NCBI RefSeq assembly: GCF_025490915.1
Contig: NZ_JANQBA010000002.1
Coordinates: 124,001 to 188,000, forward strand
Direction: 5' to 3'
Length of the DNA: 64,000 bases
Source of the DNA: Lacticaseibacillus parakribbianus
GTDB lineage: Bacteria > Bacillota > Bacilli > Lactobacillales > Lactobacillaceae
Shown here: positions 1 to 64,000 of the stretch, one piece after another
Layout of the letters: every line of letters starts with the position of its first letter
Numbering within the stretch: the stretch's first letter is position 1
Notes under the pieces: model-generated
The model's input: the letters and a program-made list of their open reading frames with translations, nothing else
What the model was told of the DNA's origin: nothing
Databases searched by the model: none
Made by a program: the position numbers and the translations under genes

Positions 1-149
<149 letters not shown>

Positions 150-159
150 CTAAAGGTTC

Positions 160-219
160 GTTCGTATAGCTTACGAACAAGATTCAGGTTCATCATAACG
201 TATTTTGCGGCGAACGCAA
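160..219 (-). promoter_or_regulatory. Promoter and operator-like inverted repeat of the GH43 gene
   Basis: Read on the minus strand, TTGCGT (214-219) and TATGAT (192-197) are separated by 16 nt. Just downstream, at the expected transcript start, lies the perfect inverted repeat GTTCGTA-TAGCT-TACGAAC (160-178), followed by the GGAGG of the gene. The position suits a repressor operator. Which protein binds is not visible; the adjacent AraC regulator or a distant xylose repressor are candidates. Confidence 0.6.
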
Positions 220-245
220 GCGCATTCATTTTGGGGCGGCGACAC

Positions 246-275
246 AAAAAACGCGCCCCTTATTGAAGGAACGCG
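246..275 (-). terminator. Terminator of the AraC regulator gene
   Basis: On the minus strand an 8-bp stem (252-259 with 268-275, two G-T pairs) is followed by a run of six T (246-251). It lies about 80 nt after the regulator stop codon. Confidence 0.75.
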
Positions 276-355
276 CGAAAAATATTGTGGCAACCGGCCG
301 CCACCGTGCCCGACCCGCACCGGCCGCCACCGGCTTGCGCCAGACATCGCGCGGC

Positions 356-1240
356 TCACCCCTTGTGCTGCGTCGCGGCGCGGTAGGCGCGAGGCGTCTG
401 GTGGCAGCGGCGCAAGAAGAGCTTGTTGAAGTAAGAGATGTTGTTGAAGCCGACCTGCCCGGCGATTTCCCCCACCGCAAGCGACGTGTCGCGCAGCCGG
501 GCCTGGGCCTGCTCGATGCGCTGGTCGTTGAGGTAATCCGTCACCGTCGCCTTGGTCGCAGCCTTGAAAATTCGGCACAGGTGGCTCTTGCTCAGGCTGA
601 ATTCGTCGGCCAGCCCCGCCAGCGTCAAGGGCTCCGCGTAATGGGTGCGAATGGTCGCCATCACGGCCTTGGCCAAGTCGACATGGGCGCTTGGCACCGA
701 AGCGGCCGGGGTCACGCCCAGCCGCGCCGCCCACAGCGCCGCCCAGACCAAGTAGAGCTGGGCTTTCACCGCCAGCTCAAAGCCCGGCTGCTCCGCCGTG
801 CCGCTGACGCGAATCGCATCGAGGGCCCGGCGCAGCGCCCGGTAAGCGGCATCGGCCGGGGCGAATCGCACCGGCAGCGTCACCCGCCGCTGCAGCACCG
901 GATCCAAGTAGCGCTGCTGTACCGCGTCGGGGGCCGCCGAGCGGATGAACACCGGGTCAAAGACGATCGCGTAAAAACCAAAGGGGGTGCCGACCGGGGC
1001 GGTGATCGCATGGAGCTGATCGGGCAAGAGCAGCGCGATGTCACCCAGGCCAAGCGCCACCGTCTGGCCGTCGACGTGCAGCGCCGCTTCCCCTTCCATC
1101 ACCACCAGCAGCTCGCACTCCGGGTGCCAGTGGGCCGGCACCCGCTCGCTGCGCAGCGCATCGGTGGTGAATTCATGCACCCGCAGCGGGAACAGCGCGG
1201 TACCGTGGGGTTCTTGTTCGCGTAAGGTCAGATTGGGCAT
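356..1240 (-). CDS. AraC family transcriptional regulator (xyloside locus)
   Basis: A 294-residue regulator. The N-terminal half is a cupin sugar-binding fold (HWHPECELLVVMEGEA, then LGLGDIALLLPDQLHAI). The C-terminal 100 residues carry the two helix-turn-helix motifs of the AraC family (LADEFSLSKSHLCRIFKAAT and VGEIAGQVGFNNISYFNKLF). The start is supported by GAGGAGG about 5 nt upstream. It sits between the GH43 gene (same strand, downstream) and the divergent GH31 gene, so it probably controls xyloside breakdown, most often as a sugar-responsive activator in this family. The inducer cannot be read from the sequence. Confidence 0.92.
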   Translation of the reverse strand: MPNLTLREQEPHGTALFPLRVHEFTTDALRSERVPAHWHPECELLVVMEGEAALHVDGQTVALGLGDIALLLPDQLHAITAPVGTPFGFYAIVFDPVFIRSAAPDAVQQRYLDPVLQRRVTLPVRFAPADAAYRALRRALDAIRVSGTAEQPGFELAVKAQLYLVWAALWAARLGVTPAASVPSAHVDLAKAVMATIRTHYAEPLTLAGLADEFSLSKSHLCRIFKAATKATVTDYLNDQRIEQAQARLRDTSLAVGEIAGQVGFNNISYFNKLFLRRCHQTPRAYRAATQHKG

Positions 1241-1326
1241 GGCGGCCTCCTCGTCAATATCGTGTTAGAAGTGGTCAATTTCATTCAAGTCTCTCGCCAC
1301 TTCATGCCTTATATTAGCACTATAAG

Positions 1327-1342
1327 TGATTTCGCGAAATCA
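1327..1342. promoter_or_regulatory. Perfect 16-bp palindrome in the GH31 5' region
   Basis: TGATTTCGCGAAATCA is a perfect palindrome lying between a possible -10 (TATATT near 1309, or TATAAG at 1321) and the GGAGG of the GH31 gene at 1358-1362. The position fits an operator. It does not resemble the inverted repeat upstream of the GH43 gene. Confidence 0.45.
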
Positions 1343-1368
1343 TCAACGTGTTAATACGGAGGCAAATC

Positions 1369-3366
1369 ATGCAATACACCAACGATAACGGGGCCCTTGT
1401 GATCGGCCACCAGAACGAAACACTGCGGCTGGAGGCCTGGGGCCAAGATGCCCTGCGCGTTCGCGTCACCGAGTACCCGACCTTCACGCCCAACGACTGG
1501 GCGCTGAGCGAACCGGTGCCGGCTGCCCAGCGCCAAGCCGACATCACCATCGATGAGGCGGCCGGCACCGCCGTGATCGAAAACGGGCGGCTTAAAGCGA
1601 CGGTCAACGCGGCCGGGGTCCTGAGCTTTTTCAAGGACGGCAAGCTGATCTTGCGCGAGTACTACCGCTCGTACTTTGGCACCGAAAGCGACGAGTCGCG
1701 TTGCCTGAAGATCATCGCCCGCGACTGGAAACCGATTGTCGGCGGCGACTACGGGCTGACCTTGCGCTTTGATTCCAACGACGGCGAGAAGATTTTTGGC
1801 ATGGGCCAGTACCAGCAAAAGTACCTGGACCTCAAAGGCTGCACCCTGGAGCTTGCCCAGCGCAACTCCCAGGTCACCGTACCCTTCGCCGTGTCGAGCC
1901 TGGGCTACGGCTTCTTGTGGAACCACCCCGGCGTCGGTTCCGTCACCTTCGGCAAGAACATGACCGAGTGGCACGCGGATGCGACCAAGCAGCTGGACTA
2001 CTGGCTGACCGTCGCCGATGACCCGGCCCACATCGTCGAGAACTACACGGCCGTGACCGGCCGGGCCCCGGCCGTGCCGGACAAGCTGCTCGGGCTGTGG
2101 CAATCGAAGCTGCGCTACCGCACCCAAGACGAGGTGCTGGACGTCGCCCGTAAGTACCAGAAGCTCGGCATTCCGCTGGACATCATCGTCATCGACTTCT
2201 TCCACTGGACCCGCCAAGGCGATTGGCACTTCGACCGCGACTACTGGCCGGATCCCAAGGCGATGTGCGACGAGCTGCACGCGATGGGCACCAAGGTCGT
2301 CGTCTCCGTCTGGCCATCGGTGGACCGCAAGTCCGAGAACTTCGGCGAGATGTACGACAAGGGCTACCTGATTCGCACCGAACGCGGCTCGATTCAGACC
2401 TACGACTTCCAAGGCGACTGCCTGGAGATTGACTGCACCAACCCGGCGGCTCGCAAGTTCATCTGGGAAAAGTGCAAGCAAAACTACTACGATTTTGGCA
2501 TCGACGCCTTTTGGCTGGACAACGCCGAGCCCGACTACGCGGTCTACGACTACGACAACTACCGCTACTACCTCGGCCCAGCGCTTGAGGTCACCAACAT
2601 CTACCCGCAGCTGTACGTGCGGGCCTTCGAAGACGGCATCGAGGCCGAGCATCCCGGCCAGCCGCGCCTGCACCTGGTGCGGTCCGGCTGGGCCGGTAGC
2701 CAAAAGTACTCGACGTTGATCTGGTCCGGTGACGTGCCGAGCACCTTCGCCGCGCTTGAAGACCAGGTGGCCGCCGGGTTGAACATGGGCCTGGCCGGCA
2801 TCCCTTGGTGGACCACCGACATCGGCGGCTTCATGACCGACGACGTCAAGGATCCGGGCTTCAAGGAGCTGCTGTTGCGGTGGTTCGAGTTCGCCGTATA
2901 CACCCCGTTCGTGCGGATGCACGGCGACCGCGGTCCCCACGACATTCCGGCGCTGTCCGACTCCGATCACGGCGGCGGCAGCCTTTACACCGGGCATCCC
3001 AACGAGCTGTGGAGCTACGGCGACGACGCCTTTGCCATCATGAAGGACCAGCTGAAGATTCGCGACGGCCTCAAGCCTTACGTCGCCGACCTCTTCAAGC
3101 AGGCCACCGCCACCGGTGCCCCGCTGTTGCGGACCATGTTCTACGAGTTCCCGGATGACCCGAAGGCCTGGGAGCTGCAGGACCAGTACATGTTCGGTGC
3201 CGACTACCTGGTGGCGCCGGTGCTTCACGCCGGTGAGCGCAGCCGCAGCGTCTACCTGCCGGCCGGTTCTTGGCAAAACGTCGACGACGGCCAGACTTAC
3301 GCCGGCGGCCAAACCGTCACGGCGGCCGCCCCGCTCGAACGCATTCCGGTGTTCAAGCGCCTGTAA
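1369..3366 (+). CDS. GH31 alpha-xylosidase / alpha-glucosidase family enzyme
   Basis: A 665-residue glycoside hydrolase family 31 enzyme with no signal peptide, hence probably cytoplasmic. The nucleophile region is DAFWLDNAEPD (Asp384 likely), resembling the WLDxTEPE motif of alpha-xylosidases. The candidate acid/base Asp lies in HGDRGPHD near residue 520, and the family segment LAGIPWWTTDIGGF precedes it. GH31 alpha-xylosidases remove xylose from xyloglucan or isoprimeverose, which suits the neighbouring GH43 gene and AraC regulator, but alpha-glucosidase activity cannot be excluded. An in-frame GTG lies at 1348, but the ATG at 1369 is correctly spaced from GGAGG. A terminator follows directly. 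Confidence 0.93.
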   Translation: MQYTNDNGALVIGHQNETLRLEAWGQDALRVRVTEYPTFTPNDWALSEPVPAAQRQADITIDEAAGTAVIENGRLKATVNAAGVLSFFKDGKLILREYYRSYFGTESDESRCLKIIARDWKPIVGGDYGLTLRFDSNDGEKIFGMGQYQQKYLDLKGCTLELAQRNSQVTVPFAVSSLGYGFLWNHPGVGSVTFGKNMTEWHADATKQLDYWLTVADDPAHIVENYTAVTGRAPAVPDKLLGLWQSKLRYRTQDEVLDVARKYQKLGIPLDIIVIDFFHWTRQGDWHFDRDYWPDPKAMCDELHAMGTKVVVSVWPSVDRKSENFGEMYDKGYLIRTERGSIQTYDFQGDCLEIDCTNPAARKFIWEKCKQNYYDFGIDAFWLDNAEPDYAVYDYDNYRYYLGPALEVTNIYPQLYVRAFEDGIEAEHPGQPRLHLVRSGWAGSQKYSTLIWSGDVPSTFAALEDQVAAGLNMGLAGIPWWTTDIGGFMTDDVKDPGFKELLLRWFEFAVYTPFVRMHGDRGPHDIPALSDSDHGGGSLYTGHPNELWSYGDDAFAIMKDQLKIRDGLKPYVADLFKQATATGAPLLRTMFYEFPDDPKAWELQDQYMFGADYLVAPVLHAGERSRSVYLPAGSWQNVDDGQTYAGGQTVTAAAPLERIPVFKRL

Positions 3367-3389
3367 CCCGCAGCTTAACGTCTGATTCG

Positions 3390-3417
3390 CCCCTTCGCCC
3401 CCTCGCGAAGGGGTTTT
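3390..3417 (+). terminator. Terminator of the GH31 gene
   Basis: A 9-bp perfect stem, CCCCTTCGC with GCGAAGGGG, and a 6-nt loop, followed by TTTT, 24 nt after the stop codon. Confidence 0.85.
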
Positions 3418-3562
3418 GGCGTGAGCGAAATCTTCTATATAAATAGACACATTGTGTCCGACGCCGCTTGCCCCTGTTATCGCCGGCGTGAATCAAGTAG
3501 AATGAAGTTATACAACCGCTGGCGGCCGAATCGGTCGCCGCTTGGGGAAAGCGGGTCGTCAC

Positions 3563-4705
3563 GTGAGCGAAGCCACATGGGTCACCTTGAGTTTTGCGTT
3601 CAGCACGGTCACCAACCTGGTGGTGCTGTTCGGTATTTTATCTTTCATCTACTGGATTTGGGGCAACAAGACCCCGCTGGTCGCCAAGTACCACGACCTG
3701 CTAGAGATCCTGCTGGCCGCGGCCTACACCGGCTACGCGCTGGTGCTGGCGGCCTTGAACAGCCACTTCACTACACCGCTGCTCGGGCTGCACTGGACCG
3801 GGCTGAACCTGCTGGTGGTCGCGATCTTCATCTTCGATCTGCTGTTGGCCAACCGCTGGCAGTTCGCCATCGGGGTGCTGGAGACGCTGGGCTACGCCTG
3901 GTTCATGGGCGGCCGACCGACGCCGGCCGTCCTGGCGCTGCTCGCCGGGCTGATTCTGGTGCAGGCCTTCGCCAGTTTTGGCGGCTACCGCTTCTGGCGC
4001 AACCACGCGGTGATGCTGGGCAGCCTGGCGCTGGCCGGGGTCCTGGCGATGGGGCTGATGTGGGTGATCGGCGGCAGCCTGGACTTTGCCGGCTTTTGGT
4101 CGCGGCAGATCATCGCCTTCGTGGTGATCGCCGTCGGGGCCTACGAGTACTTCCGGATGCTGCTGGTGAGCCAGCTGCGCGTCGAGTCGCAGATCGAGCT
4201 GGACGAGCTGACCGGGCTGAAGAATTTTCGCACCTTCGACCACGACATGCACACCCGCTACGCCGGCTACCGCCAAAACGGCACCGGCCTGACGCTACTG
4301 GAGCTTGACATCGACTGGTTCAAGCGGATCAACGACACCTACGACCACCTCGTCGGCAACGCGGTGCTCAAGGGCGTCGGCCAGGCCACCGCGGCCTTCG
4401 CCCAGGCCCTGCCGCAAACCGCCGCGGCCTACCGGCTGGGCGGCGAGGAGTTTTGCATCGCCGTCACCGCCCTGCCCCAAGACGCAGCGCTTGGGGTCGC
4501 CCAGGCGCTGAAGGCCAAGCTCGACGCCTTGACCTTCACGGCAGACGGCGCCGCCTTTTCGATCACGGTGTCCGTCGGCCTCGCCGAGGCGATTCCCGCC
4601 GACCTCAACTACCTGGATGTCTACAAGCGCGTCGACCACTTCCTGTACGAGGCCAAACGCGCCGGCCGCGACCGGCTGAACATCGGGGGGCGGATTGTGG
4701 CGTGA
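3563..4705 (+). CDS. Membrane-bound diguanylate cyclase (GGDEF protein)
   Basis: A roughly 380-residue protein. The N-terminal 200 residues form about six hydrophobic segments (for example VTNLVVLFGILSFIYWIW and LNLLVVAIFIFDLLL). A GGDEF domain follows, with ELTGLKNFRTFDHDM, the metal-binding LDIDWFKRINDTYDH and active-site GGEEF at residues 293-297. These residues predict synthesis of cyclic di-GMP from two GTP. The product-inhibition I-site (RxxD just before GGEEF) is absent. The start is uncertain: GTG at 3563 follows a purine-rich GGAAAGCGGG, while an in-frame TTG at 3542 would add seven residues. It appears monocistronic, with terminators on both sides. No EAL or PilZ protein is visible in the window. 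Confidence 0.9.
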   Translation: MSEATWVTLSFAFSTVTNLVVLFGILSFIYWIWGNKTPLVAKYHDLLEILLAAAYTGYALVLAALNSHFTTPLLGLHWTGLNLLVVAIFIFDLLLANRWQFAIGVLETLGYAWFMGGRPTPAVLALLAGLILVQAFASFGGYRFWRNHAVMLGSLALAGVLAMGLMWVIGGSLDFAGFWSRQIIAFVVIAVGAYEYFRMLLVSQLRVESQIELDELTGLKNFRTFDHDMHTRYAGYRQNGTGLTLLELDIDWFKRINDTYDHLVGNAVLKGVGQATAAFAQALPQTAAAYRLGGEEFCIAVTALPQDAALGVAQALKAKLDALTFTADGAAFSITVSVGLAEAIPADLNYLDVYKRVDHFLYEAKRAGRDRLNIGGRIVA

Positions 4706-4738
4706 GCCCACACCCACACCTGAACAACAAGCAAACGC

Positions 4739-4767
4739 GCCTGACCACAACCGGGGTCAGGCTTTTT
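4739..4767 (+). terminator. Terminator of the diguanylate cyclase gene
   Basis: Stem GCCTGAC with GTCAGGC and a 10-nt loop, followed by TTTTT. Confidence 0.85.
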
Positions 4768-4797
4768 GTCGCCGGCCGAAAAAAGCGCAATTGCCGC

Positions 4798-4828
4798 TTG
4801 CCTTAGACCCGCTCCAAGGTGCTATGCT
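4798..4828 (+). promoter_or_regulatory. MerR-type promoter of the alcohol dehydrogenase gene
   Basis: TTGCCT (4798-4803) and TATGCT (4823-4828) are separated by an over-long 19-bp spacer. That spacer contains most of the inverted repeat CCTTAGACCCGCTCCAAGG (4801-4819). Long spacers with a dyad inside are the hallmark of promoters activated by MerR proteins. Nearly the same promoter precedes the merR gene at 36944, so that protein is the likely regulator. Confidence 0.75.
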
Positions 4829-4981
4829 AACGGCAGTCGGTGTGGTGGGGCAAGACACGTCCCCCGCATCCTCGCCGCGCAATGCCGACGCCGGCCGAAG
4901 CCCGGTCGGCGCTTCACGACGGCGCGGCGCCGCAACAGCATACCCGCACCATTCCAACACCCAAAACACGGAGGTCGCACG

Positions 4982-6022
4982 ATGAAAGACACCATTTTTG
5001 TTAAACCCGGTCAGGTCGCCATTGAGGACGTCGCCAAGCCGACGCTTCAAGCCCCGGACGACGTGATCATTCGCGTCGTTCGGGCCTGCGTCTGCGGCTC
5101 CGACCTCTGGGGCTTCCGCGGCCAAGACGACGTGGCCGCCCACTCCCAAAACAGCGGCCACGAGGCGATCGGCGTGGTCGAAGCCGTCGGTGACGCCATC
5201 ACCACGCTGGTGCCCGGCGACTTCGTAATCGCGCCGTTCACCCACGGCTGCGGCCACTGCGCCGCCTGCCGCGCCGGGTTCGAGGGCGGCTGCCTCAGCC
5301 ACGCCGACAACTTCAGCGACGGCGCCCAGGCCGAATACATGCGCTACCAGCACGGCGAGTGGTCCCTGATCAAGGTGCCGGGCAAGCCGGAGGACTACAG
5401 CGAGGCGATGCTCAAGTCGCTTTTGGCCCTGGCCGACGTGATGGCCACCGGTTACCACGCCGCCCGGGTCGCCCGGGTTCAGGCCGGTGACACCGTGGTG
5501 GTCGTCGGCGACGGCGCGGTCGGGCTGTGCGGCGTGATTGCGGCCAAAATGCGCGGCGCCAAGCGCATCATCGCGATGAGCCGCCACGCCGACCGCCAGG
5601 CCCTGGCGCAGGAATTCGGCGCCACGGACATCGTCGCCGAACGCGACGACGCCGGGGTCGCTCACGTAATGGCCTTGACCCAAGGCGTTGGCGCCGATGC
5701 GGTGCTGGAGTGCGTCGGCACGGAACAAGCCGTCGCCACCGCCGTCAAGTGCGGCCGCCCAGGCGCCACCGTCGGCCGCGTCGGGGTGCCGCACAACCCG
5801 AAGATGGACCTGACGCCGCTTTTCTACCGCAACACCAGCATCGCCGGGGGCCCGGCCTCGGTCACCACCTACGACAAAAAGCTGCTGCTGGACGCCGTGC
5901 TCAAGGGTGAGATTCACCCAGGCAAGGTCTTCACCAAGTCCTTCAAGCTGGCCGACATCCAGGCCGCCTACGAGGCGATGGACCGCCGCGAGGCCATCAA
6001 GTCCTACATCATTGTCGCCTAG
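4982..6022 (+). CDS. Zinc-dependent alcohol dehydrogenase (MDR family)
   Basis: A 346-residue medium-chain dehydrogenase. Catalytic zinc ligands are visible as Cys38 (CVCGSD) and His60-Glu61 (GHEAIGV). The structural zinc site is Cys90, 93, 96 and 104 (CGHCAAC...GGC). The NAD(P) fold shows VVVVGDGAVGLCGV. Such enzymes interconvert alcohols and aldehydes or ketones. The ATG is preceded by GGAGG (4970-4974), and a 150-nt untranslated leader separates it from a MerR-type promoter. MerR control of this enzyme type is known from aldehyde-responsive AdhR systems in Bacillus, so aldehyde detoxification is a reasonable inference. The gene stands alone, followed by a strong terminator. Confidence 0.92.
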   Translation: MKDTIFVKPGQVAIEDVAKPTLQAPDDVIIRVVRACVCGSDLWGFRGQDDVAAHSQNSGHEAIGVVEAVGDAITTLVPGDFVIAPFTHGCGHCAACRAGFEGGCLSHADNFSDGAQAEYMRYQHGEWSLIKVPGKPEDYSEAMLKSLLALADVMATGYHAARVARVQAGDTVVVVGDGAVGLCGVIAAKMRGAKRIIAMSRHADRQALAQEFGATDIVAERDDAGVAHVMALTQGVGADAVLECVGTEQAVATAVKCGRPGATVGRVGVPHNPKMDLTPLFYRNTSIAGGPASVTTYDKKLLLDAVLKGEIHPGKVFTKSFKLADIQAAYEAMDRREAIKSYIIVA

Positions 6023-6060
6023 CGCCGCAATCGGGGGCTTTTGACCACCACCCACCCACT

Positions 6061-6102
6061 GCGCCCGACCGCAATCAACGAGATTGCGGTCGGGCGCTTT
6101 TT
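6061..6102 (+). terminator. Terminator of the alcohol dehydrogenase gene
   Basis: A perfect 16-bp stem (6061-6076 with 6082-6097) and a 5-nt loop, followed by TTTTT. Confidence 0.95.
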
Positions 6103-6117
6103 GGGCCGCTTCAACCA

Positions 6118-6162
6118 GTTATTTTCAAAATAACTTGCAACGCGCGACGTGGGTGTTAATAT
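6118..6162 (+). promoter_or_regulatory. Promoter of the egtV-egtU operon with an upstream perfect inverted repeat
   Basis: TTGCAA (6135-6140) and TAATAT (6157-6162) are 16 nt apart. Immediately upstream, touching the -35 box, is the perfect repeat GTTATTTT-C-AAAATAAC (6118-6134). It is AT-rich in a GC-rich setting. Its position suits an activator site or a repressor blocking the -35. The Rrf2 protein encoded by the fourth gene of the operon is one candidate binder. Confidence 0.6.
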
Positions 6163-6202
6163 TAAAACAACAGGTTCGAAAAAGACAAGCGAGGCAGACA
6201 AC

Positions 6203-7141
6203 GTGATCGAATTCATCAACATTACCAAGCAATACACCGAAACGGCCGCCCTGCAGGCCGTCAACCTGCGCGTCGACTCGCACGAGCTGTTCGTGCTGGT
6301 CGGCCCGTCCGGCAGCGGCAAGACGACGCTGCTCAAAACGGTCAACCGGCTGGTCGTGCCGACCAGCGGCCAAGTGTTGCTCGACGGCGTGGACGTCGCC
6401 GCCGGCAACCTGCAGACGCTGCGCCGCCACATCGGCTACGTGCTGCAATCCAGCGCCCTGTTCCCCAACATGACCGTGATGCAAAACGCGGCGGTGCAGC
6501 TGGAGGCGCTGGGCTGGCCCAAGGCGAAGATTCGCCCGCGCCTCGAGCACCTCTTGCGGCTGGTGGATCTGGACCCAAAGCTTTACGCCGACCGCCGCCC
6601 GGCGCAGCTGTCCGGCGGCGAGGCCCAGCGCGTCGGCATCGTTCGCGCCTTGGCGGCCAACCCGACGCTGATGCTGATGGACGAGCCCTTCTCGGCGCTG
6701 GACCCGGTGGCCAAGCGCCAGCTGCAGGCCCTGATTTTGCGGCTGCACCAGCAGCTGGACACCACCATCTTGTTCGTGACGCACGACATGCAAGAGGCGT
6801 TGCGGCTGGCCGATCGCATGGCCGTTTTGCACAACGGCCAGCTGCAGCAGGTCGGCGAGCCCCACGCCATCTTGGCGAGACCGGCCAACGCCTTTGTCGC
6901 CGACTTCTTCAAGGACGTGAGCGCAAGCGAGCGCGACTTGGCCCAGGTGCTGGCGGCCGGCTTCGGGGTACCGCGCTCAGGCGGCGGCGAGCCCTGGGCC
7001 GCTGGCGCTTCGATCTACGATTGGGCGGCGGCGCTGCAGGCGAATCCGACCCTGGTCGTGCAGGTCGCAGGCCGTGAGCTACGGTCCGGCGACCTGATCG
7101 GCTACCTGGCCACCCTGGCCAAGGAGGCGGCGCATGCTTAA
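6203..7141 (+). CDS. egtV: ABC transporter ATPase, OpuCA/EgtV type
   Basis: A 312-residue ATPase of the quaternary amine / ergothioneine uptake family. It has Walker A GPSGSGKT (residues 34-41), Q-loop YVLQSSALFP, signature LSGGEAQR, Walker B LMLMDEPFSALD and H-loop FVTHDM. GTG at 6203 was chosen because GAGG lies 8 nt upstream and the protein then begins at the family's usual IEFINITKQY. An ATG at 6149 would lie upstream of the -10 box. The C-terminal 75 residues lack a convincing full CBS pair. The gene overlaps the permease/binding-protein gene by 8 nt. The substrate (ergothioneine, glycine betaine, carnitine or choline) cannot be fixed from the sequence. Confidence 0.9.
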   Translation: MIEFINITKQYTETAALQAVNLRVDSHELFVLVGPSGSGKTTLLKTVNRLVVPTSGQVLLDGVDVAAGNLQTLRRHIGYVLQSSALFPNMTVMQNAAVQLEALGWPKAKIRPRLEHLLRLVDLDPKLYADRRPAQLSGGEAQRVGIVRALAANPTLMLMDEPFSALDPVAKRQLQALILRLHQQLDTTILFVTHDMQEALRLADRMAVLHNGQLQQVGEPHAILARPANAFVADFFKDVSASERDLAQVLAAGFGVPRSGGGEPWAAGASIYDWAAALQANPTLVVQVAGRELRSGDLIGYLATLAKEAAHA

Positions 7142-8663
7142 CCAAACGCTAGAATACATTCACGCCAACGGCCACGAGCTGCTCGTCGCCTTGGGCCAGC
7201 ACGTCGCAGTGGCGCTGATCGCCACGCTCATCACCATCGTCATCGCGATTCCCCTGGCGATTGCCTTGATGAACCACCGCCGCGCCGGCGAGTTCGTGCT
7301 GCAGGTCGCAAGCATCATCCAGACCATCCCCAGCCTCGCGATTCTCGGTCTCTTGATCCCCTTCGTCGGCATCGGCACGGTGCCGGCGATCATCGCGCTG
7401 GTGCTGTACGCGATCATGCCGGTTTTCCAAAATACATACGCCGGGCTGACCAACATCGACCCGCTGTTGATTGAGGCCGCCGACGCGATGGGGGTCTCCC
7501 GCCGCTACAAGCTGCTGCGGGTTCAGCTGCCGCTGGCCGCCCCGATGATCATCTCCGGCATCCGCATCGGGGTCGTGATGATCATCGGTACCGCGACGCT
7601 GGCCGCCTTGATCGGCGGCGGCGGCCTGGGGACCTACATCCTGCTGGGGATTCAAAGCAACAACAACGCCGCGCTTTTGATCGGCGCGGTGCTGTCGGCG
7701 GCCCTGGCCCTGATCGCCAGCGGCCTGATCAAGCTGCTCGCCCGGGTGAAGCTGCGCCACCTTTTGGCTGGCCTGGCGGCGCTCGTGGTGGTGGGCGGCG
7801 GCGCTTACGCCACCGTGGCCCTCACGGCGCCGCGAACCGAGACCATCACGATCGCCGGCAAAATGGGCGGCGAACCGGAGATTTTGATCAACCTGTACCA
7901 GGACCTGATTGCGGCCGACCAGCCGCACCTCAAAGTCGTGCTCAAGCGCAACTTCGGCGGCACCAGCTTCTTGTTCAAGGCGCTGAAGGCCAAGCAGATC
8001 GACATCTACCCCGAATTCACCGGCACCGTGCTGCAGTCTTTGGTCAAGCACCCCAAGGCGATCAGCCACGACCCGACTCAAGCCTATCAAGACGGCAAGG
8101 CGGCGCTTGCCGAACAGTTTGGCATGACGCTCCTGCCGCCGATGGCCTACCAAAACGGCTACGGCCTGACCGTCACCGCCCAGACCGCCGCCCAGTACCA
8201 CCTCAAGACCATCGCCGACCTGGCCGCGCATCCCGAGCTTCGCGCCGGCTTTGACCCCGATTTTTACCAGCAGTCGGACGGCTACCCCGGCCTGCAAAAG
8301 GCCTACCACCTGGCCTTCACGAACGTCAAAACCATGGAGCCCTCGCTGCGCTACCAGGCGCTGGCCCAAGGCGACCTCGACGTCACCGACGCCTACACCA
8401 CCGACCCGCAGATTCAAAAGTACCACCTAGTGCTGCTCAAGGACACCCAGGCCTTTTTCCCGCCGTACCAAGGGTCGCCGCTGATGCTGACCAGCTTCGC
8501 CAAGGCGCATCCGCAGGTGGTGCGAAGCCTCAACCGCCTGAAGGGCCGCATCTCGACGCAAGACATGCAGCGGATGAACTACCAGGTGACCGTCGAGCAC
8601 CAAAAGGCCGCCACCGTCGCGCGGCGCTACCTAAAGACGCACCACTTACTAAAGGAGGACTGA
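7134..8663 (+). CDS. egtU: ABC permease fused to substrate-binding domain (OpuCB-CC / EgtU type)
   Basis: A 509-residue fusion. Residues 1-215 are a permease with about six membrane helices and the EAA-type loop EAADAMGVSRRYKLLRVQLP. Residues 230-509 are an OpuAC/EgtU-like binding domain (ITIAGKMGGEPEILINLYQ, NFGGTSFLFKALK, IYPEFTGTVLQ). A transmembrane helix near 205-225 tethers the binding domain outside the membrane. Fused proteins of this form are known as EgtU (ergothioneine) in streptococci and BilEB in Listeria. It overlaps the ATPase gene by 8 nt and is followed after 2 nt by the oxidoreductase gene, so all are probably co-translated. Confidence 0.9.
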   Translation: MLNQTLEYIHANGHELLVALGQHVAVALIATLITIVIAIPLAIALMNHRRAGEFVLQVASIIQTIPSLAILGLLIPFVGIGTVPAIIALVLYAIMPVFQNTYAGLTNIDPLLIEAADAMGVSRRYKLLRVQLPLAAPMIISGIRIGVVMIIGTATLAALIGGGGLGTYILLGIQSNNNAALLIGAVLSAALALIASGLIKLLARVKLRHLLAGLAALVVVGGGAYATVALTAPRTETITIAGKMGGEPEILINLYQDLIAADQPHLKVVLKRNFGGTSFLFKALKAKQIDIYPEFTGTVLQSLVKHPKAISHDPTQAYQDGKAALAEQFGMTLLPPMAYQNGYGLTVTAQTAAQYHLKTIADLAAHPELRAGFDPDFYQQSDGYPGLQKAYHLAFTNVKTMEPSLRYQALAQGDLDVTDAYTTDPQIQKYHLVLLKDTQAFFPPYQGSPLMLTSFAKAHPQVVRSLNRLKGRISTQDMQRMNYQVTVEHQKAATVARRYLKTHHLLKED

Positions 8664-8665
8664 CC

Positions 8666-9550
8666 ATGAACTATCTTGTCACCGGCGCCACCGGCCACCT
8701 CGGCTCGCGGGTGGTCGAAAGACTCAGCGAACGCGTTGGCGCAGGCGCCGTCACCGCCGCCGTTCACACCCCGGCCAAGGCGACTGCGCTGGTCGCCCGA
8801 GGCGTTCGCGTGGTCGCCTGCGACTACCTGAGCGTCGCTGGCATGACGGCGGCCTTCACGGACCAAGACGTGGTGATCGTCATTCCCAGCAAAACCTACG
8901 ATCTCGTGCAGCGCATCCAGGAGTTCGAGAACACGATTCAGGCGCTAACCGCCGCCAAGGTCGCGGGGGTCGTGTTCGTCAGCTTTTTTGCCGACCAGGA
9001 ACGCAACCCCTTCGTCATGTCGCCCTACTACGCGTACGCGCCAAGGCGCCTGGCGACCAGCGGCCTCACCTACGCCGTGGTCAAAAACGCGCTGTACGCC
9101 GACCCCTTGGTGCCGTATTTGCCCGAGCTGATTCAGCGCCAGGCGCTGATCTACCCGGTCGGGTCACAGAAGCTCAGCTTCATCACGCTGGCCGACAGCG
9201 CCACTGCGATCGCCGCCTTGGCGACCCAGCCGGCCCTGCGCGACCGGGGCCAAAGCTACCTGCTGAGCCAGTCAACCGCGCTGAGCATGCCGGCCTTGGG
9301 TCGCATCATGAGTGACGTCACCGGCCGGCCGATCGGGTATCACCCGGTGTCGAACCGCGAGTTTGGCCGCATCTACGCGGCGGAAGGCGACGGGGCGGAG
9401 CTCGCCAGCATGTACGCCGCCGGGGCCCTGGGCCTGCTCGGTGGGGTGAGCGCCGATTACCGCCGGCTGACCGGCTACGAGCCGGAAGGCATGGCCGCGT
9501 TTTTGACCCGCGAATACCGGCCGCGACCGGCGGGAGGGGACCGCGCATGA
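8666..9550 (+). CDS. NmrA-like NAD(P)-binding oxidoreductase (quinone reductase QorB type)
   Basis: A 294-residue atypical short-chain dehydrogenase with the dinucleotide motif VTGATGHLGSRVVE at its start. The layout NxxLYAD and DSATAIAALA is that of NmrA/QorB proteins, which reduce quinones or act as redox-sensing NADP binders. An AAGGAGG at the end of the preceding gene lies 8 nt before the ATG. The stop overlaps the Rrf2 start by 4 nt. Its place between an ergothioneine-type importer and an Rrf2 regulator suggests a role in redox stress, which is inference. Confidence 0.85.
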   Translation: MNYLVTGATGHLGSRVVERLSERVGAGAVTAAVHTPAKATALVARGVRVVACDYLSVAGMTAAFTDQDVVIVIPSKTYDLVQRIQEFENTIQALTAAKVAGVVFVSFFADQERNPFVMSPYYAYAPRRLATSGLTYAVVKNALYADPLVPYLPELIQRQALIYPVGSQKLSFITLADSATAIAALATQPALRDRGQSYLLSQSTALSMPALGRIMSDVTGRPIGYHPVSNREFGRIYAAEGDGAELASMYAAGALGLLGGVSADYRRLTGYEPEGMAAFLTREYRPRPAGGDRA

Positions 9551-9984
9551 AGTATTCGCACAAGCTGAGCGACGCGGTTCACATTCTCGCCTTCGTCGAG
9601 ATCTACGCCGGCACCGACCTGTCCAGCACCGCGATTGCCAGAAGCGTCGAGGCCAACCCCAGCGCGGTGCGGCAGCTGATGGCCAAGCTGGTCAAGGCCG
9701 GCCTGCTCAACAGTCAGCCGGGCAAGGTCGCCCCGACGCTGGCCAAGCCACCGGCCGCCATCACCCTGCTGGACGTCTACCGCGCCGTCGAAGGCCGCCC
9801 CGACCTGCTGCACATCGACCCCAAGACCAACCCGCTGTGCCGCGTCGGCGGCAACATCCAAGACACACTCACCGGCCTTTACGCTTCGGTGCAGCGAGAC
9901 GCCGAGGCCAGCATGGCCACGCACACGCTGGCCGAGATCATCGCAGACCTCCTCAAGCGCGACGCACAGAAGCGGCGCAAGTAG
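9547..9984 (+). CDS. Rrf2 family transcriptional regulator
   Basis: A 145-residue protein with the Rrf2 winged-helix start (KLSDAVHILAFV, then AIARSVEANPSAVRQLMAKL) and the typical tail with NPLCRVGGNIQ. Only one cysteine is present, so the three-Cys iron-sulfur cluster of IscR/NsrR is not possible. A single-thiol sensor like YwnA/SaiR-type Rrf2 proteins is more likely. It is the last gene of the egtV-egtU-oxidoreductase operon (4-nt overlap) and probably autoregulates it. A terminator follows within 3 nt. Confidence 0.88.
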   Translation: MKYSHKLSDAVHILAFVEIYAGTDLSSTAIARSVEANPSAVRQLMAKLVKAGLLNSQPGKVAPTLAKPPAAITLLDVYRAVEGRPDLLHIDPKTNPLCRVGGNIQDTLTGLYASVQRDAEASMATHTLAEIIADLLKRDAQKRRK

Positions 9985-9986
9985 CA

Positions 9987-10017
9987 GCACCCGGCCGGAT
10001 TGCGGCCGGGTGCTTTT
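9987..10017 (+). terminator. Terminator of the egtV-rrf2 operon
   Basis: A 10-bp stem GCACCCGGCC with GGCCGGGTGC and a 7-nt loop, followed by TTTT. Confidence 0.9.
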
Positions 10018-10036
10018 GGGTTGCCTTGGGCCAATC

Positions 10037-10071
10037 AAAAAACGCCCGGCGCAACCGTGACGTTGCGCCGG
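10037..10071 (-). terminator. Terminator of the candidate RNA
   Basis: On the minus strand a 10-bp perfect stem (CCGGCGCAAC with GTTGCGCCGG, 6-nt loop) is followed by GCG and six T. No minus-strand protein gene precedes it, which is what drew attention to the RNA. Confidence 0.75.
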
Positions 10072-10448
10072 ACGCGCCGAAGCCACCCAGCGACGGGCGC
10101 TCGGCGGCTAAGGCTTGCTGATTGGTGATTGACGCTGGTTTCGCCCCCGCGAGCCGGCACAGGTCGACTCGTGGTACATGCTGGTACAAGCTCCCTGTCA
10201 GTTCGGCACCGCAGCTACCTCGCGTTGCGAGTAGGCACCGGACTGTGCGGCAGGAAGATGGTGGTCCACACCCTGGTGGTCGGTCCCAATCGGAGGGGAC
10301 CGTTGCGCGAAAACGTCGGCGTTGTTGCCTGGTACGGCATGGCATGAGTGGGGGTACTGGAGATGCTTATGCTCCGGACCTTCCCCCTAAGCAGTAGAGA
10401 CACAATCGCTGCGGCCGCAGTGATTTCCCTGCCCGTTGACAATCATCT
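10037..10448 (-). ncRNA. Candidate structured non-coding RNA, about 410 nt
   Basis: No plausible protein lies between 10018 and 10519. On the minus strand a strong promoter (10455-10483) and a terminator (10037-10071) bracket about 410 nt. The segment is dense in hairpins. Examples on the minus strand are CACTGCGGCCGCAGCGA near 10400, GGGGG paired with CCCCC around 10350-10385, GGTCCC with GGGACC (10282-10301), CTACTCGCAACGCGAGGTAG (10215-10234) and GAGTCG with CGGCTC near 10160. It lacks the GAGGAAAGTCC of RNase P RNA, the SRP RNA GGAAG tetraloop region and a tmRNA tag reading frame, so it was not assigned to any of these. It could also be a long regulatory leader, but no gene follows on that strand. 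Confidence 0.55.
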
Positions 10449-10454
10449 GAAGCT

Positions 10455-10483
10455 AGTGTAAGCCCTGCCATTTGAACCGTCAA
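10455..10483 (-). promoter_or_regulatory. Promoter of the candidate RNA
   Basis: On the minus strand TTGACG (10478-10483), a 17-nt spacer and TACACT (10455-10460) make a near-consensus housekeeping promoter. The transcript would start near 10448. Confidence 0.65.
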
Positions 10484-10519
10484 CTTTAAAGCTCACGCGT
10501 TCTCCTCAGGCAGATTTCG

Positions 10520-10547
10520 TTACATTTTGGCCGCTGCCGGTTATACT
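10520..10547 (+). promoter_or_regulatory. Promoter of the repeat-containing hypothetical gene
   Basis: TTACAT (10520-10525) and TATACT (10542-10547) are 16 nt apart and end 27 nt before the ATG at 10575. Confidence 0.5.
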
Positions 10548-10574
10548 GGCGAAAACGGGAAGGTCGGTGCTTCA

Positions 10575-12278
10575 ATGACACAATTACCCCTGCGATTAAC
10601 TGCAACGATTATCGGTGGCTACTCCGGTTCCTTACTCACACCTTCATTCGAACCGGTACAACGCCCCTGGCTGGCCGTTCGAGTCTCCGCGATTACACTG
10701 GCAAATGATGCCGTGTTCGAAATCTCGGCGACGCCAGCATATCTCGCCTTTCAACCCACCGCCGCCCCCTTAGGCCTGCTGTGGCGAACCGGGGACCAGC
10801 TGCAGATTACCAGCACCCTTGAAATGTGGCGCGAACTCCCGACCGTCGCCGCATTGACTGCCATTCGTCGAATCGTCGACTCGGCACGACTAACCACTGG
10901 CCGTGCAGCCGCCAACTGGTTAACGTGGGTTCAGGAGCCGGCACGGCGACGCACGATTGCCGACCTCGTCACGGACTATCAAGCCGGGCGGCTATCCTTC
11001 GCCGTTTTTCAGGAACGCGTCGCGGCCTTAGCCCGACCGCTACCGTCAAAAATTCGCCTCCAGCTCGCCCATGTTCAGCAGGCCCAAATCGCCTTGATGC
11101 GCCAGGTCTACGCCGAACTCGACGCCTTGGCGCCGGAACACTTGGTGATCGCCGCACCGACCCAGCTGCGGCTGCTTCAAGCGGCGCCACCGGACGAGCG
11201 GCCGGCGTATCCCGTCGACTCGGCCAGGCTGGCCGATCCGGCCTACCAGGCGGCGCTGCTCGCGACCATCACCCCAGCCGCCGACACCGATCCCGGCCTG
11301 CCGCTGGATCCCCCGAGTACCGCACCGTCGCCGCTCACGCCGTACCGCATCCGGCTTCGCACCACTGTGGCGCAGACCCGGCCGCGGTCGCAGCGCCAGC
11401 GGCTTGAGGTCACGGTTGACCGCGCGACCACCGCTTTAGTGCTCGATGACCGCGACCACCCCCACGCCCAAGACGGCCTGCTGGCGACGGTCGCGGCCGC
11501 CACCGCGGTGGAAAAATTCAACGCGCAGGAAGAAAGCTTCAGCGGCGACCTGCACCTCCAGCCACACGTCCCGGTGCTGCTGGTCTTTGACGCCGCCTTG
11601 ATTCGCCTGCAGCTCAGCCTGGGCTGGCAGGGCAGCCTGACCGGTCGGCTCCGGCTGGTTCGCGTGATCGCGGCCAAGCGCGTCTCCGACCTGCGCCACG
11701 CCCGGGCGGCGGCGGTGGCCAAAATCACCGCGCTGACCCGGCGGCAGGCCAAACAGGTCGCGGCGGCCACCGCTCGCCTCAAGTCGGCGCAGCAGGCAGC
11801 CACGTCAACTGCCGGCCAAGCGGCCAGGTCGGCCACCGGCCAGGCAATCACGTCAATCGCCGGCCAAGCAGCCGCGTCGGCCACCGACCAGGCGGCCACG
11901 TCAACTGCCGGTCAGGCCGCGGTCCGGGCAGCGGCGGGTCGGGCCGTCGCCTTCCAGGCCCCCCTGACCGAGCTGGCCAAGCAGCTACAAACCGGCCGCC
12001 TGCCCTTCGCCGCCTACCAGACCCAGGTCGCGACGCTGCTGGGCGAGAATACCAAGCTGGCCAACGCGCGTCAGGCCGCGTGGAACCGCTACGTGAGCAG
12101 CCGCGAGGCGCTGACGCGGCCGGTCTACCTGTTGTCCGGCGTTTCCGCTCATCAGTTCACAGCCGGTGGCGCGATGATGCGCCAGTTGACCATCGAACCC
12201 GCCGGCCTGAGCCGGGCGAGCTACCGCCACCAGCTGTTCGCGCAGTGGCAGGCCAACGCGCAACACGCGGTGTGGTGA
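10575..12278 (+). CDS. Hypothetical protein with an octapeptide-repeat region
   Basis: A 567-residue protein that I do not recognise. It has no signal peptide or membrane helix. The first 380 residues are mixed and globular-looking. A strongly basic helix-prone stretch (residues about 375-409, rich in Ala, Lys, Arg) leads into at least five 8-residue repeats of the type TSTAGQAA / RSATGQAI (residues 410-455). A second segment echoes an early one: ADLVTDYQAGRLSFAVFQ near residue 135 and AKQLQTGRLPFAAYQTQV near residue 470. This suggests a duplicated short-domain-like motif either side of the protein. ATG at 10575 was chosen because it follows the promoter. The gene stands alone between the RNA candidate and prs. 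Confidence 0.8.
   Translation: MTQLPLRLTATIIGGYSGSLLTPSFEPVQRPWLAVRVSAITLANDAVFEISATPAYLAFQPTAAPLGLLWRTGDQLQITSTLEMWRELPTVAALTAIRRIVDSARLTTGRAAANWLTWVQEPARRRTIADLVTDYQAGRLSFAVFQERVAALARPLPSKIRLQLAHVQQAQIALMRQVYAELDALAPEHLVIAAPTQLRLLQAAPPDERPAYPVDSARLADPAYQAALLATITPAADTDPGLPLDPPSTAPSPLTPYRIRLRTTVAQTRPRSQRQRLEVTVDRATTALVLDDRDHPHAQDGLLATVAAATAVEKFNAQEESFSGDLHLQPHVPVLLVFDAALIRLQLSLGWQGSLTGRLRLVRVIAAKRVSDLRHARAAAVAKITALTRRQAKQVAAATARLKSAQQAATSTAGQAARSATGQAITSIAGQAAASATDQAATSTAGQAAVRAAAGRAVAFQAPLTELAKQLQTGRLPFAAYQTQVATLLGENTKLANARQAAWNRYVSSREALTRPVYLLSGVSAHQFTAGGAMMRQLTIEPAGLSRASYRHQLFAQWQANAQHAVW
11802..11945 (+). repeat. Coding 24-bp tandem repeat
   Basis: Six consecutive 24-bp units, the last degenerate, encode octapeptides TSTAGQAA, RSATGQAI, TSIAGQAA, ASATDQAA, TSTAGQAA and VRAAAGRA. 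Alternate units are most alike, so the true period may be 48 bp. Such in-frame repeats are prone to copy-number change. Confidence 0.85.
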
Positions 12279-12372
12279 GCGGCCGGTGGCACCGGCCGGC
12301 GACCCAGCGACTGCGCATCCACGGGGCAGCGCGGTCGGCCAAGCGGCAAGCGAGCCGTTTTCGCTCACAACC

Positions 12373-12411
12373 AAAACACCCCGCATTCCAGCGACTGGAA
12401 TGCGGGGTGTT
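12373..12411 (-). terminator. Terminator of prs
   Basis: A perfect 17-bp stem (12375-12391 with 12395-12411) and a 3-nt loop, followed on the minus strand by TT and a T-rich end, 12 nt beyond the prs stop codon. Confidence 0.9.
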
Positions 12412-12423
12412 GGCTTGTCTGGC

Positions 12424-13392
12424 TTACTTGGTGAAGCGGTTTTCGAACAGCGGGGAAACCGGCTTGTTCTCCTGGATGCGGGTGATCGCGCGACCCATCA
12501 GGGGGCCGACGGAGACGATGACCAGCTTGTCCATCTTTTTCTCTTCCGGCAGGTTGATTGAGTCGGTCACGACGACCTGCGAAATCACGGAGTTTTCGAG
12601 GCGTTCGACGGCCGGGCCGGAGAAAATCGCGTGGGTCGCGGCGACCAGCACCTCGGTGGCACCGGCGTTCTTCAGCGCCTGGGCGGCCAGGGTGATCGTG
12701 CCGGCGGTGTCGATCATGTCGTCGATGATGATGCAGCGCTTGCCGTCAACCTTCCCGACGATGTTCATGACCTCGGCGACGTTCGGCCGCGGCCGGCGCT
12801 TGTCGATGATGGCAATCGGCGCCTTGAGGAATTCCGCCAGCTTTCGGGCCCGGGTCACGCCGCCGTGGTCAGGGGAAACCACTACGGTATCGGCGTTGGC
12901 GTAGCCGTTGCGGATGAAGTAATCCGCCAGAAGCGGCGCCCCCATCAAGTGGTCAACCGGAATGTCGAAGAAGCCCTGAATCTGGGCGGCATGCAGGTCC
13001 AGCGCCAAGACGCGGTCGGCGCCGGCGCGTTCGAGCATGTTGGCGACCAGCTTGGCCGTGATCGGCTCGCGCGACCGCGCCTTGCGATCCTGACGGGCGT
13101 AACCGTAGTAAGGCATGACCACGCTGATGGTGTGGGCGGAGGCCCGGCGCAGCGCGTCGATCATGATCAACAGCTCCATCAGGTTGTCGTTGACCGGGGC
13201 TGAGGTGGACTGGATCAGGTAGATATCGTCCCCACGGATACTTTCTTCGATGTTGATCTGAATTTCGCCGTCGCTGAACCGGTTCACGGATGACTTCCCG
13301 AGTTCAACGCCAACTTCGGCCGCAATTTTTTCAGCCAGCGGCTTGTTCGAGTTCAAGGCAAAAATCTTCAACTTTGGGTCAGAGTAAGGCAT
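12424..13392 (-). CDS. prs: Ribose-phosphate pyrophosphokinase
   Basis: A 322-residue PRPP synthetase that makes phosphoribosyl pyrophosphate from ribose 5-phosphate and ATP for purine, pyrimidine, NAD, His and Trp synthesis. Family signatures are [26 protein letters not shown] (ATP site), [15 protein letters not shown] and the PRPP loop [12 protein letters not shown]. The ATG at 13392 follows GGAGG by 5 nt; upstream in-frame ATGs lack this. It lies downstream of glmU on the same strand, as in Bacillus and lactobacilli. Here about 630 nt with palindromic elements, a glmU terminator and its own promoter intervene. Confidence 0.98.
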
Positions 13393-13489
13393 GGTTTCCT
13401 CCATGATGTTTTGAATGAGTGCCATCAAAATAGCCGCAAATCCCCAGGCGGCCGCGGCGGCCAGTCGGATTCTGGGCATTGATACCTTG

Positions 13490-13498
13490 ATTATAACA
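13490..13498 (-). promoter_or_regulatory. Extended -10 element of prs
   Basis: On the minus strand TGTTATAAT (a TGn extended -10 with TATAAT at 13490-13495) lies about 98 nt before the prs ATG. No good -35 is seen, as expected for extended -10 promoters. Confidence 0.55.
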
Positions 13499-13782
13499 GA
13501 GATTACGCCTTTTGCGGGTTTTTCCCGCAGGCTGCGTGAAAAACCACCGCTGTGTCACCACCGGGCGGCAAACTGTGTTCGCCAGCCCATGGCGTGACGT
13601 ACCCACCGGTCGCGGGTCGGAGGGTTTTCAGAAAACATTTTAGGCGATGGCCCCCGGCGATCAATCCAGACGTTTCAGCGACACGGCACCCACTCTGATC
13701 CGCCGGCGCCAAGCCCGGGCCGGAGCCCGTCCCGCTAACTGCGCGGCCATCCGCTCTGGTTTCGTCGAGCTCCTGGCCGCAA

Positions 13783-13864
13783 CGCGGGAGCGGTTAGCTA
13801 CGCCGCGTCACTTGAGGCCAAGCCCGGGCCTCAAGCGCCACGACTAGGCTACCCGTCCCGCTAA
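13783..13864. repeat. Intergenic palindromic element, copy A
   Basis: One of eight copies of an imperfect palindrome found between genes. Its apical stem is CTTGAGGCC with GGCCTCAAG around AAGCCCG; the lower arms are imperfect. It lies in the gene-free stretch 13499-14026 between glmU and prs. The flanking unit GTCCCGCTAACTGCGCGGCC occurs on both sides of this copy. Nothing else was recognised in that stretch. Confidence 0.75.
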
Positions 13865-13921
13865 CTGCGCGGCCATCCGCTCTGGTTTTGCTCTGGTCTC
13901 GTCGAGCTACGCCAGGCAACA

Positions 13922-14000
13922 CGGAAGCGCATAGCTACGCCGCGTCACTTGAGGCCAAGCCCGGGCCCCAAGTGCCACGGCTAGGCTACGCGTTCCGCTA
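13922..14000. repeat. Intergenic palindromic element, copy B
   Basis: Second copy in the glmU-prs interval. The lower arms CGGAAGCGCATAGC and GCTACGCGTTCCG pair around an upper stem-loop with CCCGGGC at its tip. It ends close to the glmU terminator. Confidence 0.75.
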
Positions 14001-14026
14001 AACCCGCCTGGCTTCGCTCTGGTTCC

Positions 14027-14052
14027 AAAAAGGCCGCGGTTCTCCGCGGCCT
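14027..14052 (-). terminator. Terminator of glmU
   Basis: On the minus strand an 8-bp stem GGCCGCGG with CCGCGGCC and a 4-nt loop, followed by TTTTT, 8 nt after the glmU stop. Confidence 0.88.
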
Positions 14053-14059
14053 CACCTTG

Positions 14060-15451
14060 TCACTTATTCCATTCGGCGTCGTCGGCCAGGGCCGTGCGGG
14101 ACCAGAAGTCTTCCTTGTTGACCTGCCGGGCCCGGGCGATGCCCATCGCGTGGAACGGCACATCGTCGGTGATGGTCGAGCCGGCGGCCACGAAGCTGTG
14201 GTCGGCCAAGGCGACCGGGGCGATGATGTTCGAGTTGCTGCCGACGAAGCTGTGGTCGCCGACGGTGGTGTGCCACTTCTTGACGCCGTCGTAGTTGACG
14301 AAGACCACGCCGCAGCCGACGTTGATGTCGGATCCCAGCGTCGCATCCCCGACGTAGGTCAGGTGGCCGACCTTGGTGCGAGGGCCAATCGTCGCCTTTT
14401 TGATTTCGACAAAATTGCCCAGATGCGCGTCTTCGCCGATGTCCGACTGCGGCCGCAGGTGGGAGTTCGGGCCGATGTCTGCGCCCTTGTGCATCACCGA
14501 TTCCTCGATGGTCGAGCTGGTGACGGTGACGCCGTCTTCAAGCGTCGAGTCGACGATCTTGGAGTGGGCCCCGATCACGCAGTCTTCGCCGATCACGGTG
14601 TGGCCGATCAGCTGAACGCCGGGCTCGACGGTGGTGTCGGCGCCGATCACGACGTCGGCGTCGATGTAGGTCGTCGCCGGGTCGATCAGCTTCACGCCGT
14701 TTTGCATGTGGCGGCGGTTGATCCGCGCCTGCATCACGCGGGTCGCCTCGGCCAGCGCGACGCGGTCGTTGACGCCGATGGACTCGCTGAAGTCGGGCAT
14801 CTTGTAGGCCGCGATCACGGCGCCTTCGCGCTTGAGGATTTCGATCACGTCGGTCAAGTAGTACTCACCCTGGGCGTTGTCGTTTTTCATCTGGTGCAGG
14901 GCCTCGAACAGGCGCTTGTTGTCGAAGCAGAAAACGCCGGTGTTGATCTCTGTCACCTGCGCCTCTTCGTGCGTCGCGTCCTTTTGCTCCACGATGCGCT
15001 GCACGGTGCCCAGGTCGTTGCGAATGATGCGGCCGTAGCCGGTCGGGTCCGGCGCCTGCGCCGTCAGAATCGTCGCCGCGGCGCCCTTGTCTTGGTGGTA
15101 GGCGAAGAGCTTCTCAAAGGTCTCGGCGGTCAACAGCGGCGTGTCGCCGGACACAATCAGGGTCACCCCGTCCTTGCCGCCAAGCATCGGCTCCGCCTGA
15201 AGCGCCGCGTGGCCGGTGCCCAGCTGCTTCTCCTGCAGCGCGTACTGGCTGCGGTTGCCCAGGCTTGCCCGCACCGCGTCGGCGTCGTGGCCGATCACGG
15301 TGACGACCTCCGTCGGGTGCATTTTCTCGACTTCGGTCAGCACGTGGTCCACCATGGTCTTGCCGCACAGGGTCTGCAGCACCTTGTGAACCTTCGACTT
15401 CATCCGCGTCCCCTTGCCCGCGGCCAGAATGATCGTGTATTTTTCTGCCAT
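14060..15451 (-). CDS. glmU: Bifunctional UDP-GlcNAc pyrophosphorylase / GlcN-1-P acetyltransferase
   Basis: A 463-residue enzyme that makes UDP-GlcNAc for peptidoglycan and teichoic acids. The N-terminal uridylyltransferase shows [18 protein letters not shown] and YGRIIRN. The C-terminal half is a left-handed beta-helix of hexapeptide repeats ([29 protein letters not shown]) ending with the acetyl-CoA region. AAAGGAG lies 7 nt before the ATG. It is normally the direct downstream partner of purR; here an inserted block of about 2 kb separates them. Confidence 0.98.
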
Positions 15452-15539
15452 AATCTGCTCCTTTGGTTTGCTTACCTGAACACTATAAGGCGGATCCGCT
15501 GAACTTGCAATTCACCGTACCATTAACTTAATTGTAAAT

Positions 15540-15566
15540 AAAAAGGTGCGTTCCCCGCACCTTTTT
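15540..15566 (-). terminator. Original terminator of purR, now displaced
   Basis: AAAAAGGTGCG pairs with CGCACCTTTTT around a 5-nt loop, so it works in either direction. It follows the left-hand copy of the purR 3' end (15560-15691). The complete purR gene ends at 17620, and its own downstream sequence keeps only the first half of this hairpin. Confidence 0.8.
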
Positions 15567-15691
15567 GCGCTTATACCGTTTGCCGCTTCGCCAGGTCGGC
15601 GAAATGCGCCGCGTTTTGGGCCAGGTAGTTGCCGGCCACCGCGTGAAGCGTGTTGGCCTTGGTGTCGACCTCGTCGACGCGAATCAGGCTG
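15560..15691. repeat. 132-bp direct repeat, left copy (purR 3' fragment)
   Basis: These 132 bp are identical to 17609-17740, exactly 2049 bp away. The copy holds the last 40 codons of purR with the stop codon (15571-15573). The reading frame is cut at 15691, so it is a non-functional fragment. Together with the right copy it brackets the AT-richer block. Confidence 0.95.
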
Positions 15692-15825
15692 TGGTACCCA
15701 GTCTTCTCGTATCAGAGCCTAAAGTAGAACCGCTGACTCACAAACTGGATAGTAGTCACATCATCAAATGCGCGTATAAAAAAACGTCTGTATCTCAGCG
15801 AGACGCGGAATCAGAAATCACCGGT

Positions 15826-16537
15826 CTATATCGAAAATAGGAAGGTGTATACGTTAGAGGTAATCCTTCGAAATCCCCAGCGGCACTCTACTAAAGTTGT
15901 TTTATCGTGCCATTCATACGAGTTAATCCCAATGACGTGATTTTCTGCATTCAGTAGCGGCCCACCAGACATGCCATGATGAGCTCGAATACTATCAGAT
16001 TCGTAAAAATTCAGGGAATTGTATTTTGAGGTGTCCTCAGTTGCCGGCACAATACTGCCAGTTGATTCTTTGAGCATCCAGCTGTCTCCATAAGGATCAC
16101 CAGGGTATCCTAACGAGCGAGCACTAGATGACCCGCTGAGATTTGCTTGACTCACTGTGAGTACTTCTGGTACATTGCCTACTGGTGTAGACAGGTCAGC
16201 GGTTGCAAAGTCCAAAGCCGAATCCGCTGAGCTCTTCCAACCCGTCGGTATCGATGTACGCGTTTGATTTGCCCTAGAGCATTTTCTTGTACTGGCTCAC
16301 TGCGTAGGCCGTAATTGGTCCCTCATAATTTGGATATGCATACTGATACTGCCGAGCAATTTCATGGTACGTCTGGGTCGCCGACATTTGCGGCGAGAAC
16401 TTGGCAGCGTTTTTCGGTAGCGTGACGGTTTGGTAGCTCACTTGGTTATCGGTCTCGGCGACCTGAACGGTTTTCGATTCGGCCAGAACGCCCTCGACAA
16501 GAGTTGCAAGCAGAACCACTTTGAACGAATTTCTCAT
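15826..16537 (-). pseudogene. Broken secreted trypsin-like serine protease
   Basis: Two fragments of one protease gene. The 5' part (16537-16274) begins at an ATG with AAAGGAGG 9 nt upstream. It encodes a signal peptide and propeptide (MRNSFKVVLLATLVEGVLA, then YQTVTLPKNAAKFSPQM) and stops after SQYKKML. The 3' part, in another frame, encodes the catalytic domain end: LDFATADLSTPVGN (probable catalytic Asp) and HGMSGGPLLN (catalytic Ser). The segment that should carry the catalytic His is missing, so an internal deletion with frame change is inferred. The likely origin is a glutamyl-endopeptidase/V8-like exported protease of lactobacilli. Base composition is AT-richer than the surroundings. 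Confidence 0.75.
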
Positions 16538-16598
16538 AGTAAGGTTCCTCCTTTTGAACTGAGTTGGCACTAGCCAGCAGGAAATCAAGGTGTGGATT

Positions 16599-17240
16599 AT
16601 GAAAACAGCTAAAGGGTTACTATTACTTGGCCTAACTGGCGTGTTTTTTGCCGTTACTGGCTGCGATCAGACGCAGAATTCGTTTGTGAACACCATTCAA
16701 GAAAGTCGCCAAATTTTTCATCAGGTCAGAACCGAGCCAGTAACCTCGAAATCGATTATTAATCAGCTTTGGAATCTTGAACAACTTGATCGCAAAGCAC
16801 TATCTACAAAGCAGAAGCGTCGTCTAGAAGCGACGCGAAATCAGCTTCTCTATTCCCTAGACGTTTCCAGACTAAGGTCACTAGAAAGCCGGATGATGAA
16901 TTCATCATTTGACAGTCACTGGGTTCCACGAACTCAACGTTCAAGCGCGTATTTTGAGGCGATTAGCCTGCAGAAACTGATTGCGGCACAAAACTATCCG
17001 CAACCAGAACTATCACTGTCTGGCAAAAAACTTCAAGAGCGGTACCGGGTTCTCCTGAAAGTCGAACCACTATTTACTGACCCGTCCTCAACCGCGGTGA
17101 AGAAAACGACCTCTAAATCAGACATTGACGACGCATTCGAAGCCGTAGGTACACTTCCTGACTCTCGCTTTAAAAGCTGGTGCATAAGCCGAGTGCAGTG
17201 GGCCTATAGGCAGCTCACAACAACGAAAACATCATCATAA
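16599..17240 (+). CDS. Putative lipoprotein of unknown function
   Basis: A 213-residue protein with a lipoprotein signal: a basic start (MKTAKG), a hydrophobic core and lipobox VTGC with Cys22. The mature part is Lys/Arg/Ser/Thr-rich, largely helical in appearance, with LDRKALSTKQKRRLEATRNQ and no family motif that I recognise. ATG at 16599 has AAGGTG about 7 nt upstream. It is divergent from the broken protease gene, 61 nt away, inside the AT-richer inserted block. A partner or anchor for the lost protease is possible but not shown. Confidence 0.7.
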   Translation: MKTAKGLLLLGLTGVFFAVTGCDQTQNSFVNTIQESRQIFHQVRTEPVTSKSIINQLWNLEQLDRKALSTKQKRRLEATRNQLLYSLDVSRLRSLESRMMNSSFDSHWVPRTQRSSAYFEAISLQKLIAAQNYPQPELSLSGKKLQERYRVLLKVEPLFTDPSSTAVKKTTSKSDIDDAFEAVGTLPDSRFKSWCISRVQWAYRQLTTTKTSS

Positions 17241-17292
17241 TAAGAAAACGTCTCACTGATAGATACAAATTGCGTTCGACGTACGTAGCCGA

Positions 17293-17356
17293 CCGCTGCG
17301 CTCACCCCCTGTTAACGATTCGTATTCATATGGTTAACGGGAGGTGAGCGCAGCGG
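17293..17356. repeat. Inverted repeat in the inserted block
   Basis: CCGCTGCGCTCACC (17293-17306) pairs exactly with GGTGAGCGCAGCGG (17343-17356). An inner GTTAAC is repeated at 17311 and 17333. The GC-rich arms stand in an AT-rich stretch (17241-17426) with no convincing gene. It could be a remnant end of a mobile element or a hairpin of a transcript. Confidence 0.7.
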
Positions 17357-17426
17357 TTGATGGTCAAGTTTACGCTGAGGCTAATCAATACGCAGTCCTC
17401 ACTGACAGATACATCTACTGAGACAG

Positions 17427-17462
17427 CCCCAGATTTGACCAATAATCCAAATCTGGGGTTTT
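17427..17462 (+). terminator. Terminator at the right end of the inserted block
   Basis: An 11-bp stem CCCCAGATTTG with CAAATCTGGGG and a 10-nt loop, followed by TTTT. It probably ends the transcript of the lipoprotein gene. Confidence 0.85.
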
Positions 17463-17608
17463 GCTTTGGTCAGAATTCGCGCGACATTTTCGCATGGGCA
17501 TCAGGGCAAGCAAAAAGGGCAAGCCCCCAGTTGAATACCGAAGACTTGCCCTTTAAGGGGCCGCATAACCGAATGAGTTAATTGTCCAGGCTCATTGGTG
17601 TACCGCAC

Positions 17609-17740
17609 CCTTTTTGCGCTTATACCGTTTGCCGCTTCGCCAGGTCGGCGAAATGCGCCGCGTTTTGGGCCAGGTAGTTGCCGGCCACCGCGTGAAGCGT
17701 GTTGGCCTTGGTGTCGACCTCGTCGACGCGAATCAGGCTG
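17609..17740. repeat. 132-bp direct repeat, right copy (inside purR)
   Basis: Identical to 15560-15691. Here it forms the true 3' end of the intact purR gene. Confidence 0.95.
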
Positions 17741-18480
17741 GTGTAGTCGGTCACCATGCGGTCGCCCGAGAAGTTGCCCTCGGCGAACACGGAGATGCCG
17801 ACCAGGTTGGCGTCGAACTCCGCGATCAGGCTGCGCATCCCGTTGACGGTGCCGCCGCCCTTCATGAAGTCGTCGACGATCAGGACCCGCGATCCGGCCG
17901 GCAGGCTGCGCTTGCTCAGCTCCATTTTCTCAATGCGAGCGGAGCTGGCCGACACGTAGTTCACGCTGACGGTCGAGCCCTCGGTGATCTTGGAGTCGCG
18001 CCGCACGATCACGAACGGCACGTTCAGGTACTGGCTGACGCTTTGGGCGATCGGAATGCCCTTGGTCGCGACGGTCATCACGGCGTCGACATGCGCCCCC
18101 AGGTACTGGGTGGCGATCAGGCGGCCGATCTGGCGCAGCACATCCGGGGTCCCGAGCAGGTCAGACAGGTACACGTAGCCGCCGGGCAAAAGGCGATCGG
18201 TTTCGCAAAGCCGCGTCGCCATGTCCGTGATGAAGCCCGTCGCCTCGTGCTCGCCGATGGTCGGGATGAACCGCACCCCGCCGGCCGCACCGGGCACCGT
18301 CTCAAGGATGCCGGTTTCGCGCTGGGCGAAGGTGTGGCGAACGATCGCCAGGTCCTCTGAGATCGAGGACTTGGCCGAGTCGTAGCGTTTTGAGAAAAAG
18401 GTCAGCGGCACCAGCGTGTGGGGCCGCTCCATCAGGTAGCGTGTCATGTCGATCAGGCGGTTACTGCGCCGAACTTTCAT
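17620..18480 (-). CDS. purR: Purine operon regulator PurR
   Basis: A 286-residue Gram-positive PurR: an N-terminal winged helix (RRSNRLIDMTRYLMERPHTL) followed by a phosphoribosyltransferase-like domain with the PRPP loop VLIVDDFMKGGGTVNGM. PRPP binding signals adenine status; the protein controls purine synthesis genes as a repressor (Bacillus) or activator (Lactococcus). ATG at 18480 has GGGAG 8 nt upstream. ispE lies farther upstream on the same strand, beyond three other genes. Its terminator has been separated from it by the inserted block. Confidence 0.96.
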   Translation of the reverse strand: MKVRRSNRLIDMTRYLMERPHTLVPLTFFSKRYDSAKSSISEDLAIVRHTFAQRETGILETVPGAAGGVRFIPTIGEHEATGFITDMATRLCETDRLLPGGYVYLSDLLGTPDVLRQIGRLIATQYLGAHVDAVMTVATKGIPIAQSVSQYLNVPFVIVRRDSKITEGSTVSVNYVSASSARIEKMELSKRSLPAGSRVLIVDDFMKGGGTVNGMRSLIAEFDANLVGISVFAEGNFSGDRMVTDYTSLIRVDEVDTKANTLHAVAGNYLAQNAAHFADLAKRQTV

Positions 18481-18542
18481 AGTGTTATCTCCCAACTCCG
18501 AATATTTGGATTATCGTGCTAACTATTGCACCAATCTTCAAC

Positions 18543-18581
18543 ATTATACGGGATTGTTCCGTGAATTTCGAGATATTTCGG
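18543..18581 (-). promoter_or_regulatory. purR promoter with PurBox-like sites
   Basis: On the minus strand TATAAT (18543-18548) lies 62 nt before the ATG. Just upstream are two PurBox-like motifs, CACGGAACAATCC (18551-18563) and CCGAAATATCTCG (18569-18581), similar to the CCGAA-core boxes bound by PurR. No good -35 is seen, which would suit activator-dependent or autoregulated expression. Confidence 0.5.
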
Positions 18582-18710
18582 CCAATTTCTCGCAATTGTT
18601 CGCAACTATCGGGCAAATTCCGGATTTTGCCCGGCGGCTCGTTCCGCTTTCGCCGGTATCCAGACAACATGTGTCCGGCCGACGCCGGTCGCCCGGTCGC
18701 TGGCGCAACA

Positions 18711-18734
18711 AAAAAAGGCCGGCGCCGGCCTTTT
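18711..18734 (-). terminator. Terminator of the CDF exporter gene
   Basis: GGCCGGC pairs with GCCGGCC in a near-perfect palindrome flanked by A and T runs; on the minus strand six T follow. Confidence 0.85.
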
Positions 18735-18752
18735 CACTCACGCGCTTCGCCC

Positions 18753-19628
18753 TCAGTACGGGTTGTCCGTCGCCTGCAGCGGCTGGTAGTCGCCGTACTC
18801 CACCTGAATCGTCACATGCGCGATGTCGAAGGTGTGGCGCAGCTTGTGGCCCAGCTGCTCGAGGAACTGGTCGTTGTTGCAAGACGTCGTGCGGGTGACA
18901 TGCACCGTCAGCGCGACGTCGGTGGTGCTCAGGGCCCAGACGTGCAGGTCGTGGCAGCCGACCACCGTCGGGAAGCCGTCGATCAGCGCGTGAACCTTGG
19001 CCAAGTCGATGGCCTTGGGCACCGCCGCCATCGCCAGGTTGACCGCGTCCTTGAGCAGCCCCCAGGTGCTGACCAGGACCACCAGCGCGACCAGAATCGA
19101 CACCAGCGGATCAAGCCAGGTCCAGCCCGTCAGCAGGTACAATCCGCCGGCGATGACCACGCCCAAAGAGACCCCGGCGTCGGCCGCCATGTGCAAAAAA
19201 GCGCCGCGAATGTTGAGGTCGTGCGACTGCCCGGCGTGAAACATCAGGGCCGTCACCCCGTTGACCAAGATGCCGACGCCGGCCACCGCCATCACGATGC
19301 CGCCTTGAATCGGCTCGGCGTGAGCGAAGCGGCCGGCCGCCTCGACGATGATCGCGCCCATCGCGACCAGCAGGAACACCGCGTTGATCAAAGCCGCCAG
19401 AATCGAGGAGCTCTTGTAGCCATAGGTGCGTTTGAGCGTCGGCTGGCGGCAAGACAGCCAGTCGGCGAACCACGCGATGCCAAGCCCCAGCACATCGCTC
19501 AAGTTGTGCATCGCATCGGCCACCAGCGCGATCGACCCGACCGCCACCCCGAAGGCCACCTCCGCCACAATGTAGCCGGCGTTGAGCACGATGCCCCACC
19601 GAAACGCCTGACTTGGTTGATGCTTCAT
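18753..19628 (-). CDS. Cation diffusion facilitator (zinc/cobalt exporter)
   Basis: A 291-residue CDF transporter with six predicted membrane helices and a cytoplasmic C-terminal domain (about residues 205-290). Metal-site motifs are DAMHNLSDV in helix 2 and HMAADAGVS in helix 5, both in the His/Asp arrangement of zinc-transporting ZitB/CzcD proteins. It exchanges protons for Zn or Co to lower metal load. ATG at 19628 follows GGAGGAG by about 5 nt. It is separated from the DUF2075 gene by 234 nt in which nothing was recognised. Confidence 0.93.
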   Translation of the reverse strand: MKHQPSQAFRWGIVLNAGYIVAEVAFGVAVGSIALVADAMHNLSDVLGLGIAWFADWLSCRQPTLKRTYGYKSSSILAALINAVFLLVAMGAIIVEAAGRFAHAEPIQGGIVMAVAGVGILVNGVTALMFHAGQSHDLNIRGAFLHMAADAGVSLGVVIAGGLYLLTGWTWLDPLVSILVALVVLVSTWGLLKDAVNLAMAAVPKAIDLAKVHALIDGFPTVVGCHDLHVWALSTTDVALTVHVTRTTSCNNDQFLEQLGHKLRHTFDIAHVTIQVEYGDYQPLQATDNPY

Positions 19629-19862
19629 AGCGACTCCTCCTTCGCCGGTGCCGAACTGCGGCGGTAGCGGGTCTCCCCAGACCGGCCGCCGGCAAGCCAA
19701 TGCCCGGCGTCGCCACCGCAGTATTCTGCACCTTGTATTCACCACCATTGTGCCGGGCATCACAAGGAAAGTCAACCGCCGCTGCGGTGTACACCGCCAA
19801 CCGGAAGCCGGCTGAAGGCGGCAGCGCCCAGCACCAGCTGTCCCCCACGGACGCTCAGCGCC

Positions 19863-21059
19863 TCATTCGGCCGCCGCGTGACCCAGCGCCAAAAGCCTCC
19901 GGCGTAGCGCCGGGTCGGTGGCGAACAGGCCAAGCCCCAGCCGACCGCGCTTCATCAAGATGTTGGCGACGTTTCGCACAATCGCCTGCTTGGCCGCCGC
20001 GTCGTCCGGCAGGTCGGCCCGGCGGCGAAAGGCCGTCTGGTCCTCGAAGCGCGACGGGTCGACCAAGACGCGGTCGCTTGTCGCGTCGTAGCCAAAGCTG
20101 GGCCCCAAGATCACGCCGGCGTAATTGAGGTCAAAGCCCTGAATGGTGTACACCGACCCGACCTCGTGCAGCGTCTCCGGCCGGCTGGCCCAGGGCCGGT
20201 CGGTGAAGTTGATGTGGTCCCAAGGCAGCCGCAGCGTTCCGGCCTGCACGAACCAGTCCTTGGCGCCGAAGACCCGGAAGGGAAAATCGGTGGTCGCAAG
20301 CAGCCGCGACAACCCCACCCGCCGGTCCTGCGCCGCAATCCAATCGGCCAGCGGCCGCCCATCGGCGAACACCCGCACCCCGCGGCTCGGCAGCGGCCGC
20401 AGCACGCCTTGATTGAACGCGTTGATCCAGTCGCTGACGCCGGGGCTTTGCACCCGCAGCTGCCCGGCCAGCCGCCGGCGAACCACCGCGTGGCCGGCCA
20501 ACGCCCGGTCCAGCGTCGCCTGGGTCCAGCGCGACTTGAGCTTGACCACCTGGCCAAAGTCCACCACCAAAACGACCACGGCGGCCACGCCCAAAAGCGC
20601 CGTCACCTGGTCGCCACCCCGGAAGTTATTGAAGGGGTCGGGCTGACTCAACAGCAGCTGGGCCTCATCGACGAACACGACGTCGAGCCGCTCGCCCTTT
20701 TTGGCCAGCCGATTCAGCAGGGGCGTGGGCTTTTCGCAGTCGGCCTTGTGCAGCAGCGGGTCTTGGGCGGCAAGGGCCCAGTAGACCTTGAGCATCTCGT
20801 TGTGGTTGACCACCAGCTTGTTTTGCATCCCGAACCACGCGTCGCCGCGGCGCCGGGCCCGGTGCTGTAAGGCGGCAAAAACGGCGGCCAGCACCGCGCT
20901 TTTGCCCGACCCGGCATCGCCTGCCAGCACGAACACCGCGGCCTGCTTGTCGCCGCGATGCGTCGCGATGAAGTCAAGCAGCGCCGCCTGAACGCCTTTT
21001 TGGGCCGGCGTCAGGCTCGCCTCGGCCGGCAGCTGAAAGGTTGACGCACTCAAATCCAT
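19863..21059 (-). CDS. DUF2075 domain P-loop ATPase (helicase-like)
   Basis: A 398-residue protein of the DUF2075 family. It has Walker A LAGDAGSGKSAVL, Walker B VVFVDEAQLLL, and downstream helicase-like motifs VYTIQGFDLNYAGVILG and AKQAIVRNVANILMKRG. Larger family members add a GIY-YIG nuclease; this one is the ATPase alone. Its molecular role is unknown; it resembles the P-loop part of Schlafen-type helicases. AAAGGAG lies 7 nt before the ATG. No defence or mobile partner is adjacent, so it is most likely a core gene here. Confidence 0.88.
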   Translation of the reverse strand: MDLSASTFQLPAEASLTPAQKGVQAALLDFIATHRGDKQAAVFVLAGDAGSGKSAVLAAVFAALQHRARRRGDAWFGMQNKLVVNHNEMLKVYWALAAQDPLLHKADCEKPTPLLNRLAKKGERLDVVFVDEAQLLLSQPDPFNNFRGGDQVTALLGVAAVVVLVVDFGQVVKLKSRWTQATLDRALAGHAVVRRRLAGQLRVQSPGVSDWINAFNQGVLRPLPSRGVRVFADGRPLADWIAAQDRRVGLSRLLATTDFPFRVFGAKDWFVQAGTLRLPWDHINFTDRPWASRPETLHEVGSVYTIQGFDLNYAGVILGPSFGYDATSDRVLVDPSRFEDQTAFRRRADLPDDAAAKQAIVRNVANILMKRGRLGLGLFATDPALRRRLLALGHAAAE

Positions 21060-21198
21060 GATGGGACTCCTTTCCGGTCAACCGCGGGGTCAAAGGCCCC
21101 GCGGTTGCGCATTCAAAGAGGCGCCTGCCACGCAGTGCGAAGCGGCCACAGCGCTTCCACTGCCTGACAAGCGCCCAAGTTCGGCGTCACCAGTCACG

Positions 21199-21666
21199 TT
21201 AATCGATGGCGCCTTGACGCCGCTTGACCGCGGTCTTAACGCAATCCGTCGGCAACAAGGTGATGACAAGATCGATCAGAAAAAGAATCTGTTGAATCAA
21301 CGACCCGTTGCCTAAACCGCTGAACACAATCGTCGCGGCGAACCAAACCCAAAACAGCCAGCCGGGAAGCCCGGTATCGCGGTAGCGCCGCTCGTGCAAG
21401 GCCAGCACCGGTATGATGCAGGCCACCGCCAGCAACGCGAAGGCGCCAACCACCACCCCAACAATGCTTCCCGTGATGAGAGAACCCGCACCTGCGGGGA
21501 TCCCCGTCCTCATCAAGAGCACCGGTAGGCCGTTGACGAAGCCTTCAAACACCAGGAACATCAGAACCAGCCAAAGCGTGGTCAACCAGTAGGTCAAGCG
21601 GGTACTGCGGCCGCCAAAGTCGCACCCATGTATAAACAGCTCACGCGGTTGCCTCAAGAAGAACAT
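21199..21666 (-). CDS. DUF805 family membrane protein
   Basis: About 155 residues with four hydrophobic segments (LTYWLTTLWLVLMFLVFEGF, a SIVGVVVGAFALLAVACIIP segment, WLFWVWFAATIVFSGL and ILFLIDLVITLLP). The diagnostic RYRDTGLPGWLFW motif of DUF805 proteins is present. Function is unknown. Several ATGs cluster near GAGGGG; 21666 (MFFLRQP) gives the best spacing, with 21675 and 21672 as alternatives. Confidence 0.85.
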   Translation of the reverse strand: MFFLRQPRELFIHGCDFGGRSTRLTYWLTTLWLVLMFLVFEGFVNGLPVLLMRTGIPAGAGSLITGSIVGVVVGAFALLAVACIIPVLALHERRYRDTGLPGWLFWVWFAATIVFSGLGNGSLIQQILFLIDLVITLLPTDCVKTAVKRRQGAID

Positions 21667-21860
21667 CACCATCATCCCCTCACATTGCTTAGCCAACGGG
21701 CAATTAGATACTGCCAGCGATAATTGTACGCCCCCCAGGAGATTAACAAGCCAAACAGGCGAGCGGTGGTAGGCTCAGCGTTTTCATTGCATCCCTTTTG
21801 AAGGAATCGTTCGCCCAAGGCTCAGGCCAGGCGACTTCTCACGCGCTCACCCCGCCGATC

Positions 21861-21892
21861 AAAAACCGCCGCCCGCTACCGGCACGGCGGTT
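21861..21892 (-). terminator. Terminator of ispE
   Basis: On the minus strand AACCGCCG and CGGCGGTT pair around a 16-nt partly structured loop, followed by TTTTT, directly after the ispE stop codon. Confidence 0.8.
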
Positions 21893-21896
21893 GGGC

Positions 21897-22745
21897 TCAC
21901 CCCAACGGGCGAACCAAGTAGACCTCGTGGCAAAAGCCCTTCATGCTGTTGTACACCCGGGCGGCGCGGCTTTGCTGCTCGCACAAGGCGAACACCGTGG
22001 GGCCGGAGCCCGACATCTGCGCGACCGTCGCGCCGTACTTCAAGAAGCGGTGCTTGAGCTCGGTGATCTCCGGGTGGCGGCTGGCGGTCAGCTGCTCGAG
22101 GCTGTTGCACATGCCGCTGGCCATCTGGGCGAAGTCGCGCCGCGCGATGCCCTCAAGCACCATGCCGGTGTCCGGCCGCGGCAGTGGCTGCGTGTAGTCG
22201 ATCGCGTTCAGGATGCTCGGCGTCGACACCGACACCTTGGGCTTGGCCAGCACCACCCAGCAGTTGGGCAGCGGCCCGAGCGGCTGGACGACCTCGCCGC
22301 GCCCTCGCACCAGCGCGGTTTGCGAGTAGACGCAAAACGGCACGTCGGAGTCGACGGTCAGGCCGATGGCCGCCAGCTTGGCTTGGCTGAAGCCTAGGTG
22401 CCACAGGTCGTTGAGCCCCCGCAGCACCGCGGCCGCGTCGGAGGAGCCGCCGCCCAGCCCCGCGGCCACCGGGATGTGTTTTTCGATGTGAATCTTGGCG
22501 CCGGCCGTCACCCCGGCCGCCTTGGCCAGCGCCCTGGCCGCCTGGTAGGCCAGGTTGCGCGGGTCCTCGGGCAAAAACCCGCTGTCCGTGGTCACCTGCA
22601 GGGCCGTGGCCGGCTGGATGTGGACGTAATCGGCCAGGTCAACCGCGGTCATGACCATCCGCCACTCGTGTTCGCCGTCTTGGTGGCGGTACAGCGCGTC
22701 TAAGCTGAGGTTGATCTTGGCTGGCGCCTTTTGGACGATTTCCAT
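21897..22745 (-). CDS. ispE: 4-diphosphocytidyl-2-C-methyl-D-erythritol kinase
   Basis: A 282-residue GHMP kinase. Markers are KAPAKINLSLDALYRHQDGEHEW at the start, the ATP loop HIPVAAGLGGGSSDAAAVLRGL and the C-terminal MSGSGPTVFAL. IspE is the fourth step of the MEP isoprenoid route. Many lactobacilli use the mevalonate route yet keep this gene beside purR, so its role here cannot be assumed. ATG at 22745 has GGTGG 5 nt upstream; an in-frame GTG lies at 22754. Confidence 0.96.
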   Translation of the reverse strand: MEIVQKAPAKINLSLDALYRHQDGEHEWRMVMTAVDLADYVHIQPATALQVTTDSGFLPEDPRNLAYQAARALAKAAGVTAGAKIHIEKHIPVAAGLGGGSSDAAAVLRGLNDLWHLGFSQAKLAAIGLTVDSDVPFCVYSQTALVRGRGEVVQPLGPLPNCWVVLAKPKVSVSTPSILNAIDYTQPLPRPDTGMVLEGIARRDFAQMASGMCNSLEQLTASRHPEITELKHRFLKYGATVAQMSGSGPTVFALCEQQSRAARVYNSMKGFCHEVYLVRPLG

Positions 22746-22815
22746 AACTACCACCAGTCTCTTTTTTCTTTACATTATACGGGTTTTTGGCCGAAAATAC
22801 ACGCTCGCCGCAACC

Positions 22816-22844
22816 AAAAAACGCCCACCGCATGCGGCAGGCGT
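22816..22844 (-). terminator. Terminator of the Gfo/Idh-isomerase cluster
   Basis: On the minus strand an imperfect 10-bp stem around CATG, followed by six T, about 10 nt after the last gene of the cluster. Confidence 0.75.
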
Positions 22845-22853
22845 CCTTGTGGG

Positions 22854-23903
22854 CTATTCGAATGGCTGGGTCTGATGGGTTGCGGCGGCCTTGAAAATCA
22901 CCGTGATCAGGCGCAGGACCCGCAGCACCTCGGCGTTTTGCACGATGCGCTCACTTTTCCCATTGAGCACCTCTGCGACGTTCTCGTAGAAGCTTGGCTC
23001 AAGCGGCACCCCGGCCGGGAGCGGTTCGCGGCGAATCGCGGCCTCAGTCGGCGGCGCCATGGTCTTGGTCAGCCCGACGCCGGCCTGAATCGGCTCCGGG
23101 GCCGAGGTGTCGATGCCGGTGGCGACGACCACCTCACCGCTCAGGTCCCAGTCGGTGATCTGCGCCGTGCCTTGTGCCCCCTTGACGTACCAGCGCGGCA
23201 GCTTGATGAAGTTGGTCGTGCCGACCTCGACCACCGCGGTGATGCCGGAGGCCCAAGTCAAGGTCGCGGTGAAGCCGTCGTCGCAGTCGTTGCCCAGCAC
23301 CTGGCTGGTCTCGGCCGACACCCGCACGATCGGCCCGTCCAGCAGGTACAAAAGTTGATCCAGCAGGTGAACGCCCCAGTCGAGGATCATGCCGCCGCCG
23401 TACCGCTTGTAGTGGCGCCAGTCGCCGGGGATGCCGTTGGCGCCGTGGACGCGCGACTCGATGCGAAAGACCTCGCCGGCCTGTTGCTGCTTAACCAGCG
23501 CCGTCACGATGCGAAAATCGGGATCCCACCGGCGGTTTTGGTGAACGAAGAACTCGCGGCCGACGCGCTTGGCCACGGCCAGCACCTCCTCAAGCTCCTC
23601 CGGCGACATCATCGCCGGCTTCTCGCTCAGCACGTTCTTGCCGGCCTCAAGCGCCTGAATGGCCAGCGGCTTGTGGCGGTCGTTCGGCGTGGCGACCAGC
23701 ACCAGGTCGATGTCCGGATCCGCCAGCAGCGCTTCGTAGCTGTCATACGCCTTGAAGCCGTCTGCAACGATCGCTTCCTGGCGCTTGGGGTCGATGTCGT
23801 AGGCCCCCTTGAGTGCGACGTTGGGTTCGGCCGCGATCAGGTTCCGGGCGTGGTGCGAGCCCATGCCGCCGTAGCCGACGATGCCCATGATGATTTTTTT
23901 CAC
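22854..23903 (-). CDS. Gfo/Idh/MocA family oxidoreductase (1)
   Basis: A 349-residue NAD(P)-dependent sugar dehydrogenase. The Rossmann fold begins IMGIVGYGGMGSHHARN. The EKP motif (VLSEKPAMMS) gives the catalytic Lys, and DWGVHLLDQLLYL carries the family's His/Asp pair. Members oxidise or reduce hydroxyls of inositols, glycosides and sugar acids. It is the last gene of a five-gene minus-strand cluster, 28 nt after an isomerase/epimerase gene. The substrate is unknown. Confidence 0.92.
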   Translation of the reverse strand: MKKIIMGIVGYGGMGSHHARNLIAAEPNVALKGAYDIDPKRQEAIVADGFKAYDSYEALLADPDIDLVLVATPNDRHKPLAIQALEAGKNVLSEKPAMMSPEELEEVLAVAKRVGREFFVHQNRRWDPDFRIVTALVKQQQAGEVFRIESRVHGANGIPGDWRHYKRYGGGMILDWGVHLLDQLLYLLDGPIVRVSAETSQVLGNDCDDGFTATLTWASGITAVVEVGTTNFIKLPRWYVKGAQGTAQITDWDLSGEVVVATGIDTSAPEPIQAGVGLTKTMAPPTEAAIRREPLPAGVPLEPSFYENVAEVLNGKSERIVQNAEVLRVLRLITVIFKAAATHQTQPFE

Positions 23904-23931
23904 GAGATTACTCCTTTGTTGATTGAACGCA

Positions 23932-24912
23932 TTAAATCGTGTCGCCGGTCCACCAGGTCGCCCCGGGGGTCTCTTCGATCAGGCAGGACTTGAGGTTGGC
24001 GACGGCGCGGTGCAGCCCCTCGTCGACGGACATCAGCGGGTCCTCGTGCTCGATGGAGACCACGTAATCGTAGCCGTACAGGCGCAGGGCAGAAATCATG
24101 TCACGCCAGTCCTTGAGCCCGTGGCCGTAGCCGACCGTGCGGAAGGTCCAAGCGCGGGTCTTCAGCGACTCGTAAGGCTGCATGTCGGTCAGGCCATGCA
24201 TGTTGATGTTGTCTTGATCCAGGTAGGTGTCCTTGGCGTGGAAGTGGTGCAACGCGCCGGCCGCCCCCAAAATCTTGATTGCGGCGACCGGGTCGATGCC
24301 CTGCCACCACATGTGACTCGGGTCGAGGTTGCAGCCGATGGCCGAACCGGTGGCGTCGCGCAGCTTCAGCATCGTGTAAGGCGTGTGGCAGAGGAACCCG
24401 CCGTGCAGCTCGATGCCGATCTTGATCCCCGCGGCCGTGGCGACGTCGTTGATGCCCTTCCAGTAGGGAATCAGGCGCTTTTCCCACTGGAACTCGTAGG
24501 AATCGCGGTACTCCGTCGGCCAGGCGATGGTCGGCCAGTTGACCTGGGTGTCGGTTTCGTTGCCACCCGAGACGCCCGAGAACTCGTTGACCACCGGCAC
24601 GTTCATCAACTCGGCCAGCTTGATGGTTTTGCGCAAGGTCTCGTCGGCCTGCTTCGCCACTGCCGGCAGCGGCGAGATCGGGTTGTTGTGGCAGCTCAAA
24701 GCCGAGATGGTCAGCCCATGCGCCTCGACCTTGGCCAGGTACTCGTGGCGCTTGTCGGCGCTAGCCAGCAAGGCATCCGGATCCAGATGCGCGGTGCCGG
24801 GGTTACCGCCGGCGCCGATTTCGATCGCCTGCAGGCCCAGGCTCTGGGCCTTGTCCAGCATGTCATCGAAGGACAGCGCGTTGAAAACCGGGGTGAAAAC
24901 ACCTAACTTCAT
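23932..24912 (-). CDS. Sugar phosphate isomerase/epimerase-like TIM barrel (1)
   Basis: A 326-residue xylose-isomerase-like TIM barrel. Metal-binding residues typical of this superfamily are visible in IGIELHGGFLCH (Glu), CNLDPSHMWWQG (Asp, His), LHHFHAKDTYL and VSIEHEDPLMS (final Glu). Family members epimerise or isomerise keto-sugars, dehydrate inosose, or cleave 3-keto-glycosides. It overlaps the second TIM-barrel gene by 4 nt (ATGA), so the pair are translationally coupled. Confidence 0.9.
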   Translation of the reverse strand: MKLGVFTPVFNALSFDDMLDKAQSLGLQAIEIGAGGNPGTAHLDPDALLASADKRHEYLAKVEAHGLTISALSCHNNPISPLPAVAKQADETLRKTIKLAELMNVPVVNEFSGVSGGNETDTQVNWPTIAWPTEYRDSYEFQWEKRLIPYWKGINDVATAAGIKIGIELHGGFLCHTPYTMLKLRDATGSAIGCNLDPSHMWWQGIDPVAAIKILGAAGALHHFHAKDTYLDQDNINMHGLTDMQPYESLKTRAWTFRTVGYGHGLKDWRDMISALRLYGYDYVVSIEHEDPLMSVDEGLHRAVANLKSCLIEETPGATWWTGDTI

Positions 24913-25658
24913 CGTTCAACCTCCTTGATCAGATTGTTGAGGTACGTCGCGTTCTTGGCCGCGGCGACCAGCGGCTCGTCTTGGGCGAAGGCCTCCTGCT
25001 CGACCACCAGCCACTCGATGCCGTGAGCCTTGGCGAACTCGGTGTACTGGCGCAGCGGCAGGTCGCCGGTGCCCAGCTCGACGCTTTGGCGCTCGCCGTC
25101 CAACGTCTTGAGGTCCTTCATGTGCAGCATCGCGACGCGGTCTTGGTGAGCCTCAAGCCAGGCCATCACGTCGATGCCGGCGTAGGCCAGCCAGTAGACG
25201 TCGACCTCGAACTTCACGTGCGTGGTCGCCTGGTACATGCGATCCAGCAGGTCGACGCCCGGGAAGGTCATGAACTCGTGGCCGTGGTTGTGGTAGATCA
25301 GCTCGTAGCCCAGACCGTGGGCCTTTTGCCCCGCCTCCTCCAGCAAGGCGAAGGCGTGATCCCACGCCTCAATCGTGTCAAAGGCCGCCCAAGGCACGAT
25401 CAGGCGCCGGTTGCCCAGCGGCCGCTCGTAGGCGATTACGGCCTCAAGGTGTTCGACCAGCTGCTCGTAGTTCAGGTGGGAGCCGGCAATTTGCATCCCC
25501 GCGTCCTTGACCGTCGCCCGCAGCGCCTCGGCCGGTTGATCGAAGTAGCCGGCGAATTCGACGCCTTGGTAGCCCATTTTGGCCACCTGCTCGATGGTGG
25601 TGATCGGTGCCTGCTGCATCGCGGCGCCGATGCTGTAAAGCTGCAATCCGGATTTCAT
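24909..25658 (-). CDS. Sugar phosphate isomerase/epimerase-like TIM barrel (2)
   Basis: A 249-residue member of the same superfamily as its downstream neighbour but only distantly alike. Metal-site segments are LIYHNHGHEFMTF, VDVYWLAYAGIDVM, LHMKDLKTL and WLVVEQEAFAQ (last Glu). The YHNHGHE segment resembles IolE/inosose-dehydratase-type and 3-keto-sugar-acting proteins. It is coupled on both sides: its ATG overlaps the ThuA stop codon, and its stop overlaps the next ATG. Confidence 0.9.
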   Translation of the reverse strand: MKSGLQLYSIGAAMQQAPITTIEQVAKMGYQGVEFAGYFDQPAEALRATVKDAGMQIAGSHLNYEQLVEHLEAVIAYERPLGNRRLIVPWAAFDTIEAWDHAFALLEEAGQKAHGLGYELIYHNHGHEFMTFPGVDLLDRMYQATTHVKFEVDVYWLAYAGIDVMAWLEAHQDRVAMLHMKDLKTLDGERQSVELGTGDLPLRQYTEFAKAHGIEWLVVEQEAFAQDEPLVAAAKNATYLNNLIKEVER

Positions 25659-26374
25659 CAGTCTAAGTCCTCCAATGGCTGGTAGTGATCAAACACGCGC
25701 GGCCGCGGGTCGTCCGGGGCACACCACCGCACCGCGTTTTGAATCACGCGCTGCACCTCCGGCAGGTAGTAGCTGCGGAAGGTTTCGTGGCCCGGCTGGA
25801 AGTAGAAAATTTTGCCGTTGCCGCGGTGGTAGGTCATGCCGCTGCGGAACACTTCGCCGCCCGGGAACCAGGAGATGAAGATCAGGTCGTCCGGTGTCGG
25901 CACGTCGAACTGCTCGCCGTACATCTCCTCTTGCGGCAGCTCAATGTGGTCGGGAATGCCGGCGGCAATCGGGTGGCTCGGCTTAACGTTCCAGATTCGC
26001 GCGTGGTGGCCGTCTTCGCGCCACTTCAGGTTGCAGGTGGTGCCCATCAGCTTCTTGAAAATCTTGGAGAAGTGCCCGGAGTGCAGCACGATCAGCCCCA
26101 TGCCGGCCATCACGCGGTTGTAGACCCGGTCGACCGTGGCGTCTTGGACGTCGCCATGCGCCATGTGGCCCCACCACAGCAGGACGTCGGTGTCGTCGAG
26201 CACGCTTTGCGGCAGCCCGTTGTCCGGCTCGTCCAAAGTCGCGGTGCGAACCTGCACGTCCGGCGCCTCGAGGAAGCTCGCCAGCTGCTTGTGAATGCCT
26301 TCGGGGTAGACGGCCTGCACCGCCGGCTCCGACTTCTCGTGCCGAAATTCGTTCCAGATTGTGACTTTAATCAA
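25658..26374 (-). CDS. ThuA-like (trehalose utilisation family) protein
   Basis: A 238-residue ThuA-domain protein, a glutamine-amidotransferase-like fold. Visible family segments are [40 protein letters not shown] and [17 protein letters not shown]. In Sinorhizobium ThuA works with the Gfo/Idh enzyme ThuB in trehalose use through keto-sugars. The start is a TTG at 26374, set by GGAGG 8 nt upstream; no ATG fits. Its place among Gfo/Idh and TIM-barrel genes repeats that association. Confidence 0.88.
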
Positions 26375-26777
26375 TGTGTTTTCCTCCAATTCAATTAACG
26401 CAAGGGGGCGAGCGTCCTGGATTGTGTTGAAAGTCCGGGCTCCGGCCCGTGCCGACCAATGCTCCGGCTCCGGGCCGGGGCGGCGGAACGCGTGGGGCTC
26501 TCTGGAGCCCGTGCCGGTCTCCAGACCCGCCCTTGCTGTAAGCCGGCAAATCCGGCCGACTAACAGCAATTTCACGCTGGCTCGCCTCGGCCCTCCGCCT
26601 TCGCAGTGATCGGCCCGCGCCTCCGCCCTACACAGCGGTCAAACTGAAATCCGCTGCCGTTCGATGCGCGTATGACGAGATGGTTGGGTTGAGCTGCCAC
26701 CCGGACTAACCTAGGCCACCCGTTCCGCTATGGGTGCCTCGTGCCACGCTCTCATCGTCGGGCTACGACGGGCAACG

Positions 26778-26857
26778 CGGAAGCGCATAGCTACGCCGCG
26801 TCGCCCGGGGCCAAACCCGGGCCCCAAGCGCCACGGCTAGGCTATGCGTTCCGCTAA
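26778..26857. repeat. Intergenic palindromic element, copy C
   Basis: Copy C lies in the gene-free stretch 26375-26878. Arms GCGGAAGCGCATAGC and GCTATGCGTTCCGC pair, with CGGGGCC and GGGCCCC near the tip. The flanking part of the element runs up to the Gfo/Idh stop codon (CCTGGTTA). The remaining stretch holds another small inverted repeat, TTGCTGT with ACAGCAA (26533-26569), and GC-rich sequence without a gene. Confidence 0.75.
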
Positions 26858-26878
26858 CTGCGCCCGGCTCCGCCCTGG

Positions 26879-27946
26879 TTAGAACACCACCGGTTGGCCG
26901 GTCTTGGCCGACTTGTAGATGGCCTCGAGAATCTGGGTGACCACCAGGGCCTGCTCAGGGCGTACCAGTGGTTCGGTGTCGTTTTCGACCGCCGCAATCC
27001 ACTGCCGGGCCTCGGTCAGGGCCGGGTCGTCGCCGGCGCCGTCGAAGAAGGCCACGCCGCCGGTGCTCAGGTCGATTTCCTTTTGGTACAGGGTCGAGTG
27101 GTCCTCGCCGTTGATGGTCAGGCCGTGGTCCATGTCGGCACCGCCCTTGTTGCCGCACAGCGTGGTCTTGGCCTCCTTGACGTCCAGGGTGTTCAAGGCC
27201 CAGCTGGATTCAAGGAAAATCGTCGCGCCGTTCTTCATCTTGACGAAGCCGAACGCGGAGTCTTCGACCGTGAACTTCTTGGGATCCCACGGGCCCCAGG
27301 CGTTGGCGGAGTTCGGGTTGTCGCCCAGCTCGCGGTAGGTCTGGCCGAGCACCATCGCCGGCTCGTAGTTGTTCATCATCCACAAGGTGAGGTCCAGCGC
27401 ATGGGTGCCGATGTCGATCAGCGGACCGCCGCCTTGCGCCTCGTGGTCTAGGAAAACGCCCCAGGTCGGCACGGCACGGCGCCGCACCGCATGGGCCTTG
27501 GCGAAGTAAATGTCGCCGAGCTGCCCTTCCTCGCAGGCCTCGTGCAGGTACAAGGAGTCCTTGCGGCAGCGGTTCTGGTAGCCGATGGTCAGCTTCTTGC
27601 CGGTGCGACGGGCTGCGTCCAGCATCGCCTTGGCCTCGGCCGCGGTTTTGGCCATTGGCTTTTCGCACATGACGTGGCAGCCGGCCTCAAGCGCCGCGAT
27701 GGTCAGCGGGGCGTGGGCGGCGTTGGGGGTCAGCACGTGAACGACGTCGAGGTCCTCCTTCAAAAGCTCGCGGTAGTCGGTGAACACCTTAGCGCCGGGA
27801 ACGCCGTACTCCGCCGCGGCCTTTTCGGCGCGTTCGGGAATCAGATCACAAAAGGCCACCAGGTCAACGTCCAGTTGGTGCAGGGAAGGCAAATGCTTGC
27901 CGTTGGCGATGCCGCCACAGCCGATGATGCCAATTTTTAATGTCAA
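26879..27946 (-). CDS. Gfo/Idh/MocA family oxidoreductase (2)
   Basis: A 355-residue NAD(P)-dependent sugar dehydrogenase. It has Rossmann start IGIIGCGGIANGKHLPS, catalytic CEKPMAKTAAEAK and DIGTHALDLTLWMM. A TTG start at 27946 fits GAGGAG 10 nt upstream; the nearby ATG is in another frame. It is the first gene of the cluster, divergent from the AraC regulator. It differs clearly from the other dehydrogenase at the far end of the cluster, so the two probably act on different hydroxyls or steps. Confidence 0.92.
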   Translation of the reverse strand: MTLKIGIIGCGGIANGKHLPSLHQLDVDLVAFCDLIPERAEKAAAEYGVPGAKVFTDYRELLKEDLDVVHVLTPNAAHAPLTIAALEAGCHVMCEKPMAKTAAEAKAMLDAARRTGKKLTIGYQNRCRKDSLYLHEACEEGQLGDIYFAKAHAVRRRAVPTWGVFLDHEAQGGGPLIDIGTHALDLTLWMMNNYEPAMVLGQTYRELGDNPNSANAWGPWDPKKFTVEDSAFGFVKMKNGATIFLESSWALNTLDVKEAKTTLCGNKGGADMDHGLTINGEDHSTLYQKEIDLSTGGVAFFDGAGDDPALTEARQWIAAVENDTEPLVRPEQALVVTQILEAIYKSAKTGQPVVF

Positions 27947-27960
27947 TTCCGTTCATCTCC

Positions 27961-28009
27961 TCGATTGTTTTAATCGAGTTCATTATAATGTGAAGGTGAA
28001 GCGCTTTCC
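27961..28009. promoter_or_regulatory. Divergent promoter region with operator and cre-like site
   Basis: The palindrome CATTATAATG (27981-27990) offers a TATAAT in both directions. TCGATT-GTTTT-AATCGA (27961-27977) is an inverted repeat just downstream of the minus-strand -10. GTGAAGCGCTTTCC (27996-28009) keeps the AAGCGCTTTC core of a catabolite-responsive element and overlaps the expected minus-strand -35. CcpA repression plus AraC control of the sugar cluster is inferred. Confidence 0.55.
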
Positions 28010-28059
28010 TCCCCGGTGCTTGACGCTATTTTCCCGAAAAATGACCTTTGGAGGTCGCC

Positions 28060-28935
28060 ATGTCCACTTACATCGAGATTCCCCCCTGGCACGAACCCCT
28101 GACCTTCCGCGCTTTCCCCGACCTGGGACTGGGCCCGGTCGCGCCGCACCGGCACAAAGAAATCGAGATCATCCAGGCCGTCGCCGGCGCGATTCGCATC
28201 GGGGTCGCCGGCCGGGTGGTGCAGCTCAACGCCGGCGACATTTTCCTGATTGCCAGCGGTCAGCCGCACTACTTCCTGCCGGCACCCAACTCGCTGAGAA
28301 ACGTCTACCAGTTCGACCTCGGCGTGTTCGACACCCAGGCGATGCAGCGGTCGGTCTCGGACCTCGCGCGGCTGTTCACCACCCGCCGCCCCTGCAGCCA
28401 GGACTGGCCCAGAGCGACGGTGGCGGCGTTCAACCGGGTACTCAACGCCTTGTTCGCCGCCGCCCAGGACCCGCTGAACCGCCTGGCGGTGCTGGGTCAC
28501 CTCTACCTGTTGCTGGACCTATTGGACCAGGCGGTGCCGCCTTGCGCCGCCCCGGCCGGCGACGACGGCGCGGCGCTGCGGGCTAAAACCGCGATGCAGC
28601 AGCTCAACACGATTTACGATTACATCGATGACCACTACGAATCGGAGATCACGCTGACCGGCATCGCCAGCGTCTTGGGCTTCAACCCGCAGTACTTCGC
28701 GCGATTTTTCAAGAAAAACACCGGCACCACCTTCGGCCGCTTTTTGACTGACTACCGCCTGATGAAGGCCTGCTTCCTGCTGGTCGACTCGGACGACCCG
28801 ATGCCGATCGTCGCGGCCACCTGCGGCTTCGGCAGCGTCAAGACCTTCCACCACGCCTTCAAGGCCTACATGGGCGTGGCCCCGTTGAGCTACCGCCACC
28901 GCATGCACCAGGCGGCCACCGACGCGCAGGCGTAA
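28060..28935 (+). CDS. AraC family transcriptional regulator (sugar oxidation cluster)
   Basis: A 291-residue regulator with an N-terminal cupin (HRHKEIEIIQAVAGAIRIGV, LNAGDIFLIASGQPHYF) and C-terminal AraC helix-turn-helix pair (GIASVLGFNPQYFARFFKKN and VAATCGFGSVKTFHHAFKAY). ATG at 28060 follows GGAGG by 5 nt. It is divergently transcribed from the Gfo/Idh-ThuA-isomerase cluster, which it most likely controls. A bidirectional terminator separates it from the next gene. Confidence 0.92.
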   Translation: MSTYIEIPPWHEPLTFRAFPDLGLGPVAPHRHKEIEIIQAVAGAIRIGVAGRVVQLNAGDIFLIASGQPHYFLPAPNSLRNVYQFDLGVFDTQAMQRSVSDLARLFTTRRPCSQDWPRATVAAFNRVLNALFAAAQDPLNRLAVLGHLYLLLDLLDQAVPPCAAPAGDDGAALRAKTAMQQLNTIYDYIDDHYESEITLTGIASVLGFNPQYFARFFKKNTGTTFGRFLTDYRLMKACFLLVDSDDPMPIVAATCGFGSVKTFHHAFKAYMGVAPLSYRHRMHQAATDAQA

Positions 28936-28988
28936 GCCACCTGTCAGGCCGGGGCCACCCCAATGACCGCTCGCTGCCAAGCCACACC

Positions 28989-29028
28989 AAAAACGCTGGC
29001 CTCCCGTCATTTCGGGAAGCCAGCGTTT
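28989..29028. terminator. Bidirectional terminator
   Basis: AAACGCTGGC, then CCCG, pair with CGGG and GCCAGCGTTT around TCATTT. It has A and T runs on the two sides and serves the AraC gene on the left and the membrane protein gene on the right. Confidence 0.85.
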
Positions 29029-29039
29029 GGTGTGAGTGA

Positions 29040-29723
29040 TTAATCCTGCCGGTTGACGATGACACCGTCGATGTGGCGATGCTTTAGGGCCGGGAAGATG
29101 TGCAAGTCGGCCCAGCCGACGATCGAGCCCTGGCAGATCAGCGCGAAGGCCGTGCCGAGGTTGACCGCCCACACGCGGTGCGTGAAGACGGCCGACAGCG
29201 CGATCAGGGTCAGCGGAATCAGGTAGGTCCCCCACTGCGCCAGCACTGCGCGGCCCTTGAAGAACTTGAACCGCACAATCTGCATCATGTCATCGTTAGG
29301 GTGAACCATGATGTTGACGCGCTGGTACAAAGACACCGCGACGCCGACCAGGCTGATGCCGGCAAAATCCAGCAGCACCCGGGCCCATAGCGGCAGGCTC
29401 TGCACCGGCGTCAGCTGAATCAGCCGCGTTGCCCCTTGCACCAGGTAGGAGAACGGCGTCATGAACACCAGATTGCCCACAACCCGCCGCCACTGCAGCT
29501 TGCCGATGATCAAGGCGTTGGTGATGATCACCGCCGCCCCCATCAGCATCATCATGTTTCCGAGCGACATCCCCGTGGCGTGGCTCAGGTTCACCGAGCT
29601 GGCCGTCCAAAGCGCCGATCCCAGGTTCAGGCAGACGGTCAACCCGTTGCCCAGCGCGTTCAGCGTGATTGACAGCAGCAAAAATCCCGCCAGCTGCCAG
29701 CCCCGCCAATCCCTTGTGTCCAT
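29040..29723 (-). CDS. YczE/YitT-like integral membrane protein
   Basis: A 227-residue membrane protein with about five helices (LAGFLLLSITLNALGNGLTV, MMMLMGAAVIITNALIIG, LLDFAGISLVGVAVSLY, and others). The NALGNGLTVCLNLGSALWTA segment resembles YczE/YyaS/YitT-type proteins of lactic acid bacteria. Function is unknown. ATG at 29723 follows AAAGG by 9 nt. It appears monocistronic. Confidence 0.82.
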   Translation of the reverse strand: MDTRDWRGWQLAGFLLLSITLNALGNGLTVCLNLGSALWTASSVNLSHATGMSLGNMMMLMGAAVIITNALIIGKLQWRRVVGNLVFMTPFSYLVQGATRLIQLTPVQSLPLWARVLLDFAGISLVGVAVSLYQRVNIMVHPNDDMMQIVRFKFFKGRAVLAQWGTYLIPLTLIALSAVFTHRVWAVNLGTAFALICQGSIVGWADLHIFPALKHRHIDGVIVNRQD

Positions 29724-29950
29724 CACTTGCATCCTTTCTGGGCGACCGGTCCACACCAGTCGCCTTACACGGGTAGCTTACCACGAAGTCGGCGGCGACC
29801 CAAGGCCCAATGTCAGCGTTTTCTCGGTGGTGGACCGGACCAATCGTGCTCGCGCCGCCGCCGGTCGCCGGGGCCGGCGCCGCACATTTTAGCCCACTCT
29901 TTCGCCGCAGGAACGATAGGTCTGGCGCCGACGCGGTGGTCGCGGCATTC

Positions 29951-29986
29951 AAAAACGGCAACCAGCCCCTAGGTTGGTTGCCGTTT
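29951..29986 (-). terminator. Terminator of the GH3 gene
   Basis: AAAACGGCAACCA pairs with TGGTTGCCGTTTT around a 10-nt loop; on the minus strand it ends in TTTTTG, 9 nt after the stop. Confidence 0.9.
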
Positions 29987-29995
29987 TCGGCGTCT

Positions 29996-32272
29996 TTAGG
30001 CGAGCTTGATGGTCGCCTGCTGCGCGGCCGTCGCCGTTTCGAAGGTGATGGTGGTCGGCAGTGCCGGGTGCATGTGGGCATCGGTGTAGGCCAGCTCGGC
30101 GTTGGTCACGGTCAGGGCGACCGTGGTGGTGGCCCCGGCCAGCACCTTGACGCGGGTGAAGGCGGCCAGGCGCTTCTCCTGCGGTAGCGCCGTGGTGCCG
30201 CGCTGCTTCATGAACACGATGACCGGTACTATCGCCGGCTCGCCGCCTGGGTTGGTGACGGTGGCGGTCACGGTCGCCTGGCTGCCGTCGTAAGCGGCAG
30301 TCAGGCCGGTGACTGCGGCCTGCGAGTAGCTCAGGCCGGTGCCAAAGGCCAGAAGCGGCGCCCCGCTTTCGTCGAAGTAGTTGTCGTTTTTGGCGACGTG
30401 TCGCTGGTAGTAGTACACCGGCAGCTGCCCGACGTTTTGTGGGTAGCTGATCGGCAGCCGGCCGGTCGGCTCGGTCGCACCGAACAGCAGATCCGCCACC
30501 GCCTGGGGGCCGCACTGGCCCGGGTACCAGGCGACAAGCACCGCGTCGGCCAGCTGCATGACTTCGCGGATGTCGTAGGGCCGCCCCTGCACCATCACCG
30601 CGACAATCGGCTTGCCGGTGGCGTGAAGGGCGCGAAGCAGCCGCAGCTGGTCGCCGCCCAGGGTGAGGCTGGCGACGTCCATGTTCTCGCCGGTGTCGGT
30701 GTTGGCCTTGACGCCGCCGCTTTCCAAGGCGCCGTTGCTGAGAAACTGCATGTCAAAATCGCGGGCACTGGACCCGCCGAGCGTCAGCACGATCACCGAA
30801 GCCTTGGCCGCTGCGGCCAGCGCCTCTTGGATCAGGTGGTCGTCGGGCTCAACAACCCGCACGGCCGAGCCCAGCGCCGTCGTGACGCTGCCGGCGTAGT
30901 CGTTCAGCGCCTGAGGCAGCGTCCGGTAATGCTCGGGCAGCTGCGGTCCGGTGTAGTCCCCCAGCCAGTGGTAAATGTTTTGGACGTGCGGCCCGATGGC
31001 GGCGACTTCGGCGCCGCGGGTCAGCGGCAGCAGGCCGCGGTTTTGGACCAGCGTCACGCTTTCTTGGGCCAGCACCAGGTTGTTCGCCCTGGCCGTCTTC
31101 GCCAAGGCCTTAAAGTCGGCTTCAGTGGTTTCGGCCACGTAAGGGTGATCGAACAGCCCAAGCGCAAACTTGGTGGCCAAAACCCGCGCGACGGCGGCGT
31201 CGAGGTCGGCCAGCACGTTGTCGTCGGCCTCAATCGCGGCTTCAATCTGCGTGTAGACGTCGTCCCACAGGCTGAGGTCGACGCCGGCGTGAAGCGCCTT
31301 GGCCGCGGCCACCGCGACGCTGCCGTACAGGTCGGTCAGCCGATCAAGCGCGGTGCCGTCGGCCATGATCAGCCCCTGGAAGTGGTGCTGACCGCGCAGC
31401 TGCGCCGTCAATAGCTCGCGGTTGGCGTGGCACGGCACCCCGTCGATGTCGTTGTAGGCCGCCATCACGCCGATCGCGTGCCGCACGGAATCCAGCAGCG
31501 GTGCGTAGACATCGGCGAACTCCCGGGCCCCCATCGGCACGGTGCCGGAGTTGTGGCCGCCCAGCGCCTCGCCCTGGCCGATCAGGTGCTTGATCACCAC
31601 GCCCATGTGGCTTGCGGCGTCTTTGGCCACCGGCCGGTCCCAGAAGTCGTCTTGAATCAGGTCGCCTTGGAAGCCGGCGATCACGGCCCGGGTGTAGGCG
31701 TTAGTCAGCGTTGGGCTTTCGCCGAAGGTCTCTTCGGCGCGGCCCCAGCGCGGATCTTTCATCAGGTCCAGCGTGGAGACCAAGGCGAGGTTGACCCCCT
31801 TGGCGCGAAGCTCCTGGCGCTGCAGCGACGCGCTTTGCTCGATCAAGGCCGGGTCGAAGGTGTTGCCCTTGGCCAGGTTGGTCGGGTAGACGGTCGCATC
31901 AAGCGCCTGGTGGCCGTGCGGCGCCTCCTCGACGATTAGCGTCGGGATGCCCAGCCGCGAGTGGTCGATCACGTAGCGCTGAATCAGGTTGGCGAGCTTA
32001 GCCGACTCCCAGGCCCGAACGCCGGTCTGATAATCCTTTTGGCTCCAGGGATCGGCGCGAAAAACGCCGTACAACGCGCCAAGCCCCGCCCCCCAGGCAA
32101 CGTGTTGCTTGAAGTCTGCGGTCAAGCCGAACCCGTCTTCGGTGCGTTCGTAGCTCTGCCAACCGTACAGGTGCTGGTTGACCTGGCCGATTTTCTCCTG
32201 CGTGTTCATGCGGCCCAGCAGGTCCTTGACCCGGGCGCGGATGGTCAACGTTGGCTTTTGGTATGGAAACAT
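29996..32272 (-). CDS. GH3 beta-glucosidase / beta-glycosidase
   Basis: A 758-residue glycoside hydrolase family 3 enzyme with no signal peptide. The first domain carries KHLIGQGEALGGHN and the likely nucleophile region GLIMADGTALDRL (Asp in MADG). The second domain starts near residue 400 (VLAQESVTLVQNRGLLPL), and the C-terminal fibronectin-III-like domain is typical of BglX-type enzymes. Expected to cleave beta-linked glucosides, or xylosides, in the cytoplasm. GGAGG precedes the ATG. It follows the sugar-binding lipoprotein gene on the same strand, though a terminator lies between them. Confidence 0.93.
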   Translation of the reverse strand: MFPYQKPTLTIRARVKDLLGRMNTQEKIGQVNQHLYGWQSYERTEDGFGLTADFKQHVAWGAGLGALYGVFRADPWSQKDYQTGVRAWESAKLANLIQRYVIDHSRLGIPTLIVEEAPHGHQALDATVYPTNLAKGNTFDPALIEQSASLQRQELRAKGVNLALVSTLDLMKDPRWGRAEETFGESPTLTNAYTRAVIAGFQGDLIQDDFWDRPVAKDAASHMGVVIKHLIGQGEALGGHNSGTVPMGAREFADVYAPLLDSVRHAIGVMAAYNDIDGVPCHANRELLTAQLRGQHHFQGLIMADGTALDRLTDLYGSVAVAAAKALHAGVDLSLWDDVYTQIEAAIEADDNVLADLDAAVARVLATKFALGLFDHPYVAETTEADFKALAKTARANNLVLAQESVTLVQNRGLLPLTRGAEVAAIGPHVQNIYHWLGDYTGPQLPEHYRTLPQALNDYAGSVTTALGSAVRVVEPDDHLIQEALAAAAKASVIVLTLGGSSARDFDMQFLSNGALESGGVKANTDTGENMDVASLTLGGDQLRLLRALHATGKPIVAVMVQGRPYDIREVMQLADAVLVAWYPGQCGPQAVADLLFGATEPTGRLPISYPQNVGQLPVYYYQRHVAKNDNYFDESGAPLLAFGTGLSYSQAAVTGLTAAYDGSQATVTATVTNPGGEPAIVPVIVFMKQRGTTALPQEKRLAAFTRVKVLAGATTTVALTVTNAELAYTDAHMHPALPTTITFETATAAQQATIKLA

Positions 32273-32294
32273 TGTGTTCCTCCTTCATAGCTGC

Positions 32295-32339
32295 AAAAAC
32301 ACCGCGTTCACCGCCATAAGTCGGTCAACGCAGTGTTTT
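32295..32339 (-). terminator. Terminator of the sugar-binding lipoprotein gene
   Basis: An 18-bp, nearly perfect stem (32297-32314 with 32321-32338, two mismatches), followed on the minus strand by TTTTT. Confidence 0.88.
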
Positions 32340-32366
32340 CGTGTAGGATGTTCAGATTAGCTCAGA

Positions 32367-33833
32367 CTACTTCTTTTCGGCAAGCCACTTGTCGTACTGC
32401 TTTTGCAGCAACTTTTGAACCTTGTCGTAACCCGCGGCCTTGAGTTCTTTGTTCATCTTGGCGATGGTTGGCAGCGGATCGGCGGTCCCGGTGTTCAGGA
32501 TGTCGTTGTACTTACTCATGACGTTGGTGATGTTGGACATTTCGGTCTTCACAGACGTCGTGTCAGGCATGAAGCCCAGCGCTGCGGATTCCGCAGTGTT
32601 CTTGATGGATTCATCACGCTGCTTGACCTGCGCATCGGTGACGGTGTTCTTGGTGTAAAGCAGCTTGTTGTTACCGGTCATCCAAGCACCGTAGTAGGTG
32701 TCGGCCTGGTAGCCCTTGAGCGTCTTAACCTTGCCCTTGGCCTTGTCGGTGAACTGCCACTGCTTGCCCTGGATGCCCCAGACCATGGTGTTCAAAAGCT
32801 TCTTGTTGGTGTTGATCGCGTTCAGCACCTGAACGGCTTCCTTCTTGTGCTTGGAAGTCTTGGAAACCACGTAAACCGCCATTTGGGCATCGGATGAAGA
32901 CTTGTAAGGCTTGGCGATGTTGATCGTCGTGATCGGCTTGCCCATCGCGGCCGTTTCAAGCGCGGAGTTGCCGTAGTCGTAAGGGCCAACGGCTTCAGTC
33001 CGCAGGAACCAGGTGTCGTCCGGCAGGTTGTAAACCGTGGTGGACGTTGCGGCATCCTTGGCGATGTAGCCGGCCTGGTACCATTCGTGCATGGTCTTCA
33101 GGTTCTTTTGGAGCTGCTTGGTGTTGTACTGGTTGATGACCTTGTTGCTCTTGCCGCTTTGGTCAATGGCAAAAGGCAGGGTGTTGGACAGTGGGAACTC
33201 GTAGCCTGGGTCGATGGTGATGTAACCCTTAGACACGGCGAACGGGGTGACCGAAGGGTTGGCCTTGTGGAACTTGGCCAGCAATGGGGTCACGTCCTGC
33301 AGGGACTTCACGCCCTTGGTGGAGATGTTGTCCTTCTTCAGGAAGTTGCCGTTCAGGGTAACCGTCTGGTTGATGAAGGAGTTCGCGTTGGTTGGGAAGC
33401 CGTAAATCTTACCGTTCCAGGAAATCCCTTGCCAGTACGAAGGGTCCACGTTGTCGTAGGCCTTCTTGGCGTACTTCTTGATCAGGCTGGTCAGGTCGGC
33501 GTAGGCCCCGGTTTGCACGGTTGCCTGGTACTGCTGAGCAAAGGCCAGGTCGAACGGATCACCGGAAGTCAGCATCACGTTGAACTTGGACTGGTAATCG
33601 CCCCAGCTGATCGGCACGATCTTCAGTTCAATGTTCGGGTACTGCTTTTGAATCTGCTTGTTGATGAGCTTGGTCATCTCAGTGTTGTTCTTCAGCTTGT
33701 TGCCGGGCCGGTACATCGTGACCACGGTCTTTGCCTGAGAACCGCTACCACTCTTCCCACATGCAGCTGCCATCAGGCCAACTGCGCAAAGCGATGCGGC
33801 CAAAGCCAAACCTTTCGTCCACTTACGCATCAT
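32367..33833 (-). CDS. Extracellular sugar-binding lipoprotein (ABC transporter, family 1)
   Basis: A 488-residue solute-binding lipoprotein. The signal peptide ends in lipobox AAAC with Cys25, then a Ser/Gly linker. The fold is that of large family-1 oligosaccharide binders (WGDYQSKFNVMLTSGDPFDL, a C-terminal part like the YtcQ/LplA group). Such proteins normally pair with two permeases (LplB and YtcP types), yet no permease is nearby, so it either uses transport proteins elsewhere or is an orphan. It lies 61 nt after the sialidase-like gene. Ligand unknown. Confidence 0.9.
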   Translation of the reverse strand: MMRKWTKGLALAASLCAVGLMAAACGKSGSGSQAKTVVTMYRPGNKLKNNTEMTKLINKQIQKQYPNIELKIVPISWGDYQSKFNVMLTSGDPFDLAFAQQYQATVQTGAYADLTSLIKKYAKKAYDNVDPSYWQGISWNGKIYGFPTNANSFINQTVTLNGNFLKKDNISTKGVKSLQDVTPLLAKFHKANPSVTPFAVSKGYITIDPGYEFPLSNTLPFAIDQSGKSNKVINQYNTKQLQKNLKTMHEWYQAGYIAKDAATSTTVYNLPDDTWFLRTEAVGPYDYGNSALETAAMGKPITTINIAKPYKSSSDAQMAVYVVSKTSKHKKEAVQVLNAINTNKKLLNTMVWGIQGKQWQFTDKAKGKVKTLKGYQADTYYGAWMTGNNKLLYTKNTVTDAQVKQRDESIKNTAESAALGFMPDTTSVKTEMSNITNVMSKYNDILNTGTADPLPTIAKMNKELKAAGYDKVQKLLQKQYDKWLAEKK

Positions 33834-33894
33834 AATTCCTCCCTAGAGTTTACCAAGTTACAAGCGGCCCAAACCGCTTGCAGTCGAGATGTTG

Positions 33895-34875
33895 TCAAAG
33901 CGTCGCCGCGATCCGCAGGTGCCAAAACGCGATGGTCGCCCGTTTCCAACTGTACGTGACGTACACGTCTTGGCCGCTGGCCACAATTGCCGGATAAGAG
34001 AACTCCGCTGCCACGATGTTCTTATCCGCCGGCACGTGGTCGAGCCACAGCAACGGGTCAAAATGCCGCCCGTCGTCGGTAGACGTCGCCAGAACCATCG
34101 GCGTCCGGGCCGCCCAGTTGCCGCTCACCGGATTGTGGGCGAGCACCAGGGTCCCGTCGGCCAGCCGCGCCACGTCGATGCCGCAGTTGTTGTTCGGCAC
34201 GTCCAACGCGTAGGCCTGGGCCCAGGTGCGGCCGTCGTCCTTGGAGTCGCTGCGAAAAACGTAGCCCTCCGAGCTGCGCATCAGCATATGCACCGTGCCA
34301 TCCGCCGACTGCCAAAGCGTCGGCTGAATGATGCCGGTGCCTTGCAGGCGGAAGCGGTCGAGCGGCACATTCGCTGAGCGCTGCCAGGTCGTGCCGTCGA
34401 AGCGATCGACAAAGCAGTTCCACTCGCCAGCCTCGGTCGAGGCCGGCGCCAGCAGGTCGCCGCTTTGCAGCCGCAGGCACTTGTTTTTGACCGGGCCGCG
34501 GCCGCCATGGTCGCCGGCCACTAGCTCACGTGGTTCAGACCACGTGGCGCCGCCGTCGCGTGATTGAATGACCAGCGTCTGCCAGGTGGGAATCTCGGCG
34601 CCACGCTTGTAAAACAGCGTGATCAGACCGTTCTCCGCCAACAGCACCGGGTTCCAACACGCGACCGGCGCATCGGCTACCTTGCGTGGTGCAGACCACT
34701 GATGGTCCTGCAGGGTGGCAAACCAGATGGCCACGTCTGCGTGGCCTTCCTCGCTGCCACCGAACCAGGCGACGCCGATCACGCCGGGCGCCAGGACGGC
34801 AACCGTCGAGGCGTGGCACTGACCTGCGGGGTGCGGTGCAAAAACGTGCTCGTGCTCCAGAACTTGGACCTGCAT
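33895..34875 (-). CDS. Sialidase-like (BNR repeat) protein
   Basis: A 326-residue six-bladed propeller protein with Asp-box type motifs (SRDGGATWSEP, SKDDGRTWAQA, STDDGRHFDP). The order matches the BNR_2 family of exo-sialidase-like proteins. There is no signal peptide or LPXTG anchor, so it should be intracellular. Family members include sialidases but also enzymes on other glycosides, so sialic acid as the substrate is not proven. ATG at 34875 follows GGAGG by 4 nt; longer in-frame starts lack this. Confidence 0.85.
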   Translation of the reverse strand: MQVQVLEHEHVFAPHPAGQCHASTVAVLAPGVIGVAWFGGSEEGHADVAIWFATLQDHQWSAPRKVADAPVACWNPVLLAENGLITLFYKRGAEIPTWQTLVIQSRDGGATWSEPRELVAGDHGGRGPVKNKCLRLQSGDLLAPASTEAGEWNCFVDRFDGTTWQRSANVPLDRFRLQGTGIIQPTLWQSADGTVHMLMRSSEGYVFRSDSKDDGRTWAQAYALDVPNNNCGIDVARLADGTLVLAHNPVSGNWAARTPMVLATSTDDGRHFDPLLWLDHVPADKNIVAAEFSYPAIVASGQDVYVTYSWKRATIAFWHLRIAATL

Positions 34876-34999
34876 AATGCCTCCGCTGCCGCGAATCACT
34901 CGCGACACTTGTTCAACATCTTCCTCATGTCGGCAACGCGCAGGCGTCGCACGACTTGAGTACTCTTTATTTTTATGCCCAAACGGCGCGTAACTCAAC

Positions 35000-35013
35000 C
35001 GAAAGTGCTTTCA
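35000..35013 (-). promoter_or_regulatory. cre-like site upstream of the sialidase-like gene
   Basis: Minus-strand TGAAAGCACTTTCG differs from the palindromic catabolite-responsive consensus at two positions. A possible promoter, TTGAGT-17 nt-TAAAAA, follows directly downstream. CcpA repression of the sialidase-binding protein pair is inferred. Confidence 0.5.
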
Positions 35014-35271
35014 CATTTTGTGGCACCGCCAACATAATTCGTTAATATATTTTACAAACTAGCTTGAGACTAGATTTACAGACGGATTGGTCTACGCCAT
35101 TCGCCGCGGCCGCCGGCGACCGTGCGTGGCGAGAACGTCGAAATTGGTTTAGTCCAATATTTGGCTAGCCAAAACTTGTCCACACAGGTGGTTGAACGCG
35201 GCCTCCTCCCGCTTTGTCCGTTGTTGTATAATGAGGTATCTTCTCATTTGAGGCCACGAAAGGAGGTCGCC

Positions 35272-36837
35272 ATGCTCGACGCCAAACAGATTCTGATCAT
35301 CGACGCGCTGATCCAGTCGCCAACGCAGGGCAAGGCCCAGCTCCAGTCGGCCCTGGATCTAACCGGACGCCAGGTCGATTACGCCATCGAGAAGCTCAAC
35401 CAGCTGCTGGCCGGCCAGAAGCTGCCGCAGCTGGCCGCAGACGGCCCGGCCGTCACGCTGGCCCCCCAGGCCTACCGCTACCTCCTGGACCTGCGCACCA
35501 CCGACCGCCTGATTCGCCTGGACACCTACGCCCTGAACGCCGACGAACGCCAGCTGTTTTTGACCTTGATGCTGGCCTGCCACGGCGAGTACCTGGCCTT
35601 GGTTCACCTGACCGACGCCTTGCAGGTTAGCCAATCGACCATTTCCAAGGACCTCAAGGCCTTGAGCGCAAGCCTCAAGTCAAGCCACCTGAGCATCTCC
35701 TACGACCGGCAAAACGGCTACCGCCTGACCGGCTCCGAACGTAACATCCGCGCCTTTTTGATGGACGTGATCGTTCACGCCAGCGCCAGGCACCAAACCG
35801 GGCTGCTGCGGCTGTTCGCCAAGCTGATTCAGCCGCTGGACCGCCTGGCCAACCTGCGACTATTGCGCGACCTCGCCGGCGACCACGGCATCCCCTTCAC
35901 CGAACACCGGCTGCTTGAGCTCAACGACCTGCTGCTGTTTTTGGTTGGGCGGCTGCGCCTGGCGCCGAACTACCTGCCGCGCGGCGTCGACGGCGCCGCC
36001 TTGGTTGACCTGCCCGAGCACCGCTTCGCCCAGGCGCTGCTGGCGGCGCTTGGCATCACCCAACCGGTGGCCGTGCAGTACGTCACCTTGCTGGTGTTGT
36101 GCCTGGCCAGCGGCACCGCGGCTCGCGGTCGCATCGACGACCAGCTGCGGCCGCTGGCGACCCACCTGGTGCGGCGCTATGCCGCCATCACAATGACCCA
36201 CTTCGCGGATGAGGCGGCGGTGGTCGCGCAGCTGTACTCGCATTTTCGCGGAATGTACTTTCGGTTGCGCTTCAACTACCCGGTCGCCAACCCGCTGACG
36301 GCCCAGGTCAAGGCCGCCTACCCCAAGGCTTTCGCCGCGGTGGCGTCGGTCTGCTCGGACCGCACCGAAGTCGGACTAGTGCCGCCGGCCGAGGTCGCCT
36401 ACCTGACCATGCACCTGGTCGCGGCCAGCCGCGGCGTAACCGCACCGCGGCCGACCCAGCCGACCGCCGCGTTCTACTGCCCCAGCGGCCTGGGCGTCGG
36501 GCAGCTGGCCCTGCGCATGCTGACCACGCTGTTTCCCAACCTGACCTTTCGCGCCTTCACCAGCCTGCCGGCGCTTGAGGCCGCGAGCTTCGACCTGATC
36601 TTCACCACGTCTTACACCAGCCGCCTGTACCTCTTGAACAAGCCGTGCTTCGTGGTCAGCCCGTTGATGGCCGCGGCCGACAAGCACGAGCTGGTGCAAC
36701 ACGTCAACGCTCACCTGGCCGCCACCGTCGCGGCGGCGCCGAGCCTTGATGCGATCATGGCCGTGATCGCCGACACCGTCCCCGACCCGGCGCTGGTCGC
36801 CAGGCTGCGTCAGAAGCTTCGCACCAGCCTGTTTTGA
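35272..36837 (+). CDS. PRD-domain transcriptional regulator (Mga/BglG-like)
   Basis: A 521-residue regulator. It has an N-terminal HTH (ALIQSPTQGKAQLQSALDL), a second Mga-type HTH (TDALQVSQSTISKDLKALSA), then two PTS-regulation-like domains with candidate phospho-His residues (TEHRLLELND and YSHFRGMYFRL). The C-terminal 120 residues look like an EIIB-like domain (TAAFYCPSGLGVGQLALRML). No EIIA domain is visible. ATG at 35272 follows AAGGAGG by 5 nt. No PTS gene lies nearby, so its target is unknown. Confidence 0.85.
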   Translation: MLDAKQILIIDALIQSPTQGKAQLQSALDLTGRQVDYAIEKLNQLLAGQKLPQLAADGPAVTLAPQAYRYLLDLRTTDRLIRLDTYALNADERQLFLTLMLACHGEYLALVHLTDALQVSQSTISKDLKALSASLKSSHLSISYDRQNGYRLTGSERNIRAFLMDVIVHASARHQTGLLRLFAKLIQPLDRLANLRLLRDLAGDHGIPFTEHRLLELNDLLLFLVGRLRLAPNYLPRGVDGAALVDLPEHRFAQALLAALGITQPVAVQYVTLLVLCLASGTAARGRIDDQLRPLATHLVRRYAAITMTHFADEAAVVAQLYSHFRGMYFRLRFNYPVANPLTAQVKAAYPKAFAAVASVCSDRTEVGLVPPAEVAYLTMHLVAASRGVTAPRPTQPTAAFYCPSGLGVGQLALRMLTTLFPNLTFRAFTSLPALEAASFDLIFTTSYTSRLYLLNKPCFVVSPLMAAADKHELVQHVNAHLAATVAAAPSLDAIMAVIADTVPDPALVARLRQKLRTSLF

Positions 36838-36844
36838 CCCACTC

Positions 36845-36868
36845 GCCCCTGTACAGGGGTGTTTTTTT
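36845..36868 (+). terminator. Terminator of the PRD regulator gene
   Basis: CCCCTGTACAGGGG palindrome followed by TG and seven T. Confidence 0.85.
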
Positions 36869-36889
36869 GCAGAAAATGGCCGAACGGGG

Positions 36890-36920
36890 TTGCCTTAAAG
36901 TCCCCTCCAAGGTTTAGGAT
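36890..36920 (+). promoter_or_regulatory. MerR-type promoter of the merR-patB operon
   Basis: TTGCCT (36890-36895) and TAGGAT (36915-36920) have a 19-bp spacer holding most of the dyad CCTTAAAGTCCCCTCCAAGG (36893-36912). The layout and sequence match the alcohol dehydrogenase promoter at 4798, implying autoregulation by the MerR protein encoded just downstream. Confidence 0.75.
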
Positions 36921-36943
36921 AGAGGAGAAACGGAGGCGACATC

Positions 36944-37351
36944 ATGAACATTCAAGCCGTGGCCGACACGCTGGCCGTGTCGGCCGACACCCTACGTTAC
37001 TGGGAACGCGTCGGCGTGATTCCGCCGGTGCCGAGAACGGCGGCCGGCTACCGCACGTACGGCCCCGCCGAGCTCGACTGGTGTAACTTCGCCAAGTGCA
37101 TGCGAAACGCCGGCGTCTCCATTGAGGCGCTGTGCGACTACATCGCGCTGTACCAGGCCGGGCCGCAAACCGCAGCCGCTCGCAAGCAGCTGCTCCAGAC
37201 GCAGCTGACCGTCATCGCGGCCAGGCTGCAGGCGGTGCAAGGCACCTACGACCGGCTGGCCGCCAAGATCGAACACTACGACGAAGCCGACCTGAACCCC
37301 TTCGCCCATCACACCCAAAACACTCAGGGAGGCACAATCCAGCATGTATGA
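36944..37351 (+). CDS. MerR family transcriptional regulator
   Basis: A 135-residue MerR protein: HTH with wing (ADTLAVSADTLRYWERVGVIPPV, then AAGYRTYGPAELDW), a Cys at position 47 (LDWCNFAKCM) and a coiled-coil dimer helix ending near residue 110. It resembles the aldehyde-responsive AdhR/NmlR group, in which a Cys in the first helix after the DNA-binding region senses electrophiles. GGAGG lies 7 nt before the ATG. It overlaps patB by 8 nt and carries its own type of operator upstream. Confidence 0.92.
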   Translation: MNIQAVADTLAVSADTLRYWERVGVIPPVPRTAAGYRTYGPAELDWCNFAKCMRNAGVSIEALCDYIALYQAGPQTAAARKQLLQTQLTVIAARLQAVQGTYDRLAAKIEHYDEADLNPFAHHTQNTQGGTIQHV

Positions 37352-38534
37352 TTTCACCAGCACCATTGACCGGCGCCACACGGATTCCATCAAGTGGTCG
37401 GGCGAGCCCGGCGAGCTGCCGATGTGGATCGCCGACATGGACTTTCAGGTCGCACCGGAGATTCAACAGGCGATGCAAGACAAGGTCGCTCAGGGCGTGT
37501 TCGGCTACGAGGAGCCTCACGCCGACTACTTTCAGGCCGTCAGCGACTGGTACGCCCAGGAACACCACGCCACGCTTGACGCCGACTGGCTGCTTTTTGC
37601 CACCGGTGTGATTCCGGCCCTGTCGGCCACCCTGCGCCGCGTCACCAACGTCGGCGACAGCGTGGTGGTCACCGCGCCAGTGTACAACATGTTCTACAAC
37701 TCCATCGAAAACTCCGGCCGCCACACGCTCAGCTCCGATCTCGTGTACGACCCGGCTGCCCACACCTACGCAATCGACTTTGCAGACCTCGCGGCCAAGC
37801 TCGCGCAGCCGTTGACCACCGCGATGGTGCTGTGCAACCCGCACAACCCGGTCGGTCGCATCTGGACGCGAGCCGAGCTGACCCGCATCGCCACGCTGTG
37901 CTCGCAAAACGGCGTCACCCTGGTGGCCGACGAGATCCACGGCGACCTGCGGCTGGGGACGACGGATTACGTGCCGACGTTCAGTCTACCGGCCGCCCTG
38001 CGCGACCGCCTGGTGGTGCTGTGCTCGCCGAGCAAGACCTTCAACGTCGCGGCGCTTCACGCGGCCACGGTGATCGTGCCCAACCCGCAGCTTCGCGCCA
38101 TCGTCGCCCGGGGCCTGGGCACCGACGAGGTCAACGAGCCCAACCTGCTGGCGATTCCCGGCACCATCGCCGCTTACACTCAAGGTCACGCGTGGCTTGC
38201 CGCCTTGCGCGAGAAGCTGCAGGCCAACCTGGCGCTGGTCCAAAAGCGGCTGAGTGAGGCCGAGCTGCCGATCGCGCTTGTGAAGCCGGATGCGACCTAC
38301 CTGCTGTGGCTGGACACCAGTGCCATCAGCCACGACTCGACTGGCCTGGCCGCCTTTTTGCTCGCAGACACCGGCCTCAAGGTCAGCGCCGGGGCCGACT
38401 ACCGCGGCAACGGCCGAGACTTCCTGCGGCTGAACATCGCCTGCCCGACCCCGCTGCTCGAAGACGGGCTGGCCCGGCTGACGCGGGGGCTGCACGACTG
38501 CCAACAACGAAAGGATGCACATGACCAACTATAA
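37344..38534 (+). CDS. patB: MalY/PatB-type aminotransferase (cystathionine beta-lyase)
   Basis: A 396-residue fold-I PLP enzyme. The MalY/PatB signature MWIADMDFQ lies near residue 27, the NPHNPVGR segment binds the cofactor, DEIHGDL follows, and the Schiff-base Lys is in SPSKTFNVAALH. These enzymes cleave cystathionine to homocysteine, pyruvate and ammonia, and can release thiols. It is translationally coupled to merR (8-nt overlap) and overlaps the following DUF3737 gene by 14 nt. Control by a MerR protein suggests a role tied to thiol or electrophile stress; that is inference. Confidence 0.93.
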   Translation: MYDFTSTIDRRHTDSIKWSGEPGELPMWIADMDFQVAPEIQQAMQDKVAQGVFGYEEPHADYFQAVSDWYAQEHHATLDADWLLFATGVIPALSATLRRVTNVGDSVVVTAPVYNMFYNSIENSGRHTLSSDLVYDPAAHTYAIDFADLAAKLAQPLTTAMVLCNPHNPVGRIWTRAELTRIATLCSQNGVTLVADEIHGDLRLGTTDYVPTFSLPAALRDRLVVLCSPSKTFNVAALHAATVIVPNPQLRAIVARGLGTDEVNEPNLLAIPGTIAAYTQGHAWLAALREKLQANLALVQKRLSEAELPIALVKPDATYLLWLDTSAISHDSTGLAAFLLADTGLKVSAGADYRGNGRDFLRLNIACPTPLLEDGLARLTRGLHDCQQRKDAHDQL

Positions 38535-39378
38535 CCAACAATACTTCACCGGCGAACGCGCGTTGTTTGCGACGCACGACGCCACCATCACCGATTCCAC
38601 CTTCGCGGCCGGCGAGTCGCCGCTCAAGGAAAGCGCCAACCTCACGCTGCGCCACGATGTGTTCAAGTACAAGTACCCGCTGTGGTACAGCCAGCACGTT
38701 CGGGTGAGCGATTCGATTTTCGAAACCATGAGCCGCTCCGGCATCTGGTACACCGACGACATCACCATCACCGACTCGACCATCCAGGCCCCCAAGCAGT
38801 TCCGCCGCAGCGGCCACATCACGCTGCACAACGTTCATTTGGCCGACGCCCAGGAGACGCTGTGGCACTGCCACGACATCGTGCTCGACCACGTCCAAGC
38901 CAGCGGCGACTACTTCGGCGCCAACAGCGAGAACATTCGCGTCTCCCACCTCGATCTGGTCGGCAACTACGCCTTTGATGGTGCCAAGAACGTCGAGGTG
39001 CATGACGCCACCTTCGTGACCAAGGACGCCTTTTGGAACTGCGAGAACGTCACGATCTACGACTCGACCATCAACGGCGAGTACCTCGCGTGGAACACCA
39101 AGAACCTCACCTTGATCAACTGCACCATCGAATCCGACCAGGGCCTGTGCTACATCGACGGGCTGCGGCTGGTCAACTGCAAGCTGCTTCGCACCGACCT
39201 GGCCTTCGAGTACTGCCGGGACATCGACGCCGAGGTGGTCAGCCACATCGATTCGGTCAAAAACCCGATTTCCGGTCGCATCATCGCCGATTCGATTGGC
39301 GAGCTGATTCAAGACGACCCCCACCTCGACAAGCGGCTGGTCACGATTCAGGAACGCCACAGCCGCGCGGCCTCGTAG
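38521..39378 (+). CDS. DUF3737 family parallel beta-helix protein
   Basis: A 285-residue DUF3737 protein built of repeated short strands (SANLTLRHDVFKYKYPLWYS, TDDITITDSTIQAPKQFRRS, CENVTIYDSTINGEYLAWN), the pattern of a right-handed beta-helix like pectate lyases. Enzyme activity is not established for the family. No signal peptide. ATG at 38521 follows AAAGG by 6 nt; an in-frame ATG lies at 38515. It is the third gene of the merR-patB operon and is followed by a bidirectional terminator. Confidence 0.88.
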   Translation: MTNYNQQYFTGERALFATHDATITDSTFAAGESPLKESANLTLRHDVFKYKYPLWYSQHVRVSDSIFETMSRSGIWYTDDITITDSTIQAPKQFRRSGHITLHNVHLADAQETLWHCHDIVLDHVQASGDYFGANSENIRVSHLDLVGNYAFDGAKNVEVHDATFVTKDAFWNCENVTIYDSTINGEYLAWNTKNLTLINCTIESDQGLCYIDGLRLVNCKLLRTDLAFEYCRDIDAEVVSHIDSVKNPISGRIIADSIGELIQDDPHLDKRLVTIQERHSRAAS

Positions 39379-39435
39379 CCGCGCCGAGGCGGTCCTAACG
39401 CACTCATGACGCCACCACCTGTCCCCATGCCAAAC

Positions 39436-39482
39436 CAAAGAAGCCCCCACGCGCCGTAATCATGCGTGTGGGGGCTTCTTTG
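39436..39482. terminator. Bidirectional terminator
   Basis: AAAGAAGCCCCCACGC pairs with GCGTGTGGGGGCTTCTTT around an 11-nt loop. It serves the merR operon from the left and the GNAT gene from the right. Confidence 0.92.
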
Positions 39483-39492
39483 CCAGCGCAAT

Positions 39493-40038
39493 TCAATTGT
39501 CGGACGGTGCCTGTAACGCCTGCCACTCGGCTCGCGTCAGGCCGACGCGGCACAGGTCGCGCAGCTCACCGCGCAGCAGGAACCCGCACCGCGCCGTGCC
39601 CTCCGGCTTCATCCCCAACCGGGCCAGGACGCGGCGGGAGGGGTCGTTGCCCTGCACGTACTCCGCGAAGACGTACGGCGCCTTTTCGCTGGTGAACAGG
39701 TAATCAAGCTCTAGCCGCAGGGCCTCGGTCGCGTAGCCGTGGTGCCAAAAATCGGGGTGAAACAGGTAGCCGCACTCCCAAGTGCCGATCCACTGCTTGC
39801 TGGCCGTCATCACGCCGATCAGCCGCTCGGTGGTTGGCAGAATTACCGCGAGGCTGCCGGCGTTTGGGGGCAGGTAAAACTTGGCGAAGCTGCCAATCGC
39901 CTCTTCTGTGGTCTGCGGCCGCTGGTAGCCGAACGCCCCCCAAGCCATCGCACCTTGGCTTTGCACCAGGGCCAGGTAGCCGGGCCAGTCCTCCGGCCGC
40001 GGGCTGCGCAGAATCAATCGCTCGCTTGTCGCTTCCAT
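39493..40038 (-). CDS. GNAT N-acetyltransferase (RimJ/RimL-like)
   Basis: A 181-residue GNAT protein of the ribosomal-protein-acetylase type: RLILRSPRPEDWPGYLAL start, strand IGVMTASKQW, ECGYLFHPDFWHHGYATEAL (acetyl-CoA loop, HHGYATEA) and the C-terminal NDPSRRVLARLGMKPEG. Substrate unknown. It starts 9 nt after the aldose epimerase stop codon and is probably co-transcribed with it. Confidence 0.9.
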   Translation of the reverse strand: MEATSERLILRSPRPEDWPGYLALVQSQGAMAWGAFGYQRPQTTEEAIGSFAKFYLPPNAGSLAVILPTTERLIGVMTASKQWIGTWECGYLFHPDFWHHGYATEALRLELDYLFTSEKAPYVFAEYVQGNDPSRRVLARLGMKPEGTARCGFLLRGELRDLCRVGLTRAEWQALQAPSDN

Positions 40039-40047
40039 GGGGGTCGC

Positions 40048-41061
40048 CTAGTACGTGAACGCGTAGCGAATCTGCTCGTGGCGCGAGGTGCCGGCGGCCA
40101 AAGTGGCCTGGGTGAGGCCTGGGTCAACCAGCCCCGCGGCGCTGGTCTGCGCCTCCATCGCGATGCCGACGTGTGGCCGCGACTGGTGGTGCAAAAAGTG
40201 CAGCTCGTCGCCGAAGTGGTTGGAGGTGAACACGACCACCGCGTTGCGAGCGGAGTACATCGTCACCTGGCGCTGGCCCTGGCTCAAAACGGCCACCGGC
40301 TCGGTGGCGGCGTGGTCGTCAATGGCGAACACGTCGTCCAACCCGGCTTCCGGAATCGTCTGCAGCTCGCGCAGTGCCGGCCCGAGCTGCCGCGGCTCGC
40401 GAAAATCGTAAGGCGTGTCGGCGTTGGCCACCACGGCGCCGGTCAGCACCTTGGACGGCTCAAGTTCGTAGTGGCTGGCCGCGGCCAGTCGCAGCGTGTG
40501 ATTTTCAATCGTGTCGTCGGCTGCGTTCAGGTTCCAGTAGACGTGGTTGGTCGGGTTGAACACGGTCGTCTGGTCCGTGGCGCCGGTGAAGTCGATCACC
40601 ACCTCGTCGGCGGCGGTCAGCGTGTAGGTCACGCTGACGTCAAGTGTCCCGGGGAAGCCGTCGGTCTCGGGCGTCACGGTGCGAGTGAAGGTCACGTGGT
40701 CTGCGGCGGCATCTGCCTTGAAAAACAGCGTGCTGAAGCCGTGGGGACCGCCGTGCAGCGTCGTCGTGCCTTCGTTGGCCGGCACCGCCACCGGTTGGCC
40801 ATCCAACACCAGCTGACCGGCGCCAATGCGGCCGGCGAAACGCCCAATGGCCTTGCCGAAGTAGCCATCCGGCTTCGCGTAGCCGGCCAAGTCGGTGTTC
40901 AAAATCAGGTTCTGGTGCGACCCGTCTGGCGTCGGCACATTCAGCGCATGCCAAGTGGCGCCGTAATCCAGCACCGTGAGTTGCACCCCGTTGCGATTCT
41001 CAATGGTGTAAGCCGTGACCGCGTGGCCGGCGACCTCACCGAACTTATCTGTTGTCAGCAT
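40048..41061 (-). CDS. galM: Aldose 1-epimerase (galactose mutarotase)
   Basis: A 337-residue mutarotase interconverting alpha and beta anomers of hexoses. Key segments: VTVLDYGAT-like start (LTVLDYGATWHAL), GRFAGRIGAG, TTLHGGPHGFS (first His), NPTNHVYWNL (second His) and EAQTSAAGL (catalytic Glu). ATG at 41061 follows GGAGG by 6 nt. It is not in a Leloir gal operon; its partner is the GNAT gene. The CRISPR array lies upstream. Confidence 0.95.
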   Translation of the reverse strand: MLTTDKFGEVAGHAVTAYTIENRNGVQLTVLDYGATWHALNVPTPDGSHQNLILNTDLAGYAKPDGYFGKAIGRFAGRIGAGQLVLDGQPVAVPANEGTTTLHGGPHGFSTLFFKADAAADHVTFTRTVTPETDGFPGTLDVSVTYTLTAADEVVIDFTGATDQTTVFNPTNHVYWNLNAADDTIENHTLRLAAASHYELEPSKVLTGAVVANADTPYDFREPRQLGPALRELQTIPEAGLDDVFAIDDHAATEPVAVLSQGQRQVTMYSARNAVVVFTSNHFGDELHFLHHQSRPHVGIAMEAQTSAAGLVDPGLTQATLAAGTSRHEQIRYAFTY

Positions 41062-41166
41062 GATTGACCTCCATGAGTAATGTCTCACCGGTAGCTTACC
41101 ACGATGGCGGCGCTTTCCCAAGTTGCCGCGTTGTGACATCGCGGCAGGTTCGTGAGGAAAACCGGC

Positions 41167-41208
41167 AAAAAAACACCGCCACGGCGGCCGGTGACCGGAG
41201 TGGCGGTG
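41167..41208 (-). terminator. Terminator downstream of the CRISPR array
   Basis: On the minus strand CACCGCCAC and GTGGCGGTG pair around a 17-nt loop, then seven T. No protein gene ends here on this strand, so it probably ends the CRISPR precursor transcript and protects galM from read-through. Confidence 0.75.
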
Positions 41209-41292
41209 GAAGTGGCGCCTGCTTATCGAATTAGCCTTGAGGTTAGGCGACCGGTCGTCGATTGCGCCGGCCACTCTCCACCGCCAAGGTAC

Positions 41293-41326
41293 TTGTATTA
41301 TTGTATTCCGGAATACAATAATACAA
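41293..41326. repeat. Perfect 34-bp palindrome at the trailer end of the CRISPR array
   Basis: TTGTATTATTGTATTCC is followed directly by its complement. It is AT-rich and overlaps the first, most degenerate CRISPR repeat by 3 nt. In RNA it would be a 16-17 bp hairpin. Confidence 0.85.
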
Positions 41327-41839
41327 AGGCCCCCGCAGAGGCGGGGAACACTCTGGCACTGACACCTGGCCTGACCACATCGGAGAATCACCCTCGCGTA
41401 TGCGGGGAACACCCGTCGTGGGTGTCACCATTGTGGACGATGTAAGGATCACCCCCGCACATGCGGGGAACACAGCTGGGCCACGGTGCGGTCGATGCCC
41501 GCGATGGGATCACCCCCGCGCATACGGGGAACACCTTTGGCTTGCCAAGCTCTGGCGCTTCTTCCAGGGATCACCCCCGCGCATACGGGGAACACAAGTG
41601 CTTAGGTACTGTTCTGTCTTCATCTGTGGGATCACCCCCGCACATGCGGGGAACACCGTGAGGAAAACGTCGATAGCGACGGCATCAAGGGATCACCCCC
41701 GCACATGCGGGGAACACAACTCAGCTGTGGTTTGGCAACGAAAAGCTGGAGGATCACCCCCGCACATGCGGGGAACACCACCCAGGCGGACCCGACAAGT
41801 GCTTCGGCGTAGGATCACCCCCGCACATGCGGGGAACAC
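41324..41839 (-). CRISPR. CRISPR array, type I-E-like, nine repeats
   Basis: Nine 28-bp repeats start every 61 bp (41324, 41385, 41446, 41507, 41568, 41629, 41690, 41751, 41812) with eight spacers of exactly 33 bp. On the plus strand the repeat begins GGATCACCCCCGC and ends GCGGGGAACAC. The complement, GTGTTCCCCGC...GGGGGTGATCC, matches the type I-E repeat pattern of lactobacilli and actinobacteria. The repeats at 41324 and 41385 are degenerate; that end is the old trailer, so transcription and new-spacer addition are placed from the right on the minus strand. No cas gene lies in the window. Confidence 0.97.
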
Positions 41840-41910
41840 ACTTAACAAATCCCACCACACCGGCATTCGCTCTTCTCTATTTTAGCATTTTGCGTCAACT
41901 GGTGTTCGCT
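41840..41910 (-). promoter_or_regulatory. CRISPR leader
   Basis: About 70 nt of AT-richer sequence between the last intact repeat and the terminator of the PIN/TRAM gene. On the minus strand it contains TTGACG and TAAAAT, though only 8 nt apart, so no clear promoter pair was fixed. The position beside intact repeats supports leader identity. Confidence 0.55.
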
Positions 41911-41945
41911 AAAACGCCCCGCAATCATCGCGATTGCGGGGCGTT
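41911..41945 (-). terminator. Terminator of the PIN/TRAM gene
   Basis: AACGCCCCGCAATC pairs with GATTGCGGGGCGTT around 5 nt; on the minus strand it ends in TTTT, 4 nt after the stop codon. Confidence 0.92.
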
Positions 41946-41948
41946 GGC

Positions 41949-43103
41949 TTACTTGCGGGTCGGCTTCTTGCCGGCTGGCTTGGGATCTGGATTCTGTTCG
42001 CGAAGCGACTTTTGCTGATGGGCCGGCTTGGCGAAAATCATGCGGCCGGCCGCCGTCTGGATGGCGCTTGTGACCACCACGTCGAGCGGCTTGTTGATGT
42101 AGAACTGGCCGTCTTCGACCACGACCATCGTGCCGTCCTCGAGGTAGGCGACGCCTTGCTGACGCTCGGTCCCCGACTTGATGACGGTGACGGTCAGGCC
42201 CTCGCCCGGAATCAGGTCCGGCTTCAAGGCGTTGGCCAGCGCATTGATGTTCAGCACCGGCACGTTTTGGAACTGGGCGACCTTGTTGAGGTTGTAGTCG
42301 TTGGTGATGACCACGCCGTCCAGCAGCTTGGCGAGCTTCAGGAGCTTGGAGTCGACCTCGGTCATGTCCTCGAAGTCACCGTCGTACATCTCGACGTGGA
42401 TGTCCGGGTCGGCCTTCATCTGGTTAATGATATCAAGCCCTCGGCGACCGCGACCGCGCTTCAAGGCGTCGGCGGAATCGGAGATCAGCTGCAGCTCATG
42501 CACCACGAAGGTCGGCACCAAAAGCGTTCCTTCGATGAAGCCGATTTTGGCGATGCTTTGCACCCGGCCGTCGATGATGACGCTGGTGTCCAGCAGCTTG
42601 AACTTGCGATAGTTTTCACCGGCGCGACGCTCCAGCACCTCGCCGGATTCCGGCTCAGGCTTTTTGCCTCGAGCATTGAACAGCTTGCGCCACTCGTCGC
42701 GGCGGGTCGTCCCGGTGCGAAAACCCAGGTAGCCCAAGACGAGCATCAAGACGATGGAAACGACGGTCCCCCATGGCCCGGGAAGATTGGATGTGGTGAT
42801 TGAAATAAGGGCTGCTAACACCAGGCCAACGATGGTACCTAAGCTCCCGAAAAGCAGGTAGCTCGGCGATTGATTGCTGAGGTAGGTCTCGACCGCCTTG
42901 AGCTGCCGCAAGATCCAGCCGGCGGAAAGCTCGGCGAGAATCAGGAAAATCAAGGCGCCGAGCAGGGCATCGACGATTGGGTTGGTCAGCCAGGTCACGT
43001 TTTCGACGTTGAAAAGATCCCACAACGCTGGCAAAACCCCAAGCCCGAGGCCGACTCCGACCAGAGCGAAGATAATAGAAATAATGCGTTTCTTAGTATT
43101 CAT
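41949..43103 (-). CDS. PIN/TRAM domain membrane protein (YacL family)
   Basis: A 384-residue protein with four N-terminal membrane helices (residues about 8-26, 44-64, 83-103, 110-128). A PIN nuclease-like domain follows (LLDTSVIIDGRVQSIAKIGF, VITNDYNLNKVAQ with acidic active-site residues), then a C-terminal TRAM RNA-binding domain (GEGLTVTVIKSG, GVAYLEDGTMVVVEDG). It ends in a basic tail. This YacL architecture is typical of Firmicutes beside radA; the role is unproven, RNA cleavage near the membrane being likely. AAAGGAGG precedes the ATG. Palindromic elements separate it from radA. Confidence 0.93.
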   Translation of the reverse strand: MNTKKRIISIIFALVGVGLGLGVLPALWDLFNVENVTWLTNPIVDALLGALIFLILAELSAGWILRQLKAVETYLSNQSPSYLLFGSLGTIVGLVLAALISITTSNLPGPWGTVVSIVLMLVLGYLGFRTGTTRRDEWRKLFNARGKKPEPESGEVLERRAGENYRKFKLLDTSVIIDGRVQSIAKIGFIEGTLLVPTFVVHELQLISDSADALKRGRGRRGLDIINQMKADPDIHVEMYDGDFEDMTEVDSKLLKLAKLLDGVVITNDYNLNKVAQFQNVPVLNINALANALKPDLIPGEGLTVTVIKSGTERQQGVAYLEDGTMVVVEDGQFYINKPLDVVVTSAIQTAAGRMIFAKPAHQQKSLREQNPDPKPAGKKPTRK

Positions 43104-43143
43104 GGAATTCCTCCTTTCAAGAGAGGGTGGAACGCGGCGAATT

Positions 43144-43224
43144 TAGCGGGACGGCTAGCCTAGCCGTGGTGCTTGGGACCCGGGCTTGGTCCCGAGTGCC
43201 GCAGCGTAGCTAGCCGCTCCCGCG
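43144..43224. repeat. Intergenic palindromic element, copy D
   Basis: First of three tandem copies between radA and the PIN/TRAM gene, in the opposite orientation to copies A-C. Its apical stem is GGGACC with GGTCCC around CGGGCTT. Units D, E and F are joined by GTGGAACCCGTTTAGAGGG. The gene-free stretch 43104-43532 is almost wholly filled by these copies. Confidence 0.78.
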
Positions 43225-43266
43225 TTGCCGCGTGGAACCCGTTTAGAGGGTGGAACCGAGCGCCTT

Positions 43267-43346
43267 TAGCGGAACGCATAGCTTAGCCGTGGCAGTCGAG
43301 GCCTGGGCTTGGCCTCGAGTGACGCTGCGTAGCTATGCGCTTCCGC
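43267..43346. repeat. Intergenic palindromic element, copy E
   Basis: Middle copy. Lower arms GCGGAACGCATAGC and GCTATGCGCTTCCGC pair; the apical stem is TCGAGGCC with GGCCTCGA, a different sequence from its neighbours with pairing kept. Confidence 0.78.
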
Positions 43347-43389
43347 GTTGCTCGGTGGAACCCGTTTAGAGGGTGGAACGCGGCGAATT

Positions 43390-43470
43390 TAGCGGGACGG
43401 CTAGCCTAGCCGTGGTGCTTAGGACCCGGGCTTGGCCCCGAGTACCGCGGCGTAGCTAGCCGCTCCCGCG
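43390..43470. repeat. Intergenic palindromic element, copy F
   Basis: Third copy, nearly identical to copy D over its whole length, with a few substitutions such as TTAGGACC for TTGGGACC. Confidence 0.78.
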
Positions 43471-43532
43471 TTACCTCACATTCCACCCTGGTTTGCGGCC
43501 TAACTCGCTCGAAGTGCGGCCGCGGATCGACG

Positions 43533-44909
43533 TCAGTCGCGGCCGCCCAGGACCTTTTGGAGGGCCTCGCCGACGCTTGTGACGCCTATCACTTTGATTT
43601 TATCACGGGCAGTGAAGCCCTGCAGGTTATTCTTGGGCACAAAGATGCGGGTGAAGCCGAGCTTGGCGGCCTCCTTGATGCGGTCCTCGATGCGGTTGAC
43701 GCGCCGCACCTCGCCGGTCAGCCCGATTTCGCCGACGAAGCAGTCGGTCGGCGGAATCTCCTTGTCGCGGTAGGAACTGGCAATCGCCATCGCCATCGCG
43801 AGGTCGATGGCCGGCTCGTCCAGCCGCACCCCGCCGGTCGCCTTGAGGTAGGCGTCTTGATTTTGCAGCATCAGGTTGGCGCGTTTTTCCAAAACGGCGA
43901 TGATCAGGCTGACGCGGTTGTGGTCCAGACCGGAGCTGGTTCGCTTGGCGTTGCCGTACATCGTCGGCGTCATCAGCGCCTGCAGCTCGACTAGAATCGG
44001 CCGGGTGCCTTCCATTGATACGACCACAGCGGAGCCGGTCGCCCCTTCCAGCCGCTCGTCGAGGAAAATCTCGCTGGGGTTGGCGACCTCCGCCAGACCC
44101 GACTCGTGCATCTCGAAAATGCCGATCTCGTTGGTCGAGCCGAAGCGGTTCTTGACCGACCGCAGCATCCGGTAGGTGTGGTGCATGTCACCCTCGAAGT
44201 ACAAGACGGTGTCGACCATGTGCTCGAGGATTTTCGGCCCGGCAATCGCGCCTTCCTTGGTGACGTGGCCGACGATGAAAATCGTGATCTGGTTGGTTTT
44301 GGCGATGCGCATCAGCTCGGCCGTCACCTCGCGAATCTGGGCGACGGAGCCGACCGCAGACGACATGTCCGGGACGTTCATCGTCTGGACGGAGTCGATG
44401 ATCACGTAATCCGGCGCCATGTCGGCAATCGCCGCGGTGATGCTCGGCATGTCGGTTTCGGGGTACAGGTACATCCCCGAGTCGCCGACGCCCAGCCGAT
44501 TGGCCCGCATCTTAATCTGGCTGGCACTTTCCTCCCCCGACACGTACAAGACCTTGCCGCCGGCCTTGGCCAAAAAGCCGGAGACCTGGGTCAAAAGCGT
44601 CGACTTGCCGATGCCGGGGTCGCCGCCGATCAGGATCAAAGAACCCGGCACGATGCCGCCGCCCAGCACCCGGTTGAGCTCGGACAGCTCGGTTTCCACG
44701 CGCTTTTCCTTCTTGAACTGCACGGCATCGATGCGTTCCGGCCGCACCCGGCTGCCACCGGTGGTGGTGCGAGGCGCCGGCTTGGGGCCGCTGCTCAGCG
44801 TCTCTTCGACCAGTGAGTTCCACGTGCCGCAGTTCGGGCAGCGCCCGAGGTAGCCTGCGGAGATGTACCCGCAGTTCTGGCAGACGTACTGTGTTTTGGC
44901 TTTAGCCAT
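43533..44909 (-). CDS. radA: DNA repair protein RadA
   Basis: A 458-residue RadA/Sms. N-terminal zinc finger Cys10, 13, 24 and 27 ([18 protein letters not shown]), RecA-like core with Walker [14 protein letters not shown], the RadA-specific [11 protein letters not shown] motif and a C-terminal Lon-protease-like domain ([13 protein letters not shown]). It helps branch migration of recombination intermediates. It precedes the PIN/TRAM gene, as in many Firmicutes, and follows dut. Confidence 0.98.
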
Positions 44910-45010
44910 GTGTCGACCTCCTAAAAAAATCGAATCGGGTGTGATGCCGCTGGCGCAAACACCTGGTGCCTGAAGCGGCCTCGGTTCGCTAAGCTGCGCG
45001 GCTTCGCCGG

Positions 45011-45550
45011 CTAAAACTTCGTCGAGCCGAAGCCGCCGGTGCGGGTGTTGGTGTTACCCAGGTCGCCGTCGGCCAAAAGGTATGGCATGAAGATGCCCTG
45101 ACCGATGCGTTCGCCCTGCTGAATCACGACGTCCTTGGGCGAGAGGTTCACCATCTGAATGAAGATTTCGCCCTCGTTGTTGTCGTTGTTGTAGTAATCC
45201 GCGTCGATCACGCCGATGCCGTTGGGGATGATCAGGCCGCGCTTGAGCGGGTTGCTGGAGCGGTTGGCCAGAATCAACACCTCGTTGGGCTGCATGTAGG
45301 CCTTGACGCCGGTCGGCACCAGAAGCGGCTTGAGAATCTTGCCGGCGCGTTTGAAGTCGCTGTCGGTCAGCGGGTGCTCGTTTTTGATCAGGCGAAACAG
45401 GCGGATGAAGTCGTAGCGCCAGACACTTTTGAGCACGAAATCCTCACGGGCGAAAAAATCGTAGCCGGCGGCGTTTTGGGTCTGCCGCTCCGGCAGCTTG
45501 ACGCCGGCGTCGGCGAACTCGGAAACAATTTCAAATCCTCTGGTGTGCAT
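45011..45550 (-). CDS. dut: dUTP diphosphatase
   Basis: A 179-residue trimeric-type dUTPase of the lactobacillar kind. The five motifs are present: [36 protein letters not shown] and [10 protein letters not shown]. It hydrolyses dUTP to dUMP, keeping uracil out of DNA. Compared with standard dUTPases it has an insert of about 30 residues between motifs 1 and 2, as is usual in lactobacilli. ATG at 45550 follows GGAGG by 5 nt. It lies upstream of radA with about 100 nt between. Confidence 0.95.
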
Positions 45551-45682
45551 GTTTTCCTCCATAATGGTGTGCTTTTGGTCGCGTATCATTTTACCACGCC
45601 GCACCCGGCGAGTTCTGGTTCTTGAAAGAATTATAGCGAATTGTTACGATTACGTTGAACGACAATAAAGGAGGAAATGAGC

Positions 45683-45970
45683 ATGGCATTCCAACACACG
45701 CCCAACCGCTACTTCATGACAGATGACGCCGGCAAGCTGGTCGCCGAGGTGACCTACCCGGACATCGACGACGGCCGCGCCTTCGTCATCGATCACACCT
45801 TCGTCGATCCATCGCTGCGCGGCCAGGGCATCGCGGCCAAGCTGGTTCGTGCCGTGGTCGACGAGGCCCGGACCAGCGGCAAAACCATCGAGCCGCTGTG
45901 TACCTACGCGAGACACGCCTTTGACACCACGCCGGAATACGCCGACGTGCTGCGGCCGACCGGCGAGTAG
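45683..45970 (+). CDS. Small GNAT acetyltransferase (YjdJ-like)
   Basis: A 95-residue minimal GNAT protein (NCS1/YjdJ type) with YPDIDDGRAFVIDHTFVDP and the acetyl-CoA loop LRGQGIAAKLV, then EPLCTYARHAF. Proteins of this type acetylate small molecules or are of unknown function. ATG at 45677 is only 2 nt from GGAGG, so the second ATG at 45683 (8 nt) is preferred. It is divergent from dut. Confidence 0.88.
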   Translation: MAFQHTPNRYFMTDDAGKLVAEVTYPDIDDGRAFVIDHTFVDPSLRGQGIAAKLVRAVVDEARTSGKTIEPLCTYARHAFDTTPEYADVLRPTGE

Positions 45971-46041
45971 CCCGGGGGTGTGCGGGGCCGCACCGCAAAC
46001 GCGTAATCAGGCAGCCCCTGGTGGCCACCCGCAAGCGGCAC

Positions 46042-46086
46042 CCTGCCGCCGGTTAATGAGAATTGGCTGAGCGGCGGGGGTTTTTC
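46042..46086 (+). terminator. Terminator of the small GNAT gene
   Basis: CCTGCCGC pairs with GCGGCGGG (one G-T) around a 21-nt loop, followed by GG and TTTTT. Confidence 0.6.
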
Positions 46087-46100
46087 GTTTTCATTAAGTG

Positions 46101-46109
46101 TGATACACT
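46101..46109 (+). promoter_or_regulatory. Extended -10 element of pepC
   Basis: TGATACACT, a TGn extended -10 with TACACT at 46104-46109, lies 52 nt before the ATG. No good -35 was found; TTTTCG is the best candidate at 16 nt. Confidence 0.5.
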
Positions 46110-46160
46110 GGTCAGGTCTGTTAAAGATATCATCGATTTCTAATCAAAGGAGTGACTCTA

Positions 46161-47501
46161 ATGTCTAAGGCTATTTCTGCTGAGAACATTTCCCAGTACC
46201 AATCCGCCCTTGAAAACACGCCGGCTAGCGACGTGCTTCAGCGCGGTGTGATGAACAACGGCATCTTGAAGTCTGCTGAAAGCACCCTGCCACAAACCAC
46301 GATGGAGCAAACCTTCTCCATCGACCTTGAAACCGGCGCGGTTGCCAACCAGAAGCAGTCCGGCCGTTGCTGGATGTTCGCGGCGCTGAACACCATGCGC
46401 CACCAGATTCAGGCCCAGTTCAAGATCAAGGACTTCGAGCTGTCCCAAAACTACACGTTCTTCTGGGACAAGTTCGAAAAGTCCAACTACTTCTACGAGA
46501 ACGTCATCAAGACGGCGACGGAAGACATCGATTCCCGCAAGGTGGCCTGGCTGATGGCCAACCCTCAGGGCGATGGCGGTCAGTGGGACATGCTGACGGC
46601 TCTGATCGACAAGTACGGCATCGTGCCGAAGTACGTGATGCCTGAAACCTTCTCCTCCAGCGCCTCCAACCAGATGAACGCGGTGCTGAACCAGAAGCTG
46701 CGCAAGGACGCGGTCACGCTGCGCGGCCTGGTCGCTGCCGGCAAATCCGCCGACGAAATCGAAGAAGCCAAGTCCAAGATGCTCTCCGACGACTACCGCA
46801 TTTTGGCTTACTCCCTGGGGACCCCACCGACCAAGTTCGACTTCGAATATCGCGACGATGACAAGGAATACCACATCGACCGCGACCTGACCCCGAAGAC
46901 CTTCTTTGAGAAGTACATCGGCTGGAACACGGACGACTACCAATCCGTCATCAACGCGCCAACCGCCGACAAGCCTTACAACCACCTCTACACGGTTGAA
47001 ATGCTGGGCAACGTCATCGGCGGCCGCGAAGTTCGCCACCTGAACCTCGCGATCGACGACTTCAAGCAGATTGCCATCAAGCAGCTTGAAGCAGGCGAAA
47101 CGGTCTGGTTCGGCTCCGATGTCGGCAAGGAATCCGACGGCAAGCTCGGCATCCTCGACACCGCGCTGTACGACAAGAACGCGCTGTTCGCCTCCGACTT
47201 CGACATGACCAAGGCAGAACGCCTGGACTACGGTCAAAGCCTGATGACCCATGCCATGGTCATCACCGGCGTTGACATCGTCGACGGCAAGCCAACCAAG
47301 TGGAAGATCGAAAACTCCTGGGGCGACAAGGCCGGCCAAAAGGGCTACTTCGTCGCTTCCGACGACTGGTTCGACAACTACGTCTACCAGGTCGTTGTGA
47401 ACAAGAAGTACCTGCCAGCTGCCATCCAGGACACGATCAAGGCCGAATACGACCAGCCGACCGTCCTGAAGCCATGGGACCCGATGGGCGCCTTGGCCTA
47501 A
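46161..47501 (+). CDS. pepC: Aminopeptidase C
   Basis: A 446-residue papain-fold (C1B, bleomycin-hydrolase type) cytoplasmic aminopeptidase. The catalytic Cys is Cys70 in QKQSGRCWMFAALN, the His is in LMTHAMVITGVD and the Asn in KIENSWGDK. The C-terminus ends in ALA, as in family members whose tail occupies the active site and enforces aminopeptidase action. It completes peptide breakdown after oligopeptide uptake. AAAGGAG lies 8 nt before the ATG. Codon use is more uniform than in neighbours, as expected for a highly expressed gene. Confidence 0.98.
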   Translation: MSKAISAENISQYQSALENTPASDVLQRGVMNNGILKSAESTLPQTTMEQTFSIDLETGAVANQKQSGRCWMFAALNTMRHQIQAQFKIKDFELSQNYTFFWDKFEKSNYFYENVIKTATEDIDSRKVAWLMANPQGDGGQWDMLTALIDKYGIVPKYVMPETFSSSASNQMNAVLNQKLRKDAVTLRGLVAAGKSADEIEEAKSKMLSDDYRILAYSLGTPPTKFDFEYRDDDKEYHIDRDLTPKTFFEKYIGWNTDDYQSVINAPTADKPYNHLYTVEMLGNVIGGREVRHLNLAIDDFKQIAIKQLEAGETVWFGSDVGKESDGKLGILDTALYDKNALFASDFDMTKAERLDYGQSLMTHAMVITGVDIVDGKPTKWKIENSWGDKAGQKGYFVASDDWFDNYVYQVVVNKKYLPAAIQDTIKAEYDQPTVLKPWDPMGALA

Positions 47502-47512
47502 GTTTCACCGAA

Positions 47513-47540
47513 GCACTCGCCAGAAGGCGGGTGCTTTTTT
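47513..47540 (+). terminator. Terminator of pepC
   Basis: GCACTCGCC pairs with GGCGGGTGC around AGAA, followed by six T. Confidence 0.92.
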
Positions 47541-47760
47541 GGTCCCACCGACAGATTACGCCAAGGGTGAGCGACCGCCCCAATTATTTGCAAAACCGTG
47601 TGTCGCCGGCCGTGCTGCGTGTTATTATGTACCCATTGCGTCGCGTTACCGCACCGCAGGGCCGCTATTTTATTACATATCTGCAAGAATTGCAGTGTTT
47701 TTTATCCGGCGGTGCCGCAACGCGCGTGAGCAAAATTTCTGGTGTCTGGGAGGTTCCAAC

Positions 47761-48339
47761 ATGAATTCTGATCTATGTCCCTACTGCGGCTGCGTGGTGG
47801 GTTCCGGCCCCAAGGGTTGCCCCATCTGCGGCAAGTACTACGCCAACGCGCAGCCCAGCAACGCCGGCGGTGCCGGTGACGCCCTCGGTGGCCTGATTGG
47901 CAACGCGCTTGGCCCGATTGTGGTCATCCTGATTGCGGCGGCCGCGCTGCCGGTGGTGATTTTCAATCCCTTGGTCACGGGCCTGTTGATGTTCAAGTCG
48001 CGGCTGTTCAACTTCAGCCGCGTCGGCCGCTGGCTCGCCTTCCTGGGCTCGTTCGTCTACACGGCCTGGATCATCTACCTGTTCATCGGCGGCGTCGCGC
48101 ATCCCGAGTGGTTCAACCCGACCTTCAACCCCACGCTGCTGGCCACGCAAAAGGTGCTGATCTACGGCATCGGGGCGGTCTTTGGCGCCGAAATTCTCTA
48201 CCGCGCCTTTCGCCTGCACGACTTTCGCCGCGGCTTCATCCACCTGGCCGGCTGCTACGCCTTACTCGTCGCGATCAGCGCCTCGACGACCCTTTTGTTT
48301 TACGCCTTCAAGTGGGGCATCTTCCAGCAAGTGCAGTGA
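47761..48339 (+). CDS. Zinc-ribbon integral membrane protein
   Basis: A 192-residue protein. It begins with a zinc ribbon of two Cys pairs (CPYCGCVV and CPICGKYY), followed by a Gly/Ala linker and four membrane helices (GPIVVILIAAAALPVVIF, WLAFLGSFVYTAWIIYLF, a VLIYGIGAVFGAEILYRAF segment and LAGCYALLVAISASTTLLFY). Function unknown. GGGAGG lies about 7 nt before the ATG. The upstream 220 nt (47541-47760) contain no recognised gene. Confidence 0.85.
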   Translation: MNSDLCPYCGCVVGSGPKGCPICGKYYANAQPSNAGGAGDALGGLIGNALGPIVVILIAAAALPVVIFNPLVTGLLMFKSRLFNFSRVGRWLAFLGSFVYTAWIIYLFIGGVAHPEWFNPTFNPTLLATQKVLIYGIGAVFGAEILYRAFRLHDFRRGFIHLAGCYALLVAISASTTLLFYAFKWGIFQQVQ

Positions 48340-48345
48340 TTGCAC

Positions 48346-48412
48346 CAAAACGCCTCGGTGAGGCGGCCGCCCGTCAGCACGACAGGCCCGGTCGCCTCAC
48401 CGAGGCGCTTTT
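48346..48412. terminator. Long bidirectional terminator
   Basis: CGCCTCGGTGAGGCG (48351-48365) pairs with CGCCTCACCGAGGCG (48393-48407), each arm also being self-complementary, with A and T runs outside. It ends the zinc-ribbon gene; the LacI gene end lies farther right at 48605. The stretch 48413-48604 shows nothing else. Confidence 0.85.
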
Positions 48413-48604
48413 GGCATTCTCACCGGAAGGCCGCAGCGGCGACCATGGCGCGGTCGTGGCACCCGCCGTGATCACCGTGAACGCCACGGTCTGGTGACCA
48501 CACTTAGGTTGCGGCGACTCCCGCCAACTGAGGTGAGCTCTGCCGGAGCTGCGGCGACCCGCACCTAGTTGCGCCGACCCCCAGCGCCTGGCGACCCCCA
48601 CCGG

Positions 48605-49558
48605 CTAGCTACGCGTCGTGCCCCGCGCCACCAGCGTCGGGGTCAGCAGCACCTCGCCTTGCTGGGCCCCGCTTTGGCCGATTTTGGCCAACAACATCCG
48701 TGCGAGGTGTTCGCCCAGGTCCGGCACCTGCTGCTGAACGGTGGTGAGCTTGGGGTTGGAGACCTGATCCAAGAAGACGCCGTCGAAGCCGATGACGCCA
48801 AAGTCGGCCGGAATCCGGCCGCCCTGGGCCGCGATTGCCCGGACCACGCCGATGGCCAGGCGGTCGGAGGCGCAGATGAAGCAGGTGTTGCGGGCGAACT
48901 TGCGCCAGTTCTCGGCGATGAACTGCTGCGAGGCGTGGCTGTGGTTGGGCATGCGGTGAATCCGCGGCACTTGGCGATGTTTTTGCAGCGTGTTGATGTA
49001 GCCGGCCTCGCGGGAGTACTCGAAGGGCTCCTTGACGTCGATGCCGATGAAAATGATCGACTGGTAGTTTTTGGCCAGCGCGTATTCCGTCGCCTGCTGG
49101 GTCCCCAGCTTGTTGTCGGTGTCGATGAAGTCGTAGCCGTAGCGGTTCTCGCCGAACAGCACCAACGGTTTTTGCAGCTGGTCCAGCCACGGCTGGTCCT
49201 TGGTTCGCGCCCCGGTGATCAGGAACCCATCGGCGTTGCCGACGCACAGCCGATTGCGGTCGGTCACCAGCTGCAAAGCGTACTGCTGGCGGTCCAGCCC
49301 CTTGGCGATGCCGAACAGCAGGCTCATGTAGTAGGGCTCGGTGGTGTCGACGTCCTCGAGAATCAGGAACTTCACCACGTTGGTGCGATTCTGCGCCAGC
49401 GCCTTGGCCGCGCTGTTGGGCCGGTAATCCAGCGTCTTCATCGCGGCCTCGACCAGGCCGCGCAGCTCGGCGGTCACCTGCTCGGGGTGATTAATCACCC
49501 GCGACACCGTCATTTTGGACACATTCGCCTGCTTAGCCACATCCGATAGCGTAACCAT
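48605..49558 (-). CDS. LacI family regulator (probable maltose locus repressor)
   Basis: A 317-residue LacI/GalR regulator. HTH VTLSDVAKQANVSKMTVSRV and hinge NSAAKALAQNRTNVV are followed by a periplasmic-binding-like sensor domain (FLILEDVDTTEPYYMSLLFG, ICASDRLAIGVVRA, DFGVIGFDG). ATG at 49558 follows GGGAG by 7 nt. It is the last gene next to malG, separated by a terminator, so the most economical role is repressor of the mal genes (MalR). The effector is not visible. Confidence 0.9.
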   Translation of the reverse strand: MVTLSDVAKQANVSKMTVSRVINHPEQVTAELRGLVEAAMKTLDYRPNSAAKALAQNRTNVVKFLILEDVDTTEPYYMSLLFGIAKGLDRQQYALQLVTDRNRLCVGNADGFLITGARTKDQPWLDQLQKPLVLFGENRYGYDFIDTDNKLGTQQATEYALAKNYQSIIFIGIDVKEPFEYSREAGYINTLQKHRQVPRIHRMPNHSHASQQFIAENWRKFARNTCFICASDRLAIGVVRAIAAQGGRIPADFGVIGFDGVFLDQVSNPKLTTVQQQVPDLGEHLARMLLAKIGQSGAQQGEVLLTPTLVARGTTRS

Positions 49559-49646
49559 CCCATCACTCCCTATACCAATTCTCATTCCATTGTAGCACGT
49601 CCGGTCGGCCCGGCCCAATCTGCGAACCGCCACCACTTTGTCAAGC

Positions 49647-49692
49647 AAAAGACGTCTGAGTCGGCTCGTGGTCGCCACTCAGACGCCTTTTT
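49647..49692. terminator. Terminator of the malEFG transcript
   Basis: GACGTCTGAGT pairs with ACTCAGACGCC around a 15-nt loop, with A and T runs on the two sides. On the minus strand it ends malG about 20 nt after the stop. Confidence 0.82.
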
Positions 49693-49711
49693 CACTTGAT
49701 TAGTGGGATGA

Positions 49712-50569
49712 TCAGCCTTTATCCGCCCCGGCGGTGATGCCGTTGACGTAGAACTTCTGCATGATGACAAAGAGTATTGTGATCGGAATGGCGATGATCA
49801 CACACCCGGCGATGAACTGGGTGAAGTACGTGGTCGACGCCCCGCGGGTGCTGTGCAGCATGTTGTACAGGCCGTACGCGATGGTGTAGTCCTTGGCGTT
49901 GCCCGACGAGCTCAGGATGATGCCCGAGAAAATGAAATCGATCCACGGCCCGATGAACGCGGTCAAGGCCGTGTAGACGATAATCGGCCGCGACATCGGC
50001 AGCCCGATGTGCAGGAACACCTGCCACTTGGTCGCCCCGTCCATGATTGCGGCCTCATCGATGGCCACGGGAATCGTGTCAAAGAACCCCTTGGCGATGT
50101 AGAACCCAAGCCCCGCCCCGCCGACGTAGACCAGGATCAGGCCGCCGAGGTTCAGCATGTTGAAGTTCTTCAGGATGTAGTACAAGGCGATCATCGACAT
50201 GAAGCCCGGGAACATCCCCAGCACCAGCGCAATCTGCAGGAACGGCTTGCGGAAGTGGAAGCGCAGCCGCGACAACGCGTAGGCCACACAGATGGTGACA
50301 AAGGTCGACAGCACCGTGGTGATCAACGACACGAACAGGGTGTTTCGAATCCAGTAGACGAACGGGAACTGGTCGCTGCTGAAAATGCCGATGTAATTTT
50401 GCAGCGTGAACTGCTCCGGCCAGATGGTCGAGACGAACCCGGTGTCGTTGTACGAAAAGCTCGCCAGGATGATCCAGACGATGGGGAAAATCCAGACCAC
50501 CGCCAGCAGGATCAGCAGTGCGTAACGCAGAATCAGAGACAGACGCCTTTTGGCACGATAGGAATTCAT
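49712..50569 (-). CDS. malG: Maltose/maltodextrin ABC transporter permease MalG
   Basis: A 285-residue permease with six membrane helices (LILRYALLILLAVVWIFPIV first). The EAA loop EAAIMDGATKWQVFLHIGLP contacts the ATPase. It begins 2 nt after malF. No malK-type ATPase is in this locus, so a shared ATPase such as MsmK is presumably encoded elsewhere. Confidence 0.95.
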   Translation of the reverse strand: MNSYRAKRRLSLILRYALLILLAVVWIFPIVWIILASFSYNDTGFVSTIWPEQFTLQNYIGIFSSDQFPFVYWIRNTLFVSLITTVLSTFVTICVAYALSRLRFHFRKPFLQIALVLGMFPGFMSMIALYYILKNFNMLNLGGLILVYVGGAGLGFYIAKGFFDTIPVAIDEAAIMDGATKWQVFLHIGLPMSRPIIVYTALTAFIGPWIDFIFSGIILSSSGNAKDYTIAYGLYNMLHSTRGASTTYFTQFIAGCVIIAIPITILFVIMQKFYVNGITAGADKG

Positions 50570-50571
50570 GG

Positions 50572-51930
50572 TTAACCCTCCTTAAACGCGTTGGTTCGCC
50601 GGTACGCGATCAACGAGAATGTGGCACTCAGGATGAAGATCAGGATGCCCAGCACCGCCGAGGCGTTGTAGCGCTGCGTCTGCCCGAAGACCAAGTTGTA
50701 CAGCCAGGTCACCAAGAGGTCGGTGTCGCCGGCGCCGTTGTAGTTGTTGTTCATCGGGTAGCCGCCGGTCAGCAGGTAGATCACGTTGAAGTTGTTGATG
50801 TTGCCGATGAACTGCTGAATCAAGGCCGGCGACATCACGAACAGAATCTGCGGGAAGGTGATCGAGCGGAAAACCTGAAAGGCCGAGGCCCCGTCCATTC
50901 GCGCCGCCTCAATCTGGTCTTGCGGCAGGTTCTGGATGATCGCCGTCGACACCAGCATCGACACGGGAATCCCAATCCACATGTTGACCACGATGACCGT
51001 GATTCGCGCAACCAGCGAGCTGGCCGAGGCGCCGATGAAGTTGATTGGGCTTGAGATCAGATGCCAGTTCATCAGCAAGTTGTTCAGGGGTCCTTGCAGG
51101 TCCAGGAACTGCGCCATCATCAGAAGCGACACGAACTGCGGCACGGCATAGACGATGACGAAAATCGTTCGCCAGAACCCTTTGTGCCGAATGCCCTTGG
51201 ACTCGATCAGCATCGCCAAAAGCACCCCGAAGAAGAACGTGGTCGCCGTGGCCGCCACCGCCCAGACCAGCGTCCAGCCCAGCACCGGGAAGAAGGTGCC
51301 GGCCAGGTCGCCGGTCAGCACGTTGCCGAACGCCTTGAAGCCGGTCCAGGAAAAGCCGATCGGGTGCTTGCCGTCGTAGTTGGTGAAGGCCATGGAGATC
51401 ATGTACAGGGTCGGCAGGATAGTGAACAACACGATGCCGATGATGGGAATCGCCAGCAAGGTGCTGTGCAGCCGCGAGTCCAGCAGGCTGTGCAACTCCT
51501 CGCGGTTGGTCGGCACCGGCTCGCCCAGCTTGATCTGGGTGTAGAGCTTTTTGACCGAGCGCAGGTTGGCGACGTACAGTCCGATCATGCCCAGTACGAT
51601 CAAGACGGCCAGCACCCCGAACAGCAGGATGACCACGGAATTGTCCGGCAGCTTAGTCAGATAGACCCCCTGGGCCTCATCGAACACGACCTGCTTGGAC
51701 TTGATCTCGCCGAGGTTACTGAGCATCATCAAGGCGCTGATACCGCTGGCGATGAACCACGCGATGAAGGCCACTTGGATGCCCAAAAAGGCGAGGCCCT
51801 TGGCCCATTGCTTGTGAACCAGCTGGGCGAGGCCCATGACGATGAATGATAGCTTGAAGCTGGCGTCGCCCTTCTGCCACACTTCCCCGTAGGTCACGGC
51901 ATTCGGTGACTTGCTCTTGTGTCTAAACAT
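50572..51930 (-). CDS. malF: Maltose/maltodextrin ABC transporter permease MalF
   Basis: A 452-residue permease of Gram-positive MalF type with about eight membrane helices and the N-terminal extension common in lactobacilli (residues 1-70). The EAA loop is EAARMDGASAFQVFRSITFP, and the C-terminal VTWLYNLVFGQTQRYNASAV segment is characteristic. ATG at 51930 follows GGAGGG by 7 nt. Two palindromic elements lie between it and malE, which may set different expression levels for the binding protein and the permeases. Confidence 0.95.
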   Translation of the reverse strand: MFRHKSKSPNAVTYGEVWQKGDASFKLSFIVMGLAQLVHKQWAKGLAFLGIQVAFIAWFIASGISALMMLSNLGEIKSKQVVFDEAQGVYLTKLPDNSVVILLFGVLAVLIVLGMIGLYVANLRSVKKLYTQIKLGEPVPTNREELHSLLDSRLHSTLLAIPIIGIVLFTILPTLYMISMAFTNYDGKHPIGFSWTGFKAFGNVLTGDLAGTFFPVLGWTLVWAVAATATTFFFGVLLAMLIESKGIRHKGFWRTIFVIVYAVPQFVSLLMMAQFLDLQGPLNNLLMNWHLISSPINFIGASASSLVARITVIVVNMWIGIPVSMLVSTAIIQNLPQDQIEAARMDGASAFQVFRSITFPQILFVMSPALIQQFIGNINNFNVIYLLTGGYPMNNNYNGAGDTDLLVTWLYNLVFGQTQRYNASAVLGILIFILSATFSLIAYRRTNAFKEG

Positions 51931-52142
51931 ATTTCTCCCTCCAATTGACCATGATGGGCCGGTGTGGCGCAAACAGGTGGTTGTCCAAAGCGCCTACCAT
52001 GACGCCGCTCACCGCGGGTGAGCGGCGCGAGCTAGGAGCTTGGCGCAAAACGGGTGGCGCGGATGAGGCGGTGGTGCGGTATCGCTGGTCGGTCGGCTGA
52101 ACGCTCGGCTCCGCCCTGGTTCGTCGGGCTACTCCGAGCATC

Positions 52143-52221
52143 GCGGTAGCGCATAGCTTGGGCTGTCACTTGGGGCGAAGGTCACGCCCCAAGCGCCACC
52201 CTACGCTGTGCGTCCCGCTAA
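52143..52221. repeat. Intergenic palindromic element, copy G1
   Basis: Lies inside the mal operon between malE and malF. Apical stem CTTGGGGCG (52169-52177) pairs with CGCCCCAAG (52185-52193), a sequence different from copies A-F with full pairing kept. Confidence 0.78.
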
Positions 52222-52262
52222 ACGCTCGGCTACGCCCTGGTTTTCGTCGGGCTACGCTGAGC

Positions 52263-52340
52263 ATCGGCGACACGTCCAGCTAAGGCCGTCACTTGGGCCA
52301 AGTTCGGCCCAAGCGCCACCCTTGCGCTTGCCGGCCGCCT
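52263..52340. repeat. Intergenic palindromic element, copy G2
   Basis: Second copy in the malE-malF gap. Apical stem CTTGGGCC pairs with GGCCCAAG. The unit joining it to the malE stop ends in GCCCTGGTTA, so the stop codon lies at the element boundary. The rest of 51931-52361 is filled by these elements. Confidence 0.78.
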
Positions 52341-52361
52341 AAACGCTCGGCTCCGCCCTGG

Positions 52362-53597
52362 TTACTTCGAAATTGCATCCACGAAGGTCTGCAGCTTGTC
52401 GGCGTATTGGGCAGGCTTGATCGAGCCGTTGTAGGCGCCGTTGATCAGCGGTGCGGAGAGGTTCCAGAAGGTCGCCATCTGGGTCATTTTCGGCATGATG
52501 GTCGAGTAGCCGGTTTCGCTCATCGTGATCACGGCCTTGGCCACGGGGTCGGCGGCGACGGTTGCATCGGCCTGGGCCGACTTGTCAACCGGGATGGCGC
52601 CGGAGTTCTTGTAAATCACCAGCTGGGAGGCCTTGTTGGTCACGAATTCGGCCAGGGTCGCCGCGGCCTTCTGGTTCTTAGTTGCGGTGTGAGAGTTGAC
52701 GGCGAAGCACCCGATGCCCAGGAAGGCCTGCATCTGGACTTCCTGGCCGCCGACGTTGATGGTCGGGTAAGGCGCCACGGCGAAGTTCTCACCGAGGATC
52801 TTCTTGATGTTGGCGGCGTCCCACGGGCCATCGAGGATCGCCGCGGCGTTGCCGGACTTCAGTTGGTTCAAGGCGTTGCTGGTTTGCATCACGCCCTTGT
52901 TGGCCTTTTGCTGGGCGAACCAGGTCATCGCGGCCACGCCCTTGTCAGAGTTGACGTCGGTGCCCTTCAGCGTCTCGCCGTCCTTGCCGTACAGGTAGGT
53001 GCCGGCCGATAGGAACACGGGGTAGAAATTGTAGGCGTTGGTGAAGTCGGTGGCCAAAACGCCCTTCTTAGTCATGGCGTCCCAGGACTTCACGTCGTCT
53101 GCGGTGAGCTTGGACTTGTTGTAGTACACGGTCTGGGCCTGCTGCGAGGTCGGGTACCCGTACATCTTGCCGTTCCAGGTCACGCCGTCTGCAGCGGCCT
53201 GAACCATGTCGGCCTTGACTGTTTTCTCAGCGGTCGGCGACAGCGGGTTGATGTAGCCCTGATCGGCCATCGAGCCCAGCTGGTCGTTCGGGACCTCGAA
53301 GACGTCGGCCGCCTTGCTCGGGTCCTTGCCGACGTCGGTCTTGGCGTTGGCGGAGCCGTTCGGGCTTTGGGTGACGGTGACCTTGACCTTCGGGTACTTC
53401 TTGTTGAAGTCCTGCACGATTGTCTTGTAGTACGGGACCTTGGTGGTGTCGACCCACAGCTTGACCGTTCCCGAAACCGCCTGGGTGGTGGTTTTCTTGG
53501 TCGTGTTTGTGGTCGTGCTGCCCTTCCCGCAGGCAACCAGGGCAACCGTGGCTGCCAGCGTGACGGTACCCAACAGAACTTTCTTCCATGAACTCAT
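52362..53597 (-). CDS. malE: Maltose/maltodextrin-binding lipoprotein MalE
   Basis: A 411-residue solute-binding lipoprotein. Lipobox LVAC with Cys23, a Thr-rich linker, then a MalE-like fold (TVKLWVDTTKVPYYKTIVQDF, AAILDGPWDAANIKKILG, YSTIMPKMTQMATFW). It presents maltose or maltodextrin to MalFG. ATG at 53597 follows GGAGG by 7 nt. It is separated from pgmB by 144 nt containing an inverted repeat and probably a promoter. Confidence 0.95.
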   Translation of the reverse strand: MSSWKKVLLGTVTLAATVALVACGKGSTTTNTTKKTTTQAVSGTVKLWVDTTKVPYYKTIVQDFNKKYPKVKVTVTQSPNGSANAKTDVGKDPSKAADVFEVPNDQLGSMADQGYINPLSPTAEKTVKADMVQAAADGVTWNGKMYGYPTSQQAQTVYYNKSKLTADDVKSWDAMTKKGVLATDFTNAYNFYPVFLSAGTYLYGKDGETLKGTDVNSDKGVAAMTWFAQQKANKGVMQTSNALNQLKSGNAAAILDGPWDAANIKKILGENFAVAPYPTINVGGQEVQMQAFLGIGCFAVNSHTATKNQKAAATLAEFVTNKASQLVIYKNSGAIPVDKSAQADATVAADPVAKAVITMSETGYSTIMPKMTQMATFWNLSAPLINGAYNGSIKPAQYADKLQTFVDAISK

Positions 53598-53687
53598 AAG
53601 TGATTCCTCCCCAATTATTGGATGATGGCCGAGCCAACGTGCCGCCGTCACAGGTTCGCGAGTCGCCCGGCGACGACAACGGCTCGC

Positions 53688-53706
53688 AAGTTAACTCCCT
53701 TAACTT
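53688..53706. promoter_or_regulatory. Perfect inverted repeat upstream of malE
   Basis: AAGTTAA-CTCCC-TTAACTT, a 19-bp perfect dyad, lies 91 nt before the malE ATG. It is AT-rich against a GC-rich background. It could be the operator of the LacI-type regulator or of another repressor, although LacI sites usually have a CG at the centre. Confidence 0.45.
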
Positions 53707-53741
53707 AAGTGTCGCATGATGAACCAGGTGAAGTAAAACAA

Positions 53742-54407
53742 TCAGCTCACCGACTTGCCAAAGGCGGTGCGAATCGCCGCCAGGTCCAGTGCGGCGGTGC
53801 TTGGCACCACCAGGTCGGCTTGGTGCAGCACCGCCGCATCGCCGATGCCGACGGCGAACTGCCCGGCGGCCTTGATCGCCGCCACGCCGGCACTGGCGTC
53901 TTCGAAGCTGACCACCTCCCGGGCGGCCAAGCCCAACAGCGCCTGGGCCTTGACGAAAATCTCGGGGTCCGGCTTGCCGCGGTGCAGCGTCGCTGGGTCG
54001 ACCACGCCGGTGAAGTCAGCGGCAATCGACAGCCGCTCCAGAATCGCCGGCGCGTTCTTGGACGCCGAGGCGATCGCCATGGTCAACCCGCTGGCCTTGG
54101 CCTGGGCCAGCAGCCGCGGAATGCCCGGCAGCAGGTCCTTGGGCGTCAGATGCGCGATGGCCTGGCGGTAGCGGTCGTTCTTGGTCGCCGCAAACGCGGC
54201 GCGTTCGGCTGGCGCGTAGTCCTGCGGTGGTCCGTAGCTGAGCACGATCGTCAGCGATTCCTCCCGCGAGCGGCCACGCAGCGCGTCACCGGCCGCGGCC
54301 GGCAGCGTGATGCCGAGGTCTTGGGCCACCGAGCCCCAGGCCGCCAGGTGCAGCCGGGCGGTGTCGGCCAACACGCCATCGAGGTCAAAGATCAAGCCTT
54401 TAAGCAT
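53742..54407 (-). CDS. pgmB: Beta-phosphoglucomutase
   Basis: A 221-residue HAD-superfamily enzyme converting beta-glucose 1-phosphate, made by maltose phosphorylase, to glucose 6-phosphate. The nucleophile motif is FDLDGVLADTA (Asp8 and Asp10); IASASKNAPAIL is motif 2, GKPDPEIF motif 3, and FEDASAGVAAIKAAG motif 4, all as in lactic acid bacterial PgmB. Its ATG overlaps the malP stop by 8 nt, and GGGAGG lies 7 nt upstream. Confidence 0.96.
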   Translation of the reverse strand: MLKGLIFDLDGVLADTARLHLAAWGSVAQDLGITLPAAAGDALRGRSREESLTIVLSYGPPQDYAPAERAAFAATKNDRYRQAIAHLTPKDLLPGIPRLLAQAKASGLTMAIASASKNAPAILERLSIAADFTGVVDPATLHRGKPDPEIFVKAQALLGLAAREVVSFEDASAGVAAIKAAGQFAVGIGDAAVLHQADLVVPSTAALDLAAIRTAFGKSVS

Positions 54408-56679
54408 CGGCCACCTCCCGGGTCAGGTGCCGCACCTGACCGGCGACTTCGACCGTCAGCGGTTCGCCGGCCATAAGCGTCACCGTGGTGCCACTCGCGG
54501 CCACCGCGACGGCCAGCTGGCGGCCGCGGTAGGTCAAGGCGAAGCGGTACCCCTGCCAGTGCTTGGGCAAGAATGGCTTGAAGCTCAGGCGACCGCCGGT
54601 GTAGCGCATCCCGGCGAAGCCCTGAACGATTGCCAGCCAGCCGCCGGACATCGAGGTGATGTGCAGCCCGTCTTCGGTGTCGTGGTTGTAGTTGTCCAGA
54701 TCCAGCCGGGCGGTGCGGGCGTAAAGTTCGACGGCCTTATCCGCCTTGCCCAGCTCGGCGGCCAGAATCGCGTGAATCGAGGCCGACAGCGAGCTTTCAT
54801 GCACCGTCAGCGGCTCGTAGAAGTCGAAGTTCGCCTCTTTTTGCTCGCGGGTGAAGCGGTCGTTCAGGAAGTACAGGCCCTGCAGCACGTCGGCCTGCTT
54901 GATGAACGGCGACCGCAGGATGCGGTCCCAGGACCAGTGCTGGTTGATCGGCCGCTCCGCCGCCGGAATGGTGCTGGCCGGGCGCAAGTCCTTATCCAGG
55001 AACGTGTCGTGCTGAACGAAGATGCCAAGGTCATGATCGACCGGGTAGTACATGCGGTCTTGAATGTCTTGCCACCGCGCCTTCTCGTCGTCGCTCACGC
55101 CAAGCGCCGCGACCACATCCGCGTCGGCCAGCGGCAGCCGGCTGAGCGTGTACTCCAGGCACCAGGCCGCCATGCGGTTGGTGTACCAGTTGTTGTTCAC
55201 GTTGTTCTCGTATTCGTTGGGGCCGGTGACGCCGTGAATCATGTACAGGCCGCGCCGCTTGGAAAAATGCACCCGGTCGGCCCAAAAGCGGCTGATGCCG
55301 ACCAGCACCTCGATGCCGTCGCGGTTGACGTAGCGCTCGTCGCCGGTGTAGGCGGTGTACTGGTAAATCGCAAAGGCCACCGCGGCGTTGCGATGCAGCT
55401 CTTCGAAGGTGATCTCCCATTCGTTGTGGCACTCGATGCCGTTGAAGGTCACCATCGGGAACAACGCGCCGGCCAGCCCCTGCTGCTGGGCGTTGTGATA
55501 CGCCCCAGGCAGCTGGTCGTGGCGGTACTGCAAAAGCGCCCGGGTGACGCTTGGCGGCGTCACCGCCAGGTACATCGGCACCACGTAGGCCTCGGTGTCC
55601 CAGTAGGTCGCCCCGCCGTACTTCTCACCGGTGAAGCCCTTGGGCCCGACGTTGAGCCGGGTATCTTCGCCGTAGTAGGTCATGAACAGCTGGGCGATGC
55701 TGAAGCGGATGCCTTGCTGCGCCGCCACGTCGCCGTCGATCACCACGTCGCTGGTCGCCCAGCGCTTGGCCCAGGCCGCGGTGTGTTCGGCCAGGGCCTG
55801 CGCGAAGCTTACGGCTTGGACCTGGGTCATCAAAGCGGCGGCTTGGGCCGGCTGATCCGCCGAGGCGACGTCGCGACTGGTCAGGACCACGACGTTTTTC
55901 TCCAGGCTCGCCGCCTCGCCGGTGGCCAGCGGGATGCTGACGACCTCCTGGAGGCTGCCCGGGGCCGTGGTGCGAACCCCTTGCACCGGCTGGCCGTCCA
56001 GGCGCAGCGCCTGCCGGTACAGCACGGTGAACTGCGGAACGCCGAAGGGATTGGGCCGCGTCTGCAGCTGGATGGTGCCTTGGGCGGCGTCTTCTGCCAG
56101 CGGCTGCCAGAAGCGGTCCGCGTAGTTGCTGTCCTCGTTGGTCACGTTGCCGTCGAGTCCGGCGGCGACTGCGACCGTCGCGGCGCCTGCCAGGCACTCG
56201 GCCTCAAGGCTCAGGTAGGCGGCCTCTTTGATGGCGATGCTGACGAAGCGCCGGAAGGTCAGGCGAACCGTCGCCCCGGCCACCGCCACGGTGAACTGCC
56301 GGGTCAACAGTCCTTGGTGCAGGTCCAAGTCCAGCGTGAAATCACGGTGCGGCACCTTCGCCAGGTCGATGGCGTGGTCGTTGATGGTGACGCGCAGGTC
56401 GGCGAAGCGCGGCGCGTTGATCGCCTTGCCAAAATACTCGGGGTAGCCGTTCTTCCACCACCCCACCCGAGTCTTGTCCGGGAACCAGACGCCGGCCAGG
56501 TAGGTCCCGGACAGCGAGTCGCCGGAGTACCCTTCCTCGAAGTTCCCGCGCATCCCCATGTAGCCGTTGCCGATGGCGGTCAGGCTTTCGGCCAGGCGCA
56601 TATTCGCCCGGTCCAGGTGGTGCGTGGTCAGGCGCCAAGGCGCGATGTCAAACAATCGGTTGATCACAGGTTCGCTCAT
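54400..56679 (-). CDS. malP: Maltose phosphorylase (GH65)
   Basis: A 759-residue GH65 enzyme that splits maltose with phosphate to glucose and beta-glucose 1-phosphate. The acid catalyst Glu lies in VTGPNEYENNVNNNWYTN, and YWDTEAYVVPMYL and the phosphate-site segment LHITSMSGGWLAIVQGF are present. No signal peptide. ATG at 56679 has CGGAG 9 nt upstream; an in-frame GTG at 56688 overlaps that site. It is coupled to pgmB, the next enzyme of the pathway. Confidence 0.96.
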   Translation of the reverse strand: MSEPVINRLFDIAPWRLTTHHLDRANMRLAESLTAIGNGYMGMRGNFEEGYSGDSLSGTYLAGVWFPDKTRVGWWKNGYPEYFGKAINAPRFADLRVTINDHAIDLAKVPHRDFTLDLDLHQGLLTRQFTVAVAGATVRLTFRRFVSIAIKEAAYLSLEAECLAGAATVAVAAGLDGNVTNEDSNYADRFWQPLAEDAAQGTIQLQTRPNPFGVPQFTVLYRQALRLDGQPVQGVRTTAPGSLQEVVSIPLATGEAASLEKNVVVLTSRDVASADQPAQAAALMTQVQAVSFAQALAEHTAAWAKRWATSDVVIDGDVAAQQGIRFSIAQLFMTYYGEDTRLNVGPKGFTGEKYGGATYWDTEAYVVPMYLAVTPPSVTRALLQYRHDQLPGAYHNAQQQGLAGALFPMVTFNGIECHNEWEITFEELHRNAAVAFAIYQYTAYTGDERYVNRDGIEVLVGISRFWADRVHFSKRRGLYMIHGVTGPNEYENNVNNNWYTNRMAAWCLEYTLSRLPLADADVVAALGVSDDEKARWQDIQDRMYYPVDHDLGIFVQHDTFLDKDLRPASTIPAAERPINQHWSWDRILRSPFIKQADVLQGLYFLNDRFTREQKEANFDFYEPLTVHESSLSASIHAILAAELGKADKAVELYARTARLDLDNYNHDTEDGLHITSMSGGWLAIVQGFAGMRYTGGRLSFKPFLPKHWQGYRFALTYRGRQLAVAVAASGTTVTLMAGEPLTVEVAGQVRHLTREVADA

Positions 56680-56722
56680 ATTCTTCACTCCGTTTCGCTT
56701 TACACTTATCAGTTTAGCGGGG

Positions 56723-56736
56723 TGAAACCGTTTTTA
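56723..56736 (-). promoter_or_regulatory. cre site upstream of malP
   Basis: Minus-strand TAAAAACGGTTTCA matches the catabolite-responsive consensus TGnAAnCGnwnnCw at all but one position. It lies in the 61-nt gap between the GH13 gene and malP, so CcpA could reduce malP-pgmB-malEFG expression on glucose. Confidence 0.6.
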
Positions 56737-56740
56737 CAAT

Positions 56741-58630
56741 TCATCGGTCCCTGTTACCGCTATCAGAATCGGTCTGGACCTCAAGGACGAAGCCGCCCGG
56801 CAGCAGCTGATCGGCGACCGTGGCCTGGCTCAGCGCCGCCCGGCCGCTCACCGGCTGCGGTGCCGTCGTCGTGTTGAACCAGCCGGTGAGCTGGGTGGTG
56901 CCCAGCCGCCGGGTGACCCGAAGCAGCCCGGTCGCGGTGACTTCAAGCGCGGTGCTGCCCTGGGCCAACACCGCGGCGTGTTGCCGGCGGAAGGCGACCA
57001 AGGCAGCGACGTGCTGCCAGGTGCTTGCGTGAAGCTGGGTCCAGTCCATCGGCTTGCGGTCGTCCGGATCGTCGGCCCCGGTCATTCCCATCTCCGTGCC
57101 GTAGTACAGGCACGGGCTGCCCGGCTGCAGGAAGGTGAAGGCCAGCGCCTGCAGGGCCAGGTCCAGGTTGCCACCGGCCACCGTCAAGAGGCGCTTGGTG
57201 TCGTGGGAGTCCAGCATGTTGAGCATCATCGTGTTGGTCTGGTCGCGGTATTTCATCAGCTGGTCCTGCAGCCTTTCGCACAGCTGGCTTGCCGTCGCCC
57301 GGTGGGTGAGAAAATGGTCCTCGATCTGCTGGGTGTAGGCGTAGTTCATCACGCCGTCGAACTCCAGGCCGTTGAGCCAGGGCTGCGCCGAGTGCCAGAC
57401 CTCGCCGAGGATGTAAAAGTCCGGCTTGATGGCGACCAAGGCCGCCTTGAACCGGCGCCAGAAGTGGTGGTCGACCTCGTTGGCGACGTCCAGCCGCCAC
57501 GCGTCGATGTCGAACTGCTTCACCCAGTACGTCGCGATCTCAAGCAGGAAGTCCTGAACGGCCGGGTTGGCGGTGTTGAGCTTGGGCATGTTGGAACCAA
57601 AGGCGAACGTGTCAAACTGCGGCGTTCCTTCGCCTTGCGTCGGGTCGCGGTACGGCGCAAGCGGCCAGTCGTGAATGTGAAACCAGTCGGCAAAGCGCGA
57701 CTCGGGACCATTTTGCAACACGTCTTGCCACTGCAGGGACTGGGCCCCCAGGTGGTTGAACACGGCGTCTAGCATCACCCGCATGCCACGGGCATGGGCC
57801 GCGTGGACCAACTGGGCAAATAACGCCTTGTCGCCGAAATCCGGGTCAATCTCGAAGTAGTCGATGGTGTCGTACTTGTGGTTGGACGTCGCCTTGAACA
57901 CCGGGCAAAAGTACAGCCCGTTGACCCCCAGTTCGACCAGGTCGTCGAGGTGATCCAACACGCCTTGCAGGTCGCCGCCGTAGTAATCGTCGCGGCCCGG
58001 GTGGTCTTCCGGTCGCCACGGCAGGGTGCCGGCCGGGTCGTTGGTCTTGTCCCCGTTGGCGAAGCGTTCTGGGAAAATCTGGTACCACACGGTGTCTTGG
58101 ACCCAGGCCGGGACCCGGACGCGGTCGCTGGCGTGGAAGTACGGCACCCGAAAGTAATTGCCCATGTCCTGGCGGGTGGCCTCACCCACCGATCGTGGTC
58201 CCCGGTCGCCGAACGCGACGGCGCCGCTCGCATCGCTGACCTCAAAGAGGTACTGCAGCCTGGCGTATGGCGCCGTCAGCGCGACGCCCCAGTATGCGTG
58301 GCTTTCGCCCTCGCCGAGGCGCCGCAGCGGCAGCGTCTGGTAGCCGAACCGCGTCGGCCCCTGCGCCGCCGGGGCCTGGGCGGTCGGGGCGACGGTCGCG
58401 GGGTCTACCGCGGCGTCTGCGGTGGTGCTAGCGGCCGCGTTGGTGGTTGCCGTGGCGGCCGCCGCTTCCGAACCGGCCGCGGCGTCTGGCACCTGCCAGT
58501 ACGGGTCGCCGAACACGACCCGCACGGCGGTGACGTCCTTGGCGGTGCGAAGGCGCAGCCGCAGCGTCGAATCATTGATCAGGAAGCAGTCCTCACTTTC
58601 GGGCCGGTGAGCAATGGCAGCAATGTTCAT
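56741..58630 (-). CDS. Neopullulanase / cyclomaltodextrinase-type GH13 enzyme
   Basis: A 629-residue GH13 (subfamily 20-like) alpha-amylase-fold enzyme with an N-terminal beta-sandwich (residues 1-130). Catalytic residues are the Asp in AWRLDVANEV, Glu in ILGEVWHS and Asp in DSHDTKRLL; YGGDLQGVLDHLDDL is the usual barrel entry. It should hydrolyse cyclodextrins, maltodextrins or pullulan to maltose for MalP. Unusual is an Ala/Thr-rich stretch at residues about 50-91 (ATATTNAAASTTADAAVDPA) inside the N-terminal domain, not expected in family members. No signal peptide. Confidence 0.92.
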   Translation of the reverse strand: MNIAAIAHRPESEDCFLINDSTLRLRLRTAKDVTAVRVVFGDPYWQVPDAAAGSEAAAATATTNAAASTTADAAVDPATVAPTAQAPAAQGPTRFGYQTLPLRRLGEGESHAYWGVALTAPYARLQYLFEVSDASGAVAFGDRGPRSVGEATRQDMGNYFRVPYFHASDRVRVPAWVQDTVWYQIFPERFANGDKTNDPAGTLPWRPEDHPGRDDYYGGDLQGVLDHLDDLVELGVNGLYFCPVFKATSNHKYDTIDYFEIDPDFGDKALFAQLVHAAHARGMRVMLDAVFNHLGAQSLQWQDVLQNGPESRFADWFHIHDWPLAPYRDPTQGEGTPQFDTFAFGSNMPKLNTANPAVQDFLLEIATYWVKQFDIDAWRLDVANEVDHHFWRRFKAALVAIKPDFYILGEVWHSAQPWLNGLEFDGVMNYAYTQQIEDHFLTHRATASQLCERLQDQLMKYRDQTNTMMLNMLDSHDTKRLLTVAGGNLDLALQALAFTFLQPGSPCLYYGTEMGMTGADDPDDRKPMDWTQLHASTWQHVAALVAFRRQHAAVLAQGSTALEVTATGLLRVTRRLGTTQLTGWFNTTTAPQPVSGRAALSQATVADQLLPGGFVLEVQTDSDSGNRDR

Positions 58631-58681
58631 GGTTAAGTCTCCTTTGTGGGATCGTTTTGGGGCGTTCAGGTCAACCGCCGG

Positions 58682-60409
58682 CTAGCGCGTCGTCAGCACC
58701 ACGCCGGCGTGGGGGCCAAGCTTCAGCGTGTCGCCGTGGCGCGTGACCACGCCGGCGGTCAGCTGGCGGGCCATCCCGGCCAGCGGCAGCTGCAGCACGG
58801 CCGGGGCGGCACTCAGGTTGACCGCCACCAGCGCCTGCCGGTCGGCCAACGTGCGGCGGTAAGCGTAAATCGTGTCGGCGGTTGACAGCAGCTGGTAGTT
58901 GCCGGTGGCAAACAGCGGCTGCTTCTTCAGCGCAATCAGGTCGTGGTAGAAAAACAGCAGGCTGGTCGGGTCCTGATCCTGCTCGGCCGCGGTGGCGCCA
59001 GCGGCGGCCCGGCCGGTCAGCCACGGGGTGCCGGTCGTGAAGCCGGCGGCCACCGGTGCGGTCGATTGTGCGGTCGCACCAATCGCCGCGGCCGCGCCGT
59101 CAGCATCGGCGGCTTCAGCGCCGGCGATCCCGGCGTCGCCCCAGGGCATCGGGCCCCGGGCCGGCAGCTTGTGGGTGCGGTTGACCCAGGCCAGCGCCTC
59201 TTCCGTCGTGCCGCCGGCCGCCTCGACTTGGGCCACGAAGGCGGTGACGGTCGCGTCGGCGAAGGCCGCGGGGTCGGGCAACTGCAAGTTTTGCATCCCC
59301 AGCTCCTCGCCGTAGTAGATAATCGGAATGCCGCGCTGCAGGTACATCAGCATGGCCAGGCTGCGAGCCTGAATCGGGTCATGCGCCACCCGCGTCGCCA
59401 GCCGTGCCATGTCGTGGTTGCTCCAGTACAGCGTCGGTGGCGCAACCAGCGTCTGCTGCCAGGTTGCCTGAACCCTTTTGAACGCCAGCCAATCCATCTC
59501 GCGGGGCTGGTAGGCCGCCGGCAGCTGCGGATTCGACACCGGCCGGTCCGTGAAGTAGCGGAAGGTCACCACGCTGTCCATCAGCTGACTGGACTTGGCG
59601 GTGTAGGCCGCCGCCAGGTCGACGCTGGCGCTGGCCGCCTCGCCGAGCAACAGCGCGTCCGGGTAGTCGGCCTTGATGTGCTGGCAAAACGGCTGCAGCC
59701 AGTCTTGCACCTGCGGTCGGTTGGCGAAAAACGGCTCGGCAATCACCGGTTCGTCGTCTCCGGCCGCCGTCGGCCAGTCCTGCTCAAGCGGCGCCTTGGC
59801 GATGTGGATGAACGCGTCTAGCCGCAGCCCGTCGATGCCCTTGGCCAGCCAAAAGTCGGCGACGTCTTGCATCGCGTGTCGCACCTCGGGATTGGCCCAG
59901 TTGAGGTCGGGCATCCGCCGGTCGAACAGGTGAAAGTACGACTGCCCGGAGCCGGCGGGGTCTTCGGCCCACACCGAGCCGCCGAAGAAGCTGCCCCAGT
60001 TGTTGGGTCGCCGGTTGTTTTGCCCCGCGAAAATGTAATAGTCGCGGTACAGCGAATCGGCCGAGTGAATCGCGTCTTGGAACCAAGGGTGCTGATCGGA
60101 AGTGTGATTCATCACGAAATCCAGAATCACCCGCAACCCCGCGGCGTGAAGCGCGGCGACCAGCGCCTCCAGGTCGGCCATCGTCCCCATCTGCGGGTCG
60201 ACGGCGTAGTAGTTGGCGACATCGTAGCCATTGTCGACCTGCGGCGAGGTGAAAATCGGGTTGAGCCACACCGCGGTCACCCCCAGCGCCTTGAGGTAGG
60301 GAATTCGCAGGCGAATGCCGTTGAGGTCGCCGACCCCGTCGCCGTTAGAATCCTGAAAGGACTTGGGGTAAATCTGATAAATGATGGCCTGATCGGACCA
60401 AGTCGTCAT
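58682..60409 (-). CDS. Alpha-glucosidase / oligo-1,6-glucosidase-type GH13 enzyme
   Basis: A 575-residue GH13 exo-glucosidase. It starts WSDQAIIYQIYPKSFQDSNG; the nucleophile is Asp in GLRLDAFIHI, acid/base Glu in LLLGEAAS and the third Asp in YWSNHDMARL. The calcium-type loop DSNGDGVGDL is present. It would cleave maltodextrin or isomalto-oligosaccharide ends. Near residues 422-455, between the family segments PMPWGDAG and GFTTGTPWL, an Ala-rich insert (AEAADADGAAAAIGATAQST) appears. It is the first gene of the mal cluster; a weak extended -10 (TGGTATAGG, minus strand near 60460) lies upstream. AGGAGG precedes the ATG. Confidence 0.92.
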   Translation of the reverse strand: MTTWSDQAIIYQIYPKSFQDSNGDGVGDLNGIRLRIPYLKALGVTAVWLNPIFTSPQVDNGYDVANYYAVDPQMGTMADLEALVAALHAAGLRVILDFVMNHTSDQHPWFQDAIHSADSLYRDYYIFAGQNNRRPNNWGSFFGGSVWAEDPAGSGQSYFHLFDRRMPDLNWANPEVRHAMQDVADFWLAKGIDGLRLDAFIHIAKAPLEQDWPTAAGDDEPVIAEPFFANRPQVQDWLQPFCQHIKADYPDALLLGEAASASVDLAAAYTAKSSQLMDSVVTFRYFTDRPVSNPQLPAAYQPREMDWLAFKRVQATWQQTLVAPPTLYWSNHDMARLATRVAHDPIQARSLAMLMYLQRGIPIIYYGEELGMQNLQLPDPAAFADATVTAFVAQVEAAGGTTEEALAWVNRTHKLPARGPMPWGDAGIAGAEAADADGAAAAIGATAQSTAPVAAGFTTGTPWLTGRAAAGATAAEQDQDPTSLLFFYHDLIALKKQPLFATGNYQLLSTADTIYAYRRTLADRQALVAVNLSAAPAVLQLPLAGMARQLTAGVVTRHGDTLKLGPHAGVVLTTR

Positions 60410-60597
60410 GGGGATACCTCCTGTTCATGTGCGTGAGCCTGAAGCCGCGGCTTCTCTTACCTATACCAGCGTATGGGAATCCGCCGAGCGGCACAAGCAT
60501 TCGGCCGCTGTTACCGGTCCCAATCGTGCGGTCGCGGCCTGATACCGTTAACAGACGGGCGGTTGCACGGCTGGTCCAGGGTCGCCGAGAACACGCC

Positions 60598-60631
60598 AAA
60601 AAGGGCCAGCCGGTGGCGACCCGGTTGGCCC
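60598..60631 (-). terminator. Terminator of the 841-residue surface protein gene
   Basis: On the minus strand GGGCCAACCGG pairs with CCGGCTGGCCC (one mismatch) around 7 nt, followed by TTTTT. The remaining gap to 60410 shows no gene. Confidence 0.82.
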
Positions 60632-60658
60632 AATTCGGTGATGATGTTCAGTTAGCGG

Positions 60659-63184
60659 CTAAAAGCCCGGGTACTTTTTGAATTCGGCGGCGTCGTCACC
60701 CAGCGTGAAGCTGAGCACCATCTTGTGATCGCCGGCATACTTGTCGTCGCCGGTCCAGTGCCAAGTCCAATTGAAGTTCCCGAACGTGATTTGACCATTC
60801 ACGATTTTGAACGGCACGTCCCAGTCCTCGAAGTGCAGCGTGTTGCCGCTGATGGTGTAGGGCTCGTTTTCGACCATCGCGTTGCGACCCAGCCACCCGA
60901 CGCGCATCTGGTGATCATCGAGGAAGTAGCCGAAGGGCCAGTAAACATTCAGGGTGTATGGCGCCCGGTCCTCGGCATACGCCTTGGCGAAGGGTTCGCC
61001 GTCGAACTGCTCGGGCATCATCTGGAAGGACTTGCCGACCAGCTGCTTGGTGAGGCCATCGGCGTTCGACGCGGTCTTGTCTGCCTTGTCGGCGGTGGCC
61101 TTTTTCTTGGTGCCGGTCTTGCCGTCGAGCTTGAATAGCTGGTACTTGAACTCAAGCTCCTTGGATTCCACTTTTTTGCCGTGCCAAAGCATTGGCAGTT
61201 CGCTTTCGGCCTTGCCGGTCAGCAGCACGTCGCCTTCGATTGACCCGGCCGCCGCCAAGGCGAAGTGCGGCACCACCTTGCCCTTGGCGAAGGTGAAGGT
61301 CCCGTCGGCCTCGAATTGAAGCCCCGCGAACGCGTCGAGGTCGGCCGGCGACACCGACTGGAGGATCATCAGCTTGGTTTTGGCGCGGAAGCCCAGCTGC
61401 GCGGTTCCCTTCGCCTCGACTTTGCCTGAGGACGTGATGTCGGTTTTGCTTTGATGCTTGAACTTCTTGCCGGTTTGGAAGGTCAGCGAGCCGTTTCGGG
61501 CGATCTCGAATTTGTACGTGCCGGTGAGCTCACCGCTCAAGTCGAGCACCAAGTTGACCGGCAGCTCGACGCTGACGCCCCAGACTGGCGTGGGAAAGCG
61601 CAGGGTGCCGACCGGCAGACCTTCCGCCAGGCTCCCAAAAAACGAGTCCTTAGGTGCGTCCTTGGTGTCGCCGGCCAGCTTCACCTCTATCGTGTTGCCG
61701 AAGGTCACGGTATCGGCCAGCTTAGTCTTGGTCTTGTGGGTAATAAAGTTGGTGTGAACCGAGAAGTTGACCTCCCCCGAGGCCGCCATCTCGTCGCTGA
61801 CGCTAAACCCGGTATCGCTGTCGTCGTCGCCGTCCTTCTTATCTTTAGTCGCAGCCTTGGCGGCCTTCTTGTTCGGGTACTTGTACTCGAAGCTGAATTT
61901 TTGCGCCTCCACCACCTTGGCCTGGGCGTCAAACACGGTTCCCGCGTGTGACCACCCGGTGTGTTCCAGCCCGACGCCTTGCGCCGGCTGGCCCGACACG
62001 GTGACGCCCGGCGCCGGGACGAACACGGCCTGGTCAGCCGACACCGTGGTTGGCGGCGCATCCACTGTCGCGACCACCGCGTCGACCTTCGCATCGGTCA
62101 CGGTCAAAACGGTCTGGGTCGCCTGGACCGCAACGCCGGTCACCCGCACCGCGGCGCCGCCGTAGTTGTAGCCGAACGGCGGCAGGTACAAGCAGTCGCC
62201 GACGCGGTAATCGGCCGTCGTGTCGTTGACGATCACCCGGGCATGGGCCGGGTCGATGCGGTAGCCGGCCGTCGTCTGCAGCGCGGCCGCGGTGGTTTTC
62301 AACACCAGGGTGCCGCCGTTTTTGGTCAGCGCCTGGCCGAGCCGCAGCTTGCCAGTGGCCGCCTTCACCTTGTAGGTGTTGCGACCGCCCGGCGTCAGGT
62401 TCGCATCAAGGCCGGCGCCGCTGATGCGGTAGCGGTGCGACTTGACCAGGCGGGTCGCCAGGACGCCATTTTGCAGCGGCACGGTTCGCTTGGTGGCCGC
62501 GTCGCGGTCGCTCACCGTCACCCGGGCAAGTTTGTCGCCGCTCACCCGGGCGGTGAACGGGACCAGCACCGTTTTGGCCACCGTATCGTAGCGAATCTGG
62601 GTGGCCACCGCGTAGACCTTGCCGTCGCGGGTGAACCGCACCTGGCTGTGCATAGACTCGGTCGCCGTCACCGGCCGGTTCAAAACCAGCGCCAGACCGC
62701 CGCCGGTCAACCCAATCAGCACAATGGCCGTCGCCGCGCGGCGCCGCCGCAGCAGCCAAAACGCGCCGCCTGCGCCGAGCACCACCACGAAGGCGCCGGC
62801 CGCAAGCCACCAGGTCGCGTGGCCGGCGTAGTGAACCGTGGCGCCGGGCTCGGCCACCGTCACCTTGCCGGAGCCCGGCGCCACCGTGAAGGCCAGCCGC
62901 CGCTGGCCGCTCAGCCCGAAGCGCTTGATGCGCCAGGTCAGCTTGCCGCTTTGGCCGGCCAGCGCCTTGGGCAGCGTCGCGGTCACCCGCACGTTGCGGT
63001 AGTCGCGGTTGCTGTTGTTTTTCAAAATCAAATCGTAGCCGTTGGCCGTCGCGTTCTTGACGATGGCCGTCTGCAGCGGCGCGGTGGCCGCCGCCACCGG
63101 CTGCGGTCGCCAGGCCAGGCCGACCACGGTTGCGACCAGCGCCACCAGGGCCACCAAGGCCGCGCGTGTTCCTCGTTTCATCAT
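60659..63184 (-). CDS. Large surface protein of unknown function with two internal membrane helices
   Basis: An 841-residue protein that I do not recognise. It has a signal peptide (cleavage near residue 33, PVAAA), a first outside domain to residue 120 (a DYRNVRVTATLPKAL type beta domain), helix TM1 at 124-145, a short RRRR inside loop, TM2 at 150-168, and a large outside part of about 670 residues. That part holds beta-rich domains with charged linkers (KKDGDDDSDTG) and a C-terminal 110-residue domain (YWPFGYFLDDHQMRVGW, then NGQITFGNF). The C-terminal domain and the LWHGKKVESKELEFKYQLFK stretch recur in the next gene, so the two are paralogues. ATG at 63184 follows GGGGG by 5 nt. Confidence 0.82.
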   Translation of the reverse strand: MMKRGTRAALVALVALVATVVGLAWRPQPVAAATAPLQTAIVKNATANGYDLILKNNSNRDYRNVRVTATLPKALAGQSGKLTWRIKRFGLSGQRRLAFTVAPGSGKVTVAEPGATVHYAGHATWWLAAGAFVVVLGAGGAFWLLRRRRAATAIVLIGLTGGGLALVLNRPVTATESMHSQVRFTRDGKVYAVATQIRYDTVAKTVLVPFTARVSGDKLARVTVSDRDAATKRTVPLQNGVLATRLVKSHRYRISGAGLDANLTPGGRNTYKVKAATGKLRLGQALTKNGGTLVLKTTAAALQTTAGYRIDPAHARVIVNDTTADYRVGDCLYLPPFGYNYGGAAVRVTGVAVQATQTVLTVTDAKVDAVVATVDAPPTTVSADQAVFVPAPGVTVSGQPAQGVGLEHTGWSHAGTVFDAQAKVVEAQKFSFEYKYPNKKAAKAATKDKKDGDDDSDTGFSVSDEMAASGEVNFSVHTNFITHKTKTKLADTVTFGNTIEVKLAGDTKDAPKDSFFGSLAEGLPVGTLRFPTPVWGVSVELPVNLVLDLSGELTGTYKFEIARNGSLTFQTGKKFKHQSKTDITSSGKVEAKGTAQLGFRAKTKLMILQSVSPADLDAFAGLQFEADGTFTFAKGKVVPHFALAAAGSIEGDVLLTGKAESELPMLWHGKKVESKELEFKYQLFKLDGKTGTKKKATADKADKTASNADGLTKQLVGKSFQMMPEQFDGEPFAKAYAEDRAPYTLNVYWPFGYFLDDHQMRVGWLGRNAMVENEPYTISGNTLHFEDWDVPFKIVNGQITFGNFNWTWHWTGDDKYAGDHKMVLSFTLGDDAAEFKKYPGF

Positions 63185-63223
63185 CCAATCCCCCTACTTC
63201 AACTCCGTTTGACGCATCAAAAA

Positions 63224-63293
63224 AGCCAATCCGCGAAAATGGGGCCGCCGCGCTGTTTTGCGCGACCGGTGACCCCTTTTCCAAAGATTGGCT
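63224..63293 (-). terminator. Large hairpin with T-run between the two surface protein genes
   Basis: On the minus strand AGCCAATC pairs with GATTGGCT, enclosing a second stem (GGGG with CCCC, then GCGC with GCGC), and is followed by six T. Most simply it terminates the upstream paralogue; the enclosed stem-loop makes it larger than a standard terminator. Confidence 0.6.
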
Positions 63294-63401
63294 CAACGAT
63301 TCTGACACGCACTGGGTAAAACGTTAGCACAGTCGGCCACACGCGCCAACCGGGAGGCTCAATCGTGACTAACGGAAGTAGTTAACGACCCCATTCGGCG
63401 G

Positions 63402-64000
63402 TCAGGGCTTCTCAAAGCCCGGAATCTGCTGAATCTGGGCGGTGTCGTCGGAAAGGGTGAAGGACAACGTCACCTTGTACGTCTTCGTGGCATCAGCACG
63501 ACTCTGGACCACATTCTGGAACGTGATCTGCCCATTCGTCACGGTGAACGGAATGGCGTAGGCGACACCCTGCTGGTCCTTGAAGCGCAGCCGGTTGCCG
63601 GTGGTCGTGTAGGTCACCGTTGCCACCGGGAAGTTCCCGCTGTAGTAGCTGACCTTCATCCGGTGGTCGTCGATGAAATAACCGAACGGGTACAGCACTT
63701 TCGTCACCCACCCCGGCGCAAAATCCTGCGGAAAGACGACCTGCGGGTCCTTGCCGTCGATCTGCTCGAGCCTCATCATAAACGATTTGCCCGGCAGCAG
63801 CTTACGCGGATCGTTGGCCGCAGCCTCCGCCCTTTTCTTGGCGGCTGCTTCGGCTTTTTTCTTTGCGTCGACTTTTTTCTTTTTGTCTGCCTTCTTTTTC
63901 GCCGCTGCCTTCTTCTCTCGTTCCTCCTTGGTGCTGTACTTGAAGAGTCGCAGCTTCCATTTTAATTTCTCGCTTTCCAGCGGTTTCCCACCCCAGAACT
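63402..64000 (-). CDS. Paralogous surface protein, C-terminal part (cut by window end)
   Basis: The last 198 or so residues of a protein continuing beyond the right edge. The visible part starts FWGGKPLESEKLKWKLRLFK and passes through a long Lys/Ala-rich run (KKAAAKKKADKKKKVDAKKK). It then matches the C-terminal domain of the 841-residue neighbour: LLPGKSFMMR, YPFGYFIDDHRMKVSYYSG, NGQITFQNV, LSFTLSDD and a PGF near the end. An internal ATG at 63779 gives an apparent short gene, but the frame is open to the window edge. Function unknown. Confidence 0.85.
   Translation of the reverse strand, partial: FWGGKPLESEKLKWKLRLFKYSTKEEREKKAAAKKKADKKKKVDAKKKAEAAAKKRAEAAANDPRKLLPGKSFMMRLEQIDGKDPQVVFPQDFAPGWVTKVLYPFGYFIDDHRMKVSYYSGNFPVATVTYTTTGNRLRFKDQQGVAYAIPFTVTNGQITFQNVVQSRADATKTYKVTLSFTLSDDTAQIQQIPGFEKP

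Follow-up and report, generated by a model that had tools for sequence, protein, structure and literature searches.

A probable family of dispersed structured non-coding RNA genes in Lacticaseibacillus parakribbianus

What is encoded by the roughly 400 nucleotides that lie between an Rrf2-type regulator gene (9547-9984, + strand) and a gene at 10575-12278 (also on the + strand, with an inferred start codon) in Lacticaseibacillus parakribbianus? The region forms part of a stretch of 64,000 nucleotides that was analysed as a whole (the window), and a preliminary description had proposed for it a structured RNA of unassigned, possibly new, class that carries both a promoter and a terminator of its own. 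The minus-strand promoter could be found as described, with TTGACG (10483-10478) followed after 17 nt by TACACT (10460-10455), a match of 9/12 to the consensus. Between positions 9900 and 10700 there were two promoter-like sites, this one and another on the plus strand (10519-10547), against 0.1 ± 0.4 in shuffled sequences. The terminator follows at a distance of about 410 nt from the promoter, as first described, and consists of a minus-strand stem at 10075-10042 with 14 pairs, 10 of them G-C, and six T (10042-10037). Two terminator-like sites were detected in the same scan, that of the window RNA and one located after the Rrf2 gene on the plus strand, and since shuffled sequences give 0.9 ± 1.0 such sites the window terminator alone is weak evidence.

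The hairpins that had been drawn on the transcript are poor evidence when a single sequence is considered. The minus-strand fold had an MFE of -174.1 (z -1.82) and 5 of 100 shuffled sequences folded equally well, while the plus strand gave a z of -1.72. A fold that is barely better than the shuffles means that drawable hairpins prove nothing and that the case rests on comparison. The comparison of 53 copies did support the helices by covariation, and in this form the earlier claim of a structured RNA can be kept.

Searching 60 related genomes by blastn retrieved 11 long matches in the genome to which the window belongs (G000, 2.82 Mb in 32 contigs) and short ones in Lacticaseibacillus kribbianus YH-lac21 (G006). 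The first 11 copies aligned from G000 were alike from an A/T-rich box to a GGTGGCTTCGGCGCG-like motif that precedes the terminator region, and four short L. kribbianus matches corresponded to the 3' ends of full-length relatives carrying their own promoters. A covariance model of the 3' half of the RNA (R2) identified, among the 80 candidates scored per genome, at least 53 sites in G000 with E <= 3.1e-23. In L. kribbianus there were at least nine in the same E range, plus five weaker ones (1.9e-11 to 8.4e-5) that constitute a third subfamily, C. G000 has six additional copies, two of them C-like and the other four belonging to a fourth subfamily, D. The totals are at least about 59 copies in G000, one per ~48 kb of 2.8 Mb, and at least 14 in L. 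kribbianus. Describing a single gene was therefore incomplete as a view of this locus, the window RNA (copy L075) being, by its sequence, a member of a set of about 59 paralogues. Three copies (L100, L116 and L072) are located at or near the ends of G000 contigs C2, C6 and C14, an indication that the assembly is interrupted by the repeats and may understate the number of copies. The D copies (L210, L212, L214 and L216, all in G000) were found through a weak match to C, and they have near-identical 5' ends and the promoter TTGCCA-17-TAAGCT.

A total of 57 copies was collected and, with four partial ones excluded, 53 were aligned (45 from G000 and 8 from L. kribbianus); these alignments do not include five further full copies of G000 (L196-L200). 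The left edge of the conserved unit is the A/T-rich box GAGCTTTAAAG (10484-10494, on the minus strand like all the elements that follow), directly upstream of the -35 hexamer. Its GAGC is invariant across the 11 type-A copies aligned first, and subfamilies C and D have a comparable box, CGAGC-TTAAAA. The TTGAC of the -35 hexamer TTGACG (10478-10483) is separated from the 5' motif by the same distance in every one of the 53 copies. A strict promoter rule, which shuffled sequences pass at a rate of 1.3%, was passed by 39 of the 53, always with the 17-nt spacer that separates the -35 from the -10 hexamer TACACT (10455-10460) in the window and with the 5' motif 5 nt further on. In the 14 that did not pass, the sequence is TTGAC-17-TAAGCT or TAGGCT. 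At the other end, the intrinsic terminator (10037-10075, stem plus six T in the window) has its equivalent, a stem followed by TTTT by rule, in 41 of the 53 copies (shuffled rate 2.5%). The stems of these terminators vary in sequence among copies with the pairing mostly kept (93-95% of cells). From the 5' motif to the T-run the copies measure 378-447 nt, with a median of 405. In the window the structured RNA would cover ~413 nt (10037-10449), its 5' end being predicted from the alignment and the distance to the -10 hexamer.

Types A and B were folded separately with RNAalifold and showed a similar architecture. It opens with a short 5' hairpin, followed by a long hairpin that encloses a second one and by a multi-branched middle part; a long forked helix comes next, and a 3' hairpin precedes the terminator. 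The 5' hairpin H1 (10437-10448) contains an ATGAT invariant in 53 of 53 rows and has two-sided changes in two of its four pairs, with 93% of the cells paired. In H2 with its inner hairpin (10388-10434) such changes affect 14 of 15 pairs and 92-96% of the cells are paired. An ACCAGGG (10271-10277) is invariant at its aligned place in all 53 copies. The long forked helix (10191-10257), which contains CTACTCGC..GCGAGGTAG, has two-sided changes in 12 of 16 pairs and 95-99% of its cells paired. It is followed by a copy-specific variable segment with a linker (10110-10190), recognized from the copy-to-copy identity over ~10190-10086, and by the 3' hairpin (10081-10109), ending in GGTGGCTT, where 4 of the 11 pairs have two-sided changes and 96% of the cells are paired.

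Over the two halves of the 53-row alignments 95.1% and 96.0% of the cells were paired, with two-sided changes in 18 of 25 and 16 of 27 pairs (34 of 52 altogether), and the pairing fell to 38-48% when the partners were slid by 1-3 columns. In the 5' half the number of further pair types was not above that of the shuffles (356 of 500). Because these pair counts were made on the very sequences and alignments that had served to predict the structures, they are biased in favour of them. A tree-based null was also applied to 21 type-A and 19 type-B rows, leaving aside 13 copies in which the T-run was missing or unclearly placed. At E < 0.05 it retained 11 of 109 pairs in A and 6 of 104 in B, compared with 0.1% and 0.05% of the other column pairs. 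The power of this test is limited because only 26 (A) and 11 (B) pairs have at least six substitutions, and recombination between copies violates its single-tree assumption. By both approaches compensatory changes lie above the background, and the stems were kept through them, the outcome expected of homologues of a structured RNA.

The statement that no protein gene is encoded on the minus strand also held. Mechanical ORFs of 75 and 130 aa overlap the window RNA on that strand, but their frames are not kept across the 53 copies. The position of the closed sense ORFs differs among copies, and their length is 16-116 aa (medians of 68 sense, 74 antisense and 57 shuffled), or 32-143 aa for the sense frames when those open at the end are included. 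The lengths of both halves of the RNA vary in all three residues modulo three, hence no reading frame is conserved. A Shine-Dalgarno-like start is found in three copies, among them L031 and L094 with 135-136 open codons, which is a point in favour of a protein-coding gene; this candidate was rejected, the frames not being kept over the 53 copies. A DNA transposon or MITE was rejected as well, there being neither terminal inverted repeats nor target-site duplications in 46 copies, whose ends gave direct and inverted matches no better than the cross-copy controls.

We have compared the orientation of 54 copies (45 from G000 and 9 from L. kribbianus) with that of their neighbours, using a GC-frame ORF heuristic in which four copies lacked one neighbour and two were flagged as ORF-overlapping. 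Among the 50 with both neighbours, 22 are in tandem gaps and co-oriented, 2 in tandem gaps against the genes, 21 in convergent and 5 in divergent gaps. The pattern resembles the placement of genes, and co-orientation with replication could explain it. A co-oriented terminator precedes 24 of the 53 copies (shuffled 2.3%). A cis-acting leader would be located upstream of, and co-directional with, a gene, and this arrangement is missing in the window copy and in 23 of the 50 copies; a downstream gene opposed in 23 of 50 argues against a leader role for many copies.

The divergent gene next to the window RNA (10575-12278, 567 aa) had no Pfam match. The flank of copy L098 is 81% identical over 691 bp to a region inside this gene (~11061-11749), and it also matches a shorter sequence adjoining the window RNA (78% over 72 bp). 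The same gene and the same arrangement appear to be present at L075 and L098, and the RNA and the gene may have been duplicated together; a related gene in the same arrangement indicates that the pair may stem from a larger duplication. No partner gene common to the flanks of the copies was found, nor any partner protein or target. AbiF with its antitoxin RNA (PMC12373285) was set aside as a parallel, because the flanks share no partner gene.

Is this one of the RNAs already known? No Rfam 15 family reached the gathering score, whether in the window or, at seven other loci, on the RNA; the sole match at these loci was an L13 leader elsewhere in L031. ARAGORN predicted no tRNA or tmRNA gene in the window. 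Rfam has models for RNase P RNA, SRP RNA, 6S, T-box, introns, ROOL, GOLLD and OLE. These negative results agree with the earlier statement that the RNA lacks the conserved cores of RNase P RNA, tmRNA and SRP RNA and, together with the conserved stems, they support the description of an unassigned structured RNA that may represent a new class. A permissive Rfam scan of 9500-11000 gave three sub-threshold matches, the best (E 0.47) on the terminator of a neighbouring gene; sot2652 (E 1.3) was found across the 3' end of the window RNA, and COG2908 (E 0.41) at the 3' end of L042 on the opposite strand, both below threshold. In locus L042 (272-509, minus strand) there is a T-box leader match slightly under the Rfam gathering score (84.7 vs 93 bits, E 2.2e-17). 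No report of this RNA family was found in open-licence PubMed Central.

The distribution of the family was narrow in the genomes searched. With R2 at E <= 1, matches were present in 13 of 30 genomes of the genus and were strong only in G000 and L. kribbianus; another congener (G004) had two copies at E 0.002 and the remaining ten matched genomes gave E values of 0.01-1. The two G004 units (L194 and L195) are 96% identical over ~390 nt, their upstream sequences differ and their 3' hairpin is, by eye, similar to that of the family. The fold of one of them was unremarkable (z -1.42), and they are possibly distant relatives or an independent multicopy RNA. With six candidates scored per genome, model R1 at E <= 0.01 had matches in 2 of 397 genomes of the family and 1 of 398 of the phylum, and R2 at the same threshold in 2 of 395 genomes of the order, namely G000 and, weakly, G004. 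A single hairpin pattern retrieved 47 stretches from genome contigs, eight of them from L. kribbianus. R1 recognized these eight (E <= 1.4e-16) and, at E <= 1, none of the remaining 39. With R2 the same eight came first, followed by L146 and L167 (E 0.001-0.004) and several more at E 0.03-1, matches that we read as reflecting the hairpin used to fetch them. In plasmid and phage collections blastn gave no match with the window unit or with a member of subfamily B, a subfamily C member had none in the plasmid collection, and three sequence patterns had none in viral contigs.

Some copies are found at corresponding places in G000 and L. kribbianus, and this provides information on how the family evolves. 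In the positional counterparts L041/L063, L044/L069 and L060/L074 the two RNAs are 56-72% identical, whereas each of them is 78-92% identical to the nearest copy in its own genome. The aligned flanks of the same pairs are 88-91%, 74-84% and 66-85% identical, respectively, L044/L069 being a loose counterpart in which the match to the right flank is displaced by 1.3 kb in L069. That copies are most alike within their own genome indicates either homogenisation or replacement of old copies at the same spots, and from these sequences concerted evolution or turnover appears to be the source of the likeness. Furthermore, over ~10190-10086, which takes in the variable segment and part of the 3' hairpin, the window copy has an identity of 93.6% with L031 and of 42-56% with the nine other listed copies of type A, while its 5' hairpins are 54% identical to L031 and up to 87% to others. 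Of 406 type-A pairs, 24 have such discordant 5' and 3' relations, the pair of the window copy with L031 included, which suggests that modules move between copies. L037 of G000 and L068 of L. kribbianus occupy one intergenic place in opposite orientation. The rpsI locus could be located in 30 of 30 congeners and R1 and R2 find the unit only in that of G000; in the other 29, R1 gave nothing at E <= 1 and R2 a single 36-nt match (E 0.07). No clean empty site was found, as the window locus is not syntenic in L. kribbianus and at rpsI the sequence on the far side of the unit differs there.

We are fairly confident that the feature in the window belongs to a large, new family of genes for structured non-coding RNAs that is dispersed over the genome. 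Each copy would be a self-contained transcription unit with the A/T box, a sigma-70-type promoter, an RNA of ~400 nt with several helices and, in 41 of 53 cases, a terminator. The best-supported account is that the RNAs are transcribed and would act in trans as RNA. Their action would probably be additive via dosage, as in the multicopy sRNAs of Listeria and Streptococcus, or that of an abundant structural RNA like ROOL, and the variable 3' segment may give the copies different partners or at least some diversity. Multicopy sRNAs are recognized by the presence, in one genome, of several homologous genes for non-coding RNAs, each with a promoter of its own, and at the sequence level this is found here. 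Strong matches in only 2 of 30 Lacticaseibacillus genomes are a narrow distribution for a host function and count against this explanation.

The same narrow distribution, together with ~59 dispersed copies in several amplified subfamilies, would suit a selfish non-autonomous RNA element, a promoter-bearing analogue of the SINEs spread by perhaps borrowed machinery and without a host function. The presence of the unit at rpsI in one genome out of 30 and the opposite orientation of L037 and L068 at their shared locus point in the same direction. Against such an element, target-site duplications are absent (4 of 46 flank pairs share at least 6 nt, control 11%) and so are inverted ends, the promoter is inside the unit, where a simple retro-copied transcript would have lost it, the copies are co-oriented with the neighbouring genes with promoter and fold maintained, and the L075/L098 pair may have spread within a larger duplication. 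We regard a selfish element as possible but not probable. That the family would be a bacterial self-propagating RNA gene, with its ~59 loci, within-genome likeness and exchange of 5' and 3' modules, and a spread that leaves neither target duplications nor inverted ends, is a more tentative idea that we find rather unlikely. By analogy with ROOL, GOLLD and OLE, the RNA might instead form a large particle, by self-assembly or together with a protein, many genes serving the dosage. The large conserved fold, the consensus-like promoters and the high copy number agree with it, and ROOL reaches the abundance of 16S rRNA in a Ligilactobacillus strain (PMC12286853, PMC5643018). No Rfam family at the gathering score and the absence from the phage, plasmid and viral collections searched speak against a particle RNA, which we judge distinctly unlikely. 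The selfish element and the particle are narrower accounts of why the family exists and overlap with the reading as a family of RNA genes.

Two further alternatives have very little probability. A cis-acting leader or attenuator, of the T-box or riboswitch type, would explain the terminator at the end of the unit, the many copies and the next gene on the same strand in 27 of 50 cases, but the window copy and 23 of 50 copies have an opposed downstream gene and no Rfam leader reached the gathering score, so that it is hardly credible here. A diverged housekeeping RNA (RNase P RNA, tmRNA, SRP RNA or 6S) or a group II intron remnant, for which the length range would fit, is just as hard to sustain with no Rfam family at the gathering score and no ARAGORN match. 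A housekeeping RNA would not be expected in about 59 diverged copies. For an intron it can be said that 24 of 53 copies lie behind a co-oriented terminator, and that IIC introns insert at intrinsic terminators (PMC4424553); the unit, on the other side, carries a promoter and a terminator of its own and is for this reason no intron.

We have found no precedent in open-licence PubMed Central for a structured RNA at ~59 loci with compensatory evolution and within-genome likeness, and the preferred reading of a family of RNA genes would imply either a host RNA needed at large dosage or a selfish RNA element with a so far undescribed mechanism of spreading. Several known systems resemble it in some respects. 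Multicopy homologous sRNAs are known in general as sibling sRNAs (PMC4211561). Listeria LhrC1-5 and the Streptococcus csRNAs are, like the present RNAs, several homologous and separately promoted non-coding RNA genes in one Firmicutes genome, with five copies each, those of LhrC virtually identical (PMC4132741), unlike the ~59 found here, which form diverged subfamilies with a large conserved fold. ROOL, which occurs in Ligilactobacillus, GOLLD, named after the Lactobacillales, and OLE are also large structured RNAs of poorly understood function (PMC12286853, PMC5643018). ROOL and GOLLD are longer in these accounts (659 nt in a ROOL example and often more than 800 nt for GOLLD, against ~400 nt for the window-type RNA) and were described in prophages and phages, while here the family is chromosomal and dispersed and has no Rfam match at the gathering score. 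The BRE repeats with the bprJ sRNAs of Betaproteobacteria are likewise repeated, mostly intergenic, associated with sRNAs and show signs of mobility, but as presented in PMC3110155 they are of ~90 bp, with at most 29 repeats per genome and some inside coding sequences, whereas here the unit measures 400 nt and carries a promoter and a terminator of its own. Group IIC introns are another structured RNA tied to intrinsic terminators (PMC4424553), and they differ in that the present unit has its own promoter and terminator and belongs to no Rfam family at the gathering score. In kind, the closest known systems are multicopy sRNAs such as LhrC and the csRNAs, together with the ornate large RNAs; the family recognized here from its sequence may or may not work like either.
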